Positions 1 to 46,857 of a DNA stretch of 46,857 nucleotides are shown here, in pieces. The stretch's first letter is position 1. Every line of letters begins with the position of its first letter. The DNA is taken from the NCBI GenBank assembly GCA_005880915.1, contig VBIW01000054.1, positions 1 through 46,857 on the forward strand, read 5' to 3'. The translations under genes and the position numbers were made by a program. The stretch comes from Chloroflexota bacterium (lineage in GTDB: Bacteria; Chloroflexota; Dormibacteria; Dormibacterales; Dormibacteraceae). The notes beneath the pieces were generated by a model. That model searched no databases. It worked only from the letters and a program-made list of their open reading frames with translations, and was not told the DNA's origin.

Positions 1-251
1 TGGGCACCGACGCAGAGCCGGTCGCTGGCCGCGTTCTTGGACATGGCGCAGGTGTTGGCGACCCAGCTACACGCGCTCTGGCCGGCAACCAGGTGGTCGC
101 CACGCGACCGAGCCCCGTCTACCACTCTGCAGAGGACGCCCTGGAGCCGGTCGATGACCGCCGACAGGCGCTTGGGATCTACGAAATCAAAGTCAGCCGA
201 GAGCTCGAAATCGCGAGCCGCAGACTCCAGTGTTTCGAGCTCGCCTGACAT
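1..251 (-). CDS. DUF222/HNH-endonuclease family protein (13E12 type), N-terminal fragment
   Basis: The first 83 codons of a leftward gene that runs off the window. The ATG is at 249-251. The readable part has an acidic helical N-terminus followed by a run with the pattern RSRGDHLVAGQSACSWVANT and then AASDRLCVG. This resembles the DUF222 region of 13E12-repeat proteins, where a tryptophan-containing helix precedes a serine/alanine-rich helix and Arg-Leu/Val. Those proteins usually end in an HNH nuclease domain, which lies outside this window, so nuclease activity is inferred from family only. A near-consensus promoter sits immediately upstream and puts the transcription start at the ATG, so the message is probably leaderless. 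It could also be a DUF222 protein without an HNH domain. Confidence 0.6.
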   Translation of the reverse strand, partial: MSGELETLESAARDFELSADFDFVDPKRLSAVIDRLQGVLCRVVDGARSRGDHLVAGQSACSWVANTCAMSKNAASDRLCVGA

Positions 252-257
252 GAGAGA

Positions 258-285
258 ATTATACCAAACATCGGTTCGACGTCAA
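258..285 (-). promoter_or_regulatory. Sigma70-type promoter of the DUF222 gene, leaderless
   Basis: On the minus strand TTGACG (280-285) is followed after 16 nt by a perfect TATAAT (258-263). Six nt then separate TATAAT from the ATG at 251. The expected transcription start is therefore at the A of the start codon, with no ribosome binding site. This is the best promoter match in the window. Confidence 0.8.
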
Positions 286-382
286 GCGAAATTAACAGGA
301 AATCCCATTCACCCAGACCGACACTGAGGCCGCCAGACCACCCCACCCCACCCGTCTTCACAGCCCGTCCAACCCCGCCCAG

Positions 383-433
383 CAATGCCACCAGGCTCAG
401 CCAATGCCACCAGGCGCACCCAATGCCACCAGG
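383..433. repeat. Three tandem 19-bp repeats in a C-rich spacer
   Basis: The 13-mer CAATGCCACCAGG occurs at 383-395, 402-414 and 421-433, an exact 19-bp period. The linker between copies 2 and 3 is GCGCAC-like. They lie between the stop of the small helical gene (451) and the DUF222 promoter. No coding function is apparent; the rest of 286-450 is C-rich with no recognisable signal. Confidence 0.8.
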
Positions 434-450
434 CGCGCACCGAGTTCTCC

Positions 451-828
451 CTACCCGGCGAGCCGCCCCTCGAGCAGATTCTTCCGCCCGATCCAGTAAT
501 CGAGCCGATGCCGGAACCTCTCGACCTGCGACGCGAGCACGGGCAGGTTCGTCTGCTCCGCCTCCCGCTGCGCCTCGCTAGGCATCTTCGTGATCGTCCC
601 CGCCAGCACATCGAGCAGCTCCGTTTCGAGCTTCACAAGGTGGCTGTAAACGGTGACCCAGCGCCGCGCCTCGTCGAGCGAGTCCGTCGCGGGATCTTCT
701 CCAGTGATGGGTCGCTCGAGATCGGCGCCTTCCCACGCCGCCCCAACAGCCTCCTCTCTCCTGGAGGCCATGCGTTCATCTTGTTCCTTACGGGATGAGA
801 AGTCACGACTTATTTCGCGCCGGTTCAT
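451..828 (-). CDS. Small helical protein of unknown function downstream of dinB
   Basis: 125 aa, ATG at 828, overlapping the end of the polymerase gene by 26 bp, so translation is probably coupled. The protein is soluble, highly charged and predicted helical. The N-terminal third is Arg/Glu-rich. The C-terminal two thirds read as two long helices: one starts with W-V-T-V-Y-x-x-L, and the other ends in R-x-R-H-R-L-D-Y-W. The same W-x3-Y-x2-L ... W pattern is present in the two proteins encoded at 8813-9747, which suggests a shared uncharacterised helical-hairpin module. I do not recognise a named family. Because it sits behind a Y-family polymerase it may be a partner of that enzyme or simply co-transcribed. 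Confidence 0.6.
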   Translation of the reverse strand: MNRREISRDFSSRKEQDERMASRREEAVGAAWEGADLERPITGEDPATDSLDEARRWVTVYSHLVKLETELLDVLAGTITKMPSEAQREAEQTNLPVLASQVERFRHRLDYWIGRKNLLEGRLAG

Positions 829-2095
829 CAGGATGCCCTGTATTACCAAACGCGATCCGGTCCCGCACCACTGGAGCGCGACCCAGGAGACGCGAGCGCT
901 GAACGGCATCCTCCCCAAAACGGTCCCGAATCCGGTCGACCGCCGCCTCCAGGCGTGCCGACCGAGGAGCCGTACCCTCACCAAACAGGTCGAGCTGCCC
1001 CGCCTCCCCGTCGACCAGCCCCGACAACCCCACCCCCAGCGTGCCAACCGTCCGCCGGGGATCGCGCGCCGCCAGCAGCTGCAGCGCCGCCTGGTAGATC
1101 TCGTCACCGGTCGCAACCGGCGCCGGCTGCTTGGCCTGTCTCGAGAAGTGGCCGTCGTCGGGCCGGTACACGATTCCGACCGAGACGACGCTGCCGCGCC
1201 TCCCCGCCGCCCGCAGCCGCCGGCCCACCATGTCCGACAGGCGCATCAGCAGCTCTTCGAGATCGGACTGCGACGCGGTCGCTCGAGCCAGCACGTGAGA
1301 GTGGCTGTAGCTCTTACGCTTCACCCCCTCAAAACCGCCCACCTCGAAGCCGCGCAGCCGCATGCTCCAACTGCGGGCCACCTCGGAGTGCATCCCCGCA
1401 AGTCGAAGCCGCGGAGGGGTCGCGCGCAGAAACTGCAGAGGCGTCAAGATGCCGCCTCGGGCAAGCCGCCTCGCGCTCGCCTCAGCGATGCCGGAGAGGT
1501 CTGTGAGCTGGAGGCGCTCGAATACCGCGAGCAGGTTCGTGTGGTCGATCCGCTGCAGACCATCTCGCTTGTCGAGGTTCGAGGCCTGCTTGGCCATCCA
1601 GATCGAGGTCGATATCCCCACCGATGCGGTGACGCATTCCCCGACCTCCTCGCGGATCGCCCTCTTGACCGCGAGAGCGACCCCCTCCGGACCCAATTTC
1701 ATGAGGTTCGGAGTGCCGGCCAGGTCCATCGACGCTTCGTCGATCGACATCCGAAGGATGTCCGGACTGTGCCGCTCGAGTATTTCCATGAGCTTGTCCG
1801 AGACCGATCGGTAACGCGGCGGGTTGGGCTCGCGGACCACGATCGTCGGGAAGATCGCCTTGGCCTCGAAGACGCGCATGCCGGTCTTGATTCCGAGGTC
1901 GCGCGCTTCGCGCGAGGACGAGACGACGGTCGCGGCGTCGGTGGCGTAGGCGGCGATCGCAAGCGGGCGGCCGCGGAGCGCCGGATCGTGCTGCTGCTCG
2001 ATCGAGGCGAAAGCGCAGTTCAGGTCGATCACGAGCGTGGCTGGGTTGGCGGTGTTGAGCCCGAGCTCAATGGCCTCAGGCGACGGTGGAATCAC
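803..2095 (-). CDS. dinB: Y-family DNA polymerase (DinB/Pol IV-like)
   Basis: Translesion DNA polymerase, 430 aa from a GTG at 2095. The palm begins with VIDLNCAFASIEQ, in which the first catalytic Asp lies at about residue 24. The second catalytic motif, SIDEASMDL, keeps the Asp-Glu pair. A helix-hairpin-helix region (DLSGIAEASARRL) and a little-finger region follow. Near the C-terminus QLDLF matches a beta-clamp binding peptide, which fits replisome access. The extra 20 or so residues before the palm are unusual; the frame stays open upstream into the PAP2 gene, but no better start was seen. The gene lies 53 bp after PAP2 and may be in one operon with the hydrolase and PAP2 genes. DinB and ImuB are related; the intact catalytic residues argue for an active polymerase rather than ImuB. 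No SOS box was recognised. Confidence 0.88.
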   Translation of the reverse strand: MIPPSPEAIELGLNTANPATLVIDLNCAFASIEQQHDPALRGRPLAIAAYATDAATVVSSSREARDLGIKTGMRVFEAKAIFPTIVVREPNPPRYRSVSDKLMEILERHSPDILRMSIDEASMDLAGTPNLMKLGPEGVALAVKRAIREEVGECVTASVGISTSIWMAKQASNLDKRDGLQRIDHTNLLAVFERLQLTDLSGIAEASARRLARGGILTPLQFLRATPPRLRLAGMHSEVARSWSMRLRGFEVGGFEGVKRKSYSHSHVLARATASQSDLEELLMRLSDMVGRRLRAAGRRGSVVSVGIVYRPDDGHFSRQAKQPAPVATGDEIYQAALQLLAARDPRRTVGTLGVGLSGLVDGEAGQLDLFGEGTAPRSARLEAAVDRIRDRFGEDAVQRSRLLGRAPVVRDRIAFGNTGHPDEPARNKS

Positions 2096-2148
2096 ATCGA
2101 GCAAATGTTCGCACGCGTCGCGGGCGCGAGCAAGGGGGGACCTGGGGC

Positions 2149-2901
2149 TCAGCGCCGCGCCGGCCGGCGGCGCCGGTGAGCTCGGCCCTGCCACCAGGGA
2201 TTCAGGCGTGGCTTGAGGACAAGGATCAGCTCGGCGGTGCCTGCAACCCAGAGGCCCGCCAGGCAGTAGGCGCCGAGCACGTCGGTCGGCCAGTGCTCGC
2301 CGAGGTACACCCGCGAAGGCCCCATCAAGAGCACCGGCAGCGCAAGCAGCACAAGCACCACATTTCGGACACATGAGCTGCTCCACACGGTCCAGACGAT
2401 CCAGAAGGTCGTCCCAAAAAGGACTGTGGCGAAGATGACGTGGCCTGAGGGGAAGCTGAAGTCCGCGAGGTGGGCGGCGAGGTGGACGAAGGTTGCGGTC
2501 GGCCGGGCGCGCTGCACGACGTCCTTAGCCACCGTTCCCAGTCCTCCGGCGAGCAGGGTGGACGCCACGACCACGACCGACTCGAGCCTCAGGCGCAGGG
2601 CAAACAGCGTGAGCGCGATGAGCACCACGCAAAGCACGTCATCGGGATGCCATCCGAGGTCGCTCGTGTGTGTCAGCACCCACCCGCCGACCGGCCACTG
2701 CACGGCCTGGATCGCGCGCGCGACAGGCGCGTCAAAGTTGACGATCACGTCCTCGCTCCGCACGAAGATCACGAGCAGGACAAACGCGAGAGTCGCGAGT
2801 GAAAGCACACTGAGGTAGACGGCCATGAACGCCCTCCCGCGGCGCTCTTGTTCCGGCAGCCCTTCCTTCTGCGCGTCGATGCTGTGGCCTACATCGGCCA
2901 T
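2149..2901 (-). CDS. PAP2-family membrane phosphatase
   Basis: 250 aa integral membrane protein, ATG at 2901 with an AGGA about 9 nt upstream. All three PAP2 phosphatase motifs are visible in order: K-D-V-V-Q-R-A-R-P, then F-P-S-G-H, then S-R-V-Y-L-G-E-H-W-P-T-D. The family hydrolyses lipid phosphates such as undecaprenyl pyrophosphate or phosphatidic acid at the membrane surface through a phospho-His intermediate. A hydrophobic segment near residues 25-47 and four or five more downstream give a six-TM layout typical of the family. It starts 10 bp after the hydrolase stop codon. The substrate cannot be told from sequence; undecaprenyl pyrophosphate recycling is one possibility. Confidence 0.9.
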   Translation of the reverse strand: MADVGHSIDAQKEGLPEQERRGRAFMAVYLSVLSLATLAFVLLVIFVRSEDVIVNFDAPVARAIQAVQWPVGGWVLTHTSDLGWHPDDVLCVVLIALTLFALRLRLESVVVVASTLLAGGLGTVAKDVVQRARPTATFVHLAAHLADFSFPSGHVIFATVLFGTTFWIVWTVWSSSCVRNVVLVLLALPVLLMGPSRVYLGEHWPTDVLGAYCLAGLWVAGTAELILVLKPRLNPWWQGRAHRRRRPARR

Positions 2902-2911
2902 CCGTGCGTTC

Positions 2912-3979
2912 CTAGACCGGCGCCGGCACCTCCACCGAGGCGAGGAACTCGAAGAACAACTTGCTCCAGCGCTGCGCCGCGTCGAACAGCGGTCCGTGGC
3001 CGGACCCCTCGAACATCTCCATCTCGACCCGCCCGCCGGCAGCTCGATACCGCGTGAGGACGCTGCGAATCTGCGTGACCATGGGCTGAGGAGGAAAGAT
3101 CTCTTCCCCCGGCCATCCGGGCACAAATCCCATCTTGCCGAGCGTCCCCATCTCCCAGGCGGAGCCGTCCGCCACGACGATGTCCGCCGTGCCATGCGTC
3201 CACAGGATCGGAGGCTTGGGATCCAGGTTGACGATCCCGGCCCAGTTGCAGTACTTGCCGGAGAGAGCATTCAGGACGCCGCGGGTCCCGGGCGCCACGC
3301 CGGGCCAGTTCGGTGAAGCAGTCGAGTCGCCCGGGTTGCCGTCGTCGCCGGTGACCGACTTCAGGACCTCTTCGACCAGCATGTCCTCGCGTTCCTTGGG
3401 TTCTCGATGTGTCCCTGCCCAGTACGAGCTGTTGATGACATTGCGTGGCGAGAACGGCGAATCCGAAGACGTGTCGTGTTCCGCGATACGCTTGATGAAC
3501 TCGGGGTTGCCTGTGCCGCCGCCCGATCCGGCGAAATCGGAAAAGCAAGGCGTGCCATCGAGCCGCATCCCGCCAAATCCGTACGGCGAGACCGGATCGA
3601 CAAGGGTGAGGGACGCGACCGGGTGCTCTTCGGCGTAGTTGGCGATCGCCGCACCGCCGGTCGACCATCCCACAAGGTGCACCGGCCGGGTGATCCCGAG
3701 CTCCTCGACCAGGGAGTAGGCATCGTCAGCCCAGTCCCGCAGCCCGCGGGTCGCGTCAATCGCCACCTGCTCGGTGTCGCCGAAGCCACGCATGTCGGGA
3801 GCGACGATTCGATAGGTCGCCGGCGCTCCTGGCATCAGGTGCTCGTAGAAGCGGCCTGTCGAGAGGTTGCCGTGGATCATGAGTACCGGGATTCCGTCGG
3901 ACGGCCCGGACTCGATGTAGCGCGTCCGCAGCCGGCCCGTCTGAATCATGTGCGAGGTAACGCCAGCAGGCAGGTCCAT
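2912..3979 (-). CDS. Alpha/beta hydrolase
   Basis: 355 aa. The ATG at 3979 was chosen because AAGGAG lies 7 nt upstream; an in-frame start 12 codons further up has no such site. The alpha/beta hydrolase fold is clear: oxyanion region VLMIHGN, nucleophile elbow H-L-V-G-W-S-T-G-G (catalytic Ser), acid in THGTADIVV, and catalytic His in G-S-G-H-G-P. A long insertion of about 110 residues between the strand after the nucleophile and the acid forms a large cap, with Gly/Asn/Pro-rich loops. The substrate is unknown; epoxide, ester or lactone hydrolysis all occur in this superfamily. It is first of three closely spaced leftward genes with PAP2 and dinB. Confidence 0.85.
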   Translation of the reverse strand: MDLPAGVTSHMIQTGRLRTRYIESGPSDGIPVLMIHGNLSTGRFYEHLMPGAPATYRIVAPDMRGFGDTEQVAIDATRGLRDWADDAYSLVEELGITRPVHLVGWSTGGAAIANYAEEHPVASLTLVDPVSPYGFGGMRLDGTPCFSDFAGSGGGTGNPEFIKRIAEHDTSSDSPFSPRNVINSSYWAGTHREPKEREDMLVEEVLKSVTGDDGNPGDSTASPNWPGVAPGTRGVLNALSGKYCNWAGIVNLDPKPPILWTHGTADIVVADGSAWEMGTLGKMGFVPGWPGEEIFPPQPMVTQIRSVLTRYRAAGGRVEMEMFEGSGHGPLFDAAQRWSKLFFEFLASVEVPAPV

Positions 3980-4045
3980 GGCAAGGCTCCTTGTCCGAGG
4001 GATTTGCGCAAACATAGCTCGCCGGGGAAACAGCCGGCGCGAGGC

Positions 4046-5197
4046 TCAGACCGCGGGCAATGTCAGGGTGAATTCGCTGCCCAAGCCGGGCTCTGAGCGT
4101 ACCGTGATCTTGCCGCCATGGCGGTTCGCGATCTCCTTGCACAGGAACAGTCCCAGGCCCGTGCCCGGGATGGTCATGTTCTCGGCTGTCGGCAGGCGGC
4201 CGAATCGCGTGAACAGGCGGGGCATGTGCTCGCGTGCGATACCCACGCCCTCATCTCGCACGCTGACGACGGCACGTGAGTCGCGCACGCAGGCGCTGCA
4301 GCGGATCTCGCCTCCGTCCGGCGAATACTTGATCGCGTTGTCGAGGAAGTTGGCCACGATCGTGGCGATCCGAGTGCGGTCCCCTCTCACCAACGGTGCA
4401 GGGTCGGCTGCGTCGAACACGACACGGTGGCCACGCGTTAGCGGCCGCAGGGTGTCGATCTGCTCCTGGACCACGAACCGCATATCGAATGTCTCTTGTG
4501 CCAGCGGGATGTCATCGTGTTCGAGGCGGGCCGTCTCGAGCATCTGCTCGATGAGGTGATCCATCTGCGCGATCTTCACCTCCAGCAGGCGTGCGACCGA
4601 AGCGAACTGCGCGGGTGGGATGGTCCCGTCGGCGAGCATCGAGTTGTAGCCGCGAATTACGGTCATGGGTCCACGCAGCTCATGCGAGGCGAGATTCAAG
4701 AACTCAGCCTTCGTCTGTTCGAGCTCCGCCATCCTGTCGGCGTGGGCGCGGAGGCGAGCCGTCTCTGCCTCCCGTTGCGCGTTGCGACCATCCTCGATTC
4801 TCTTTTGCTCAGTCAGGTCCCGGGTGACCTTGCCGAAGCCGCGGAGCCGGCCCGACTCATCACGCAGCGCGGTAATGATGACGTTGGCCCAGAAGCGAGT
4901 TCCATCTTTGCGGATGCGCCAACCCTCTTCCTCGTAGCGGCCCTCTCGTTTGGCGACCTCGAGCTCCCAGTCAGGCTTGCGGTTCCGAACTTCCGCCGGC
5001 GGATAGAAGATGGAGAAATGACGGCCGACGACCTCGGTCGCCGTGTAGCCTTTGATCCGCTGCGCGCCTTCGTTCCACGTCACGATCACGCCTGCGGGAT
5101 CGAGCATGAAGATGGCGTAGTCCACGACACCAGACACGAGCAGCGCGAACTGATCGCCGAGATCCCTCGGCTCGGCGGTATTCGACTTCCGCAGCAC
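4046..5197 (-). CDS. PAS-domain sensor histidine kinase, cytoplasmic
   Basis: 383 aa, GTG start, no membrane segment. The PAS domain covers about residues 18-130 with the typical W-N-E-G-A-Q-R-I-K-G-Y pattern and a PAC-like end (GFGKVTRDLTEQK). A coiled-coil linker runs to about 162. HisKA has the phospho-accepting His172 in A-S-H-E-L-R-G-P. HATPase_c has the N box N-F-L-D-N-A-I-K-Y-S-P, D-E-G-V-G-I and G-T-G-L-G-L, all intact. No response regulator is adjacent, so it is an orphan kinase. The PAS domain resembles those that bind flavin or small ligands, but no photoactive Cys motif was seen. It appears to have its own leaderless promoter in the 45-bp gap after the MetE-like gene. Confidence 0.92.
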   Translation of the reverse strand: MLRKSNTAEPRDLGDQFALLVSGVVDYAIFMLDPAGVIVTWNEGAQRIKGYTATEVVGRHFSIFYPPAEVRNRKPDWELEVAKREGRYEEEGWRIRKDGTRFWANVIITALRDESGRLRGFGKVTRDLTEQKRIEDGRNAQREAETARLRAHADRMAELEQTKAEFLNLASHELRGPMTVIRGYNSMLADGTIPPAQFASVARLLEVKIAQMDHLIEQMLETARLEHDDIPLAQETFDMRFVVQEQIDTLRPLTRGHRVVFDAADPAPLVRGDRTRIATIVANFLDNAIKYSPDGGEIRCSACVRDSRAVVSVRDEGVGIAREHMPRLFTRFGRLPTAENMTIPGTGLGLFLCKEIANRHGGKITVRSEPGLGSEFTLTLPAV

Positions 5198-5204
5198 CTG
5201 TTCG

Positions 5205-5234
5205 ATCTTAAAGTTTCGAGGCGCGCGTTGTCAT
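5205..5234 (-). promoter_or_regulatory. Putative leaderless promoter of the PAS kinase
   Basis: Minus strand ATGACA (5229-5234), an 18-nt spacer, then TAAGAT (5205-5210), then 7 nt to the GTG at 5197. The -10 fits TANNNT and no Shine-Dalgarno is present, as at the DUF222 gene. Confidence 0.5.
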
Positions 5235-5242
5235 CCGACGGG

Positions 5243-6328
5243 TCACCAGGTCGAGCGAGCCACCCTTGCCACGAGCTCCAGCTTCTTTCGTTCATCGTCG
5301 ACAGTGAGGCGATTGCCTTCGATCGTCGAAGCGAATCCGCACTGGGGGCTGAGAGCCAGGCGCTCGAGCGGAAGATAGCGCGACGCCTCCTCGATCCTGC
5401 GCTTGAGCTCCTCATCGGATTCAAGTGCGGGCTTCTTGCTGGTGACGAGGCCGAGCACCACCACCCGGTCATCGGGCACATGCTTCAGAGGCTCGAACCC
5501 ACCGGACCGCTCGTCGTCGTACTCCAGCAGAAAGCGGTTGAATTTCGTTCTCTCGAAGATGCGGGCGATCGGCTCGTAGTCGCCGGCCGCGTAGAACTTG
5601 CTCTGGTTGTTGCCGCGGCAGATGTGAATGCCGAACGTCACGTTGGGGTGGCCTTCGATGATCGCGTTGTCCATCTCGATGCAGGTGTCGATCAGCTTCT
5701 CGGGATCGCTGCCGCGCTTGCGGTAGCCCTCGCGCAGCTCGGGATCGAGCAGCGCCGCGTACTGGGGCGCGTCGATCTGGATGTAGGTGCAGCCCAGGCG
5801 CGCCAGCTCGTCGACCTCGCGCCTGCTCAGGTCGACGATGTCGGCCAGGTACGCGTCTCGAGTCGGGTAGGCGCCCTTCGACTTCTCGGGGTCGTAGTAC
5901 GCCGCCGCCTGCTGAGCGCTGATCATGGTGACCTTGGCTGGCACCCTTGTGCTCGCTCGCAAGTACGTGAAGTCCTCTGCGGCCATGCTGCGCAGCGGAC
6001 GCAGCTTCTCGATCACCACCGGACGCTTGAACACGAGCTCCTCACCTGTTTCGTCGCGGAACGGGATCGCCCATCCCCCGAACTTGTCGAAACCGGCCAT
6101 CGAGTCGACGAGGTGGCCGAAGAACGCGTAGCGGCGCTGCTCGCCGTCGGTGATGACGTCGATCCCGGCCGAGGTCTGGAGCTCGATCGCTTCGTCGACC
6201 GCGCGGTCTTCGATCTCTTTGAAACGCGCCGGGTCGATCTCGCCCGACTCGAGCTCCTGGCGCGCCGCGACCAGAAAGTCGGGCCGCAGCAGACTGCCCA
6301 CGACCTCCGCCCGTATGTCTCGTCCCAT
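5243..6328 (-). CDS. MetE C-terminal-domain methyltransferase (short methionine-synthase-like)
   Basis: 361 aa, ATG at 6328 with GGAGGA 7 nt upstream. It matches the C-terminal catalytic TIM barrel of cobalamin-independent methionine synthase: VVGSLLRP near the start, D-V-I-T-D-G-E-Q, and I-Q-I-D-A-P-Q-Y. The zinc ligands expected in this family are visible as His and Cys in F-G-I-H-I-C-R-G-N, Glu in F-L-L-E-Y-D, and a final Cys in L-S-P-Q-C-G-F. Full MetE is about 750 aa; the N-terminal half is absent, as in the so-called core-MetE and YxjG/YxjH proteins, which take the methyl group from other donors such as methylcobalamin proteins. Which donor is used here is unknown. It is divergent from cheB with a short gap, so the two promoters must overlap. 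Confidence 0.85.
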   Translation of the reverse strand: MGRDIRAEVVGSLLRPDFLVAARQELESGEIDPARFKEIEDRAVDEAIELQTSAGIDVITDGEQRRYAFFGHLVDSMAGFDKFGGWAIPFRDETGEELVFKRPVVIEKLRPLRSMAAEDFTYLRASTRVPAKVTMISAQQAAAYYDPEKSKGAYPTRDAYLADIVDLSRREVDELARLGCTYIQIDAPQYAALLDPELREGYRKRGSDPEKLIDTCIEMDNAIIEGHPNVTFGIHICRGNNQSKFYAAGDYEPIARIFERTKFNRFLLEYDDERSGGFEPLKHVPDDRVVVLGLVTSKKPALESDEELKRRIEEASRYLPLERLALSPQCGFASTIEGNRLTVDDERKKLELVARVARSTW

Positions 6329-6359
6329 CGCCGCGTTCCTCCCCGGCCCGATCGAGAGC

Positions 6360-6983
6360 ATGATGACAGGTAAGAAAATTGCCGGGTTCGCTAGGGGTGC
6401 CGTGAGCAGGTTCGACATCGTCGCCATCGCCGCCTCGGCCGGCGGCGTCGGCGCCCTCAGCCAGGTGATTGGCGCCCTGCCGTCCGACTTCGGGGCGATC
6501 ATCGTCATCGTCCAGCACGTCGATCCGCGCCACCGCAGCCTCATGCCTCAGGTCATCGGTCGCCAGGCGCGCCTCCCGGTGATGCATGCCCAGGACGGTA
6601 TGAGCGTGCAGCTCGACCACGTCTACCTGGCGCCACCAGACCACCACATGCTGATCAACCGCAAGGGTTTGATCACGCTGACCGACACGGAGCTGGTCAA
6701 CTTCGTCAGACCCTCGGCCGACCTGCTGTTCGAATCCGTCGCGGCGGCGTTCGGCGAGGGCGCCATCGCGGTCGTCCTGACCGGCACCGGCCGTGACGGC
6801 GCGATGGGCGTGACCGCGATCAAAGAGCGGCACGGAACGGTCGTCGTTCAAGACGAGGCGTCGTCAGATTTCTTCGGCATGCCGTCGGCTGCGATCAAAA
6901 CTGGGTCAGTCGACTTCGTGCTGCCACTCGCCGAGATCGCGCCCAAGCTCATTGCGTTGGTCGCTGGCAAGGTGCGGGATTGA
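6360..6983 (+). CDS. cheB: CheB-type protein-glutamate methylesterase, receiver-less
   Basis: About 207 aa if the ATG at 6360 is used; an in-frame GTG at 6402 with AGGGG upstream is an equally plausible start and would leave more room for divergent promoters. Only the catalytic CheB domain is present, with no receiver. The catalytic residues are visible: Ser in A-A-S-A-G-G, His in V-Q-H-V-D-P, and Asp in T-G-T-G-R-D-G-A-M-G. The family demethylates or deamidates glutamyl side chains on chemoreceptors. No chemoreceptor, CheA or CheW gene is in the window. It overlaps the downstream CheR gene by 4 bp, the usual arrangement for CheB-CheR-PAS sensory proteins, here as two separate polypeptides. 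Confidence 0.9.
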   Translation: MMTGKKIAGFARGAVSRFDIVAIAASAGGVGALSQVIGALPSDFGAIIVIVQHVDPRHRSLMPQVIGRQARLPVMHAQDGMSVQLDHVYLAPPDHHMLINRKGLITLTDTELVNFVRPSADLLFESVAAAFGEGAIAVVLTGTGRDGAMGVTAIKERHGTVVVQDEASSDFFGMPSAAIKTGSVDFVLPLAEIAPKLIALVAGKVRD

Positions 6984-8809
6984 CGCTCGAATCCGGCCCA
7001 GATTTTGAAAGCCTCCTCGAGTACCTTCGCGACACGCGAGGCTTCGACTTTACCGGCTACAAGCGTCCGAGCCTGATCCGGCGAGTGGCGGTCCGCTGCT
7101 CAGAGCTCGGCATAGACAACTTTCGTGCCTATCTCGACTACCTCCAGGTCCACGCCGAAGAGTTTGGGGTGCTGTTCGACAAGATCCTGATCAACGTCAC
7201 CGAGTTCTTCCGCGACCGGCAAGCGTGGGACTATCTCGGCCAGAACATCGTTCCCCGCTTGGTGGGCAAAGGCGGCGACATTCGCATCTGGAGCGCGGGC
7301 ACCTCGTCGGGAGAAGAGGCGTACTCCGCGGCAATTCTTTTCTGCGAGGCGCTCGGCCAGGCGAACTACATCGACCGCGTCAAGATCTACGCCACCGACC
7401 TCGACGAACAGGCGCTGAGCAAGGCTCGCGCCGGATACACCGAGAAGGATCTCGAGTCCATCGACGCCGACCTGAGGTCGCGCTACTTCGAACGTCAGGG
7501 CGACCGCTTCATGTTCCTGGCTCCACTTCGCCGGACGATGATCTTCGGCCGCCACGATCTGACCCAGGACGCGCCCATCTCCCGCCTCGACCTGTTGATC
7601 TGTCGTAACACCCTCATCTATTTCACGTCAGAGGCGCAGGGTCGGATCCTCGCCCGATTCCACTACGCCTTGAACGACGACGGATACCTGTTCCTGGGTC
7701 GAGCCGAGATGCTCCTCACCCACGCCGGGCTTTTCAGCTCCGTCGATGTGCGGGAGCACATCTTCTCCAAGGTGGCGCGGCTTCAGCTTCGGGACCGCAT
7801 GATGCTGATGGCGCAGTCGGGAACGGCGGAGGCCAACAACCACATCGCGCGGCAGCTTCGGGTCCGCGAGCTCATGACCGAGGGATCCCCGTTTGCGCAG
7901 ATGGTGGTCGACGCGCAGGGTGCCCTGATCACGGCCAACCGGCTCGCACGCCGGCTGTTTGAGATCCCACATTCCGACATCGGTCGATCCCTCAAGGATC
8001 TCGAGCTGTCCTACCGGCCGGTCGACCTCCGGACGCCGCTCGACCGCGTCGCCCGTGAGCGCAGCCCGGTCGAGGTCAAGAGCGTCCAGGTCAAAAAGCC
8101 AGACGGAGCATCTGGCCTGTTCGACATGATCGTCACGCCTCTGCTCGATGAAGACGGATCGCTGGTCGGAAGCGCGATCAACTTCATCGATGTCACGCAT
8201 GAGACTCGCCTTCGGTCCGAGCTCGACCGGATGGCTCAAGAGCTGCAGTCGAGCAAGGAGGAGCTCGAGACGACCAACGAGGAGCTTCAATCCACGGTCG
8301 AGGAGCTGGAGACGACCAATGAGGAGCTTCAGTCCACCAACGAGGAGCTGGAAACCCTGAACGAGGAGCTCGAGTCGACCAACGCTGAGCTCCAGAACAT
8401 CAACACGGACGTCCAGGTGCGGAGCAACGAGGTCCAGCGGCTGAACACGCTGCTGCTCGCCATCACCGGCAACATCGAAGTTGGCGCCGCCGTCCTGGAC
8501 CGAGAGCTTCGGGTCCAGGTGTGGAACGAGCGCGCCGCGGACCTCTGGGGCGTGCGGTCGGACGAGGTTGTCGGCCACTCGTTCTTCGACCTGGACATCG
8601 GGCTGCCGGCGGAAAAGGTGCGGGCCTTGATCCAGGCCGGTGCGGGCGGCCGGTCCGCCCACGACGAGGTGGTGGTCTCAGCCACGACGCGCAAGGGGCG
8701 ATCGATTCGATGCAGGGTGATCGTCCACACGATGGGTGACGGCGAAAAGCCCGCCGGCATCGTGCTCGTGATGGAAGAGCTGAAGAACGGGAACGGGCGG
8801 CGGAGCTAG
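6980..8809 (+). CDS. CheR methyltransferase with two PAS domains and a coiled coil
   Basis: 609 aa from a TTG that overlaps the cheB stop. A CheR N-terminal helical domain (about 1-75) is followed by the SAM-dependent methyltransferase: W-S-A-G-T-S-S-G-E-E-A-Y-S is the SAM motif, and L-L-I-C-R-N-T-L-I-Y-F is the conserved CheR strand. PAS 1 lies at about 290-405. A long heptad-like coiled coil rich in repeated E-E-L-x-x-T/S-N units runs from about 415 to 470. PAS 2 is about 480-600. The protein ends after PAS 2 with no kinase domain, unlike the many CheB-CheR-PAS-HisKA fusions. Its methylation target is unknown; it may act on a distant chemoreceptor or on a signalling partner bound through PAS. 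Confidence 0.92.
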   Translation: MTLESGPDFESLLEYLRDTRGFDFTGYKRPSLIRRVAVRCSELGIDNFRAYLDYLQVHAEEFGVLFDKILINVTEFFRDRQAWDYLGQNIVPRLVGKGGDIRIWSAGTSSGEEAYSAAILFCEALGQANYIDRVKIYATDLDEQALSKARAGYTEKDLESIDADLRSRYFERQGDRFMFLAPLRRTMIFGRHDLTQDAPISRLDLLICRNTLIYFTSEAQGRILARFHYALNDDGYLFLGRAEMLLTHAGLFSSVDVREHIFSKVARLQLRDRMMLMAQSGTAEANNHIARQLRVRELMTEGSPFAQMVVDAQGALITANRLARRLFEIPHSDIGRSLKDLELSYRPVDLRTPLDRVARERSPVEVKSVQVKKPDGASGLFDMIVTPLLDEDGSLVGSAINFIDVTHETRLRSELDRMAQELQSSKEELETTNEELQSTVEELETTNEELQSTNEELETLNEELESTNAELQNINTDVQVRSNEVQRLNTLLLAITGNIEVGAAVLDRELRVQVWNERAADLWGVRSDEVVGHSFFDLDIGLPAEKVRALIQAGAGGRSAHDEVVVSATTRKGRSIRCRVIVHTMGDGEKPAGIVLVMEELKNGNGRRS

Positions 8810-8812
8810 TCC

Positions 8813-9214
8813 TTAGACGGCATCAGCCATCGAGGATCGCATCGACCGGCTCCACTGATCGATGATGCCTTCGAGGACCTCCACGTCGGTCGAGACCTGG
8901 TAACGCTCGGCCATGGGCAGGCCGTCAACGGCCAGGCGCAGCTTGCCGACGAGCGCGCTGCCCGCATCGATCAGGCGGCCGTACGCCACCAGCCAGTACT
9001 CGGGGCGATCGGGGGAGCCGTATCCGAGCATCGTCTGCCGGTAGGCATGCTGAGCATGGTCGATCTCGGCGCGAAGCTCTTCCACATGTTGACGCAAGGA
9101 ATCGGCATCGGATCGCTCGAGCCGGCGCCTCGCCGAGTTCAGCATCAGCCGTTTGGACTGCAAGATCATCAGCCTGGAGCCGATGAGGGTCTCCGCAGCG
9201 TCGGGGCTGATCAT
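8813..9214 (-). CDS. Uncharacterised helical protein paired with a winged-helix regulator
   Basis: 133 aa, ATG at 9214, overlapping the stop of the upstream regulator gene by 4 bp (ATGA). It is soluble and all-helical by composition. The first half is Arg/Glu/Leu-rich and likely coiled coil. The second half has Y-W-L-V-A-Y-x-x-L, then a second helix ending in I-I-D-Q-W-S-R-S-M. This W-x3-Y-x2-L ... W pattern is also in the upstream regulator's N-terminal domain and in the small protein at 451-828. The shared module and translational coupling suggest the two products bind each other. No known family was recognised. Confidence 0.65.
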   Translation of the reverse strand: MISPDAAETLIGSRLMILQSKRLMLNSARRRLERSDADSLRQHVEELRAEIDHAQHAYRQTMLGYGSPDRPEYWLVAYGRLIDAGSALVGKLRLAVDGLPMAERYQVSTDVEVLEGIIDQWSRSMRSSMADAV

Positions 9215-9747
9215 TCGGCGCTCCGTCCCAGGCTGCCCGCGATTCCGTAGCCGCGGTTTCTTTCGACGGTGATCACCTGCTCGAGGCCGACGTCCCGTAG
9301 ACGGCTGCGCAGACGCATGACGTAGGTCCGCACTTGAGCGTCCGAGAGACGTGAGTTCTGCCAGGCGAGCGTGGCCAGCTGTTTGCTCGTGAAGGGCCGC
9401 TTCGGATGGCGGAGCAGGAAGTCCAGGAGGTCGGCCTCCCGCCGGGTGAGGCGGATCGATTTACCGCCATAGGTGAGGGTGTGGGCCTTGTGGTCGATCA
9501 CCACCCCCGCCAGCTCGGCGTGGCGGTCTCGCCATGCCATCAGCCGATCCTCGATGAAGGCGAGGTTCCGGCGGAGCTGGTGGACCTCCTCGCTTCCGTC
9601 CGCGCGGGCTATCACCGAGCGAAGGACGGCTGCCAGCTCCTCGTAGATCGCAATCCAGCCGGCGACCTCGGGCAAGGCCGAGGTGGTCAGGTCCTCGCCC
9701 GGAAGCTCGGTCAGGTCAGGCTGCGGCGGAAGGACCTTGGCCTCCAT
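9211..9747 (-). CDS. OmpR/PhoB-type winged-helix regulator with an uncharacterised helical N-domain
   Basis: 178 aa, ATG at 9747. The C-terminal about 95 residues are a Trans_reg_C winged helix: L-T-Y-G-G-K-S-I-R-L-T-R-R-E-A-D-L-L, then S-D-A-Q-V-R-T-Y-V-M-R-L-R (recognition helix), ending V-E-R-N-R-G-Y-G-I. There is no receiver domain. In its place the first 80 residues form a helical domain with W-I-A-I-Y-E-E-L ... D-R-L-M-A-W, shared with its downstream partner and with the protein at 451-828. Regulation by phosphorylation is thus unlikely; the N-domain may respond through the partner. A TAGATT lies 6 nt upstream of the ATG, and a 7-bp inverted repeat lies further upstream. Confidence 0.85.
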   Translation of the reverse strand: MEAKVLPPQPDLTELPGEDLTTSALPEVAGWIAIYEELAAVLRSVIARADGSEEVHQLRRNLAFIEDRLMAWRDRHAELAGVVIDHKAHTLTYGGKSIRLTRREADLLDFLLRHPKRPFTSKQLATLAWQNSRLSDAQVRTYVMRLRSRLRDVGLEQVITVERNRGYGIAGSLGRSAE

Positions 9748-9753
9748 GCCCTG

Positions 9754-9800
9754 AATCTACACGTCCAGATGGATTTCGGGGACCTATTTTTGGCCCCGAA
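9754..9800 (-). promoter_or_regulatory. -10 element and inverted repeat upstream of the winged-helix gene
   Basis: Minus strand TAGATT (9754-9759) stands 6 nt before the ATG, a leaderless arrangement. Upstream, TTCGGGG (9775-9781) and CCCCGAA (9794-9800) form a perfect 7-bp inverted repeat with a 12-bp AT-rich spacer, in the position of the -35 region. This could be an operator for the winged-helix protein itself. No convincing -35 hexamer was found. Confidence 0.4.
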
Positions 9801-9889
9801 TATTGCGGTGGGAGGGCTATCGTGATCCCGGCATGGCTGCGGGGCGCAGCGGTTTGAACTTAGCACGCCGGGGGGCACGCACAGGGCAG

Positions 9890-9921
9890 GGGGCCAGGAC
9901 CCGGAGGGAGGGTCGGGCCCC
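9890..9921 (+). other. Strong hairpin in the 320-bp gap before the LuxR-type gene
   Basis: GGGGCC (9890-9895) pairs with GGCCCC (9916-9921), and GACCC (9898-9902) with GGGTC (9910-9914), around a 7-nt purine loop, with small internal asymmetry. It is followed by TTCGCCTTCCTT, a weak pyrimidine run. It may be a terminator or a structured leader of the downstream regulator. The rest of 9801-10067 holds no gene or known riboswitch that I can recognise. Confidence 0.45.
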
Positions 9922-10067
9922 TTCGCCTTCCTTACTGGCAGTTCGCGTGCCCGCGATCGACAGCCTGGGAGAGATTTGCGGGTGGCTGGGCACGTTCAGC
10001 GAGCGGCTCCGCCTCGCTCACGACGACGAGCGGGTTCCGGTAGCCGAGCTGTCCTGAGTTCGGGGCG

Positions 10068-10754
10068 ATGAGCCAGCTGAAGGTCCGGCGCCTGCCGCCC
10101 ATCACACGTGTCTCTTCCAATGCCCATGCGACCAGGGTGGTGATCGTCGAAAACCACCAGCTCGTCTCCGAGAGCTTGAGCCTGCTACTTGATGGCCAGA
10201 AGGACATGGAGGTGGTCGGCAGCGCGACATCGGTGGCCGAAGCCGCCGCGCTGCCGAGGCAGCTGGCGCCGGATGTCGTCGTGATGGACTTCCATCTCGA
10301 CGACGGCACAGGCCGCGACGCGGCCATCGCGATGCGCCATTCCTTTCCCAACGCGAGGTTTGTGTTCCTGAGTCGTGACGACAGCGACGGCGCCCGCCTC
10401 GCCGCCGTCGAGGCCGGTGCAAGCGCCTACCTCCACAAGTCGAGCCCCGCGTCCGAAGTCATCGCGGCGGTGCGTCAGGTGGGGCGAGGGATCAGCCTGA
10501 TCACGCCGGCGATGGTCGCCCTCCTCGTGAGCCACGGCAAGGACCGCGAGCACACGCGAGAGAGCCTGAGCGCGCGAGAGCGGGAGGTCCTCCAGCTGAT
10601 GGCGGACGGCGTCGGCACGCGGAGGATCGCGCAGCAGCTCGGCATCAGCTACTCGACCGTCCGCACCCATGTCCGCTCCATCGGTCACAAGCTGGGCGTG
10701 CGTTCGATGGTCAACGCGGTCGTCACCGCCCGCGACCTGGAGCTTGTCAACTAG
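10068..10754 (+). CDS. NarL/LuxR-family response regulator
   Basis: 228 aa. The receiver domain occupies about 22-145 with phospho-accepting Asp74 in V-V-M-D-F-H-L-D-D-G and Lys in Y-L-H-K-S. The acidic pocket near residue 28 is E-N rather than the usual E/D-D, so metal binding may be weaker. The LuxR helix-turn-helix is at the C-terminus: L-S-A-R-E-R-E-V-L-Q-L-M, I-S-Y-S-T-V-R-T-H-V. The N-terminal 20 residues before the receiver are extra, and the true start may be internal. It is not adjacent to a kinase on the same strand except HK1 at 11151, 396 bp downstream; a convergent small membrane gene lies between them. Confidence 0.9.
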   Translation: MSQLKVRRLPPITRVSSNAHATRVVIVENHQLVSESLSLLLDGQKDMEVVGSATSVAEAAALPRQLAPDVVVMDFHLDDGTGRDAAIAMRHSFPNARFVFLSRDDSDGARLAAVEAGASAYLHKSSPASEVIAAVRQVGRGISLITPAMVALLVSHGKDREHTRESLSAREREVLQLMADGVGTRRIAQQLGISYSTVRTHVRSIGHKLGVRSMVNAVVTARDLELVN

Positions 10755-10760
10755 GGGGTT

Positions 10761-10979
10761 CTAGTCCTCGCGAACCCTGACCACGGCGTAAGCCAGGGGC
10801 AGGAAGACCCCCAGCCGCGACCACCACAGCGCATCCTGGGCGGCCGACACGGTCGTGCTCAGACCCTCGGGCAGCTGAAAGCCCATACCCGCCAGCACTG
10901 ACCCTGCCCCCGCAATCCCCAGGCTGGCGGCCACGAGGACCAGGACTCCAGCCGTCTGCATCCGCCTAGCCGTGCTCAT
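10761..10979 (-). CDS. Small two-TM membrane protein
   Basis: 72 aa from the ATG at 10979 (an in-frame TTG lies 10 codons upstream). Two hydrophobic segments, one at about 11-31 rich in Val/Ala/Gly and one at about 52-67, are separated by a short polar loop. The end is charged (V-R-V-R-E-D). It converges on the LuxR-type gene with 6 bp between stops. No family recognised. The hydrophobic pattern supports a real gene, but the short length leaves doubt. Confidence 0.45.
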   Translation of the reverse strand: MSTARRMQTAGVLVLVAASLGIAGAGSVLAGMGFQLPEGLSTTVSAAQDALWWSRLGVFLPLAYAVVRVRED

Positions 10980-11150
10980 GCCGACAAGACTCGGCGGCGT
11001 CTCTCTCAACCCACCGGCATCGCAGCGTCAGCCGGCCGTCAATTCCCGAGCTTTGTGGAGTCGGTTGCCGATGGTCTACCGCCTGAGTTCGGGACTCCCT
11101 ACCGATTGGCAGTCGATTCGCCTTAAGCCAGTGGTTAACTTGCAGTCCCA

Positions 11151-13274
11151 ATGAGGCAAGGGGCCGTCCTGGAACCGAGCCGCAGGCCGCTGGCCGTGGC
11201 CGCCGCCCTGGCGGCGCTCGCGTCGCTCAGCCTGGCGGCGATCCTTCAATTCCCCATCCTCAGCGCGCCGCTGGTTTCCGCGATCGACGATGTGGGCGAG
11301 GCCGTGGCGGCACTCATCGCTGCTTCCGCCTGCGCTTGGGCTGCCCGCCGTTCGTCCGGACGAACTCGCCTGGCGTGGAGCCTGATGTCCATCTCGGCCG
11401 CAGGCTGGGCCGCCGGCGATGCGGCGTGGACCGCGTATGAGATCGGTCGCGGAGTTGCCGTGCCCTTTCCTTCTGCCGAAGATGTCGGGTTCCTGGTCGC
11501 CGCCCCCTTCGCCTTTGCCTCAGTCCTCGCCTTCTGGAACGCGCCTCGCGGAACGGCCTCGCGATGGCGTGTGTGGCTCGATGGGCTGATCATCGCGCTG
11601 GCACTAACTTTTACCGCCTGGGCGCTCGGCCTTCGGCTGATCTGGCAGGACCCGCAGGACCCGCTGAACGAGAAGCTCTTCGAGCTCGCCTACCCGGTCC
11701 TGGACATCTTGATTCTGACGGTGGTGATCCTGGCCATCCGGCGTTCCACACTGCAGCAGCAGGGCCGGATGTTCCTGCTCTTCGCCGGCGTCGCCTCATA
11801 TTCCATCGCCGACAGCGCGTTTTCGTATCTCACCGCCAGCGGCACGAATGGCGTCGGGGGCAGCATCCTTGACATCGGCTGGGTGGTCGGCTACCTGCTC
11901 ATCGCCCTCGCTGCGATCTGGCCGGGCTCAGCTCTCGTGCGGGTCGGCGACAGGGCACCGGTCGACCTTTGGCAGCTCGCCCTGCCCTGGCTGACCGTGC
12001 TCCTGGCAGGCGGCATCGCGCTGGCCCTTGCCGTCACAGGCCACCCGCTGGATCTCTTTCTGACAGCTCTCACGGGTATTGGGGCAGCGCTGCTGGCGGG
12101 GAACATGGTCCTCACTCACAAGGACTTCCTGGCGATGCTGATCCAGAGCCGGGCATCGGAGGCGACACTCGCTGAGGTGATCGCACAAGCCCCGGCGGGC
12201 GTGGTGCGAATCGGCGCCGACCTTCGCATCATCGAGGCCAACGCTCGCTTTGCCTCACTTCTCGACCGAGGACAGGACTTTGTCGGATCCACGATCACGC
12301 AGTTTTTCACTGAGCCGGACGCGGCGGCTTTTGTGGCCAAGATCGAGGCGTTGACCTCTGGCGGGCAGGAGACGGTCGAGGGAGAGACGGAATCTCAACG
12401 GGCCGACGGGACCAAGGTCTGGATGCACTGGAGCGCCACCTCGGTCCCGAACGCACGAGGCGAAAGCGAGTACTTCATCGCGATGTTCGAGGACACGACC
12501 GCTCGCCACGAGGCTGATGCCGCGGCTGCGGCGACGCTCGAGCTCATGCAGCGGCTCAACTCCGTGAAGACCGAGTTTCTGCAGAACGTCAGCCACGAGT
12601 TCAAGACCGCGTTGATCGGAATCCAGGGCTTCAGCGAATTCATGCGCGACGCGGACCAGCTCGACGTCAACGACGCGAGGGCCTTTGCTACCGACATCAA
12701 CCGCGACGCAGAACGGCTGGATCGGATGGTCACGGATATGCTGGCCCTTGACCAAGTCGAGACGACAGGTACGGCCCTGCGTCTGAGCCCGGTCGACGTC
12801 AACATCCTGATCCAGCGCGAAGTAATGGCTGCGCAGAAGAAGTCGAACGCGCATCCCATCCAGCTCCAGCTCGAGCCGAGACTCCCGATGGTGTCCGGCG
12901 ATGTCGAGAAGCTCGGCGATGCGATCCGCAACCTGCTCGACAACGCGGCTCGGTACTCACCTGATGGAGGGCGCATCACGATCACCACATCGGCCATGGG
13001 CGCCACGGTGACTGTGAGCGTGAGGGACGAAGGCGAGGCCGTTCGCTCCGATTTCGACAACGGTCTCTTCGGTGACGACGACGTCTACGCCGACAACCCG
13101 ATTCGCAAGGTCGTCGGAACCGGCCTCGGCCTGAGCATCGTTCGCCAGGTGATCGAGATGCACGGAGGTCGATTGTGGGTCGACAGGTTGGAGGGCAGGG
13201 GATTGGAGTTCCACTTCTCCCTCAAAGCGACTGCGGGGGCTAAGGCCACCCCGGCAGGCGGAAAGGTGGCGTAG
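11151..13274 (+). CDS. Polytopic membrane sensor histidine kinase (HK1) with degenerate G1 box
   Basis: 707 aa. About nine to ten transmembrane helices span residues 12-322, with aromatic and Asp residues inside the membrane part, comparable to MASE-like sensor domains. PAS is about 340-455. HisKA carries His482 in V-S-H-E-F-K-T. HATPase_c has an intact N box (N-L-L-D-N-A-A-R-Y-S-P-D-G-G) and G2 box (G-T-G-L-G-L-S), but the G1 box reads D-E-G-E-A (626-630) instead of DxGxG and is followed by an acidic loop. Kinase activity may be reduced or altered. HK2 follows after 2 bp and is a clear paralog across the whole length, so this is a tandem duplication or heteromeric pair, followed by an HD-GYP regulator. 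Confidence 0.92.
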   Translation: MRQGAVLEPSRRPLAVAAALAALASLSLAAILQFPILSAPLVSAIDDVGEAVAALIAASACAWAARRSSGRTRLAWSLMSISAAGWAAGDAAWTAYEIGRGVAVPFPSAEDVGFLVAAPFAFASVLAFWNAPRGTASRWRVWLDGLIIALALTFTAWALGLRLIWQDPQDPLNEKLFELAYPVLDILILTVVILAIRRSTLQQQGRMFLLFAGVASYSIADSAFSYLTASGTNGVGGSILDIGWVVGYLLIALAAIWPGSALVRVGDRAPVDLWQLALPWLTVLLAGGIALALAVTGHPLDLFLTALTGIGAALLAGNMVLTHKDFLAMLIQSRASEATLAEVIAQAPAGVVRIGADLRIIEANARFASLLDRGQDFVGSTITQFFTEPDAAAFVAKIEALTSGGQETVEGETESQRADGTKVWMHWSATSVPNARGESEYFIAMFEDTTARHEADAAAAATLELMQRLNSVKTEFLQNVSHEFKTALIGIQGFSEFMRDADQLDVNDARAFATDINRDAERLDRMVTDMLALDQVETTGTALRLSPVDVNILIQREVMAAQKKSNAHPIQLQLEPRLPMVSGDVEKLGDAIRNLLDNAARYSPDGGRITITTSAMGATVTVSVRDEGEAVRSDFDNGLFGDDDVYADNPIRKVVGTGLGLSIVRQVIEMHGGRLWVDRLEGRGLEFHFSLKATAGAKATPAGGKVA

Positions 13275-13276
13275 GG

Positions 13277-15379
13277 ATGCCGCGTTCCTCTCGTTTCGCG
13301 CGGCTCGCTTTCGGTGGCGCGCTTGCAGTTGGCGTGTATGTCCTTTGGTCGACCCTGCGCCTCGGCGGCGAGAAGCCCACTGTCGCGTTTGAGGACGGGG
13401 GCCAGGCGCTCGCCGGGCTCGTCGCCGCGGCAATCTGTGCGCTCGCCGCCCGCCGTGCCTCGGGCCACCACCGAACAGCCTGGTGGCTCCTTGGCGGGGC
13501 GGCCCTGAGCTGGTCTCTCGGCGAGGTGATCTGGACCGTGAACGAGTTGGGACGCGGCATCTCAGCGCCGTTCCCTTCGTTGGCGGACGCCGGCTTCCTT
13601 GCGGCGATACCGCTAGAGGTCGCTGGGGTCCTGTTCCTTTCCGCCAAACCGGACAACGCCACGAGTCGCTACCGCGCTGTAATCGAGGGAGCAGTGGTCG
13701 CCTCGGCCCTGCTCTTCTGCGCATGGGCGGTCGGCCTCGACACGCTGGTTATCCGAGCGCCAGCCGGTCAGGTGGCCGCGATGGTCGCGCTCGCGTACCC
13801 GTCGTCCGACATCATCGTGCTCACGCTGCTGGTCGCCGCATTTCGCCAGGTGCCTCGAGGCGTGCGCCCGGTCTTCCTCCTGCTCGGCTGCGCGTTCACC
13901 GCCTTACTGGTCGCTGATAGCGCGTTCGGGTACCTGGAGCTCGGGTCACAGGACGGATCGCTCGGCAGCATTTTCGATGCCGGACGGGTAGCGGGCTTCA
14001 TCATGCTCGGTCTCGCTGCTCTCGTAACCGCCCCAGCTGACGAGGCGGCGGGTGAGCGGCCGGTCACGATCTGGCAGCGCGGTCTGCCGTGGATTGCGAT
14101 GCTGATTGTGATCGGCACGGTCGTCTACATCGCGGTGTCCCATCGCGTAAGTGATGCACGAATCGAATGGATCGCTGTGGTGTTCGCTCTTCTCTTTGTG
14201 CTCAGCCAGGTGCTGGCGCTGAACGACTCACTGCAACTTCTCGTGCGCAGCAGGCGCGCGGAGACGATGCTGGGCGAGCAGAAGGCGCTCCTGGACGAGG
14301 TCATCGGCCGCGCGCCGCTCGGCATCGCGCGCGTGGGCGACGACTTTCGTTTCATCGCTGTCAACCCACGGCTGTGTGAGTTGCTCGCTGCCCCCGAGCG
14401 AACGCTGCTGGGCAGCTCCATGCGGCACTTCTTGCCCGACGACGAAGGGGTGCGTGCCGCGGAGCGCATGGCGCTCATGAGGACCGGCCAGCTCACGCAC
14501 GTGGAGGTCGACAGCGAGATGGTCTGCGCGGATGGCAGGAGGGTGTGGGTGCACCGGATCGTCACACCGGTGCTCAGCATCGCGGGGCGGATCGACTACT
14601 ACCTGGTCATGTTCGAGGACATGACTGAGAAGCACAACGCCGAACAGGCCGCCGTCGCCAACTTCGCGGCGCTGGAACGGATCAACCGCCTCAAGAGCGA
14701 GTTCATGTCGATGGTCAGCCATGAGTTCCGCACCGCCCTGACCGGGATCCAGGGTTACAGCGAGCTGATGAGCTCAGAGGAGGTCTCTTCCGAAGACGTG
14801 AGGGAGTTCGCCGGCGACATCAACTCCGATGCCCTGCGCCTCAACCGGATGATCACGGAGATGCTCGACCTCGACCGCATCGAGTCTGGTCGCATGGCGA
14901 TGCACATGGAACCGACCGACCTGAATCGCATTCTCACCGAGACCGTCGAAAGGGCGCAGATGTCGACCTCCAAGCACGAGGTCATCGTTCGCCTCGACCC
15001 CAAGCTGCCGCGGATCGATGGCGACACCGACCGCCTGACGCAGGTGGTGGCCAACCTGCTGACCAACGCGGTCAAGTACGCGCCCGAGGGCGGCGAGATC
15101 CTGGTCACCAGCCAGACCCAAAACGGCAGCGTCGAGGTGAGCGTCCAGGACCATGGTTTGGGCATCCCGCCCGAATTCATAAGCCGGATCTTCGGCCGCT
15201 ATGAGCGGTACGAAGGCGACGGCAAGAGCCAGGTCGTTGGCACCGGCCTCGGCCTGGCGATCGCCCAACAGATCATCCAGCTGCACAAGGGCCGGATCTG
15301 GGTCGAGAGCCTCTACGGCCAGGGTTCGACGTTCCGCTTCACGATTCCGGCGGCTAACCAGGACAACAGGGTGGCCTGA
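13277..15379 (+). CDS. Polytopic membrane sensor histidine kinase (HK2)
   Basis: 700 aa, ATG 2 bp after the HK1 stop. Same architecture as HK1: membrane sensor region to about residue 315, PAS about 335-450, HisKA with His482 in V-S-H-E-F-R-T, HATPase_c. Here all ATP-binding motifs are canonical: N-L-L-T-N-A-V-K-Y-A-P, D-H-G-L-G-I, G-T-G-L-G-L. Shared signatures with HK1 in the sensor region include a P-F-P-S-x-A-D/E-x-G-F-L stretch and a D-S-A-F-x-Y-L stretch, so the sensed signal is probably related. The next gene, a receiver/HD-GYP protein, starts 4 bp after this stop and is the obvious phosphotransfer partner. Confidence 0.94.
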   Translation: MPRSSRFARLAFGGALAVGVYVLWSTLRLGGEKPTVAFEDGGQALAGLVAAAICALAARRASGHHRTAWWLLGGAALSWSLGEVIWTVNELGRGISAPFPSLADAGFLAAIPLEVAGVLFLSAKPDNATSRYRAVIEGAVVASALLFCAWAVGLDTLVIRAPAGQVAAMVALAYPSSDIIVLTLLVAAFRQVPRGVRPVFLLLGCAFTALLVADSAFGYLELGSQDGSLGSIFDAGRVAGFIMLGLAALVTAPADEAAGERPVTIWQRGLPWIAMLIVIGTVVYIAVSHRVSDARIEWIAVVFALLFVLSQVLALNDSLQLLVRSRRAETMLGEQKALLDEVIGRAPLGIARVGDDFRFIAVNPRLCELLAAPERTLLGSSMRHFLPDDEGVRAAERMALMRTGQLTHVEVDSEMVCADGRRVWVHRIVTPVLSIAGRIDYYLVMFEDMTEKHNAEQAAVANFAALERINRLKSEFMSMVSHEFRTALTGIQGYSELMSSEEVSSEDVREFAGDINSDALRLNRMITEMLDLDRIESGRMAMHMEPTDLNRILTETVERAQMSTSKHEVIVRLDPKLPRIDGDTDRLTQVVANLLTNAVKYAPEGGEILVTSQTQNGSVEVSVQDHGLGIPPEFISRIFGRYERYEGDGKSQVVGTGLGLAIAQQIIQLHKGRIWVESLYGQGSTFRFTIPAANQDNRVA

Positions 15380-15383
15380 CCTC

Positions 15384-16364
15384 ATGATCGACCCCAACGC
15401 AAGGCAGCGGGTCCTGGTGGTCGACGACGTCGTCGAGAACTGCGAGCTGATCAGCGCCTACCTCGAGGACCTCGGCTGCGATGTGGAGGTCGCCCACTCG
15501 GGTGGTGAAGCGCTGGCCGTCATGGAAATGCGCCCTGCCGACCTGGTTCTGATGGACGTCGAGATGCCTGGCATGAACGGGCTCCAGGCATGCCGCCGGA
15601 TCAAGGCCGTCAATGCGAGCAAGATGGTGCCGGTCGTGATCGTCACGGCCTATAGCGCGGTCGACGACCGGGTGGCCGCCCTCGAGGCGGGCGCCGACGA
15701 CTTCCTCGCCAAGCCCGTCGAGCAGACCGAGCTCGTCGCTCGAGTCCGATCCCTGCTCAGGGTCAAAACGCTTTACGACTCGCTCGTTCAGACCGAGCAG
15801 GTGGTGTTTGCGCTTGCGCGCGCCGTCGAAGCGAAAGACAACTTCACAGAGGCGCACTCGGAACGTGTGGCGGATCTCGCGAGGCGGCTCGCTACCGCGG
15901 CGGGGCTCGACCCCGAGACCGTGGCCGCGACTTATTTCGCCGCGAGGGTGCACGACATCGGCAAGATCGGAGTGCCCGACGCGATCCTCAACAAGAAGGA
16001 AGCTTTGAGCCCGGAAGAGGTTGCTGTCATGCGGACCGTGCCAGTGCTCGGAGCTGAGATCTGCGGACCGCTCCGCTCCTCGCATGGGATCACGGAGATC
16101 ATCCGGCACCAGAAAGAGCGCGTCGACGGGACGGGATATCCGGACGGCCTGGGTGGTGACCAGATCTCGCCCGCGGCCAGGATCCTCGCCATCTGCGACG
16201 CGTATGACTCGCTGGTGAGCGGCGAGCGGGCGGAACGGCCCCAGATGGCCGACGAGCGTGCGCGAGCCGTGCTCCTCCGGCAGTCTGGCCGGGCCTATGA
16301 CGAGAAGCTCGTGTGGCTGCTCTTCAACAAGGTCTTGCCGCGGGTCGGCAGCCCGGTCAGTTGA
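15384..16364 (+). CDS. Response regulator with degenerate HD-GYP domain (RR-HD-GYP 1)
   Basis: 326 aa, ATG at 15384. The receiver (about 9-125) is canonical: V-V-D-D near 12-15, Asp58 in L-V-L-M-D-V-E-M-P-G, and Lys in F-L-A-K-P. The C-terminal HD-GYP domain keeps R-V-H-D-I-G-K-I-G-V-P-D and D-G-T-G-Y-P-D-G-L. The HHE motif before the GYP reads H-Q-K-E: the two histidines are Gln and Lys. The His expected in the T-H-x-x-x-G-A-E-I motif is Val. Those residues bind the metal centre for c-di-GMP hydrolysis in active HD-GYPs. The domain is thus probably inactive or changed in function, for example a binding or scaffold domain. It overlaps the convergent MEDS gene by 8 bp. Confidence 0.9.
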   Translation: MIDPNARQRVLVVDDVVENCELISAYLEDLGCDVEVAHSGGEALAVMEMRPADLVLMDVEMPGMNGLQACRRIKAVNASKMVPVVIVTAYSAVDDRVAALEAGADDFLAKPVEQTELVARVRSLLRVKTLYDSLVQTEQVVFALARAVEAKDNFTEAHSERVADLARRLATAAGLDPETVAATYFAARVHDIGKIGVPDAILNKKEALSPEEVAVMRTVPVLGAEICGPLRSSHGITEIIRHQKERVDGTGYPDGLGGDQISPAARILAICDAYDSLVSGERAERPQMADERARAVLLRQSGRAYDEKLVWLLFNKVLPRVGSPVS

Positions 16365-17097
16365 GGAAGGTGCCCTTCTGGAGACCGAACAGGTCGGGGT
16401 GTGCCTTGAGCGTGCGCAGGAGGGCGGCCCCGTCGAATTGGCGGACGTCGTACTGACATATCGCCACCACCGGGTAGCGCTTGAACATCACCTCGAACGC
16501 TTCCTCAAAGCTGAGCATCTCCTCCTCTGACTCAAACATGGTCCGGACGTAGGCCATCTCGCCCACGAGCCGGATGAGGGTTTGCTTATTGGCGAGGGCG
16601 TCTCCAAAGAGGCGCTCCCACTGGGCGATCGCGGCTGGTGCCGTGCCCTCATCAAACCTGACGAGGGTGAACAATCCAGACTCGCGAGCCTGTTTCAGGT
16701 CGACCCCCTCCGTTCGGTCGAGCGCGTCGAGGTAGCGCTCCAGGATGGGGTCAGTTCCGGCCAGGAAGGACGGCTGACCCAGCCGGATGCCTTCTGCCAG
16801 GAAAGGAACCGTGAGCCGGAGGCCACCGGCGTCTGCGCTGAACAGCGTCGCCAGGTGCGTCGGGACCGGAACCGCGACAGCGCCGATGTTCACTCCGTCG
16901 GCAGACGCCTGGGTGGAAGCTGTGCCGCCGACGAACGCCAGCAGATCGGACTCGTTGAACCGCCGCTCGCGGCGCAGGCCGACTCGAAATCCCCGAAGGA
17001 GCCCGGAATCGCTCCAGCGCCGAATCGAGGCCTCGCTTACACGAAGGTACCGGGCTGCCTCGGGTGTGTTGAGCAAACGACGACTGGCGGCTCCCAC
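16357..17097 (-). CDS. HTH-MEDS sensory regulator, copy 2
   Basis: 246 aa from the GTG at 17097, which has TATAAC 6 nt upstream; a TTG at 17076 aligns with the start of copy 1 and is the alternative. The N-terminus is a MerR/excisionase-like helix-turn-helix (N-T-P-E-A-A-R-Y-L-R-V-S, then S-I-R-R-W-S-D-S-G-L-L). About residues 75-245 form a MEDS domain, the sensory domain named from methanogen/methylotroph DcmR: H-L-A-T-L-F, L-T-V-P-F-L-A-E-G-I-R-L-G, C-Q-Y-D-V-R-x-F-D-G and K-A-H-P-D-L-F. The ligand is unknown; DcmR responds to dichloromethane. Copy 1 lies 17 bp upstream on the same strand, and the two share most residues. Confidence 0.85.
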   Translation of the reverse strand: MGAASRRLLNTPEAARYLRVSEASIRRWSDSGLLRGFRVGLRRERRFNESDLLAFVGGTASTQASADGVNIGAVAVPVPTHLATLFSADAGGLRLTVPFLAEGIRLGQPSFLAGTDPILERYLDALDRTEGVDLKQARESGLFTLVRFDEGTAPAAIAQWERLFGDALANKQTLIRLVGEMAYVRTMFESEEEMLSFEEAFEVMFKRYPVVAICQYDVRQFDGAALLRTLKAHPDLFGLQKGTFLN

Positions 17098-17114
17098 AAG
17101 TTGGTTATAGACCC

Positions 17115-17834
17115 TCAGTTGAGAAACGTTCCGAACCGGAGACTGAATAAGTCCGGGTGGGCCTTGATCGCTCTCAGCAGCGCGACGCCGTCGAAATGCC
17201 GCACGTCGTACTGGCACATGGTCACGGTCGGAAAGCGTCGGGACATCAGCTCGAATGCCTCCTCATAGCGAAGCATCTCGTTCTCGGAGACGAACATGGT
17301 GCGCTCCGACACCATCTCGCCAACGACGCGGATCACAGTCGGACCCTTCGCTACGGCGGCGGCAAAGTCTTGCTCCCACTGCCCGATCGCATCCGCCACG
17401 GTGCCGCCATCGAAGCGGACCACCGTGAAGGTCCCGTTACGCATCGCCTGGTCGAGATCGACGCCGTCCATCTCGCGGAGCGCGTCGAGATACCGCTGGG
17501 CAAGGTCCCCGGCGGCAACCAGCAAGCATGGCTGGCCCAGGCGGATTCCGTCGGCGAAAAATGGAACCGTCAGCCTCAGGCCGCCAACGTCTGTGCTGAA
17601 CAGCGTTGCCAGGTGGCTCGGAACAGAAACGGGGGTCCCAGCGATCATCACGGAGCTGATCGGGGAGTCGACCGTATGGGAGTGGTCCATGAACCGCAGG
17701 AGGTCCGACTCGATAAACCGGCGCTCCCGACGGCGGCCGACACGGACCCCAGGCAGCAAGCCGGAATCGGACCAGCGACGAATCGAGGCCTCGCTCACGC
17801 GCAGGAAACCGGCCGCCTCTTTGGTGTTCAGCAA
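17115..17834 (-). CDS. HTH-MEDS sensory regulator, copy 1
   Basis: 239 aa, TTG start at 17834. N-terminal MerR-like helix-turn-helix (E-A-A-G-F-L-R-V-S-E-A-S-I-R-R-W-S) with a basic wing (G-R-R-R-E-R-R-F). The MEDS domain follows from about residue 70: H-L-A-T-L-F-S-T, L-T-V-P-F-F-A-D-G-I-R-L-G-Q, M-C-Q-Y-D-V-R-H-F-D-G, and K-A-H-P-D-L-F-S. A TATAGT lies 10 nt before the start. It faces a Crp-family gene across a 78-bp AT-rich gap with repeated TCAGTA boxes, so one or both products probably control this divergent pair. The presence of two paralogs side by side suggests recent duplication or heterodimer formation. Confidence 0.88.
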   Translation of the reverse strand: MLNTKEAAGFLRVSEASIRRWSDSGLLPGVRVGRRRERRFIESDLLRFMDHSHTVDSPISSVMIAGTPVSVPSHLATLFSTDVGGLRLTVPFFADGIRLGQPCLLVAAGDLAQRYLDALREMDGVDLDQAMRNGTFTVVRFDGGTVADAIGQWEQDFAAAVAKGPTVIRVVGEMVSERTMFVSENEMLRYEEAFELMSRRFPTVTMCQYDVRHFDGVALLRAIKAHPDLFSLRFGTFLN

Positions 17835-17839
17835 TTCTT

Positions 17840-17905
17840 TCAGTACTATACTTTACTGTCACCAATGTTACCTACCTGCTCAGTAATGCGTACTACTATT
17901 CAGTA
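17840..17905. promoter_or_regulatory. Divergent control region with phased TCAGTA boxes
   Basis: TCAGTA occurs at 17840-17845, 17880-17885 and 17900-17905, spacings of 40 and 20 bp, so all three lie on one helix face. An inverted TACTG at 17854-17858 pairs with the first box. TATAGT of the MEDS promoter lies between box 1 and its inverted partner. The third box ends 7 nt before the Crp-family ATG. The gap is much more AT-rich than its surroundings. Confidence 0.55.
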
Positions 17906-17912
17906 AGCGAAC

Positions 17913-18662
17913 ATGCACAAATCTGATGACTATCTGCCCCGATCGAACTGGCATGTTCCTGACTGGCTGAAGGCGGCCAGTTCCCACGGCTTGCTCAGCC
18001 GCTTACCGGAGTCGCTTGTCGAGGCCGTTGTCCGGGGCGCCTCGCGGGTTGAAACTCCGACCGGAGCTGTCGCCCTGCGTTGGGACGAGTCACCTAAAGC
18101 GGGGTTTATCCTGCGCGGGACGTTCAGGGGTTTTATCGCCTCCCTGGACGGAGGGCAGGTCACGACCCGTTATCTGAAAACCGGCGATATGGCGGGCGTT
18201 TTCGCGCCTCGCCTGCCTCGGCTTGCGAGGGGTATCCAGGCACTGGAGCCTGGCGAGCTGCTTCTTGTCGACAGCGAGCGGATCAAGGAGCTCGCCCTGT
18301 CAAATCCGGCTTTTGCGTGGGAAATGATCCAGGAATTGACCACCGTCTTGAATTCAAATCAAAAGGCGCTCTATGTCCGGGCGTTCGGGTCGGTCAGGCA
18401 GCGAGTCGTGAGTGCGATTGTCGAGCGCGCGGCGGTCGCCGACAGGCTCAACCCTGGTGGGAGGGTTGCCGGCACGCAGCACGAGCTGGCCATCGCGATC
18501 GGATCGGTGCGTGAGGTCGTCGCCTCCGAGCTCCAGCAGCTGAAGCGCGAGGGCCTCCTCGAGATCCACCGGGGCGGGGTCGTCATCCTGCAGCCCGATG
18601 CGCTCGTCAAAGAAGCGACAACCAGGCTCGGGATCAGTCAGTTGAGTGACACCGACAACTAA
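17913..18662 (+). CDS. Crp/Fnr-family transcriptional regulator
   Basis: 249 aa. The N-terminal cyclic-nucleotide-binding-like beta barrel runs to about residue 140 (pattern G-F-I-L-R-G-T-F-R-G, then Y-L-K-T-G-D-M-A-G). A dimer helix and a Crp-type winged helix follow (T-Q-H-E-L-A-I-A-I-G-S-V-R-E-V-V, L-Q-Q-L-K-R-E-G-L-L-E). No FNR-type Cys cluster is present, and the cAMP-binding R-S motif is not evident, so the ligand is unknown. The start is preceded by TACTAT and a TCAGTA box rather than a Shine-Dalgarno. It is divergent from the HTH-MEDS pair and upstream of the LuxR regulator at 18737. A short GCCCC-TT-GGGGC hairpin follows the stop. Confidence 0.88.
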   Translation: MHKSDDYLPRSNWHVPDWLKAASSHGLLSRLPESLVEAVVRGASRVETPTGAVALRWDESPKAGFILRGTFRGFIASLDGGQVTTRYLKTGDMAGVFAPRLPRLARGIQALEPGELLLVDSERIKELALSNPAFAWEMIQELTTVLNSNQKALYVRAFGSVRQRVVSAIVERAAVADRLNPGGRVAGTQHELAIAIGSVREVVASELQQLKREGLLEIHRGGVVILQPDALVKEATTRLGISQLSDTDN

Positions 18663-18736
18663 GTCACCTAATGGCGGCCCCTTGGGGCAACCGTGAGATT
18701 AGGGTTCGCTTATGAACCTGATGCGTGGGCACTGAG

Positions 18737-19396
18737 ATGGCCGAACCCATCACCGTGTTGATCGTCGAGGATCACAGGCTCATGGTCGAGGGACTGGCCG
18801 CGCTGCTGGGCGAGACCGCTGAGTTGAGCGTGGTCGGCACGGCTGGTTCTGTGAAGGAGGCCATCGAAGCCGCCCGGACGCTCCAGCCTCAGGTCGTATT
18901 GATGGATTTCCGACTTCCTGACGGCGACGGACCGGACGCCACTGAGCGGATCCGCCAGGACCATCCCGAGGTGGCAGTGCTGTTTCTCAGCGCCGACGTG
19001 AGCGACGAGGCGATGATGCGCGCCATCGACGCTGGCGCCTGCGGCTACGTCTCCAAGGCGGCGAGCGCTGAGGAGCTTACCAACGCGATCCGCCGCGCCG
19101 GGGAGGGCGAGTTCCTGCTCCCCGCCGCGACCATGTCGCGCCTGCTCGCCAGGCAGAGAGACGCGAGGAAGTCGGAGGCGGCCAGGGAGCGTCTCTCGGA
19201 GGATCTCACCTCAAGAGAGCGCGAGGTGCTCAAGATGATGGCGTCAGGCCTCGACAACTACGACATTGCGGACAAGCTCGGAATCGGTTACGGCACGGTG
19301 CGCAGCCACGTGCGCGGGGTGCTCGAAAAGCTCGGTGCTCGCTCCCGCCTCCAGGCAGTTGCAGTGGCCCGTGAGAGCGGCCTGATCAACGGCTGA
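18737..19396 (+). CDS. NarL/LuxR-family response regulator
   Basis: 219 aa from the ATG at 18737; a GTG four codons upstream is possible. The receiver is canonical with E-D at 11-12, Asp57 in V-V-L-M-D-F-R-L-P-D-G-D-G, and Lys in Y-V-S-K-A. The LuxR helix-turn-helix is L-T-S-R-E-R-E-V-L-K-M-M ... I-G-Y-G-T-V-R-S-H-V. It is similar to the regulator at 10068 in both domains. The kinase HK3 begins about 70 bp downstream on the same strand, separated by an 8-bp-stem hairpin. Confidence 0.92.
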   Translation: MAEPITVLIVEDHRLMVEGLAALLGETAELSVVGTAGSVKEAIEAARTLQPQVVLMDFRLPDGDGPDATERIRQDHPEVAVLFLSADVSDEAMMRAIDAGACGYVSKAASAEELTNAIRRAGEGEFLLPAATMSRLLARQRDARKSEAARERLSEDLTSREREVLKMMASGLDNYDIADKLGIGYGTVRSHVRGVLEKLGARSRLQAVAVARESGLING

Positions 19397-19422
19397 GCTA
19401 AGAGCACAAACGATATAGCCGA

Positions 19423-19443
19423 CGCCCCACCACCAGTGGGGCG
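19423..19443 (+). terminator. Hairpin after the LuxR-type gene
   Basis: CGCCCCAC (19423-19430) and GTGGGGCG (19436-19443) form a perfect 8-bp stem with loop CACCA. No U-run follows, so it is either a weak terminator or an attenuating structure ahead of HK3. It covers an in-frame GTG at 19436, which argues for a later HK3 start. Confidence 0.45.
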
Positions 19444-19465
19444 ACAGCAATCCATCCGTTACTTA

Positions 19466-21490
19466 ATGTCAGGCCATGATCTGGGGTCGGATCGGGCTGT
19501 GACGATGTATGTGCGCCGCCGCCTCAAGATCGCGAGCGATTGGTGGGTTCTGTGGACCGCCCAGCACCTGTCGCTCGCCTTCAAGCTCGCCGTGCCGGTC
19601 TTGGTGACCACGGTCGTCCTGGTCGGTGTTTTGGGAACCATCGTCGTCAACACGGTCCAGCACCAGATCCAGGACGCTTACGACCTCCAGGCTCAGGAGG
19701 CGGCGAGTGGAGTCGAGGCCATGTTCGCGCAGCATCCGAACGACACGGCCGAGATAAACGACTACCTCACGCGACTTGTCAAGTCGCGTTCTGACCTGGT
19801 TTCAATCCGGATCCTCAACCTCGACGACACGGGGTCGATCATCGCCAGCAGCAATCCAGGCGAGATCGGAACCAGCGGGATCGCCAATCGAGCGGAGTTG
19901 AACGCGATCTGGGGTGGCTACCCGCTGGAAGATGAGAGCGAGGGCTCGCACCTCATCACGGTCGAGCCGTTGAAGCTGGGCGACGCTGTCTTCGGCGCGG
20001 TCTTCATCACCAGCTCGACGTCGGCCCAGGTGGCGGCGACCCGCTCGATCACTGAGACGATTGTGATCGTCGGGACGGTCGCGGTCGCGATGGACTCGGT
20101 CTTCGTCCTCGCGGTCCTATACCTGAACATCCTTCGGCGCACGCGTCGTGTGCAGCGTGCCGTGGAGGCTGTCGGACGCGGCGATACGACGGTCCGGTTG
20201 CCCGAGGGGCTGGAGGCCCGAGGCCGGGATGAGATCTTCAACCTGGCACGCAGCGTCGACCAGATGATCGAGAGCCTCGACGAGAGGCAGCGCGGAGACG
20301 CGTTGATCAGGCGTCTTGGGCAGCGAGCTCTGGAGGGAGCCAGCTCCGGGGACCTGGTGGCCGAGGGCCTTGCCGCGACCTGCGATGCCCTGGGTCTCGA
20401 CACGTGCATCTTCGCCACTGTGAGCGAGGACGGTTCGATGGGAGGCTGGGTCGACGCTTCCGGTACCCAACACAAGGCTCGAACCCTCCCAGTCTGGGTG
20501 TTTGCGCTGAGCCGGGTCGCGGTCGAAGCACGCAAGGCGGTGGTCGCCGACCGCCAGGGCCAGCACAGTCGATTCGTCGACGGTGCCGGCGGCATGCCGC
20601 AGACGGCGGCGATCGTCGTTCCGCTGCCGCGCACGTCCAAGGCAGGCCAGGCGATCATCGCCATCGCGGCCATCGGCAAGACGATTCCAGACGGTGGGCT
20701 CGCGGTGCTCGACGCCGTGGCGGCGACAATCGCTGAGAGCATGCACATGCAGGCAGCTGAAACGGCTCGTGCAGAAAGTGCCGTCAAGTCGAAGGTGATG
20801 GCGGCAGTAAGCCACGAGATGCGGAACCCCCTCAACTCGATCCTGGGCTTCACCGGACTCGTGCTCAGCACGTCGAACGAGACCCTCACCGACAAGCAGC
20901 GCAAGCACCTCGGGCATGTGCAGACCAGCGCCACGACGATGCTGACTCTCGTGAACAACTACCTCGACCTGGCGAGAGTTCGTGATGGTTCGGTCGCTCT
21001 TCAGTACGAGATGGCGAAGCTCGAGCCGCTGTTAGCCGAAGTTGCCAGCGCGATGCAGCCCATGGCGATGAACCGAAAGGTCGACATCCGCGCCTCCGTC
21101 AGTCCCGAGGCCGAGGTTCGGCTCGACCCGACCAGGTTCCGCCAGATCCTGACCAATCTGGTCTCCAACGCGGTCAAGTTCACCCCTGAAGGCGGACACG
21201 TCGTGATACGAGCACGCGTGGACAAGGACTCCTTCCGGGTGGTCGTGAGCGACACAGGGGTGGGCATTCCGCGTGACCAGACGTCGCTTGTCTTCACCGA
21301 GTTCTCCAGGATCGACGCCGGGCCGTTGGCCGCGAGCAAAGGCACCGGCCTAGGCCTCGCGTTGACCAAGGCCTTCGTCAGCACCATGGGCGGCAGCATC
21401 AGGTTCTACAGCCGGCCCGGTCGCGGTACCTCGTTCGTGGTGGTCCTGCCGCGGGACGGCGCGCCCGCAAGGAAGGCCGCCGCGGCGTGA
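19466..21490 (+). CDS. Transmembrane sensor histidine kinase with HAMP and GAF (HK3)
   Basis: 674 aa from the ATG at 19466; starts at 19436, 19499 or 19505 are possible. TM1 is about 38-62, an extracytoplasmic sensor of about 130 residues follows, and TM2 is about 197-222. HAMP (about 222-275) and a GAF-like domain (about 285-430) come next. HisKA has its His at about 450 in V-S-H-E-M-R-N-P-L. HATPase_c is intact: N-L-V-S-N-A-V-K-F-T-P-E-G-G, D-T-G-V-G-I and G-T-G-L-G-L. A GTGA overlap couples it to the second HD-GYP regulator, which should be its phosphotransfer partner. Confidence 0.92.
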   Translation: MSGHDLGSDRAVTMYVRRRLKIASDWWVLWTAQHLSLAFKLAVPVLVTTVVLVGVLGTIVVNTVQHQIQDAYDLQAQEAASGVEAMFAQHPNDTAEINDYLTRLVKSRSDLVSIRILNLDDTGSIIASSNPGEIGTSGIANRAELNAIWGGYPLEDESEGSHLITVEPLKLGDAVFGAVFITSSTSAQVAATRSITETIVIVGTVAVAMDSVFVLAVLYLNILRRTRRVQRAVEAVGRGDTTVRLPEGLEARGRDEIFNLARSVDQMIESLDERQRGDALIRRLGQRALEGASSGDLVAEGLAATCDALGLDTCIFATVSEDGSMGGWVDASGTQHKARTLPVWVFALSRVAVEARKAVVADRQGQHSRFVDGAGGMPQTAAIVVPLPRTSKAGQAIIAIAAIGKTIPDGGLAVLDAVAATIAESMHMQAAETARAESAVKSKVMAAVSHEMRNPLNSILGFTGLVLSTSNETLTDKQRKHLGHVQTSATTMLTLVNNYLDLARVRDGSVALQYEMAKLEPLLAEVASAMQPMAMNRKVDIRASVSPEAEVRLDPTRFRQILTNLVSNAVKFTPEGGHVVIRARVDKDSFRVVVSDTGVGIPRDQTSLVFTEFSRIDAGPLAASKGTGLGLALTKAFVSTMGGSIRFYSRPGRGTSFVVVLPRDGAPARKAAAA

Positions 21491-22437
21491 GCCGGGTCCC
21501 GTGCGTCATCGTCGCCGGCGAGTCGGCGGACGGTTGCCGGCAGATCGCCTCGATGTTGCGGGACGAGCCCTGGCGCATCGTCAACACCGCGGACGGCAAG
21601 GGCGTCCTCGACCTCGTCCGCGAGCACACGGCCGACCTGATCCTGATGGACGCACACATGATTGGCCTGGACGGCTTCGAAGTCACCCGGCGCATTCGCC
21701 GTGACGGAGGAAGCCGGCTTCTGCCTGTTGTACTGATCTCGGGCGTCAACGACATCCCGAACAGGGTCGCCGCGCTGGAGGCGGGCGCCGATGACTTCCT
21801 GTCGAAACCGCTGGAGCGTAACGAGCTGGTGGCCAGGGCCCGCTCGCTTCTTCATCTAAAGGCCATGCGCGACCAGCTGGAAGACGCGCGTCAGGTCATC
21901 TTCACCCTGGCGAAGGCGGCGGAGGCAAAAGATCCTTTCACGCTGGAACATGCAGAGAGGGTCGCGGACAGTGCCAGCGAGCTCGCGCGCCGGGTGAAGC
22001 TGTCGCCTGAGGTCATCCAGCAGATTCACGTCGGAGCGCTGATCCACGACGTCGGCAAGCTGGCGGTGCCGGACCAGATATTGAACAAGCCGGGCCCGCT
22101 GACGGACGAGGAGTTCGAGCGGGTCAAGACGCACACCGTGGTGGGAGCGGAGATCGTGTTGCCGTTGGCATCACAAGGACATCTTGTGGCCATCGTCCGC
22201 AACCACCACGAACGCTATGACGGCCGCGGTTATCCCGACGCGCTAGCCGGCGAGGAGATTCCGTTCGCGGCCAGGATCGTGGCTGTATGCGACGCCTATG
22301 ACGCCATGGTCAACCAGCGTCCTTACCGGCCGGCAATGCCGCACCCGACTGCGATCAGAGAGCTGCTCGCCGGTCGTGAGCGGCAGTGGGACGCGGGTCT
22401 CGTCGACGCGTTCGTGGCGATCCAGGAGAACCGATGA
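21487..22437 (+). CDS. Response regulator with intact HD-GYP domain (RR-HD-GYP 2)
   Basis: 316 aa, GTG overlapping the HK3 stop by 4 bp. The receiver has Asp55 in L-I-L-M-D-A-H-M and Lys in F-L-S-K-P, but the N-terminal acidic pocket reads V-A-G-E instead of V-D-D, so Mg-dependent phosphorylation may be impaired. The HD-GYP domain is complete: L-I-H-D-V-G-K-L-A-V-P-D, T-H-T-V-V-G-A-E-I, N-H-H-E-R-Y-D-G-R-G-Y-P-D-A-L. Such domains hydrolyse cyclic di-GMP to pGpG or GMP in the cytoplasm. This is the mirror image of the protein at 15384, where the receiver is intact and the HD-GYP is degraded. The next gene overlaps by 4 bp. Confidence 0.92.
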   Translation: MSRVPCVIVAGESADGCRQIASMLRDEPWRIVNTADGKGVLDLVREHTADLILMDAHMIGLDGFEVTRRIRRDGGSRLLPVVLISGVNDIPNRVAALEAGADDFLSKPLERNELVARARSLLHLKAMRDQLEDARQVIFTLAKAAEAKDPFTLEHAERVADSASELARRVKLSPEVIQQIHVGALIHDVGKLAVPDQILNKPGPLTDEEFERVKTHTVVGAEIVLPLASQGHLVAIVRNHHERYDGRGYPDALAGEEIPFAARIVAVCDAYDAMVNQRPYRPAMPHPTAIRELLAGRERQWDAGLVDAFVAIQENR

Positions 22438-22880
22438 GCGACGGCGAGCACTCTATCGAATGGCAGTCGTCACCGAAAAGGCCACGGCGTACCTTCGGAG
22501 GTGACGTGCGGGGCAACATCCAGGCGATCGTCGCCGACGACCATTCCGAGGTACTTCTGGCGACGAGTGACCTGATCGAGGAGTTTGGCGGGGTCGAGGT
22601 GGTGTCTCAAGCCTCCAACGTCGAGGACGCGGTTCAGGCCGCCGCAAGGCATCAGCCAGACGTCGCCTTCATCGAAGCCCGGTTGAGTGGCGGGGGCGCC
22701 GAGACCGCCGCGAAGGGGATCAAGGCGGTCTCACCACACACCTCGGTGGTAGCTCTCACCTCGGTCAAGGAGCTCGAGCTGGTCTTGAAGCTGCGAGCTG
22801 CCGGCGCTGATCGCTGCTACGAAAAGGTGAATCTCAGCCTTGCGCTGCCTGAGATTCTTGCGTCGATAAGCCGCCGCTGA
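22434..22880 (+). CDS. Stand-alone receiver with Glu at the phosphorylation site
   Basis: 148 aa, ATG overlapping the previous stop. An N-terminal basic tail of about 28 residues precedes one receiver domain: A-I-V-A-D-D-H-S-E keeps the acidic pair, V-A-L-T-S keeps the Thr, and C-Y-E-K-V keeps the Lys. The phospho-accepting Asp is replaced by Glu81 in A-F-I-E-A-R-L-S-G-G. Glu at this site often mimics the phosphorylated state, so the protein may be constitutively active or a non-phosphorylatable decoy. There is no output domain. It overlaps the convergent receiver-PAS kinase by 47 bp. Confidence 0.85.
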   Translation: MSDGEHSIEWQSSPKRPRRTFGGDVRGNIQAIVADDHSEVLLATSDLIEEFGGVEVVSQASNVEDAVQAAARHQPDVAFIEARLSGGGAETAAKGIKAVSPHTSVVALTSVKELELVLKLRAAGADRCYEKVNLSLALPEILASISRR

Positions 22881-24765
22881 GGGAATCGTCGGGCAGCCAG
22901 AAATCGACGACCGTACCCCTACCCTCGCCGCTCTCGATGGTCCACCAGCCGCCGGCGATCGTCGCTCTTTCGTGCATGGCGATCAGCCCGATATGGCCTG
23001 GCTGCCCGCCCCGAGCGACGATATCGAAACCGACTCCGTCATCGACGACTCGGATGCGATAGCCCCGCTCGACTCGCTGCAGGTCAACTTTGACGTGTGT
23101 CGCTTTTGAGTGCTTGCGGACGTTGACAAGCGCCTCCTGCGTGATGCGATAGAGCTCGACCCGCGTGTCATTCAACGGTTCGGTCGCCAACCGGTCGTCG
23201 AGGGTGAAGTCGACATCTATCTCCGCTCTCATCCGGTCGAGCAGCTCGCGAAGCGCCGCGCCCAAGCCCGTGCGGTCGAGGGCAGGGGGACGTAGGTCGA
23301 ACATGAGACGGCGCAGGCGGGTGATCGACTCGCGCACCGCTTCGTCCAGCCTCGCGATCAGCTCCTGCTGCTGTGGGGTGGTCATGTGCTTGCGGAGCTG
23401 CTGCAGTCTCAGGCTCGCAGCGGTCATGGCCTGGATCGAGTCGTCATGGATGTCGGCCGCGATCTTGCGCCGCTCTTCTTCTTGAGCCTGGACCAGCCGT
23501 CCCATGAGCCTGCGGCGGTCCGCGCTCTCCTGGGTCTGAGCGAGTCGCTTTTCGGCGACCTTGCGGTCCGTTATGTCGCGCACGGCGGCGATCACCAGCA
23601 GGCCTTCGTCGGTCGGCATCGGGCTCAAGCTGATGTCGACTGGAAATTCAGTTCCATCGCGCCGCCGCCCGAACAGCTCGAGACCCTGCCCCATCGGCCT
23701 GCTCTGCGGGTCGCTGAAATACTTGGCCCGGTGTCCGCCGTGGCCGGGGCGAAGCGAATTCGGGACGAGCTCGTCGACCGACATGCCGAGCAGCTCCGGA
23801 CGCGCGTAGCCGAAGAGCTTCTCGGTGCGGCTGGAAACGATCTGGATACGCCCGCGGCTGTCGACGACGACCATTGCGTCGGGGGCCGACTCGAGGAGGC
23901 CGCGGAACAGCTGCTCGCTCTTGCGCCGGAGCTCGTCGGCGTCCCTGTTCTGGGTCACGTCACGGACCGCTGCCACCACGGACACCTGGTTTGGACCGGG
24001 CAGGGGGCTCAAGTTGATTTCGACGGGAAACTCAGATCCGTCCTTGCGGCGACCACACAGGGACAGGCCGCTGCCCATGGGACGCGCGCGGGGATGCTCC
24101 TGGAAGCCTTTGACCAGGCCGGTATGACGCCCTCTGAAACGCTCTGGGATGAGGATCTCGATGCTGTGCCCGATGAGCTCTCCTGGGGCGTAGCCGAACA
24201 TGCGCTGGGTCGATGCGTTGGCGACCTCGATCTGCTGCAGTGGGTTGACGATGAGCAGCGCGTCGGGCATCGCGTCGAGCAGCGTGTTGACGCGCTCCTG
24301 GCTCACCCGCAGAGCGGCCTCCGAGTCGGTCCGATCGCGAAGCTTTGCCACCATGTCACGGAACGTGCCGACTCCGAGGTCGGCCGGCATGCTCATCTGG
24401 CCGCGCTTGGCGCGGCGCACGGCCTCCACGATCTCGGGTTCAGGCATGCCCTTGACGATGTAGGCGACCGCGCCGGCCTCGAGCATCTGCGTCGCGGTGG
24501 CCTGGTCCTCATGCGCGGAGAGGCCGACGATGGCGATGCCGGAGTGCTGCGAGAGCACACGTTTCGTCGCGGCAACGCCTCCGCCCCCCGGCATCTTGAC
24601 GTCCATCAAGATGACCTCAGGATGATAGGTCGCCGCCGCGTCCACCACCGCGTCGGTGTCATGACGAATGGCGACCACCTCGAGGTCGTCGGCGGCCGCG
24701 ATGGTGTCGGCGAGAGCCGAGGCCAGGCCGTGGTCGTCGTCAGCGATGAGGACCTTGATCTTCAT
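22834..24765 (-). CDS. Receiver-PAS-PAS-HisKA_3 histidine kinase
   Basis: 643 aa, ATG overlapping the OmpR regulator stop by 4 bp. The receiver (about 1-125) has Asp55 in V-I-L-M-D-V-K-M-P-G-G-G. Two PAS domains, about 150-275 and 280-405, are similar to each other (both contain R-P-M-G-x-G-L-x-L-x-G-R-R). A HisKA_3 dimerisation domain has the phospho-accepting His in A-A-D-I-H-D-D-S-I-Q-A. HATPase_c follows with V-D-D-G-V-G-F-D and G-H-I-G-L-I-A-M. HisKA_3 kinases usually phosphorylate NarL-type regulators; two such regulators are in this island (10068, 18737). The receiver at the N-terminus makes this a likely phosphorelay relay point behind the hybrid kinase and OmpR regulator of the same operon. 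Confidence 0.92.
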   Translation of the reverse strand: MKIKVLIADDDHGLASALADTIAAADDLEVVAIRHDTDAVVDAAATYHPEVILMDVKMPGGGGVAATKRVLSQHSGIAIVGLSAHEDQATATQMLEAGAVAYIVKGMPEPEIVEAVRRAKRGQMSMPADLGVGTFRDMVAKLRDRTDSEAALRVSQERVNTLLDAMPDALLIVNPLQQIEVANASTQRMFGYAPGELIGHSIEILIPERFRGRHTGLVKGFQEHPRARPMGSGLSLCGRRKDGSEFPVEINLSPLPGPNQVSVVAAVRDVTQNRDADELRRKSEQLFRGLLESAPDAMVVVDSRGRIQIVSSRTEKLFGYARPELLGMSVDELVPNSLRPGHGGHRAKYFSDPQSRPMGQGLELFGRRRDGTEFPVDISLSPMPTDEGLLVIAAVRDITDRKVAEKRLAQTQESADRRRLMGRLVQAQEEERRKIAADIHDDSIQAMTAASLRLQQLRKHMTTPQQQELIARLDEAVRESITRLRRLMFDLRPPALDRTGLGAALRELLDRMRAEIDVDFTLDDRLATEPLNDTRVELYRITQEALVNVRKHSKATHVKVDLQRVERGYRIRVVDDGVGFDIVARGGQPGHIGLIAMHERATIAGGWWTIESGEGRGTVVDFWLPDDSLSGGLSTQESQAAQG

Positions 24766-25496
24766 CTGCCGGCCCGCCTGTCCAGTCGGTACCCGTAGCC
24801 GGGAACGGCTGCGATCAGCTCACCGGTTTCGCCCTCGCCAAGCTTGGATCGGAGCCTGCGCACCAGGACGTCAACCCGTTCGGAGCTGATGTCGGCTTCG
24901 TAGCCGTAGACCTCGCTCAGGATCTGGTCTCTGGAAACTGCAGCGCCCGCGTTCGCCAGCAGGTATTCCAGCAGCTTGAACTCGAGCGGGCCGATTTTGA
25001 CCGGCCGGCCGGCCTTCCGGACCTCTCGCGCGATGAGGTCCACTTCGACCAGACCGATCTGCGCGTTCCTGGCCTTGGGTGCCACACCGGCGGGCTCGTG
25101 CGAGCCGTTCCGGAGAGCCGCGACCCGGCGCAGGTGAGCCTCGAGCCGCGCCATCAGCTCGCCGGGACGCACCGGCTTCGGCACGTAGTCGTCGGCACCC
25201 GCCTCCAGGGCGCGGGCCATGCTGGTCTCGTCATTGCGGCCACTCACAAAAACGATCGGGACTGCGCTGTCGAGCCCACGAATCGTTCGACATACCTCAG
25301 GGCCAGGGTTGTCAGGCAGACCCCAATCGAGAAGGACGGCAACCGGTCGGATCCTTTGGAAGGCATCCAGCGCTTCGGCGGCTGTGCCGCACACTTCGAC
25401 CGCGAATCCCTCGCCTTCTACGAGCTCCACCAAGAGCGCCGCCGATTCACTGCTGTCCTCCACGATCAACACGGTGCCGCGCGCTGGCGCGTTCAT
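24762..25496 (-). CDS. OmpR/PhoB-family response regulator
   Basis: 244 aa, ATG at 25496 overlapping the hybrid kinase stop by 4 bp. The receiver is canonical (I-V-E-D at 11-14, Asp57 in V-L-L-D-W-G-L-P-D, Lys in Y-V-P-K-P). The C-terminal winged helix has G-P-L-E-F-K-L-L-E-Y-L and the recognition helix S-S-E-R-V-D-V-L-V-R-R-L-R-S-K-L, ending P-G-Y-G-Y-R-L. It is the middle gene of a three-gene leftward operon and is the only member with a DNA-binding domain, so it is the transcriptional output. Confidence 0.94.
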   Translation of the reverse strand: MNAPARGTVLIVEDSSESAALLVELVEGEGFAVEVCGTAAEALDAFQRIRPVAVLLDWGLPDNPGPEVCRTIRGLDSAVPIVFVSGRNDETSMARALEAGADDYVPKPVRPGELMARLEAHLRRVAALRNGSHEPAGVAPKARNAQIGLVEVDLIAREVRKAGRPVKIGPLEFKLLEYLLANAGAAVSRDQILSEVYGYEADISSERVDVLVRRLRSKLGEGETGELIAAVPGYGYRLDRRAGR

Positions 25497-28030
25497 ACGC
25501 CGAGATCGACAAGCGGGCCTGTGAGTACCTGGCTCAGTTTTTCGAGAAGCTCCGCCTCCATGAACGGCTTCTGGAGGAGGGTCGCGTTGGTTGGCAGGGG
25601 GGAGGCGCCGGCCATCACCGGCTGCGCGTGGCCTGACATGAAGAGGACGCGCAAGCCTGGATGCTCGGCCTGGAGCTGCTGGGCCAGCTCCGTACCGAGC
25701 ATGTTCGGCATCACGATGTCCGTCAGAAGAATGTCGATGGCGCCCTTATGGCCCCTTGCCAGCGCAATCGCGTCGGAGCCATTTCCGGCGACCAGCACGC
25801 GATAGCCGGCTCCGCTGAGGATCTCGTCAAAGAGCTCCCGTAAGTCGCCGTAGTCCTCGACGACCAGGACGGTCCCTGTTTCCGGACCCGGCTTTCGCAC
25901 CGTGACCGGCGCTTCAACCACCACCACCTGGGCCGTCGCCGGCAGGAGCACCGTCGCCGTGGTGCCGTGGCCAAGCTCTGAGTAGATGGAAACGTCCCCG
26001 CTCAATTGCTTGACGATGCCGTACACGGTCGCGAGGCCAAGGCCGGTGCCCTGACCGGCGGGCTTGGTGGTGAAGAACGGCTCGAACAGGTGGTCGAGGG
26101 TCGCCTTGTCCATCCCCGTACCCGAGTCGGAAACCTGAAGGCGGACATACCGGCCCGGCTGCAGCCCGGCGCGCGTCCGGGCGTATTGATCGTCGACGGT
26201 GAAGTTCTCAGCGCTGATGACGAGCCGGCCGCCTTTGGGCATTGCGTCGCGCGCGTTCACGGACAGGTTGATCACGATCTGCTCGAGCTGTCCGCGGTCC
26301 ATCAAGGCCGGCCAGGTATCGGCGCCCAGGTGCATCGTCAGCACAACATGGGAGCCGATGGTGCGGGCAAGCAGCTCCTTTAGCTCGGCGAGCTGCTCAC
26401 GAACATCGACCGCCGATCGGGGCAGAACCTCTTGCCGGGCGAAGGCAAGGAGCTGACGGGTCAGGCGGCTTGCGCTGTTCGCCGCCTGGTCGAGGCGGTC
26501 GACGTCACGAATGGACTCGGATCCGGTGACCTTTGATTTCAATGAGGAAGTGACGTTGAGCATCACGGTCAGCAAGTTGTTGAAGTCGTGAGCCACTCCG
26601 CCCGCCAGCTGGCCGAGGCTCTCCAGGCGTTGAGCCTGCTGCATCTGCCGTTCGATCTTCTCCTTTTCGGTGACGTCCTCGAGCATCGCCACACGCACCT
26701 TCTGCTCGGCGTGCCGGACCACGTAGCTCGTTGTGACAGCGCGCAGAATTGACCCGTCTTTCTTGCGATAGCCCATCGGCCCGAACCGCAGCAGCGGGGC
26801 ATCGGCGGCCCGATGCATGTCAATACGGGCCGCTTGCGCGGCATCATCTGGCACGGCCAGGTCCAACGTTTTGAGCGATTTGAATTCGTCGCGTGAGTAG
26901 CCAAGCGCCTTCACTGCCGCGTCGTTAGCGTCCAGAATCTCGAGCGATCTCGGGTCTATGACAAGGCTTGGCAGTGGATTGCCTTCGAACAGGTCGGCGT
27001 AGCCTTGCTGGGCCGTTTCGCGCTGGGCGCCCTCCCGCTTCAACGAAGCAATCAATGCGTTGATGTCCTCGCCCAGGGCGGCGACCTGCGCCGGCCCGGC
27101 GACGGGGACTCGCGAATCGGTGCCTAGCGAAGCTCGTACCGCCTTGCTCAGCGACGTCATCGGCCTTGCAACCTGACCGTAGACAATCGCGAAGGCAAGC
27201 AGCGTGAGGAGAACGCCGAACAGGATGATGCCGATCTCGCGCTCCTGAAGCTGCACAACAGAGGCCAACGCCGCGGCGCGGTCTGCGCCGACGTAGACCT
27301 TCCAACCGGTGCTCGCGACGATGGACTCGCCGTACCAGCGCCTGATCCCCGCAACATCGGTTCTTTCAACGGCGGTGGTGTCACTCGTCAAGGCTCGTCC
27401 CGTCCATCTCGAAGCATCGATCGACCGCGCGATGATTGACTTTCCGTCGGGACTGACCACAAGGAACTCCAGCTGGTGGTTGGCGGACCCGAACTCGGAA
27501 GCAAGCGTTGGCCCGATCGATGTCAGGTCCTCGAACCAGACGAGAAACCCGAGGCCCGCGATGGGGTACGCGATGACCGCAACCGGGCGCCCGTCGAGTG
27601 GATCAACCGTCGGAGCGACCACGACGGGCTCCGAAGCCTGGAGCCAGGATTGAGCTGAGTAGACAGCGCCGGCCGAGCCAATCTTCGAGGAGCAAATCAC
27701 CAGGCCGTTGGCCCGCACGTATTCGTGACGACCGGTGTCGAAGGCTCCGATCGGCGCGTTCCTGAGCTGACACCGAGCGGGGTTGGAGAATGTCGCTTCC
27801 ATGTCCGCGCGGTTTCCAATCGTTGCTGCCGAAGTGGTTCGAATGGTGTCGAGGCCCAATCCGAGCTGTATGGCGGCCTTCTTCGCCGTGAAGCTCGCGT
27901 CCGCTGCGGCAGCATGCTCGGCTTCGCTGGCCGACTGGACGTAGACGTACGCGCCGGCTGTTGCGCCGGCTAGAACCACCAATACCCCCAGAGCCACGAA
28001 GTAGACCTGCAAGGGTCGACCGCGTGCCAC
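25493..28030 (-). CDS. Membrane hybrid sensor histidine kinase
   Basis: 845 aa, GTG start. TM1 about 9-31, a dCACHE-like extracytoplasmic sensor about 32-262, TM2 about 264-286, then a HAMP-like linker. PAS is about 340-465. HisKA has His481 in G-G-V-A-H-D-F-N-N-L-L, the NtrB-like subtype. HATPase_c has N-L-S-V-N-A-R-D-A-M-P-K-G-G, D-S-G-T-G-M and G-T-G-L-G-L. A C-terminal receiver (about 725-840) carries Asp in I-L-L-T-D-I-V-M-P-N and Lys in L-L-Q-K-P. It leads the operon with the OmpR regulator and the receiver-PAS kinase, both joined by 4-bp overlaps. Signals are probably small extracellular ligands, judging from the Cache-like domain. Confidence 0.93.
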   Translation of the reverse strand: MARGRPLQVYFVALGVLVVLAGATAGAYVYVQSASEAEHAAAADASFTAKKAAIQLGLGLDTIRTTSAATIGNRADMEATFSNPARCQLRNAPIGAFDTGRHEYVRANGLVICSSKIGSAGAVYSAQSWLQASEPVVVAPTVDPLDGRPVAVIAYPIAGLGFLVWFEDLTSIGPTLASEFGSANHQLEFLVVSPDGKSIIARSIDASRWTGRALTSDTTAVERTDVAGIRRWYGESIVASTGWKVYVGADRAAALASVVQLQEREIGIILFGVLLTLLAFAIVYGQVARPMTSLSKAVRASLGTDSRVPVAGPAQVAALGEDINALIASLKREGAQRETAQQGYADLFEGNPLPSLVIDPRSLEILDANDAAVKALGYSRDEFKSLKTLDLAVPDDAAQAARIDMHRAADAPLLRFGPMGYRKKDGSILRAVTTSYVVRHAEQKVRVAMLEDVTEKEKIERQMQQAQRLESLGQLAGGVAHDFNNLLTVMLNVTSSLKSKVTGSESIRDVDRLDQAANSASRLTRQLLAFARQEVLPRSAVDVREQLAELKELLARTIGSHVVLTMHLGADTWPALMDRGQLEQIVINLSVNARDAMPKGGRLVISAENFTVDDQYARTRAGLQPGRYVRLQVSDSGTGMDKATLDHLFEPFFTTKPAGQGTGLGLATVYGIVKQLSGDVSIYSELGHGTTATVLLPATAQVVVVEAPVTVRKPGPETGTVLVVEDYGDLRELFDEILSGAGYRVLVAGNGSDAIALARGHKGAIDILLTDIVMPNMLGTELAQQLQAEHPGLRVLFMSGHAQPVMAGASPLPTNATLLQKPFMEAELLEKLSQVLTGPLVDLGV

Positions 28031-28080
28031 TCTTGATTAACGGCGGTTAGTATGCCCTTAAGTTCGCCGCGCCTCGCTAT

Positions 28081-28482
28081 TTAGAGGGCTGAAACGGCAA
28101 CCTCGACGCTGCGGGTGCGCGGACCGTCCCACTCGCACAGGAAGATCGCCTGCCAGCGGCCGAGCGCGAGCTTGCCTCCGTGGACCGGCGCTACACAGGA
28201 TGGCCCGACCAGCACGGTCTTGATGTGCGAGTCCGAGTTGCCCTCAGCGTGCTGGAACGCGGCTTCCTTCGGCACGAGCTCCGCGAGCCGCGACTCGATG
28301 TCGCGCGCTACGTCCGGGTCGGCACCCTCGTTGACGGTCACGCCCGCCGTCGTATGCGGTACGAAAACGTGGCACGCACCGTCCGACTTTCCTGACCGCT
28401 CGACCGCCGCGGCGACGCGCTCGGTGATATCCACCAGCTGCGCGCGCCGCGTGGTCTTGACCTCCAATGTGACCCAGCTCAC
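28081..28482 (-). CDS. YjbQ/UPF0047 family protein
   Basis: 133 aa, GTG directly after the DJ-1 gene stop. Typical YjbQ features: V-F-V-P-H-T-T-A-G-V-T-V-N-E, H-A-E-G-N-S-D-S-H-I-K, and G-R-W-Q-A-I-F-L-C-E-W-D-G-P-R at the end. Members have thiamine-phosphate-synthase-like activity in vitro as a secondary function, and the true role is unclear. The His residues in the first two motifs form the expected metal site. It is co-transcribed with the DJ-1/PfpI gene. Confidence 0.92.
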   Translation of the reverse strand: MSWVTLEVKTTRRAQLVDITERVAAAVERSGKSDGACHVFVPHTTAGVTVNEGADPDVARDIESRLAELVPKEAAFQHAEGNSDSHIKTVLVGPSCVAPVHGGKLALGRWQAIFLCEWDGPRTRSVEVAVSAL

Positions 28483-29007
28483 TTAACGTCTGGCGGGTAT
28501 CTGCTCCAGCAGCTTCAGTGATTCCTTGATGAACGCCGGGATGTCCGCCGGCTGGCGGGACGTGACCAGGTTGCGGTCGACCACGACCTCCTGGTCCACG
28601 ACATTTGCCCCGGCCTTTTTCAGGTCGCCCTGGATGGTCTTCCAGGCGGTCATCTTGTGGTTCTTGTACTCGTCCGCGGTCAGCAGGAGCTGCGGACCGT
28701 GACAGATCGCGAAAACCGGCTTGTTTGCCTGCATGAAAGCCTTGACGAACCGCACCGCTTGGTCGTGGGCGCGCAGCTTGTCCGGGCTGCCGCCGCCTGG
28801 GACGAGGAGCGCCTCGAAATCCTCCGGCTTGACATCCTGAAACGACCTGTCGACGCGCGCTTTGACCTTGCCCTTGTCGCCCTCGAGCTCGGCGCCGGCT
28901 TCCAGGCCCACGATCGTCAGCTCGTGCCCGGCGCTACGCAGGGCGTCGTATGGCTCCTTGAACTCGGAATCCTCGAACCTGGGGCCGAGCACAACAGCTA
29001 CTTTCAT
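28483..29007 (-). CDS. DJ-1/PfpI family protein
   Basis: 174 aa, ATG at 29007 with AAGGAGG 8 nt upstream, one of the strongest ribosome binding sites in the window. The nucleophile elbow is A-I-C-H-G-P-Q-L-L, with Cys and the adjacent His. The supporting acid is in the F-E-D-S-E-F region, and G-G-G-S-P-D-K-L is the family loop. Members act as proteases, deglycases or chaperones in stress; which applies here is unknown. It is divergent from the sigma factor gene with an 85-bp gap and is followed directly by YjbQ. Confidence 0.92.
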   Translation of the reverse strand: MKVAVVLGPRFEDSEFKEPYDALRSAGHELTIVGLEAGAELEGDKGKVKARVDRSFQDVKPEDFEALLVPGGGSPDKLRAHDQAVRFVKAFMQANKPVFAICHGPQLLLTADEYKNHKMTAWKTIQGDLKKAGANVVDQEVVVDRNLVTSRQPADIPAFIKESLKLLEQIPARR

Positions 29008-29092
29008 CTACACACCTCCTTGAGATTGGTCGTCAAAATCCACCTTACGCGTGCGTTTGCGCGGGCGCATTCGAGGGTAAAACCGAACTTGC

Positions 29093-30070
29093 ATGCAACT
29101 CCAATCATCCGCATCACTGTGGCTGGACGCAGCCGACGACGAAGACAGGGCCGGCCCCCGCGAGAGCACGCCGGACCTCGCCGATGTGCTCTCCGAGATC
29201 GAATCCGAGCCCAAGCAGGCTCCTGAGCCGGGCCAGGTCGAGCCGGACGACGCCCTCGGCGCCTACCTCCGGGAGATCGGCCGGGGCACGCTCCTGACCA
29301 AGCTGCAGGAGATCGAGCTGGCCAAGCAGATCGAGGCCGGCTCCGATGCCGCGCGCCGCCGCATGACCGAGGCGAACCTGCGCCTGGTGGTCTCGATCGC
29401 CAAGAAGTACCAGGGCCGTGGGATGCCGCTGCTGGACCTGATCCAAGAGGGCAATGTCGGGCTGATGCGGGCGGTCGCTAAGTTCGACCACCGGCGCGGC
29501 TTCAAATTCTCGACCTATGCCACGTGGTGGATTCGTCAAGCGGTGCTCCGAGCAATCGGCGACCAGTCGCGGACGATCCGGCTTCCCATCCACATCGGCG
29601 ACCAGACCAACAAGCTGGTCCGCATCTCCGATCGCCTGCGCGACTCGCTCGGCCGGCAGCCGACCGATGAGGAGATCGCCGAGGAGCTCGGACTCACCAC
29701 AGACGAGGTCCAGGGGCTGCGCCGAACGGCGCGCGACACGGTGTCCCTCGAGACCCCGATCGGCGAGGACGGCGACACGGAGCTCGGTCACCTGATCGAA
29801 GACGAAAACGCGGAATCGCCTGCCTCAGCCGCGCTGGAGTCCGACCTGAAGGACCAGGTCGATGACGTGCTTCGCACGCTCGAGCCGCGGGAGCGGCGCG
29901 TGATCCAGCTGAGGTTTGGCCTCACAGACGGACACCAGAGGGCCCTCGACGAGGTCGCGCACCGGCTGGGCACGAGCCGCGAAACCGTCCGCCAGCTGGA
30001 GCGCGCGGCGCTCGAAAAGCTGCGCAAGACGGGCCGTGCGGACACCCTCCGCCCATACGCCGGAGGCTAA
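29093..30070 (+). CDS. RpoD-like RNA polymerase sigma factor (group 1/2)
   Basis: 325 aa. An acidic N-terminal stretch of about 45 residues has no region 1.1. Region 1.2 starts at [11 protein letters not shown]. Region 2 contains [12 protein letters not shown] and [12 protein letters not shown]. Region 3 contains [11 protein letters not shown]. Region 4 contains [15 protein letters not shown] and [11 protein letters not shown]. This is a complete sigma-70 of the primary type, but short for a primary factor, so a group 2 (SigB/HrdB-like) stress or stationary-phase factor is possible. The near-perfect TTGACG/TATAAT seen at 258-285 is what such a factor would read. Confidence 0.93.
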
Positions 30071-30096
30071 ACAGGACCTACTCATCCAGGGAGTGG

Positions 30097-30228
30097 CTCT
30101 TTCCCACGCAGTGGGGAAGTACCGCCGCCTGCGGCGGGGATGGGGCAGGCCCGAACTTGCGCCTCTTCCCCACGTAGTGGGGAAGTACCGCCGCTTGCGG
30201 CGGGGATGGGGCAGGCCCGAACTTGCGC
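30097..30228. repeat. Tandem pair of 66-bp double-hairpin repeats
   Basis: Two copies, 30097-30162 and 30163-30228, differ at about three positions. Each holds hairpin 1 (in copy 2, CTTCCCCAC 30165-30173 with GTGGGGAAG 30177-30185, loop GTA) and hairpin 2 (CCGCCGC 30188-30194 with GCGGCGG 30197-30203, loop TT), then GGATGGGGCAGG. A related element lies at 41642-41700. They fill most of the 185-bp gap between the sigma factor and LysE genes. Confidence 0.85.
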
Positions 30229-30241
30229 CACCTTTGTACAG

Positions 30242-30253
30242 ACACAATTGTGT
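30242..30253. promoter_or_regulatory. 12-bp perfect palindrome at the LysE start
   Basis: ACACAATTGTGT is a perfect palindrome ending 2 nt before the TTG start. It is a candidate operator or a start-proximal element; no regulator gene for it is adjacent. Confidence 0.4.
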
Positions 30254-30255
30254 GA

Positions 30256-30897
30256 TTGATCGGGCTCAGCCAGTACCTCGCATTTATCGGTGTCTCGCTG
30301 CTGGTCATCTGCACGCCCGGCCAGGACACCGCGCTGACCATCCGCAACACGCTGCTTGGCGACCGCCGCACGGGCGTCGCCACTGCGGCCGGCGTGTCGA
30401 CCGGCCAGGCGGCCTGGACCGTCGCCACGAGCGCCGGATTGGCGGTGGTCCTCATAACTTCGGCGCCGCTGTTTTTTGCCATCCGCCTGGCGGGCGCGGC
30501 CTACCTGATCTACCTCGGCACGCGTTCGCTGATGAAGGCGATCCGCCACACAGATCCTGAAGTCGCGTCGCAGCAGCTCGCCCCGCGGCTCGGCGCCCGC
30601 TCCGCGTTTCTGCAGGGATTCCTGAGCAACCTCTCCAACGCCAAGATGGTTGCGTTTTTCATCAGCCTCCTTCCGCCATTCGCGGGACCGCATCCGAGCT
30701 TCGTGCTGCTGCTCGCGCTCGGACTCAATTTCAGCCTCCTCACCGTGGCGTGGCTCGCCGGCTATGCGTTCGCGGTGGAACGCTTCGGCGGTTGGCTTCG
30801 GCGGGGAGGGGTTCGCCGTGCGCTCGAAGCCGCCCTTGGCGCGGTGCTGGTCGGCCTCGGGATTCGGGTCGGCTCGGAGGCCCTCGCGTCTTCTTAA
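30256..30897 (+). CDS. LysE/RhtB-family amino-acid exporter
   Basis: 213 aa, TTG start chosen because the protein then begins at the usual family position (I-G-L-S-Q-Y-L-A-F). Characteristic motif C-T-P-G-Q-D-T-A-L-T-I-R-N-T near residue 20, followed by G-V-A-T-A-A-G-V-S-T-G and about six hydrophobic helices. The family exports amino acids or homoserine lactone-type compounds by proton antiport in the inner membrane. The substrate is unknown. The next gene, a double-ACT protein, could bind an amino acid, which would fit. Confidence 0.9.
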   Translation: MIGLSQYLAFIGVSLLVICTPGQDTALTIRNTLLGDRRTGVATAAGVSTGQAAWTVATSAGLAVVLITSAPLFFAIRLAGAAYLIYLGTRSLMKAIRHTDPEVASQQLAPRLGARSAFLQGFLSNLSNAKMVAFFISLLPPFAGPHPSFVLLLALGLNFSLLTVAWLAGYAFAVERFGGWLRRGGVRRALEAALGAVLVGLGIRVGSEALASS

Positions 30898-30952
30898 TAG
30901 TGCGGGCATAGACTTACGCCGATCCACGAGTCATTCATCTGGAGGTTTGGGC

Positions 30953-31342
30953 ATGCCAAGAGCGAAGCAGCTGACCCTTACGGTCGAGGACCGGCCCGGG
31001 ATTCTGGGCGACATCGCCACAGCGCTGGGACAGAAGAAGGTCAACATCGAAGGCGTGTGCGGGGCCACGACAGGTGGTGGCGGAATGATCTGGTTGGTCG
31101 TCGACAAGACCGCCGCCGCCAAGAAGGTCCTCGCTCAGAATGGCTGGAGGGCGACAGAGGACGAGGTGCTCGCCGTCACCCTGTCCGACACACCGGGATC
31201 GCTCGGCCGCTACGCCACCAAGCTGGGCAAGGCCGGCGTGAACATCACGTTCGCTTACACCGGCTCGGCCGGAAGCGCACGCAAGCAGACGGCTTACTTC
31301 GGCGTCTCGGACCTGAAGGCGGCGCTCAAGGTCAGGCCCTAG
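30953..31342 (+). CDS. Double ACT-domain protein
   Basis: 129 aa, ATG at 30953 with GGAGG 7 nt upstream. Two ACT folds: the first begins Q-L-T-L-T-V-E-D-R-P-G-I-L-G-D-I, the second V-L-A-V-T-L-S-D-T-P-G-S-L-G-R-Y-A. ACT domains bind amino acids and regulate enzymes or transcription. No enzyme is fused, so it is a stand-alone regulator or binding protein. It follows the LysE exporter and overlaps the convergent TetR gene by 11 bp. Confidence 0.88.
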   Translation: MPRAKQLTLTVEDRPGILGDIATALGQKKVNIEGVCGATTGGGGMIWLVVDKTAAAKKVLAQNGWRATEDEVLAVTLSDTPGSLGRYATKLGKAGVNITFAYTGSAGSARKQTAYFGVSDLKAALKVRP

Positions 31343-32021
31343 TCTTCCCCGCTCGCGGCGAAGTCCCCGGCGTAGCCGCGGGATTGGGCTGCTTGGCGTA
31401 GTCCTCCAGCCCTTTTTCCAGGCGGCCGAACGCGCGCTGGATCTGCGTCCGTGTGTCCTCGATGAGGGCTGCCCCGCGCCGGCCCGCGATCACCTGCTTG
31501 CGGACTCGTTGGACAACCGCGCGGTGGGCGCCGAACAGCGCCGCCGCGGCGGCCATGGGCTCGACATCGTCCGGATCGATGCCGGCCTCACCCGCGAGCA
31601 GCTCGGCGAGCAGCCGCGTGTAACGGTCGACGATCTCGCGCTCCCGGATCGCGAGGGAGGGGCTCGAGGACATAGCGTCGCCCGCCTTGAGAATCTGGGC
31701 GATCCTGCCCCGCTCGCCCAGGTTCTCGACGCTCTCGAGCAGACGCCCCTTCAGCGCGCGGATCGCCGGCTCGCCCCGGGGTCGCATGCGCACCGCTTCG
31801 AGCAGCTGCTCCTCGAAGAACTGCATCCCGGCGAAGAAGAGGTCTTCCTTGTTCGGGAAGTAGTTGAAGACCGTCACCTCTGAGACGTCCGCAAGCCGCG
31901 CGATGTCTGCCACGGTCACCGCGTCGAACCCGCGCTCCGAAAACAGCCTGTGCGCGGCCTGGAAGATTTGCTGACGCGTCTGCTGCTTCTTGCGTTCGCG
32001 AAGACCAGGTTCCGCAGCCAT
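31332..32021 (-). CDS. TetR-family transcriptional regulator
   Basis: 229 aa. The N-terminal helix-turn-helix is F-D-A-V-T-V-A-D-I-A-R-L-A-D-V-S, V-T-V-F-N-Y-F-P-N-K-E-D-L-F; the ligand-binding C-domain is helical and variable, with a low-complexity Pro/Ala tail. It is divergent from a membrane protein and an MFS exporter, the usual layout for a repressor of an efflux operon. A 16-bp perfect palindrome lies between them. The promoter of this gene, TTGGGC-N17-TACAAT, leaves only about 3 nt before the ATG. Confidence 0.92.
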   Translation of the reverse strand: MAAEPGLRERKKQQTRQQIFQAAHRLFSERGFDAVTVADIARLADVSEVTVFNYFPNKEDLFFAGMQFFEEQLLEAVRMRPRGEPAIRALKGRLLESVENLGERGRIAQILKAGDAMSSSPSLAIREREIVDRYTRLLAELLAGEAGIDPDDVEPMAAAAALFGAHRAVVQRVRKQVIAGRRGAALIEDTRTQIQRAFGRLEKGLEDYAKQPNPAATPGTSPRAGKTRA

Positions 32022-32030
32022 CAGTCCTGG

Positions 32031-32059
32031 ATTGTACTGGAATAAGCTCAGTCGCCCAA
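32031..32059 (-). promoter_or_regulatory. Promoter of the TetR gene
   Basis: Minus strand TTGGGC (32054-32059), 17-nt spacer, TACAAT (32031-32036). The predicted transcription start is near 32024, so the 5' leader would be about 3 nt. The palindromic operator lies just upstream of the -35. Confidence 0.5.
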
Positions 32060-32070
32060 TACTTTAAGTC

Positions 32071-32086
32071 ACCATAAATTTATGGT
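32071..32086. promoter_or_regulatory. 16-bp perfect palindrome, likely TetR operator
   Basis: ACCATAAATTTATGGT is an exact palindrome. It lies between a possible rightward -35 (TTTAAG, 32063-32068) and -10 (TAGCCT, 32086-32091) for the exporter operon, an ideal repression site. Confidence 0.7.
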
Positions 32087-32125
32087 AGCCTAGGCGACAA
32101 GGCTGGCAATTCAAGGAGGACTCAG

Positions 32126-32578
32126 ATGGACCTTTATTCGATCGCTCTGTTTGCACACATCGTCGGCGCCGTGCTTGTCTTCGTGCTCCTGACCGTCGAA
32201 GGACTCGGGCTCAGGTTCGGTTTCGCGTACGCGCCTCTGAACCGCATCCTGGGGCCGATTTCGGCGGTGGCGATCTTGATCCCCGGGATCTACATGATGG
32301 CGGTCCAGTGGGGCTGGGCCGGGTGGGTTGTCGTGGGCATCACAACCTATGTCCTCATCGCGGCAATCGGCGCGTACACGGGCATCAACGTCATGAGGGG
32401 GCGCATCAATCGCCAGGCAGCGATCGCCAGCTGGCTGGTTCGAATCGGCATGGCCCTTGGCGTCCTGTTCGACATGACCGTCAAGCCCAACCTGTTCATC
32501 TCGGCGGGCGTGGTGCTCGTCGTAGCGGTGATCGCCGGGGGCTCGGGACTCGTCCTCCGTCGTCAGGTGGCGTCGTGA
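32126..32578 (+). CDS. DUF2269-like four-TM membrane protein
   Basis: 150 aa, ATG at 32126 preceded by AAGGAGG. Four hydrophobic segments: about 5-25, 42-63, 64-87 and 102-146, the last being two close helices. The first contains I-A-L-F-A-H-I-V-G-A. The match to a DUF2269-type protein is tentative. It overlaps the MFS gene by 4 bp and shares its operon and TetR control, so it may assist the exporter. Confidence 0.75.
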   Translation: MDLYSIALFAHIVGAVLVFVLLTVEGLGLRFGFAYAPLNRILGPISAVAILIPGIYMMAVQWGWAGWVVVGITTYVLIAAIGAYTGINVMRGRINRQAAIASWLVRIGMALGVLFDMTVKPNLFISAGVVLVVAVIAGGSGLVLRRQVAS

Positions 32579-34008
32579 CGGCAGCGCCCGCCGAACAAAC
32601 GTGGACTCCGGCGCAGCCGGACCAGCGGCGGTGGGTCGCCCTCGCCTTCATCGCGATCGCCCAGCTGATGATCGCGCTTGACGCAACCATCGTCAGCATC
32701 GCTCTACCGTCGGCGCAAGCCGGCCTCGGCGCCTCCGACGGCGACAGGCAGTGGGTCGTGACCGCCTACACGCTCGCGTTCGGCGGGCTCCTGCTGCTCG
32801 GCGGACGGATCGCCGACTACCTGGGCCGGAAGCGGGCGTTCGTGATCGGTCTTGCCGGCTTTGCCCTCGCCTCCCTGGCTGGAGGCGCGGCGCCGAACTT
32901 CGTCGCCCTGGTCGCCGCCCGCGCGGCGCAGGGTGCGTTCGCCGCGCTGCTTGCGCCCACAGCTCTTGCTCTGCTTGCAACCTCGTTCACCCAGGCCCGA
33001 GAGCGCGCCACGGCGTTCGCGGTGTACGGATCCATCGCGGGCAGCGGAGCGGCGATCGGGATGCTGCTCGGCGGCGCGCTCACCCAGTACCTCTCATGGC
33101 GATGGTGCCTCTACGTCAACCTGCCCATCGCCGTCGTCGCCGCGATCGGCGGCTGGATCGTCCTCCACGCGTCATCCAACCGGGACCGGCCATCCCTGGA
33201 CGTCCCAGGGGTGGTGCTGGCCGGCGCGGGACTGGTCTCGCTCGTGTACGGGACGACTGAAGCGGTCAGGACCGGCTGGTCGTCGGCCACGGTGATCACC
33301 CTCGTCGCGGCCAGCGCCGTGCTCCTCGTCCTGTTCGTGCTTCGCGAGGCGCGTACGGCTTCGCCCTTGCTGCCCCTCCGCATCGTCACCGATCGCAATC
33401 GCGGGGGCGCCTATCTCGCGGTCGGGCTCGCCCTGGCCGGCATGTTCGGCGCCTACCTATTCCTGACCTATGACTTCCAGGTCGTTCTCCGCTACACGCC
33501 GCTCCAGGCGGGCCTCGCTTTCCTCCCGATCACCGTCGCGTCGCAGGCCGGCTCGTGGCTCATCGCCCGCCGCCTCATGCCGCTGGTACAGCCGCGCGCT
33601 CTCATGGCGCCGGGCGCGCTCGTGGCCGCGGCGGGGCTCGTCCTGCTGACCCAGCTCCACGCCGGAAGCAGCTTCGTGTCGATCGTCCTGCCTGCCGAGC
33701 TGCTGCTCGGACTCGGGCTGTCGACTGCGATGGTGCCGGCCTTCAGCGTGGCTACGCACGGGGTCGATCCGCGCGAGGCTGGGGTGGCGTCGGCCACGGT
33801 CAACGCCGCCCAGCAGATCGGCGCGTCGCTCGGTGTTGCGGTGCTCAACACGATCGCCGCGACGGCGACCGCGGCATACGTCGGACCTCGCACTGATGCT
33901 GTGCTGCACGGTTTCGCCCAGGCGACCGCATGGGGCGCGGCGATCATGGTCCTGAGCGCCATGGCGGCCGCGCTCCTGATCACGGCCCGGCCTTCCGCAA
34001 GGCCATAG
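32575..34008 (+). CDS. MFS drug exporter, DHA2 (EmrB/QacA) family
   Basis: 477 aa from the GTG overlapping the upstream stop. The N-terminus has L-D-A-T-I-V-S-I-A-L-P (motif D1 of the family), then Q-W-V-V-T-A-Y and G-G-R-I-A-D-Y-L-G-R-K-R (motif A), with about 14 hydrophobic helices. Such pumps export hydrophobic drugs and dyes by proton antiport. Regulated by the divergent TetR gene. A strong hairpin (34012-34034) follows the stop. Confidence 0.92.
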   Translation: MTAAPAEQTWTPAQPDQRRWVALAFIAIAQLMIALDATIVSIALPSAQAGLGASDGDRQWVVTAYTLAFGGLLLLGGRIADYLGRKRAFVIGLAGFALASLAGGAAPNFVALVAARAAQGAFAALLAPTALALLATSFTQARERATAFAVYGSIAGSGAAIGMLLGGALTQYLSWRWCLYVNLPIAVVAAIGGWIVLHASSNRDRPSLDVPGVVLAGAGLVSLVYGTTEAVRTGWSSATVITLVAASAVLLVLFVLREARTASPLLPLRIVTDRNRGGAYLAVGLALAGMFGAYLFLTYDFQVVLRYTPLQAGLAFLPITVASQAGSWLIARRLMPLVQPRALMAPGALVAAAGLVLLTQLHAGSSFVSIVLPAELLLGLGLSTAMVPAFSVATHGVDPREAGVASATVNAAQQIGASLGVAVLNTIAATATAAYVGPRTDAVLHGFAQATAWGAAIMVLSAMAAALLITARPSARP

Positions 34009-34011
34009 GCA

Positions 34012-34034
34012 CCCTCTCCCCATAGGGGAGAGGG
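34012..34034. terminator. Perfect 10-bp hairpin after the MFS gene
   Basis: CCCTCTCCCC (34012-34021), loop ATA, GGGGAGAGGG (34025-34034), then a partial second copy of the right arm. It resembles widespread CCCTCTCCC-type dispersed repeats and may also act as a terminator. No U-run follows. Confidence 0.5.
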
Positions 34035-34063
34035 CTCAGGGGAGAGGGGCGCGAAAAGCACCC

Positions 34064-34093
34064 TTGACACGATCTCTCTTGGCGGTGTATTCT
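34064..34093 (+). promoter_or_regulatory. Promoter of the ArsR gene
   Basis: TTGACA (34064-34069), an 18-nt spacer, TATTCT (34088-34093). The predicted start is near 34100, inside the palindrome that follows. Confidence 0.65.
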
Positions 34094-34096
34094 TCC

Positions 34097-34116
34097 ACTT
34101 AGCTAATTAGCCAAGT
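34097..34116. promoter_or_regulatory. 20-bp imperfect palindrome, likely ArsR operator
   Basis: ACTTAGCTAATTAGCCAAGT is palindromic at 9 of 10 pairs, with a perfect core GCTAATTAGC. It overlaps the predicted transcription start, a typical autoregulatory site. Confidence 0.65.
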
Positions 34117-34126
34117 AGAAAAATAG

Positions 34127-34498
34127 ATGCCAACAGATCACCTTAGCGTCACGTTTGCAGCCCTCGCCGATCCCACCCGGCGAGCGATCCTGGCCCGTCT
34201 TGCCCAGGGGGAGGCCTCAGTCACGGAGCTGGCCAAGCCGTTCGACCTCAGCCTTCCCGGCGTCTCCAAACACCTGAAAGTGCTGCAGCGCGCCGGCCTG
34301 ATCACGCAGAGCCGCAACGCGCAGTGGCGGCCGTGCCGCCTCGAGGGGAGCCGCCTGAAGGAGGCTTCCGAATGGGTGGGGGAGTACCGCCGCTTCTGGG
34401 ACGAGAGTTTCGAGCGCCTCGACCAAGTTCTGCAAGATTTGATCAAGAAGGAGAAAACCGATGACCAGCAAGGAGACCACGACCATGCCGAAAGTTGA
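34127..34498 (+). CDS. ArsR-family transcriptional regulator
   Basis: 123 aa. Winged helix with A-L-A-D-P-T-R-R-A-I-L-A-R-L, S-V-T-E-L-A-K-P-F-D-L-S-L-P-G-V-S-K-H-L-K-V-L (kept here as a described helix-turn-helix), then R-A-G-L-I-T. No Cys metal site is visible, so it is probably not a metal sensor. This class is usually paired with an SRPBCC protein, as here: the next gene overlaps by 38 bp. Autoregulation through the palindrome at 34097 is likely. Confidence 0.92.
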   Translation: MPTDHLSVTFAALADPTRRAILARLAQGEASVTELAKPFDLSLPGVSKHLKVLQRAGLITQSRNAQWRPCRLEGSRLKEASEWVGEYRRFWDESFERLDQVLQDLIKKEKTDDQQGDHDHAES

Positions 34499-34967
34499 GT
34501 ACACGATCGAACCCGGCAAGCAGGAGATCATCAGCACGGTGATCCTCGACGCGCCACGCGAGCTCGTGTTCAGGGCGTACACCGATCCCAAGCTGTTCGC
34601 GCGGTGGTGGGGACCGCGCCGCTACAACAACAAGGTCGAGAAGTTCGACTCCCGGTCGGGCGGCGAGTGGCGTGTCGTACAGGTCGGCGACGACGGCGGC
34701 CAGCACGGGTTCCGCGGCGTCAACCACAACGTCACCGCGCCAGAGCGCATCTGCCAGACCTTCGAGTACGAAGGATTTCCAGGACACGTCGCCCTGCAGA
34801 CGGCCACGTTCGAGCCCCTCGGCAACCAGACGAAGGTCGTGGCCCAGATGGTCTTCCAGTCGGTCATGGACCGCGATGGCATGGTCGGCTCCGGCATGGA
34901 GGAAGGGGCCAACGAATCGATGGAGCGGCTCGCGGAGCTCCTTGACCAGATGAAGGGCGGTAAGTGA
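34461..34967 (+). CDS. SRPBCC (AHSA1-like) family protein
   Basis: 168 aa. START/AHSA1 fold: V-I-L-D-A-P-R-E-L-V-F-R-A-Y-T-D-P, then A-R-W-W-G-P-R, S-G-G-E-W-R, and a C-terminal helix E-E-G-A-N-E-S-M-E-R-L-A-E-L. The hydrophobic cavity binds lipids or other small molecules; members linked to ArsR genes are widespread in soil bacteria but their ligands are unknown. An internal ATG 8 codons in is an alternative start. Confidence 0.9.
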   Translation: MTSKETTTMPKVEYTIEPGKQEIISTVILDAPRELVFRAYTDPKLFARWWGPRRYNNKVEKFDSRSGGEWRVVQVGDDGGQHGFRGVNHNVTAPERICQTFEYEGFPGHVALQTATFEPLGNQTKVVAQMVFQSVMDRDGMVGSGMEEGANESMERLAELLDQMKGGK

Positions 34968-35032
34968 GGCGGGTCTGACTCAGCTCGACGTTGTGCTCGC
35001 TGACTGGGTCACCGAGCAGAGGATGAAGAGAG

Positions 35033-35479
35033 ATGGCACGTGGACTTCGATCTGACGTACCGAAAGAAGTGAGCGCCGCCGCGGGCGCAAGATCGGTCGA
35101 CGCCTACATCGCGGCTGCGCCAAGGGCGGCGCAGCCGCCCCTCCGCCGGCTGCGGGCGCTGATTCTGAGCGGCGCGCCGAAGGCCGAGGAGCGAATCAGC
35201 TACGGCATGCCCTACTACCACTACCACGGACGGCTGATCTACTTCGCGATCTTCAAGAACCACATCGGCGTCTATCCCGGCGGCCATGCGGACAAGCACC
35301 CGGAGATGAAGCCGTACATGACCAGCACCGGGACCTATCGCTTTCCGCTGAATCAGCCGCTGCCGGTCGCGCTTCTCCGCCGCTTCGTCAAGGCGCGTGT
35401 CAAGGAGAGGGAGGCGAAGGGGAAGGGGAAGGTCGCGTCAGCGGCGGGATCCTCACGCCGTTCTTCGAGTGCTCGATGA
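35033..35479 (+). CDS. DUF1801 (YdhG-like) domain protein
   Basis: 148 aa. The domain begins V-D-A-Y-I-A-A-A-P and contains E-E-R-I-S-Y-G-M-P-Y-Y, G-R-L-I-Y-F-A and Y-P-G-G-H, the core of DUF1801. The last 30 residues are a Lys/Arg/Ser-rich tail. Function unknown; such proteins resemble frataxin-like or iron-related folds. It converges with the YdeI gene and overlaps it by 80 bp within the low-complexity tails of both. Confidence 0.85.
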   Translation: MARGLRSDVPKEVSAAAGARSVDAYIAAAPRAAQPPLRRLRALILSGAPKAEERISYGMPYYHYHGRLIYFAIFKNHIGVYPGGHADKHPEMKPYMTSTGTYRFPLNQPLPVALLRRFVKARVKEREAKGKGKVASAAGSSRRSSSAR

Positions 35480-36008
35480 GCTGGCGCAATCTCCTCTCGC
35501 GGGTTTCCTCACGCTTCGCGCTGATCACCCAGTAGGACGCAGCCCGTCTATACCAGGGCGCCTGGGAGGCGAAGAACTTCCACGCGCCCTTGTGCTTGCG
35601 AAACTCGGCCTCCATTGCATCCGTGAGCGGAACGCGGTTCTCGTACGAGTAGATGCGCGAGCGCTCCTCATCACGTAGCTCGAACGCTGCCTGTCCTTTC
35701 GGGTGCACGCGGCCCTGCTCATTCAGCTCGCCGAAACGCTTGATGTTGATTGCGCTCCACGTGCTCCGCTTCCGTCGCGGCGTGATGCGCTGGGCGAAGC
35801 TGTCGTCTCCCACCTTGTAGCGCACGCTGTCGATCCAGCCGAAGCACAGCGACTGGTCGACGACGTCCTGCCACGTGACCGACGGCCGGCCGCTTGCCTT
35901 GCGGTGGTAGCCGACCCAGAGATCAATTGCGCTCTCGTGGTTCGCCTCGAACCACGCGCGGAGCTCATCCGGCGTAGTGAAGACGACCACGTTCTCAGGT
36001 TTCGGCAC
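35400..36008 (-). CDS. YdeI/OmpD-associated family protein
   Basis: 202 aa from the GTG at 36008. The longer frame to 36053 would overlap the divergent TMEM175 start, so the inner GTG was preferred; family members also begin at about this point. Signatures: F-F/T-x-P-D-E-L-R-A-W-F-E-A-N-H, S-G-R-P-S-V-T-W, L-C-F-G-W-I-D-S-V-R, and F-T/I-T-P-R-R-K-R-S-T-W-S. C-terminal region R-x-W-x-F-F-x-x-Q-x-P-W-Y matches the DUF of bacteriocin-protection YdeI. Cell role unclear. The last about 20 residues are Pro/Ser-rich. Confidence 0.88.
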   Translation of the reverse strand: MPKPENVVVFTTPDELRAWFEANHESAIDLWVGYHRKASGRPSVTWQDVVDQSLCFGWIDSVRYKVGDDSFAQRITPRRKRSTWSAINIKRFGELNEQGRVHPKGQAAFELRDEERSRIYSYENRVPLTDAMEAEFRKHKGAWKFFASQAPWYRRAASYWVISAKREETRERRLRQLIEHSKNGVRIPPLTRPSPSPSPPSP

Positions 36009-36044
36009 AGCTTGACGACTGTACAAGGCTTCATCCTTACGGGC

Positions 36045-36698
36045 GTGAGCCACCAGTCGAGCCCGCCCCGACGCCTGGCCGACCTCTCGGGCACCAACCC
36101 CGACCGGCTCTCAGGCATCTCGGACGGGATCTTCTCGGTCGGCATGACCCTCCTTGTGCTGGGCCTCGCGGTGGGCCAGGTTGGCAAGTCGATCAGCACC
36201 GATGCACAGCTCTGGGACGCCTTGCGAGCCCTCGCTCCGAACGTCCTCGTCTACACCATGAGCTTCATGACGCTCGGCATATTCTGGCTGGGGCAGGGGA
36301 CACAGCTCGCGCACCTGGCCCGAAGCAATCGCAACTTCGCCTGGATCCACCTCGTGTTTCTTTTCGCGGTGACCATGGTGCCGTTCTCCACCATGCTGCT
36401 GGCTCACTACTACTGGCTCAAGGTGGCGCTGATCGAGTACTGGCTGAACATCGTTCTGCTCGGCGCGATGTTGTTTGCGGGCCTCGAGTACGGCCTCCGC
36501 GCCGGCCTCTTCCAGGAGGAGCACCGCCGCGACATCACTCACCTGATGCGGGGACGCATCCTGATCGCGCAGGCGCTCTACGCGGTCGCGACCCTCCTTT
36601 CTGTGATATTCCCGACCTGGGTGAGCATCGCCCTGATCGTGCTGATCCAGCTCAACTACGTCCTCGCGCCGAGGATCCCGATCCTCAACCGCTTCTAG
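36045..36698 (+). CDS. TMEM175-family potassium channel-like protein
   Basis: 217 aa, GTG start. Six hydrophobic helices. TM1 carries G-I-S-D-G-I-F-S-V-G-M-T-L-L-V-L-G-L, matching the family's F-S-D motif with Ile in place of Phe. Bacterial TMEM175 channels are tetramers of one six-TM repeat, conduct K+ and lack the usual selectivity filter. Annotated in databases as DUF1211. The KefB-type antiporter 0.8 kb downstream is another potassium-linked gene. Confidence 0.85.
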   Translation: MSHQSSPPRRLADLSGTNPDRLSGISDGIFSVGMTLLVLGLAVGQVGKSISTDAQLWDALRALAPNVLVYTMSFMTLGIFWLGQGTQLAHLARSNRNFAWIHLVFLFAVTMVPFSTMLLAHYYWLKVALIEYWLNIVLLGAMLFAGLEYGLRAGLFQEEHRRDITHLMRGRILIAQALYAVATLLSVIFPTWVSIALIVLIQLNYVLAPRIPILNRF

Positions 36699-36728
36699 CC
36701 GGCCGATCCTCGTGCGCGCCTGAATAGA

Positions 36729-37496
36729 ATGCCCGCTGTGTTGAATGACGAGCCGCAGCCGCGCGGCGCGCTGACGGGCAAGGTCGCGATCGTCGCCGGA
36801 GGGGCAAGCGGAATCGGGAGGGTCGCCGCCCGGGCCCTGGCGCGACAGGGCGCACGCGTGGTGATCGCCGACTTCGACGCCGAGCGCATGGAGCGGACGG
36901 TCGAGGAGATCCTGCAGCTCGGCATCACCGACTCGATGGCCATCTTCACCGACGTCCGCAGCGACGCCTCCGTCCACGCCATGGCGGGCGACGCGATCAA
37001 GGCGATGGGCCAGGTTGACATCCTCATCAACATGGCCGGCGTCCTTCTGAAAGGACCCGTGGAACGAATCAGGACGAGCGATTGGAAGTGGATGCTGCAG
37101 ACCAACCTGCTCGGCCCCGTGCGCACGACCATGGCTGTGCTTCCTCACATGAAGGAGAGAGGCTCGGGTCACATCGTGAACACGGTGAGCGCCGGTGGGC
37201 TCGCGCCCAGCGATCCGTTGACGACCGCTTACGACACCGGCCACGCCGCGCTGGCCGCTTTTACGCGCAGCCTCGCCAGCCAGCTGGCCGGAACCGGCGT
37301 CAACATCTCTCTGTTCAGCACGGGTTCGGGCGGCCCCCGCATCGGCCAGAACACGCGCTCCCGCGGCATGGGGCGCATGCTCCACCGAGCGCATGACCTG
37401 GAAGAGCAATCGACGCCGAGCGAGCAGCTGGTCGACAACCTGATCGACGCCATCCAGAATCCTCGCTTCCTGGTGCTTGCGGAAACCAGCGAGTGA
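36729..37496 (+). CDS. Short-chain dehydrogenase/reductase with His in place of catalytic Lys
   Basis: 255 aa. Rossmann motif V-A-G-G-A-S-G-I-G, acidic A-D-F-D-A selecting NAD(H), N-M-A-G, and catalytic Ser in N-T-V-S-A-G-G. The YxxxK motif reads Y-D-T-G-H: Lys is His. The Lys normally lowers the Tyr pKa and binds the ribose, so activity is doubtful. TAGAAT (36725-36730) overlaps the ATG and stands 7 nt before an in-frame GTG at 36738; if it is a -10, the true start is 36738. A GTGA overlap couples it to the antiporter gene. Confidence 0.88.
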   Translation: MPAVLNDEPQPRGALTGKVAIVAGGASGIGRVAARALARQGARVVIADFDAERMERTVEEILQLGITDSMAIFTDVRSDASVHAMAGDAIKAMGQVDILINMAGVLLKGPVERIRTSDWKWMLQTNLLGPVRTTMAVLPHMKERGSGHIVNTVSAGGLAPSDPLTTAYDTGHAALAAFTRSLASQLAGTGVNISLFSTGSGGPRIGQNTRSRGMGRMLHRAHDLEEQSTPSEQLVDNLIDAIQNPRFLVLAETSE

Positions 37497-39226
37497 ACGT
37501 CCCCACAGGGCTCCTTGCGAGCATCGGCATCTGCGTCGGTTTTGCGGCGCTGATCGCCGCGGTCACGTGGCGATTCCGCCAGCCGCTGATCATCGCCTAC
37601 CTGGTGACCGGCGTGATCATCGGCCCCATCGGTCTCAAATTCGTAACCGACCAGGGCAGCATCTCCACGGTCGCCGAGATCGGCCTCATCCTTCTCCTTT
37701 TCGTCATCGGACTGGAGATCGACCTCCGCAAGATGGCTTCCGGGGGCCCTGCAGTCCTGCTCACCGGCGCGCTGCAGGTGCCGATCTGTGTCGCGCTCGG
37801 GATCGGGTTCTTCTACGTGCTCGGCGTGCAGAACCGCCCCAATGACTACGCGCTCCTCTATCTCGCGGCCTGCATGAGCCTTTCCAGCACGCTCGTGGTG
37901 GTCAAGATCTTGAACGACAAGTTCGAGCTTGACACCCTGCCGGGCCGGATCACCCTGGGTGTGCTCGTGATCCAGGACCTGTGGGCGGTGGCCATGCTCG
38001 CGGTCCAGCCGAACCTCCTCAACCCAAACCTGGTTCCACTCCTGGGCTCCTTGTGGCGCGGCGCCCTCCTCGTCGTCGGCGCATTCGCCCTCTCGAAGTA
38101 CGTCTTGCCGCACCTGTTCCGGATGGTGGCCAAGGCGCCAGAGCTTGTGTTGGTCTCCGCGCTTGGGTGGTGCTTCTTCCTGGCCGGGGCGGCGAGCTTG
38201 ATCGGGCTTTCGCGCGAGATGGGCGCATTGATCGCTGGGGTCAGCCTCTCGACGTTTCCCTACAGCCTCGATGTCGCCGCCAAGGCCGTCAGCATCCGCG
38301 ACTTCTTCGTGACCCTTTTCTTCGTCGCGCTTGGCCTTCAGATCACGATTCCCAGCCTCCAGGTGCTCGAGCTGGCCCTGGCCGCATCGATTTTCGTCAT
38401 CGTGAGCAGGGTCGTCGTCGTCCCGATCCTCTACGCCCTGCGACTCGGCCTGCGGACCAGCATCGTGCCGGCGATCAACCTCGCCCAGGTCAGCGAGTTC
38501 TCGATCGTCATCGCCTCCATCGGCGTCACGTTCCACCAGATCTCACAGGACGTGCTGACCGTCGTCATCGTCACCTTTGCGGTCACGTCGGTGGTGTCGA
38601 CCTACATGATCAACGCGAGCCACCCCATCCAGAACGTGCTGACAGCGGTCTTCAAGCGGCTGGGCCTCAAAGACCTCGACTCGAGCAAGGCAGTGGAGGC
38701 GGAGGAGCTGCACCAGCCGGTTATCTTTCTCGGCTTCTTCCGTGACACCAGCTCGATCCTCTATGAGTTTGAGCACGAGGGCTCGGCGCAGGAGTCTCGC
38801 GAGTTCATCAATAAGCTCCTCGTGATCGACTTCAATCCAACGGTGCTGCGGGAGCTGCGCCGGAAGGAGATCAAGTGTGTCTACGGCGACATCGCGCACT
38901 CGGACACCCTGCGCCACGCGGGGGTCGAGCATGCTGACCTCGTCGTCTCGAGCATCACTGATGACGTGCTTCGGGGCACCAGCAACCTCCGCATCATGAA
39001 GAGCGTCCACAACAACGCTCCGAACGCCAAAGTCGTGCTGACGTCCGACCACATACCCGAAGCGCTGCGCTTCTACGAGGAGGGGGCGGACTTCGTATTC
39101 ATCCCACGCCTGTACTCCGCCGCGGCCTGCGCGCGCATCCTGCGCAAAGGCCTGGCGGGGGGATTCGAGGAGATTCGCTCCCAGGCCATCGAGCACCTCT
39201 CCCGCCGACAGGAGGTCCTCGCCTAG
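37493..39226 (+). CDS. CPA2 (KefB-type) cation/proton antiporter with degenerate RCK domain
   Basis: 577 aa, GTG overlapping the SDR stop. About 12-13 TM helices to about residue 385, with G-L-E-I-D-L, L-V-I-Q-D-L and L-A-Q-V-S-E-F typical of the Na/H exchanger fold. The C-terminal TrkA-N-like domain (about 410-530) has the last-strand Asp (L-V-I-D-F-N-P) and V-Y-G-D-I-A-H-S-D-T-L, but the nucleotide-binding glycines are not G-x-G-x-x-G; the loop reads G-F-F-R-D-T-S-S. NAD(H) control of transport may thus be lost or altered. Substrate is probably K+ or Na+. Confidence 0.92.
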   Translation: MNVPTGLLASIGICVGFAALIAAVTWRFRQPLIIAYLVTGVIIGPIGLKFVTDQGSISTVAEIGLILLLFVIGLEIDLRKMASGGPAVLLTGALQVPICVALGIGFFYVLGVQNRPNDYALLYLAACMSLSSTLVVVKILNDKFELDTLPGRITLGVLVIQDLWAVAMLAVQPNLLNPNLVPLLGSLWRGALLVVGAFALSKYVLPHLFRMVAKAPELVLVSALGWCFFLAGAASLIGLSREMGALIAGVSLSTFPYSLDVAAKAVSIRDFFVTLFFVALGLQITIPSLQVLELALAASIFVIVSRVVVVPILYALRLGLRTSIVPAINLAQVSEFSIVIASIGVTFHQISQDVLTVVIVTFAVTSVVSTYMINASHPIQNVLTAVFKRLGLKDLDSSKAVEAEELHQPVIFLGFFRDTSSILYEFEHEGSAQESREFINKLLVIDFNPTVLRELRRKEIKCVYGDIAHSDTLRHAGVEHADLVVSSITDDVLRGTSNLRIMKSVHNNAPNAKVVLTSDHIPEALRFYEEGADFVFIPRLYSAAACARILRKGLAGGFEEIRSQAIEHLSRRQEVLA

Positions 39227-39236
39227 GATTCCGCCC

Positions 39237-39250
39237 CGTTGGCGCCAACG
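39237..39250. promoter_or_regulatory. 14-bp perfect palindrome between antiporter and MpaB genes
   Basis: CGTTGGCGCCAACG is an exact palindrome starting 10 bp after the antiporter stop. It may be an operator of the downstream gene or a small terminator stem. No U-run follows. Confidence 0.4.
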
Positions 39251-39322
39251 AGGCGTCATTTCCGTACTCGATTGATGTCGCTGGATACATCGAGGCGTAA
39301 TCCTTGTCCGTATCTTGGCGGT

Positions 39323-40210
39323 GTGGATACCGCCCGTTTGAGCCCGCTCGAGCCGCTCGCCAGGGCCTACCAGCGCGCGGTGCCCGAAAAGCCCGCGGAC
39401 GATGGCCTCTTCGGGCCCAGGAGCCTGGTCTGGCGCGTCAACCGCGACCGGTGCTTCCCCCTCGCTGGCATCCGCTCCCTGATGGTTCAGGCGCTGCATC
39501 CGCTGGCGATGGCCGGAGTTGCGCAGCACAGCAACTGGCGCCAGGACCCGTTCGGCCGGCTCGCGGCGACCAGCAGCTACCTCCTGACCACCACGTACGG
39601 GGACACCGCCTCGGCCCTCGCCGCCGCCGCTTGGGTGCGCAAGATCCACACGCACGTCCGTGGCACCGATCCCGAGACCGGCCTGCCGTACAGCGCGGAG
39701 GATCCTGCGCTGCTGCTCTGGGTCCACGCGGGCATGGTCGATTCCATCGTCGAGGTGGTGCGCCGCTACGGCCGAGCCCTGGACAAAGAAGAGGACGCGG
39801 ATCGGTACGTGGCCGAGATGGTCCGCTTTGCCGAGATCGTCGGCGTGCCGAGGGACGACGTACCGTCAACCGCTGCGTCGCTGCGCGCGTATCTCGAATC
39901 TGTCGAGCTGCGGAAAGCTACGCCGGCGGCGAAGGATGCGATCGGCGTTGTTCTCGATTCGCCTGACCTCGACGGCGAGATGAAAGAGCTCTGGCGAGAC
40001 CTGGGGCAGGTCGCCGTCGGCACGCTGCCCGAGTGGGCGCGCAAGATGTACGGCTTCGACGCGCCGCCCGCCGACCTGATGGAGCGGGAGTCCGTGCGCC
40101 AGCTGCTCGGCGCGCTCGACCTGGCGTTCGAGTCGCTGCCCGGCGTGCTCGAGGCGCGACAGCGGATCGAGCTGCGCATGCGCGCGTGGCCGGCGCTGCA
40201 ATCGGAGTGA
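39323..40210 (+). CDS. MpaB/DUF2236-type heme oxygenase-like protein
   Basis: 295 aa from the GTG at 39323, which has TATCTT 6 nt upstream; longer starts at 39239 or 39275 exist. Family signatures: Q-A-L-H-P-L-A-M-A-G-V-A-Q-H-S-N-W, then R-K-I-H-x-H-V-R-G, and W-V-H-A-G-M-V-D-S. The conserved His residues would bind heme b as in rubber-cleaving Lcp and MpaB. Many members are oxidoreductases of unknown substrate. It overlaps the ABC1 kinase gene by 4 bp. Confidence 0.85.
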   Translation: MDTARLSPLEPLARAYQRAVPEKPADDGLFGPRSLVWRVNRDRCFPLAGIRSLMVQALHPLAMAGVAQHSNWRQDPFGRLAATSSYLLTTTYGDTASALAAAAWVRKIHTHVRGTDPETGLPYSAEDPALLLWVHAGMVDSIVEVVRRYGRALDKEEDADRYVAEMVRFAEIVGVPRDDVPSTAASLRAYLESVELRKATPAAKDAIGVVLDSPDLDGEMKELWRDLGQVAVGTLPEWARKMYGFDAPPADLMERESVRQLLGALDLAFESLPGVLEARQRIELRMRAWPALQSE

Positions 40211-41637
40211 CGACTGATTCATTGGTGCCGGAGCGCCGGGTCGCCTCCACCACCGCCATGCGCCAGTCGCGGTTGAGCCGCGGCGCCGCCCTCGCCCGCC
40301 TGGCCCTGCGCATCGGCGGCCGTTACGCGGCGCGTTCGCCGCACCTGCTCTTCGCATCGGTCGAGCGGCGTGGCGCGCTCCGCCACGACCTTGCGCTTCG
40401 CTCCGCCGACGAGGTCGCGGAGGAGCTCGGGTCGATGAAAGGCGTGCTGATGAAGCTTGGCCAGATGGCGAGCTACATCTACGAGGACATGCCGGCGACC
40501 TTCCGCGCCGCCATGTCGCGCCTGCAGCAGAAGGCTCCGCCCATGACGGCGGACCTGGCCTCGTCGGTGATCCTCGCGGAGCTTGGCGAGGTGCCGGCGC
40601 GCGTCTTCGCGGAGTGGGACCCTCTGCCGTTCGCGGCGGCATCGATCGGCCAGGTGCACAGGGCGATCACGCGCGACGGCCGCGCGGTTGCGGTCAAAGT
40701 GCAGTACCCGGGCATCGCCCGGAGCATCACCTCCGACATGCGCAACGTCGGCTTGCTGAGACGCATCGTCGGCGCTGCTTTTCCGGGTCTCGACGTGCGA
40801 TCGCTGGTGGACGAGCTGGGCGAACGGCTCCAGGAAGAGGTCGATTACGCGCTGGAGGCGGAGAGCCAGGAGCTGTTTGCGAACTACTACGACGGCCATC
40901 CCTTCATCCGCGTTCCTCACGTGCTCCCCGAGCTAAGCACCTCGCGTGTCCTGACCAGCGAGCTGGTTTCGGGAGCGTCTTTCGAGGAGTTGTTCGAGTG
41001 GGACCAGGCGGAGAAGGACCTGGCGGCCGAGACCATCCACCGCTTCGTCTTCCGCAGCCTGTACCGGCTGCACGCCTTCAACGGCGACCCGCATCCCGGC
41101 AACTACCTCTTCCACCGCGGCGGTCGGGTCACCTTCCTCGACTTCGGCCTGACCAAGCTGTTCACCGCAGAGGACCTGGCTCCGCTCGTCGACGCGGTCC
41201 GTTTCCTGGTCTTCGAAAAGGACTACGAGGCTTTCCGCGCCGCGCTCGAGAGAGCGGGTTTCCTGAGGTCGGGCGCTCCTGTGTCCACCGACGTCGTGGT
41301 GGATCGCTTCGGCCAGTTCTACGGCACCGTGCTCCAGGACGCGCCGATGACCATCACGCCTGCATATGCCTCTGCGATCGTCCGGCGGTTCTTCGACGCC
41401 CGTGGCCCGCTGGCTCCGTATTCGGACGTGCCTCGCGCGTACGTGATCATGCAGCGCATCAACCTCGGGCTGTACGCCCTGCTCGGGGCTCTCCACGCCA
41501 CCGGGAACTGGCGGCGGATCGCGGAAGAGATCTGGCCCTTCCGGAACGGACCGCCGTCGACCCCGATCGGAGAGGCCGAAGCCCGGTGGGAGGCAGCGAA
41601 AGCTGGCCAAGATCGGCAAAAAGTGCTAAAGAATTAG
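40207..41637 (+). CDS. ABC1/UbiB-family atypical kinase
   Basis: 476 aa, GTG overlapping the MpaB stop; a later ATG at 40258 is possible. Motifs in order: K-L-G-Q-M-A-S (KxGQ), A-A-A-S-I-G-Q-V-H (Ala-rich loop), V-A-V-K-V-Q-Y-P-G (ATP Lys), G-D-P-H-P-G-N-Y (catalytic loop) and L-D-F-G-L (DFG). This family supports quinone or isoprenoid metabolism and lipid traffic in bacteria. No ubiquinone pathway gene is nearby, so it more likely serves menaquinone or another lipid. The C-terminus is extended and charged. Confidence 0.92.
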
Positions 41638-41641
41638 GTAT

Positions 41642-41700
41642 ACCCTTCCCCACTTGCTGGGGAAGGTGGCCCAGCCGCAAAGCGGCCGGGCCGGATGGGG
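41642..41700. repeat. Third member of the double-hairpin repeat family
   Basis: Hairpin 1: CCTTCCCCA (41644-41652) with TGGGGAAGG (41658-41666). Hairpin 2: GGCCC-A-GCCGC (41668-41678), loop AAA, GCGGC-C-GGGCC (41682-41692), then GGATGGGG (41693-41700). The same order, spacing and GGATGGGG tail as at 30097-30228. It fills the gap between the ABC1 and transporter genes. Confidence 0.8.
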
Positions 41701-41734
41701 AGTCGGAATCGCGTCTGACCGGGGGGTTTTGAAT

Positions 41735-43156
41735 ATGGGCACCAACGCTGTTTCGTCTGTCTTGTCGTCCATGTCGCCGGAGGAGCGGCGCAAACAGATG
41801 GTGCGGGCGGTGGTCGCGAGCACCGTAGGCACCTCAATCGAGTGGTACGACTACTTCCTTTTCGGCACCATGGCGGGGCTCGTCTTTCCGCATCTCTTTT
41901 TCCCCAAGTCCGACCATTTGGCCGGGACACTGAACAGCTACGCGATCTTTTTCGTCGGCTTCCTGGCCCGGCCGGTCGGGGCCTGGCTCTTCGGCACCTA
42001 CGGCGACCGAATCGGCCGCAAGGCCACGCTGATCGTCACGTTGCTTTTCATGGGAATCGCCACGTTCTTGATCGGCGTCATGCCGACCTACGCCAACATC
42101 GGCCTGTGGGCAGCGGTGATCCTTGTCATCCTCCGTGCCTGCCAGGGCATCGGCGTCGGGGGCGAGTGGGGCGGTTCCGTACTGATGTCGATGGAGTGGG
42201 GAAGTCAGAAACGGAAGGGCTTCCTCGGCAGCTGGCCGCAGTTCGGCGTACCGATCGGACTGGTCCTTTCCAACGGTATTACGGCGGCTACCGTGACACT
42301 TGCCGGGTCGGCGACGTTTGAGTCCTGGGCCTGGCGAATCCCGTTTCTACTCAGCATCATCCTTGTCGCGGTCGGTCTCTACATCCGGCTCGGGATTATG
42401 GAGACACCGGTCTTCCAGGCCCTGTTGCAGGAGCGACGAACCGAGCCGGCGCCCGTCCGGGAGGTAATTCGCCGCAACTGGAGGGAGATCATCCTCAGCG
42501 CGCTGCTCCGGCTGCCTGAGCAAGCACCGTTTTACCTCTTCACCGTCTTCGTATTCACGTTTGGCGCTTCCGCGACCAAGCTCGACAAGCCCTTCTTGAC
42601 CTGGGCGGTGAGCGTCGCCGGCCTGGTCTCGTTCATTTCCATCCCGCTCTTCGGGCACCTGTCGGACAAAGTTGGTCGCAAGACGATTTACATGGCCGGC
42701 ATTGTGGTCATGGCCATCTGGGGATTCCTTTACTTTGGGCTCTACGCGACCGCGATACCTATCGTCGTTTTCGTCGTGATCGCGCTCTCCTTGATTCCGC
42801 ACGACATGCAGTACGGCCCGCAGGCATCGTTGATCGCCGAAAGCTTCACCGGGCGCTTGCGCTACAGCGGCGCCTCGCTTGGCTACCAGTTCGCCTCGAT
42901 CATCGCGGGTGGTCCGGCTCCGAGCATCGCACTTGGCATCTGGACCGGTTTTTTGTTCATTGGACCCTGGAAGTTACTCTCGCCGCTTCCCGCCAAGAAT
43001 CCCTACATGATCAGCCTGTACATCCTCGCGTGCTGCGTGGTCGGTTTCATCGCAGTGGCGCTCTTGAAGGACCGCTCGGCATATGACCACACGCAGGAAT
43101 ACGACGAGCAGGAGGTTCCTGAGGCGCAGGGCGTCCGCAGGCCCGCGATGGGCTGA
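41735..43156 (+). CDS. MFS transporter, metabolite:H+ symporter (MHS) family
   Basis: 473 aa, ATG at 41735 after GGGGGG. Signature S-T-V-G-T-S-I-E-W-Y-D-Y-F-L-F-G-T at the start of TM1, then G-D-R-I-G-R-K-A and G-I-G-V-G-G-E-W-G-G, which are typical of the MHS group (shikimate, proline/betaine, alpha-ketoglutarate uptake). About 12 TM helices and a hydrophilic acidic tail. It imports organic acids or osmolytes; the substrate is not evident. A strong 12-bp hairpin follows. Confidence 0.92.
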   Translation: MGTNAVSSVLSSMSPEERRKQMVRAVVASTVGTSIEWYDYFLFGTMAGLVFPHLFFPKSDHLAGTLNSYAIFFVGFLARPVGAWLFGTYGDRIGRKATLIVTLLFMGIATFLIGVMPTYANIGLWAAVILVILRACQGIGVGGEWGGSVLMSMEWGSQKRKGFLGSWPQFGVPIGLVLSNGITAATVTLAGSATFESWAWRIPFLLSIILVAVGLYIRLGIMETPVFQALLQERRTEPAPVREVIRRNWREIILSALLRLPEQAPFYLFTVFVFTFGASATKLDKPFLTWAVSVAGLVSFISIPLFGHLSDKVGRKTIYMAGIVVMAIWGFLYFGLYATAIPIVVFVVIALSLIPHDMQYGPQASLIAESFTGRLRYSGASLGYQFASIIAGGPAPSIALGIWTGFLFIGPWKLLSPLPAKNPYMISLYILACCVVGFIAVALLKDRSAYDHTQEYDEQEVPEAQGVRRPAMG

Positions 43157-43166
43157 TTGCTCGCCG

Positions 43167-43193
43167 AAGGGGCGCCGCCTCGCGGCGCCTCTT
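43167..43193 (+). terminator. Intrinsic-terminator-like hairpin
   Basis: A 12-bp stem, AAGGGGCGCCGC (43167-43178) with GCGGCGCCTCTT (43182-43193), loop CTC, with one G-U pair. A short pyrimidine run (CTTC) overlaps the end. It separates the transporter from the next operon. Confidence 0.65.
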
Positions 43194-43240
43194 CTTCGCC
43201 CGGTCCACCGGCGCCGATCGCGCGTTGACGCAGTGAAGGT

Positions 43241-43426
43241 GTGAGGGTTTTCACGGCGGTCAATCTGTCTCTCTGGGTAGTGCTCTTCGTCGGGTGGATC
43301 GGCTACTCCACGCTCGTTGGGTTTGGCGACCCCGTCAGCTCGCGGGTGATGCTGATCCTTGGCCTCACGGCGGTCCTCTTGCTGTTCCTTGGTTTCCTGC
43401 GCCTGCGGAGGAGACTGCGCACCTAG
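43241..43426 (+). CDS. Small two-TM membrane protein
   Basis: 61 aa, GTG with GAAGG 4 nt upstream. Two hydrophobic helices, about 7-27 and 36-54, with an Arg-rich C-terminus (R-L-R-R-R-L-R-T) indicating a cytoplasmic tail. Unknown function. It opens the operon with the YndJ-like, DCC and YwaF-like genes; the gap to the next start is short or absent. Confidence 0.55.
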   Translation: MRVFTAVNLSLWVVLFVGWIGYSTLVGFGDPVSSRVMLILGLTAVLLLFLGFLRLRRRLRT

Positions 43427-43442
43427 GCGCTACAGTGTCCGC

Positions 43443-44315
43443 ATAACGGCCCAACCCTTTCCGATCCTGGTCGGACCGCTGAGCCTCGTCGACCTGCTCC
43501 TCCTGCTCGCGCCGGTCGGCGTCGCGCCGCTCGGGCTTCGCCTCGTTCTCGTCTCCGGCCAGTCGGCCCCACGTCTGCTGCGCCTCGCCCGAGTGCTTCA
43601 GCCCGCCGGCGCAGTGGCGGCCATCCTGTCCTTCTTGCCGCGCACCGGCCTGGCGGCCGCGCTTCTCGCGGCGGGTTGGTTCGCGGTTTGCGCGGTCGCG
43701 GGTCTCGCCGGACTGGCCGAGCTCATCGAGTCGCGCTCGTTCTGGCCCGCCCACCTGCTGTCCGCCGCTGCGCTCGGCTTTCTGACCGTGGCCGGGGCAT
43801 GGTTCGTCGCTTACCGGGCGGGCATCAGCCTCGGCTACAGCACTCCGATCGTCGAGCTCACCGCAGTGCACTTTCACTACGCGGGGTTTGCGGCGACCCT
43901 GATGTCCGCTTTGACTCTTGCGGCCCTTCGCCAGCGTTCGATCAGGGTGCAACGCACGAGTGCCGCGGCTGGATTGCTCGTCGTCGCCGGTACGCCCATT
44001 ACCGCGACAGGGATCGCCATCGGGACCGCCGCTCTGACCGTGATCGGACCGGTGCTGCTGGCAGCTGGTATTTTGACCACCGCGGCCCTCACGCTGCTGT
44101 TCATCGCTCCCGCCCGGCGCGCTCGCGCCGGGCGCGCGCTGCTCACGATTTCGGCGGTTGTGGTGGTTGTACCGATGCTCCTAGGTGTCGACTACGCGGC
44201 GGCCCGTGTGCTCCCCATCCCGGCGCTCGACCTGCGGACGATGGCCATCGTTCACGGCGACCTCAACGCGGTCTTCTATGTCCTTTTCGGTCTCGCAGGC
44301 TGGTCGATGGCGTGA
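43443..44315 (+). CDS. YndJ-like polytopic membrane protein, start uncertain
   Basis: About 290 aa if it starts near 43443. Eight or so hydrophobic helices. The conserved YndJ patterns are visible: V-E-L-T-A-V-H-F-H-Y-A-G-F-A, and M-A-I-V-H-G-D-L-N-A-V-F-Y near the end. The start is unclear: in frame there is only a TTG at 43359 inside the previous gene, or a non-standard ATA at 43443. TACAGT stands 6 nt before the ATA, which is the leaderless spacing seen elsewhere in this window. It overlaps the DCC gene by 4 bp. Transport function is suspected for the family but unproven. Confidence 0.75.
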   Translation: MTAQPFPILVGPLSLVDLLLLLAPVGVAPLGLRLVLVSGQSAPRLLRLARVLQPAGAVAAILSFLPRTGLAAALLAAGWFAVCAVAGLAGLAELIESRSFWPAHLLSAAALGFLTVAGAWFVAYRAGISLGYSTPIVELTAVHFHYAGFAATLMSALTLAALRQRSIRVQRTSAAAGLLVVAGTPITATGIAIGTAALTVIGPVLLAAGILTTAALTLLFIAPARRARAGRALLTISAVVVVVPMLLGVDYAAARVLPIPALDLRTMAIVHGDLNAVFYVLFGLAGWSMA

Positions 44316-44710
44316 GCGGGCCACCGCTGGTACTCCTGTTCGACGGCACTTGAGGCGTTTGAACAAGGTTGGCGCGCTGGGCTCTCCGGCGCGACCGGGC
44401 CGGCCGTGTGCTGGTCATCGCGAACCAGAAGCCGGGCGTCCTCGACCTCTACGCGATCACGCGCGACGAAGCGGACCGCGCGGCTTGGACTGTCGATGGC
44501 GCTGGGAATCGGCTCGAGGGCGCCGCGGCGATCAACCGCGTGCTGGCTGAGCTGGGCGGCTTCTGGTCGTCGCTCGCGGCCGCGTACCGACTGCCTCCGG
44601 TAGCCGCGATCGAGGAGGCCCTCTACAGGTGGTTCGCTCCGCGCCGCTCACGATTCCATCGCCTGGGCGTCAGGCCGGAGTGCGATGAACCCGGCTCGGA
44701 GTGCGGGTGA
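44312..44710 (+). CDS. DCC-family (DUF393) thiol-disulfide oxidoreductase, putative selenoprotein with UxxU
   Basis: 132 aa including two TGA codons at 44351 and 44360. Read through, the protein begins V-S-G-P-P-L-V-L-L-F-D-G-T, then TGA-G-V-TGA, then T-R-L-A-R-W-A-L-R-R-D-R-A-G. DCC proteins have D-G-x-C-x-x-C at exactly this place, so both catalytic cysteines are replaced by UGA. The rest of the frame is intact and family-like: A-I-T-R-D-E-A, G-A-A-A-I-N-R-V-L-A, A-L-Y-R-W-F-A. Both ends have 4-bp GTGA overlaps (YndJ stop, YwaF start), showing a functional translation unit. A downstream hairpin fits a bacterial SECIS. If a conventional annotation starts at the TTG at 44369 the active site is lost. 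Alternatives: pseudogene with two nonsense mutations exactly at both Cys codons, which is much less likely. No selenocysteine machinery is in the window. Confidence 0.8.
44367..44396 (+). promoter_or_regulatory. SECIS-like hairpin after the two UGA codons
   Basis: Lower stem GGT (44367-44369) with ACC (44394-44396); a 3-nt bulge TGG whose first base is U; upper stem CGCGCTGG (44373-44380) with CCGGCGCG (44386-44393), all 8 positions paired including one U-G; apical loop GCUCU, starting with G. The loop begins 18 nt after the second UGA and 27 nt after the first, inside the range known for bacterial SECIS elements. Confidence 0.65.
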
Positions 44711-45408
44711 GCAACCTGCTGGCGGCCGAGCATGTCGCAGCGCTCTTTGTGATCGCCATAGCCACCGTGGGTCTCGTCGTTGCCGCCCGCAAGCGACCGG
44801 GCAGTTGGCTCAAGGTGCTGGCCTCCGTCCTGGTGGTGGACGAGGTCAGCTGGTGGGTCTACCTGCTGTTCGGCGGCGAGCCGGGCAGCCAGCTAGCGCA
44901 GTCGCTCCCGCTTCAGCTGTGTGACGTGGCCATCTTCGTCACAGCCGCCGCGTTGTGGACGCGGAACCGACTCGCGGTCGAAGTGAGCTATTTCTGGGGC
45001 CTGGCGGGCACGATTCAAGCTCTGTTCACGCCCGACGTGCCGCAGCATTTCCCGAGCTACCCGTATTTCCAGTACTACATCGCCCATGGCGGCGTGGTCG
45101 CCGCGGCGCTGATCCTGGTGGTGGGCATGCGCCTGCATCCACGCTCGTGGGCGGTGGTCAGGGTGGCCGGGCTGACGATCGCCTACGCGGCGCTCGTCGG
45201 AATCGCCGATGCGGTGACAGGCGCGAACTACCTGTACCTGCGCAGCAAGCCGCCGAGCCCCACCCTGCTGGACGTGCTCGGGCCGTGGCCCGTCTACATC
45301 TTTTCGGCGACCCTTATCGCGTTTGTGCTGTTCGCCATCCTGGACGCGCCATTCAGGCTGCGGCGCGCTCTGAGCTCAGGTCAGCGGGGTGCCGAAGCGC
45401 TCCGCTGA
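44707..45408 (+). CDS. YwaF/TIGR02206-type membrane protein
   Basis: 233 aa from the GTG at 44707 (4-bp overlap with the DCC stop); a GTG two codons earlier is possible. Six or seven hydrophobic helices. Characteristic motifs L-P-L-Q-L-C-D-V-A, W-G-L-A-G-T-I-Q-A-L-F-T-P-D, and Y-P-Y-F-Q-Y-Y-I-A-H-G-G. The role of the family is unknown. Its conserved Cys and His in the membrane and its place after a thioredoxin-like DCC protein are suggestive of a redox partnership. Confidence 0.88.
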   Translation: MSNLLAAEHVAALFVIAIATVGLVVAARKRPGSWLKVLASVLVVDEVSWWVYLLFGGEPGSQLAQSLPLQLCDVAIFVTAAALWTRNRLAVEVSYFWGLAGTIQALFTPDVPQHFPSYPYFQYYIAHGGVVAAALILVVGMRLHPRSWAVVRVAGLTIAYAALVGIADAVTGANYLYLRSKPPSPTLLDVLGPWPVYIFSATLIAFVLFAILDAPFRLRRALSSGQRGAEALR

Positions 45409-45446
45409 AGCCACCTGCCCGAGCGCTTTTCGCTTTTTCCGGCCGG

Positions 45447-45893
45447 TCACCTTTCGACTCGGATAGCCGAATGGCACGACGCCAGGACCTCGTATGTGTC
45501 AGGCAGGCCGAACTCGGTCCGCACGTTGTCGAGGCGGCCGGCGAAGCCGGTCCAGTTCGACGCGACGCCGTCGCCCCAAGCCGAGAGCATCATCGACTGG
45601 ATGGCGCGGCTCGCGTCGGAGAGTCCAATCTCACCTTTCTCTTTCTCATAGGCGACGATGACCGCCGCGGCGGCGGTCGCCGTGTAGGGCCCTGTCCGCA
45701 CCAGCCCACCGAGCTTGCGCAGCGCGTCCCGCTGTCGCACAAGGACGAAATGCCACGGTTGGACGTTGGATCCGCTCGCCGTAAGGCGTCCTGCTTCCAC
45801 GATTCGCCCGACGACATCCTCCGGAAGATCCCGGTCGGCGTATTCCCTGACGGCCAGGATCGTACGTACAGCTTCAAATACTTCGTTCCCCAT
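45447..45893 (-). CDS. Nitroreductase-family protein with C-terminal frameshift
   Basis: 148 aa as it stands, ATG at 45893 (a TTG two codons earlier also exists). FMN-binding signatures V-R-E-Y-A-D-R and T-A-S-G-S-N-V-Q-P-W-H-F are intact. The end reads Y-E-V-L-A and then an atypical S-C-H-S-A-I-R-V-E-R. In another frame the family end is present: V-V-P-F-G-Y-P-S-R-K-V-T-G-R-K-K, continuing to a stop at 45381. One base missing near 45478-45484 explains both. The full protein would be about 171 aa, normal for the family, and would overlap the YwaF end by 28 bp. Either a real pseudogenising change or an assembly error. Confidence 0.85.
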   Translation of the reverse strand: MGNEVFEAVRTILAVREYADRDLPEDVVGRIVEAGRLTASGSNVQPWHFVLVRQRDALRKLGGLVRTGPYTATAAAAVIVAYEKEKGEIGLSDASRAIQSMMLSAWGDGVASNWTGFAGRLDNVRTEFGLPDTYEVLASCHSAIRVER

Positions 45894-45923
45894 GGCCAAA
45901 TTGTCTTAGGTTTATGCGCCGAG

Positions 45924-46475
45924 ATGGAGCAACCGAAAACGCGCGAAACGCGGATCGAGCGCCGGATCGCCAGCAAGGAGCACCGGGCCGAGTACCAGGC
46001 GGCGAAGGATTCCCCGGCCGACCACAAACCAAAGCTGATCACGTCGAGGTCCGTCGCCGGCCAGGTGCACGGCGCCGGGGCGATCGGAAGCTTCAATACC
46101 TGGCTTGCGGTCCTGGTGACTCGAAGCGTCGGCACGATGTGGGCGGCGTACGTGTTCACGGTGATCGCACTGGTCGGCGCGGTCGGGCTCGTCACCAACA
46201 ACCCGTTCTTAATCCTCCTGATCGCGCTGATCAGCCAGACCTTCCTCCAGCTCGTGCTCCTGCCCATCATCATCGTCGGCCAGAACGTGATCTCGGCCAG
46301 CCAGGACGCCCGCGCCGAGGCCGATCACATCACCCTGACGACGCTGCATGCCATCAACGTCCAGCAGCTCAAGATGCTCGAGCAGCAGGGCAAGATGCTG
46401 CAGCAGCAGCGGGAGATCCTGGACCTGGTCCAGAAGAAGGGAATCGCGATGCCGCCGATGGAATCGGGTGGCTGA
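45924..46475 (+). CDS. DUF1003-like membrane protein
   Basis: 183 aa, ATG at 45924, only 30 bp from the divergent nitroreductase start. A basic N-terminal 45 residues precede two TM helices at about 68-92 and 95-120. The loop N-N-P-F-L-I-L-L and the segment V-G-Q-N-V-I-S-A-S-Q-D-A-R-A-E-A-D match DUF1003. A C-terminal coiled coil (L-K-M-L-E-Q-Q-G-K-M-L-Q-Q-Q) follows. Function unknown. The SIS-domain gene overlaps by 8 bp. Confidence 0.75.
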   Translation: MEQPKTRETRIERRIASKEHRAEYQAAKDSPADHKPKLITSRSVAGQVHGAGAIGSFNTWLAVLVTRSVGTMWAAYVFTVIALVGAVGLVTNNPFLILLIALISQTFLQLVLLPIIIVGQNVISASQDARAEADHITLTTLHAINVQQLKMLEQQGKMLQQQREILDLVQKKGIAMPPMESGG

Positions 46476-46857
46476 GCCCCACGAGCCGGGCGCGTATCTG
46501 AAGGAGACGCTGGAGAGCCAGCCGCGCGAGCTCGCGAGGCTGTTGGGCGACGACTCCGCTGCCCGGGCGGCCATTCGCATTCGCGATTGCTCCCGGATCT
46601 TCGTCATCGGCACCGGGACCAGCTACCACGGCGCCCTGGTTGGGCAGTACCTGCTGCGCAGCGCGGGTCGAGAGGCGTGGGCCGTGCGCGCGTTCGAGTT
46701 CGCCAACTACCCGCCCGCGCTGCGCGACGGGGACGGCTTGATCGTGCTCACCCATCGCGGCAGCAAACGATTCAGCCGTGCCTCGCTCGACCAGTTCTCG
46801 AACCTGTCGAGCCGCTGGGTGGTGATCACCGGCGAAGGCTCGGCGATCGAGGGCGAC
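46468..46857 (+). CDS. SIS-domain protein (GlmS/AgaS-like isomerase domain), 5' part
   Basis: The first 130 codons, GTG at 46468, running off the window. It starts G-A-Y-L-K-E-T-L-E-S-Q-P-R-E-L-A-R-L-L, followed by the SIS phosphosugar site I-F-V-I-G-T-G-T-S-Y-H-G-A, then L-I-V-L-T-H-R-G-S-K. The E-S-Q-P start and G-T-G-T-S motif are close to the isomerase half of glucosamine-6-phosphate synthase, without the glutaminase half. Likely a sugar-phosphate isomerase or deaminase; the C-terminal half is needed to tell. Confidence 0.85.
   Translation, partial: MAEPHEPGAYLKETLESQPRELARLLGDDSAARAAIRIRDCSRIFVIGTGTSYHGALVGQYLLRSAGREAWAVRAFEFANYPPALRDGDGLIVLTHRGSKRFSRASLDQFSNLSSRWVVITGEGSAIEGD

Follow-up and report, generated by a model that had tools for sequence, protein, structure and literature searches.

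How could a gene in which both catalytic cysteine codons are TGA still yield a complete redox protein? The question is raised by a locus in a 46,857-nucleotide stretch of DNA (hereafter the window; contig VBIW01000054.1 of assembly GCA_005880915.1) from a Chloroflexota bacterium, presumably a soil bacterium. An initial annotation, made from the sequence alone, took this gene for a DCC/DUF393 protein with selenocysteine (Sec) at both motif positions. Here, we examine its reading frame, its orthologues, the Sec machinery of its genome and the RNA downstream of the two codons.

Reading frame, product and neighbouring genes

The features discussed below are all on the forward (+) strand of the window:

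43359..44315, +, upstream YndJ-like protein (PF14158), overlapping the DCC start
44312..44710, +, DCC/DUF393 (PF04134) gene, predicted UxxU selenoprotein of 132 residues, GTG start and TGA stop (translation, Pfam, orthologue alignment)
44348..44413, +, zone of frozen synonymous choice, 14/18 testable codons, -1 to +20 from the first TGA
44351..44353, +, first motif TGA, residue 14, predicted Sec (TGA in 25/39 orthologue rows)
44360..44362, +, second motif TGA, residue 17, predicted Sec (TGA in 26/39 orthologue rows)
44369..44710, +, short open reading frame (ORF) from a TTG, without the active site, as reported by standard gene calling
44373..44393, +, HP1, candidate SECIS hairpin, CGCGCTGG-gctct-CCGGCGCG
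44398..44416, +, HP2, second hairpin, GGCCGGC-cgtgt-GCTGGTC
44701..45408, +, downstream TMEM164-like protein (PF14808, TIGR02206)

Translation from the GTG at 44312 gives VSGPPLVLLFDGT-TGA-GV-TGA-TRLARW... and runs to a TGA stop at 44708-44710, with two internal stops only, both TGA, which confirms the claimed frame at 44312-44710 with TGA at both motif cysteines. With TGA read as a residue, the product matches the DCC1-like profile PF04134 at 65.7 bits (cut-off 27.8), residues 8-116 covering profile positions 1-111 of 113, and its identity as a DCC/DUF393 protein is thereby secured. It thus resembles the DCC/DUF393/DCC1-like thiol-disulfide oxidoreductases in domain, in nearly full profile coverage and in the D-G-x-C-x-x-C site, but differs from them in that both motif cysteines are TGA and a predicted RNA hairpin follows within the gene. 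The motif, D-G-T-U-G-V-U, keeps the aspartate and the spacing of DxxCxxC, TGA replacing both cysteines, and the UxxU spacing of the two Sec is one of codons only. At E 0.1 the protein had no NCBIfam match, the window had no Rfam match at gathering thresholds, and ARAGORN found no tRNA in it.

GTGA overlaps join the gene to both neighbours, as had been described: 44315 is the last base of the YndJ-like ORF, and the TMEM164-like frame, whose listed ORF opens at the GTG at 44701, contains a GTG at 44707. TGA terminates both the DCC gene itself and the overlapping YndJ-like ORF, in agreement with the earlier view that it is a true stop here. Since the DCC stop is TGA, this codon carries two meanings within a single message, which is what Sec decoding predicts.

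Operon context was considered as a clue to function and rejected, and we claim no partner. In tblastn searches of the flanks (about 1.5 kb in most loci), the YndJ-like and TMEM164-like neighbours were found in the window's genus only, and the YndJ-like gene adjoins DCC in just part of that genus. Ten nearby genes at six loci of other genera are mutually unrelated, encoding beta-galactosidase, amylase, HD-domain, isocitrate lyase family and amidase proteins, one unmatched product, and PLD, histidine kinase, aminotransferase and PfkB proteins.

Standard gene calling was predicted to start at the TTG at 44369, and it does: the listed identical protein, P0002, is the 113-residue form. The same holds more widely. 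A protein search returned 444 homologues, and among the best 120 of these the annotated start lies inside or past the motif in 117; the remaining three (P0021, P0078 and P0094) start upstream and contain DG-x-C-x-x-C. Seven of the 117 start inside the motif, at the residue just before the second cysteine, as expected of UxxC forms. From their truncated starts we infer that these 117 shortened homologues, among the best 120 of 444, are Sec forms. Because gene finders start DCC past the TGAs, the protein has likely been overlooked.

Motif states across the phylum

DCC homologues were found in 53 of 151 related genomes searched, and many of the matches hold one to three TGA codons, some of which are end stops. 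The class comprises 110 genomes, 46 with a DCC match. Of 400 genomes sampled from the phylum, 121 had a DCC match in a profile search, which added UxxU forms in four families (f41, f83, f52 and f28) and a UxxC form in another (f42). Among ten named loci, eight belong to Chloroflexi, Dormiibacterota or Dormibacteraeota, and the two distant ones (32-33% identity) to other taxa.

In 39 distinct Chloroflexota orthologue rows, four motif states occur: UxxU in 20, UxxC in 5, CxxU in 6 and CxxC in 8 (UU, UC, CU and CC below). Alignment with these homologues places the TGAs on the motif cysteine positions, and both TGAs stand at the same codons in 19 genomes besides the window's, a recurrence beyond chance, although the rows are related and such counts overstate independence. 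As independent genomes share the same TGAs, a read error at these codons is very unlikely. Random stops, which would have spoken for decay in relatives, are absent: all 31 Sec rows read from the motif to the gene end without another stop. UxxU, for which a check of close relatives had been proposed, is present there and in distant ones too: L079 (genome G397; DGAUGFU) and L080 (G195; DGAUAFU), from other families of the phylum, are very divergent DCC proteins with UxxU, each with a perfect hairpin 17 nt past the second TGA. A third TGA in L022 and L030 was considered as a third Sec and rejected; the bases that follow it match the start of the TMEM164-like gene, and from this match we take it to be the gene's true stop, displaced upstream.

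With both motif columns masked, the best tree requires 8 changes among the four states and 6 between Sec and Cys; these counts are rough, 15 of the 36 inner branches being open and the starred ones on their own forcing fewer changes. One genome (G021) holds two DCC paralogues, one UxxU (L058) and one CxxC (L036). Several loci stand outside the 39-row counts, namely L061 and L062 (CxxU; G018 and G024), L063 (a UxxU fragment at a contig end, G004) and L047 (CxxC, G022). L056, L057 and L082-L085 (CxxC where read) and many distant matches of the phylum search stand outside the hairpin counts, and L048-L053 were dropped as repeats of counted genomes, with L054 and L055 representing G272 and G293.

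Selenocysteine machinery

The initial annotation had asked for tRNA-Sec, selA, selB and selD, and all four are in the same genome, a 4.13 Mb bin of 228 contigs (96% complete, 8.6% contaminated). The tRNA-Sec lies at C160:74379-74474 (72.4 bits; called SeC with anticodon tca by ARAGORN), selA (497 bits) adjoins selB (334 bits) on contig C48, and selD (L068, G000:C220:17862-18773; 337.5 bits) itself has one in-frame TGA in the context HGAG-U-ACKLSP, so that SelD is likely a selenoprotein too. Two formate-dehydrogenase-alpha-like regions, L095 (G000:C32:91264-93126) and L096 (G000:C31:35005-35775), also have an in-frame TGA each (NRT-U-HAPSVAGL and ARV-U-HGPTVVSL); they score 636 and 185 bits and do not reach the curated cut-off of 666. 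The selD and formate dehydrogenase TGAs fall at what we take to be the usual Sec/Cys sites of these proteins.

Genome G012, from the same genus, matches the selAB operon and tRNA-Sec region at 91% identity and the window's DCC region at 87%. Bin contamination is thus an unlikely source, and by this comparison the machinery genes very likely belong to the lineage of the DCC host rather than to a contaminant.

Across the orthologue set, SelB was found in 25 of 31 Sec genomes and SelB or tRNA-Sec in 29 of 31, four of the six genomes without a SelB match having tRNA-Sec. The other two are incomplete bins: G009, in which neither was found, and G397, where the search was for SelB alone and found none. 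At the thresholds used, neither SelB nor tRNA-Sec was found in seven genomes of genus g29 whose DCC match has no internal stop. SelB is present in some CxxC genomes (for example G011, G019 and G033), as expected where Sec serves elsewhere.

Selection and frozen synonymous sites

Purifying selection acts on both sides of the TGAs, with dN/dS of 0.19-0.36 downstream (window versus six relatives) and 0.09-0.25 upstream in five computable pairs, over only 12 codons. Around the motif, constraint extends to synonymous choice. Across 20 UU and UC rows, codon usage predicts more variety than is seen at 14 of the 18 testable codons (p 0.02 or less), among them ACT before the first TGA (18/19), GCC (19/19), GGC (20/20), CGT (20/20), GTG (20/20) and CTG (17/17); codons +4, +5, +10 and +14 are free, and CCGGCCGTGTG is invariant in 20/20 rows. 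From +21 to +40, a single codon of 20 reaches the same uniformity, and it is this contrast within the gene that constitutes the evidence, not the p-values, the rows being related.

A candidate SECIS hairpin and a second hairpin

The frozen zone covers HP1, whose loop in the window starts 18 nt past the second TGA and 27 nt past the first. We scored HP1 as present where a stem of at least 6 bp closes a loop of 3-7 nt with G in its first two positions and the loop starts 16-18 nt past the second motif codon, this definition having been set after the rows were seen. By this measure, the window and 26 of 31 Sec rows (UU 17/20, UC 3/5, CU 6/6) have a predicted SECIS-like stem-loop shortly past the TGAs, compared with 1 of 8 CC rows. 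Synonymous randomisation gives expectations of 4.3 for UU, 1.3 for UC, 1.2 for CU and 0.65 for CC, or about 6.8 for the Sec rows. Fisher's test of 26/31 against 1/8 returns p = 0.0004, a guide only because the rows are related. Hairpin presence at a set distance is the sharper test, as energy z-scores for the HP1 window against synonymous randomisation are modest: UU -1.65 (17 rows), UC -1.79 (4), CU -0.89 (6) and CC -0.43 (7). HP1 is missing or weak at its place in five of the 31 Sec rows (L027, L029, L038, L040 and L081).

The HP1 stem varies among lineages while pairing is retained, as in CGTGCGCT-ggattcg-GGCGCACG (L055), GTGCGCT-ggctgag-AGCGCGC (L058), CCGCCTG-ggt-CAGGCGG (L079) and GTCGTCTG-ggt-CAGGCGAC (L080). 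The six CxxU rows share GCGCTG-ggtc-CAGCGC, 17 nt from their sole UGA, and three of five UxxC rows (L023, L033 and L034) have HP1 in place, 27 nt from the UGA, though their second codon is TGC. L035 (G011), the sole CxxC row with HP1, comes from the window's genus, and four codons directly downstream are lost; its sequence suggests a recent switch from Sec to Cys that left a relic hairpin. Similar relic hairpins appear in a figure legend of PMC1794560.

HP2 follows HP1, and its loop is CGTGT (CGGGT in L078). Of the 25 rows whose first motif codon is TGA, 22 have the loop motif in place; none of the 14 other rows has it. This distribution suggests a role tied to the first UGA, the rows with a first TGA also being related. 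Energy z-scores for the HP2 window are again modest (UU -1.64, UC -2.26, CU +0.73, CC -0.82).

Consensus folding of a 20-row alignment recovers HP1 and HP2, with 90.8% of cells paired. Covariation in these 20 rows gave no signal above shuffles: close rows are too uniform, and in distant ones the stem is displaced by 1-2 nt, which leaves compensation visible solely by comparing lineages. When the full 93 nt are folded as an ensemble, other folds are often favoured, and in many rows neither HP1 nor HP2 dominates. The minimum-energy folds of some rows contain a long alternative hairpin, which was rejected as its pairing fails by eye in others.

Bacterial SECIS elements are described in the 2022 review PMC9312934 as stem-loops immediately 3' of the UGA, and figure legends of PMC1794560 and PMC2398784 mark a conserved G in the loop. 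HP1 is likewise an in-frame stem-loop; its loop lies 16-18 nt past the second UGA and has G in the first two positions. It differs from these elements in that one hairpin apparently serves two UGAs 9 nt apart, with HP2 linked to the first. The hairpin, the four motif states and the phylum-wide spread go beyond what the initial annotation had described.

Alternative explanations

Decay of the gene by nonsense mutations at two cysteine codons would account for two in-frame stops, and the earlier doubt about this reading was well placed. The same two TGA codons in 20 genomes of the 39 rows have already refuted it; purifying selection on either side of the TGAs, frozen synonymous sites and the intact frame from motif to gene end in all 31 Sec rows tell the same way, and we give decay practically no credence. 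That TGA encodes an ordinary residue (cysteine or tryptophan) through a changed code or a suppressor tRNA would fit the cysteine that relatives have at these sites, yet TGA really terminates the DCC gene and the YndJ-like ORF, tRNA-Sec, SelA, SelB and SelD are all encoded, and the in-frame TGAs observed fall at the DCC motif and at the usual Sec/Cys sites of SelD and formate dehydrogenase. This reading is very improbable.

Hardly more credible than decay is the proposal that translation really begins at the TTG at 44369 and yields a short product lacking the motif, the upstream part being a leader only. Listed gene calls do begin there or nearby, but the DCC profile begins at residue 8, the 12 codons ahead of the first TGA are under purifying selection, relatives read an L-x-x-FDGT-like sequence upstream of the motif, and the listed cysteine homologues P0021, P0078 and P0094 start upstream with the motif included; moreover, a thioredoxin-like fold deprived of its first strand and active site would be unusual. 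Finally, one Sec might be inserted efficiently and the other UGA used poorly, leaving a mostly truncated product and making the gene in part a selenium sensor for the downstream gene through translational coupling. The GTGA overlaps that couple the genes and the HP1 retained in the UC rows L023, L033 and L034 despite a TGC second codon are compatible with such a sensor, which we nevertheless think unlikely: the TMEM164-like gene was found in the window's genus only, whereas UxxU occurs in several families of the phylum.

The reading we prefer is that the DCC gene very probably encodes a UxxU selenoprotein, likely made by its own genome's SelA/SelB/SelD/tRNA-Sec system. The proposal of Sec at both sites is strongly supported, as an interpretation, by the recurrence of the TGAs and by the Sec machinery genes.

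Predicted structure and proposed mechanism

In an AlphaFold2 model with Sec given as Cys (mean pLDDT 84.7, pTM 0.79), a strand at residues 6-10 precedes a helix at 15-27 and a strand at 33-37, residues 14 and 17 lying at the start of helix 1; as modelled, the motif placement is thioredoxin-like. Foldseek found no match in the PDB at E <= 0.001, and its listed rows, at E of 0.1 or more, come mainly from thioredoxin-fold or GST chains. One weak hit in a profile search of PDB sequences, to a photosystem I subunit (E 0.0027), was taken as chance.

We propose that SelB bound to HP1 would deliver Sec-tRNA to both UGAs, the HP1 loop lying 16-18 nt past the second and hence 25-27 nt past the first, while the TGA at the gene end would terminate translation. 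HP2 may assist the first UGA in lineages that possess it. A single hairpin for both UGAs is a hypothesis into which the single-Sec relatives fit, each matching half of the mechanism: CxxU at 17 nt and UxxC at 27 nt. At the start of helix 1, the protein would then alternate between diselenol and diselenide forms, the diselenide bond being suggested by the UxxU spacing. DCC may act as a thiol-disulfide-type oxidoreductase; compared with a CxxC form, it would reduce substrates of disulfide or peroxide type more rapidly and be less prone to irreversible oxidation. A eukaryotic protein, SelL, reportedly has a UxxU motif with a diselenide bond (2007 study). UxxU is common to both, but DCC is bacterial and its predicted hairpin lies inside the reading frame.

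Taken as a whole, the fuller picture is one towards which we lean with some reserve. DCC would be a new Chloroflexota selenoprotein family with a diselenide UxxU site, in which one in-gene SECIS serves two UGAs nine nucleotides apart and HP2, with its near-invariant CGUGU loop, supports the first UGA; the UU, UC, CU and CC orthologues, with hairpins that track the UGAs, would form a natural mutant series.

Relation to known selenoproteins and significance

The main text of a 2026 review (PMC13188914) counts 119 selenoprotein families or subfamilies, of which those with two Sec are a small subset. It describes UxxU in Prx-like, metal-binding (putative mercuric reductase) and FmdB-like proteins, and passages of PMC2398784 report a GOS UxxU selenoprotein. 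DCC shares with the Prx-like, mercuric-reductase-like and FmdB-like forms two Sec two residues apart in a redox motif, but it is another protein family, and its UU, UC, CU and CC states occur within one orthologue set. The main text of PMC13188914 contains none of the terms DCC, DUF393, PF04134, COG3011 or DCC1, and that of PMC9312934 neither DCC nor YuxK. In the open-licence literature, we found no paper naming DCC (DUF393, PF04134, YuxK) as a selenoprotein and, among papers on DUF393, no title on selenium; subscription journals may differ. We class DCC as a new family of selenoproteins built on a known domain and bearing a rare double-Sec motif.

If this is correct, the bacterial selenoproteome gains a widespread, apparently undescribed family, hidden because gene callers start past the active site, and many truncated DCC proteins in public databases would have their annotation corrected. 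How Sec is inserted twice at codons nine nucleotides apart is a decoding problem that, like the benefit of a diselenide, would become directly testable with the four orthologue states (UU, UC, CU and CC), whose hairpins lie at distances that can be measured.
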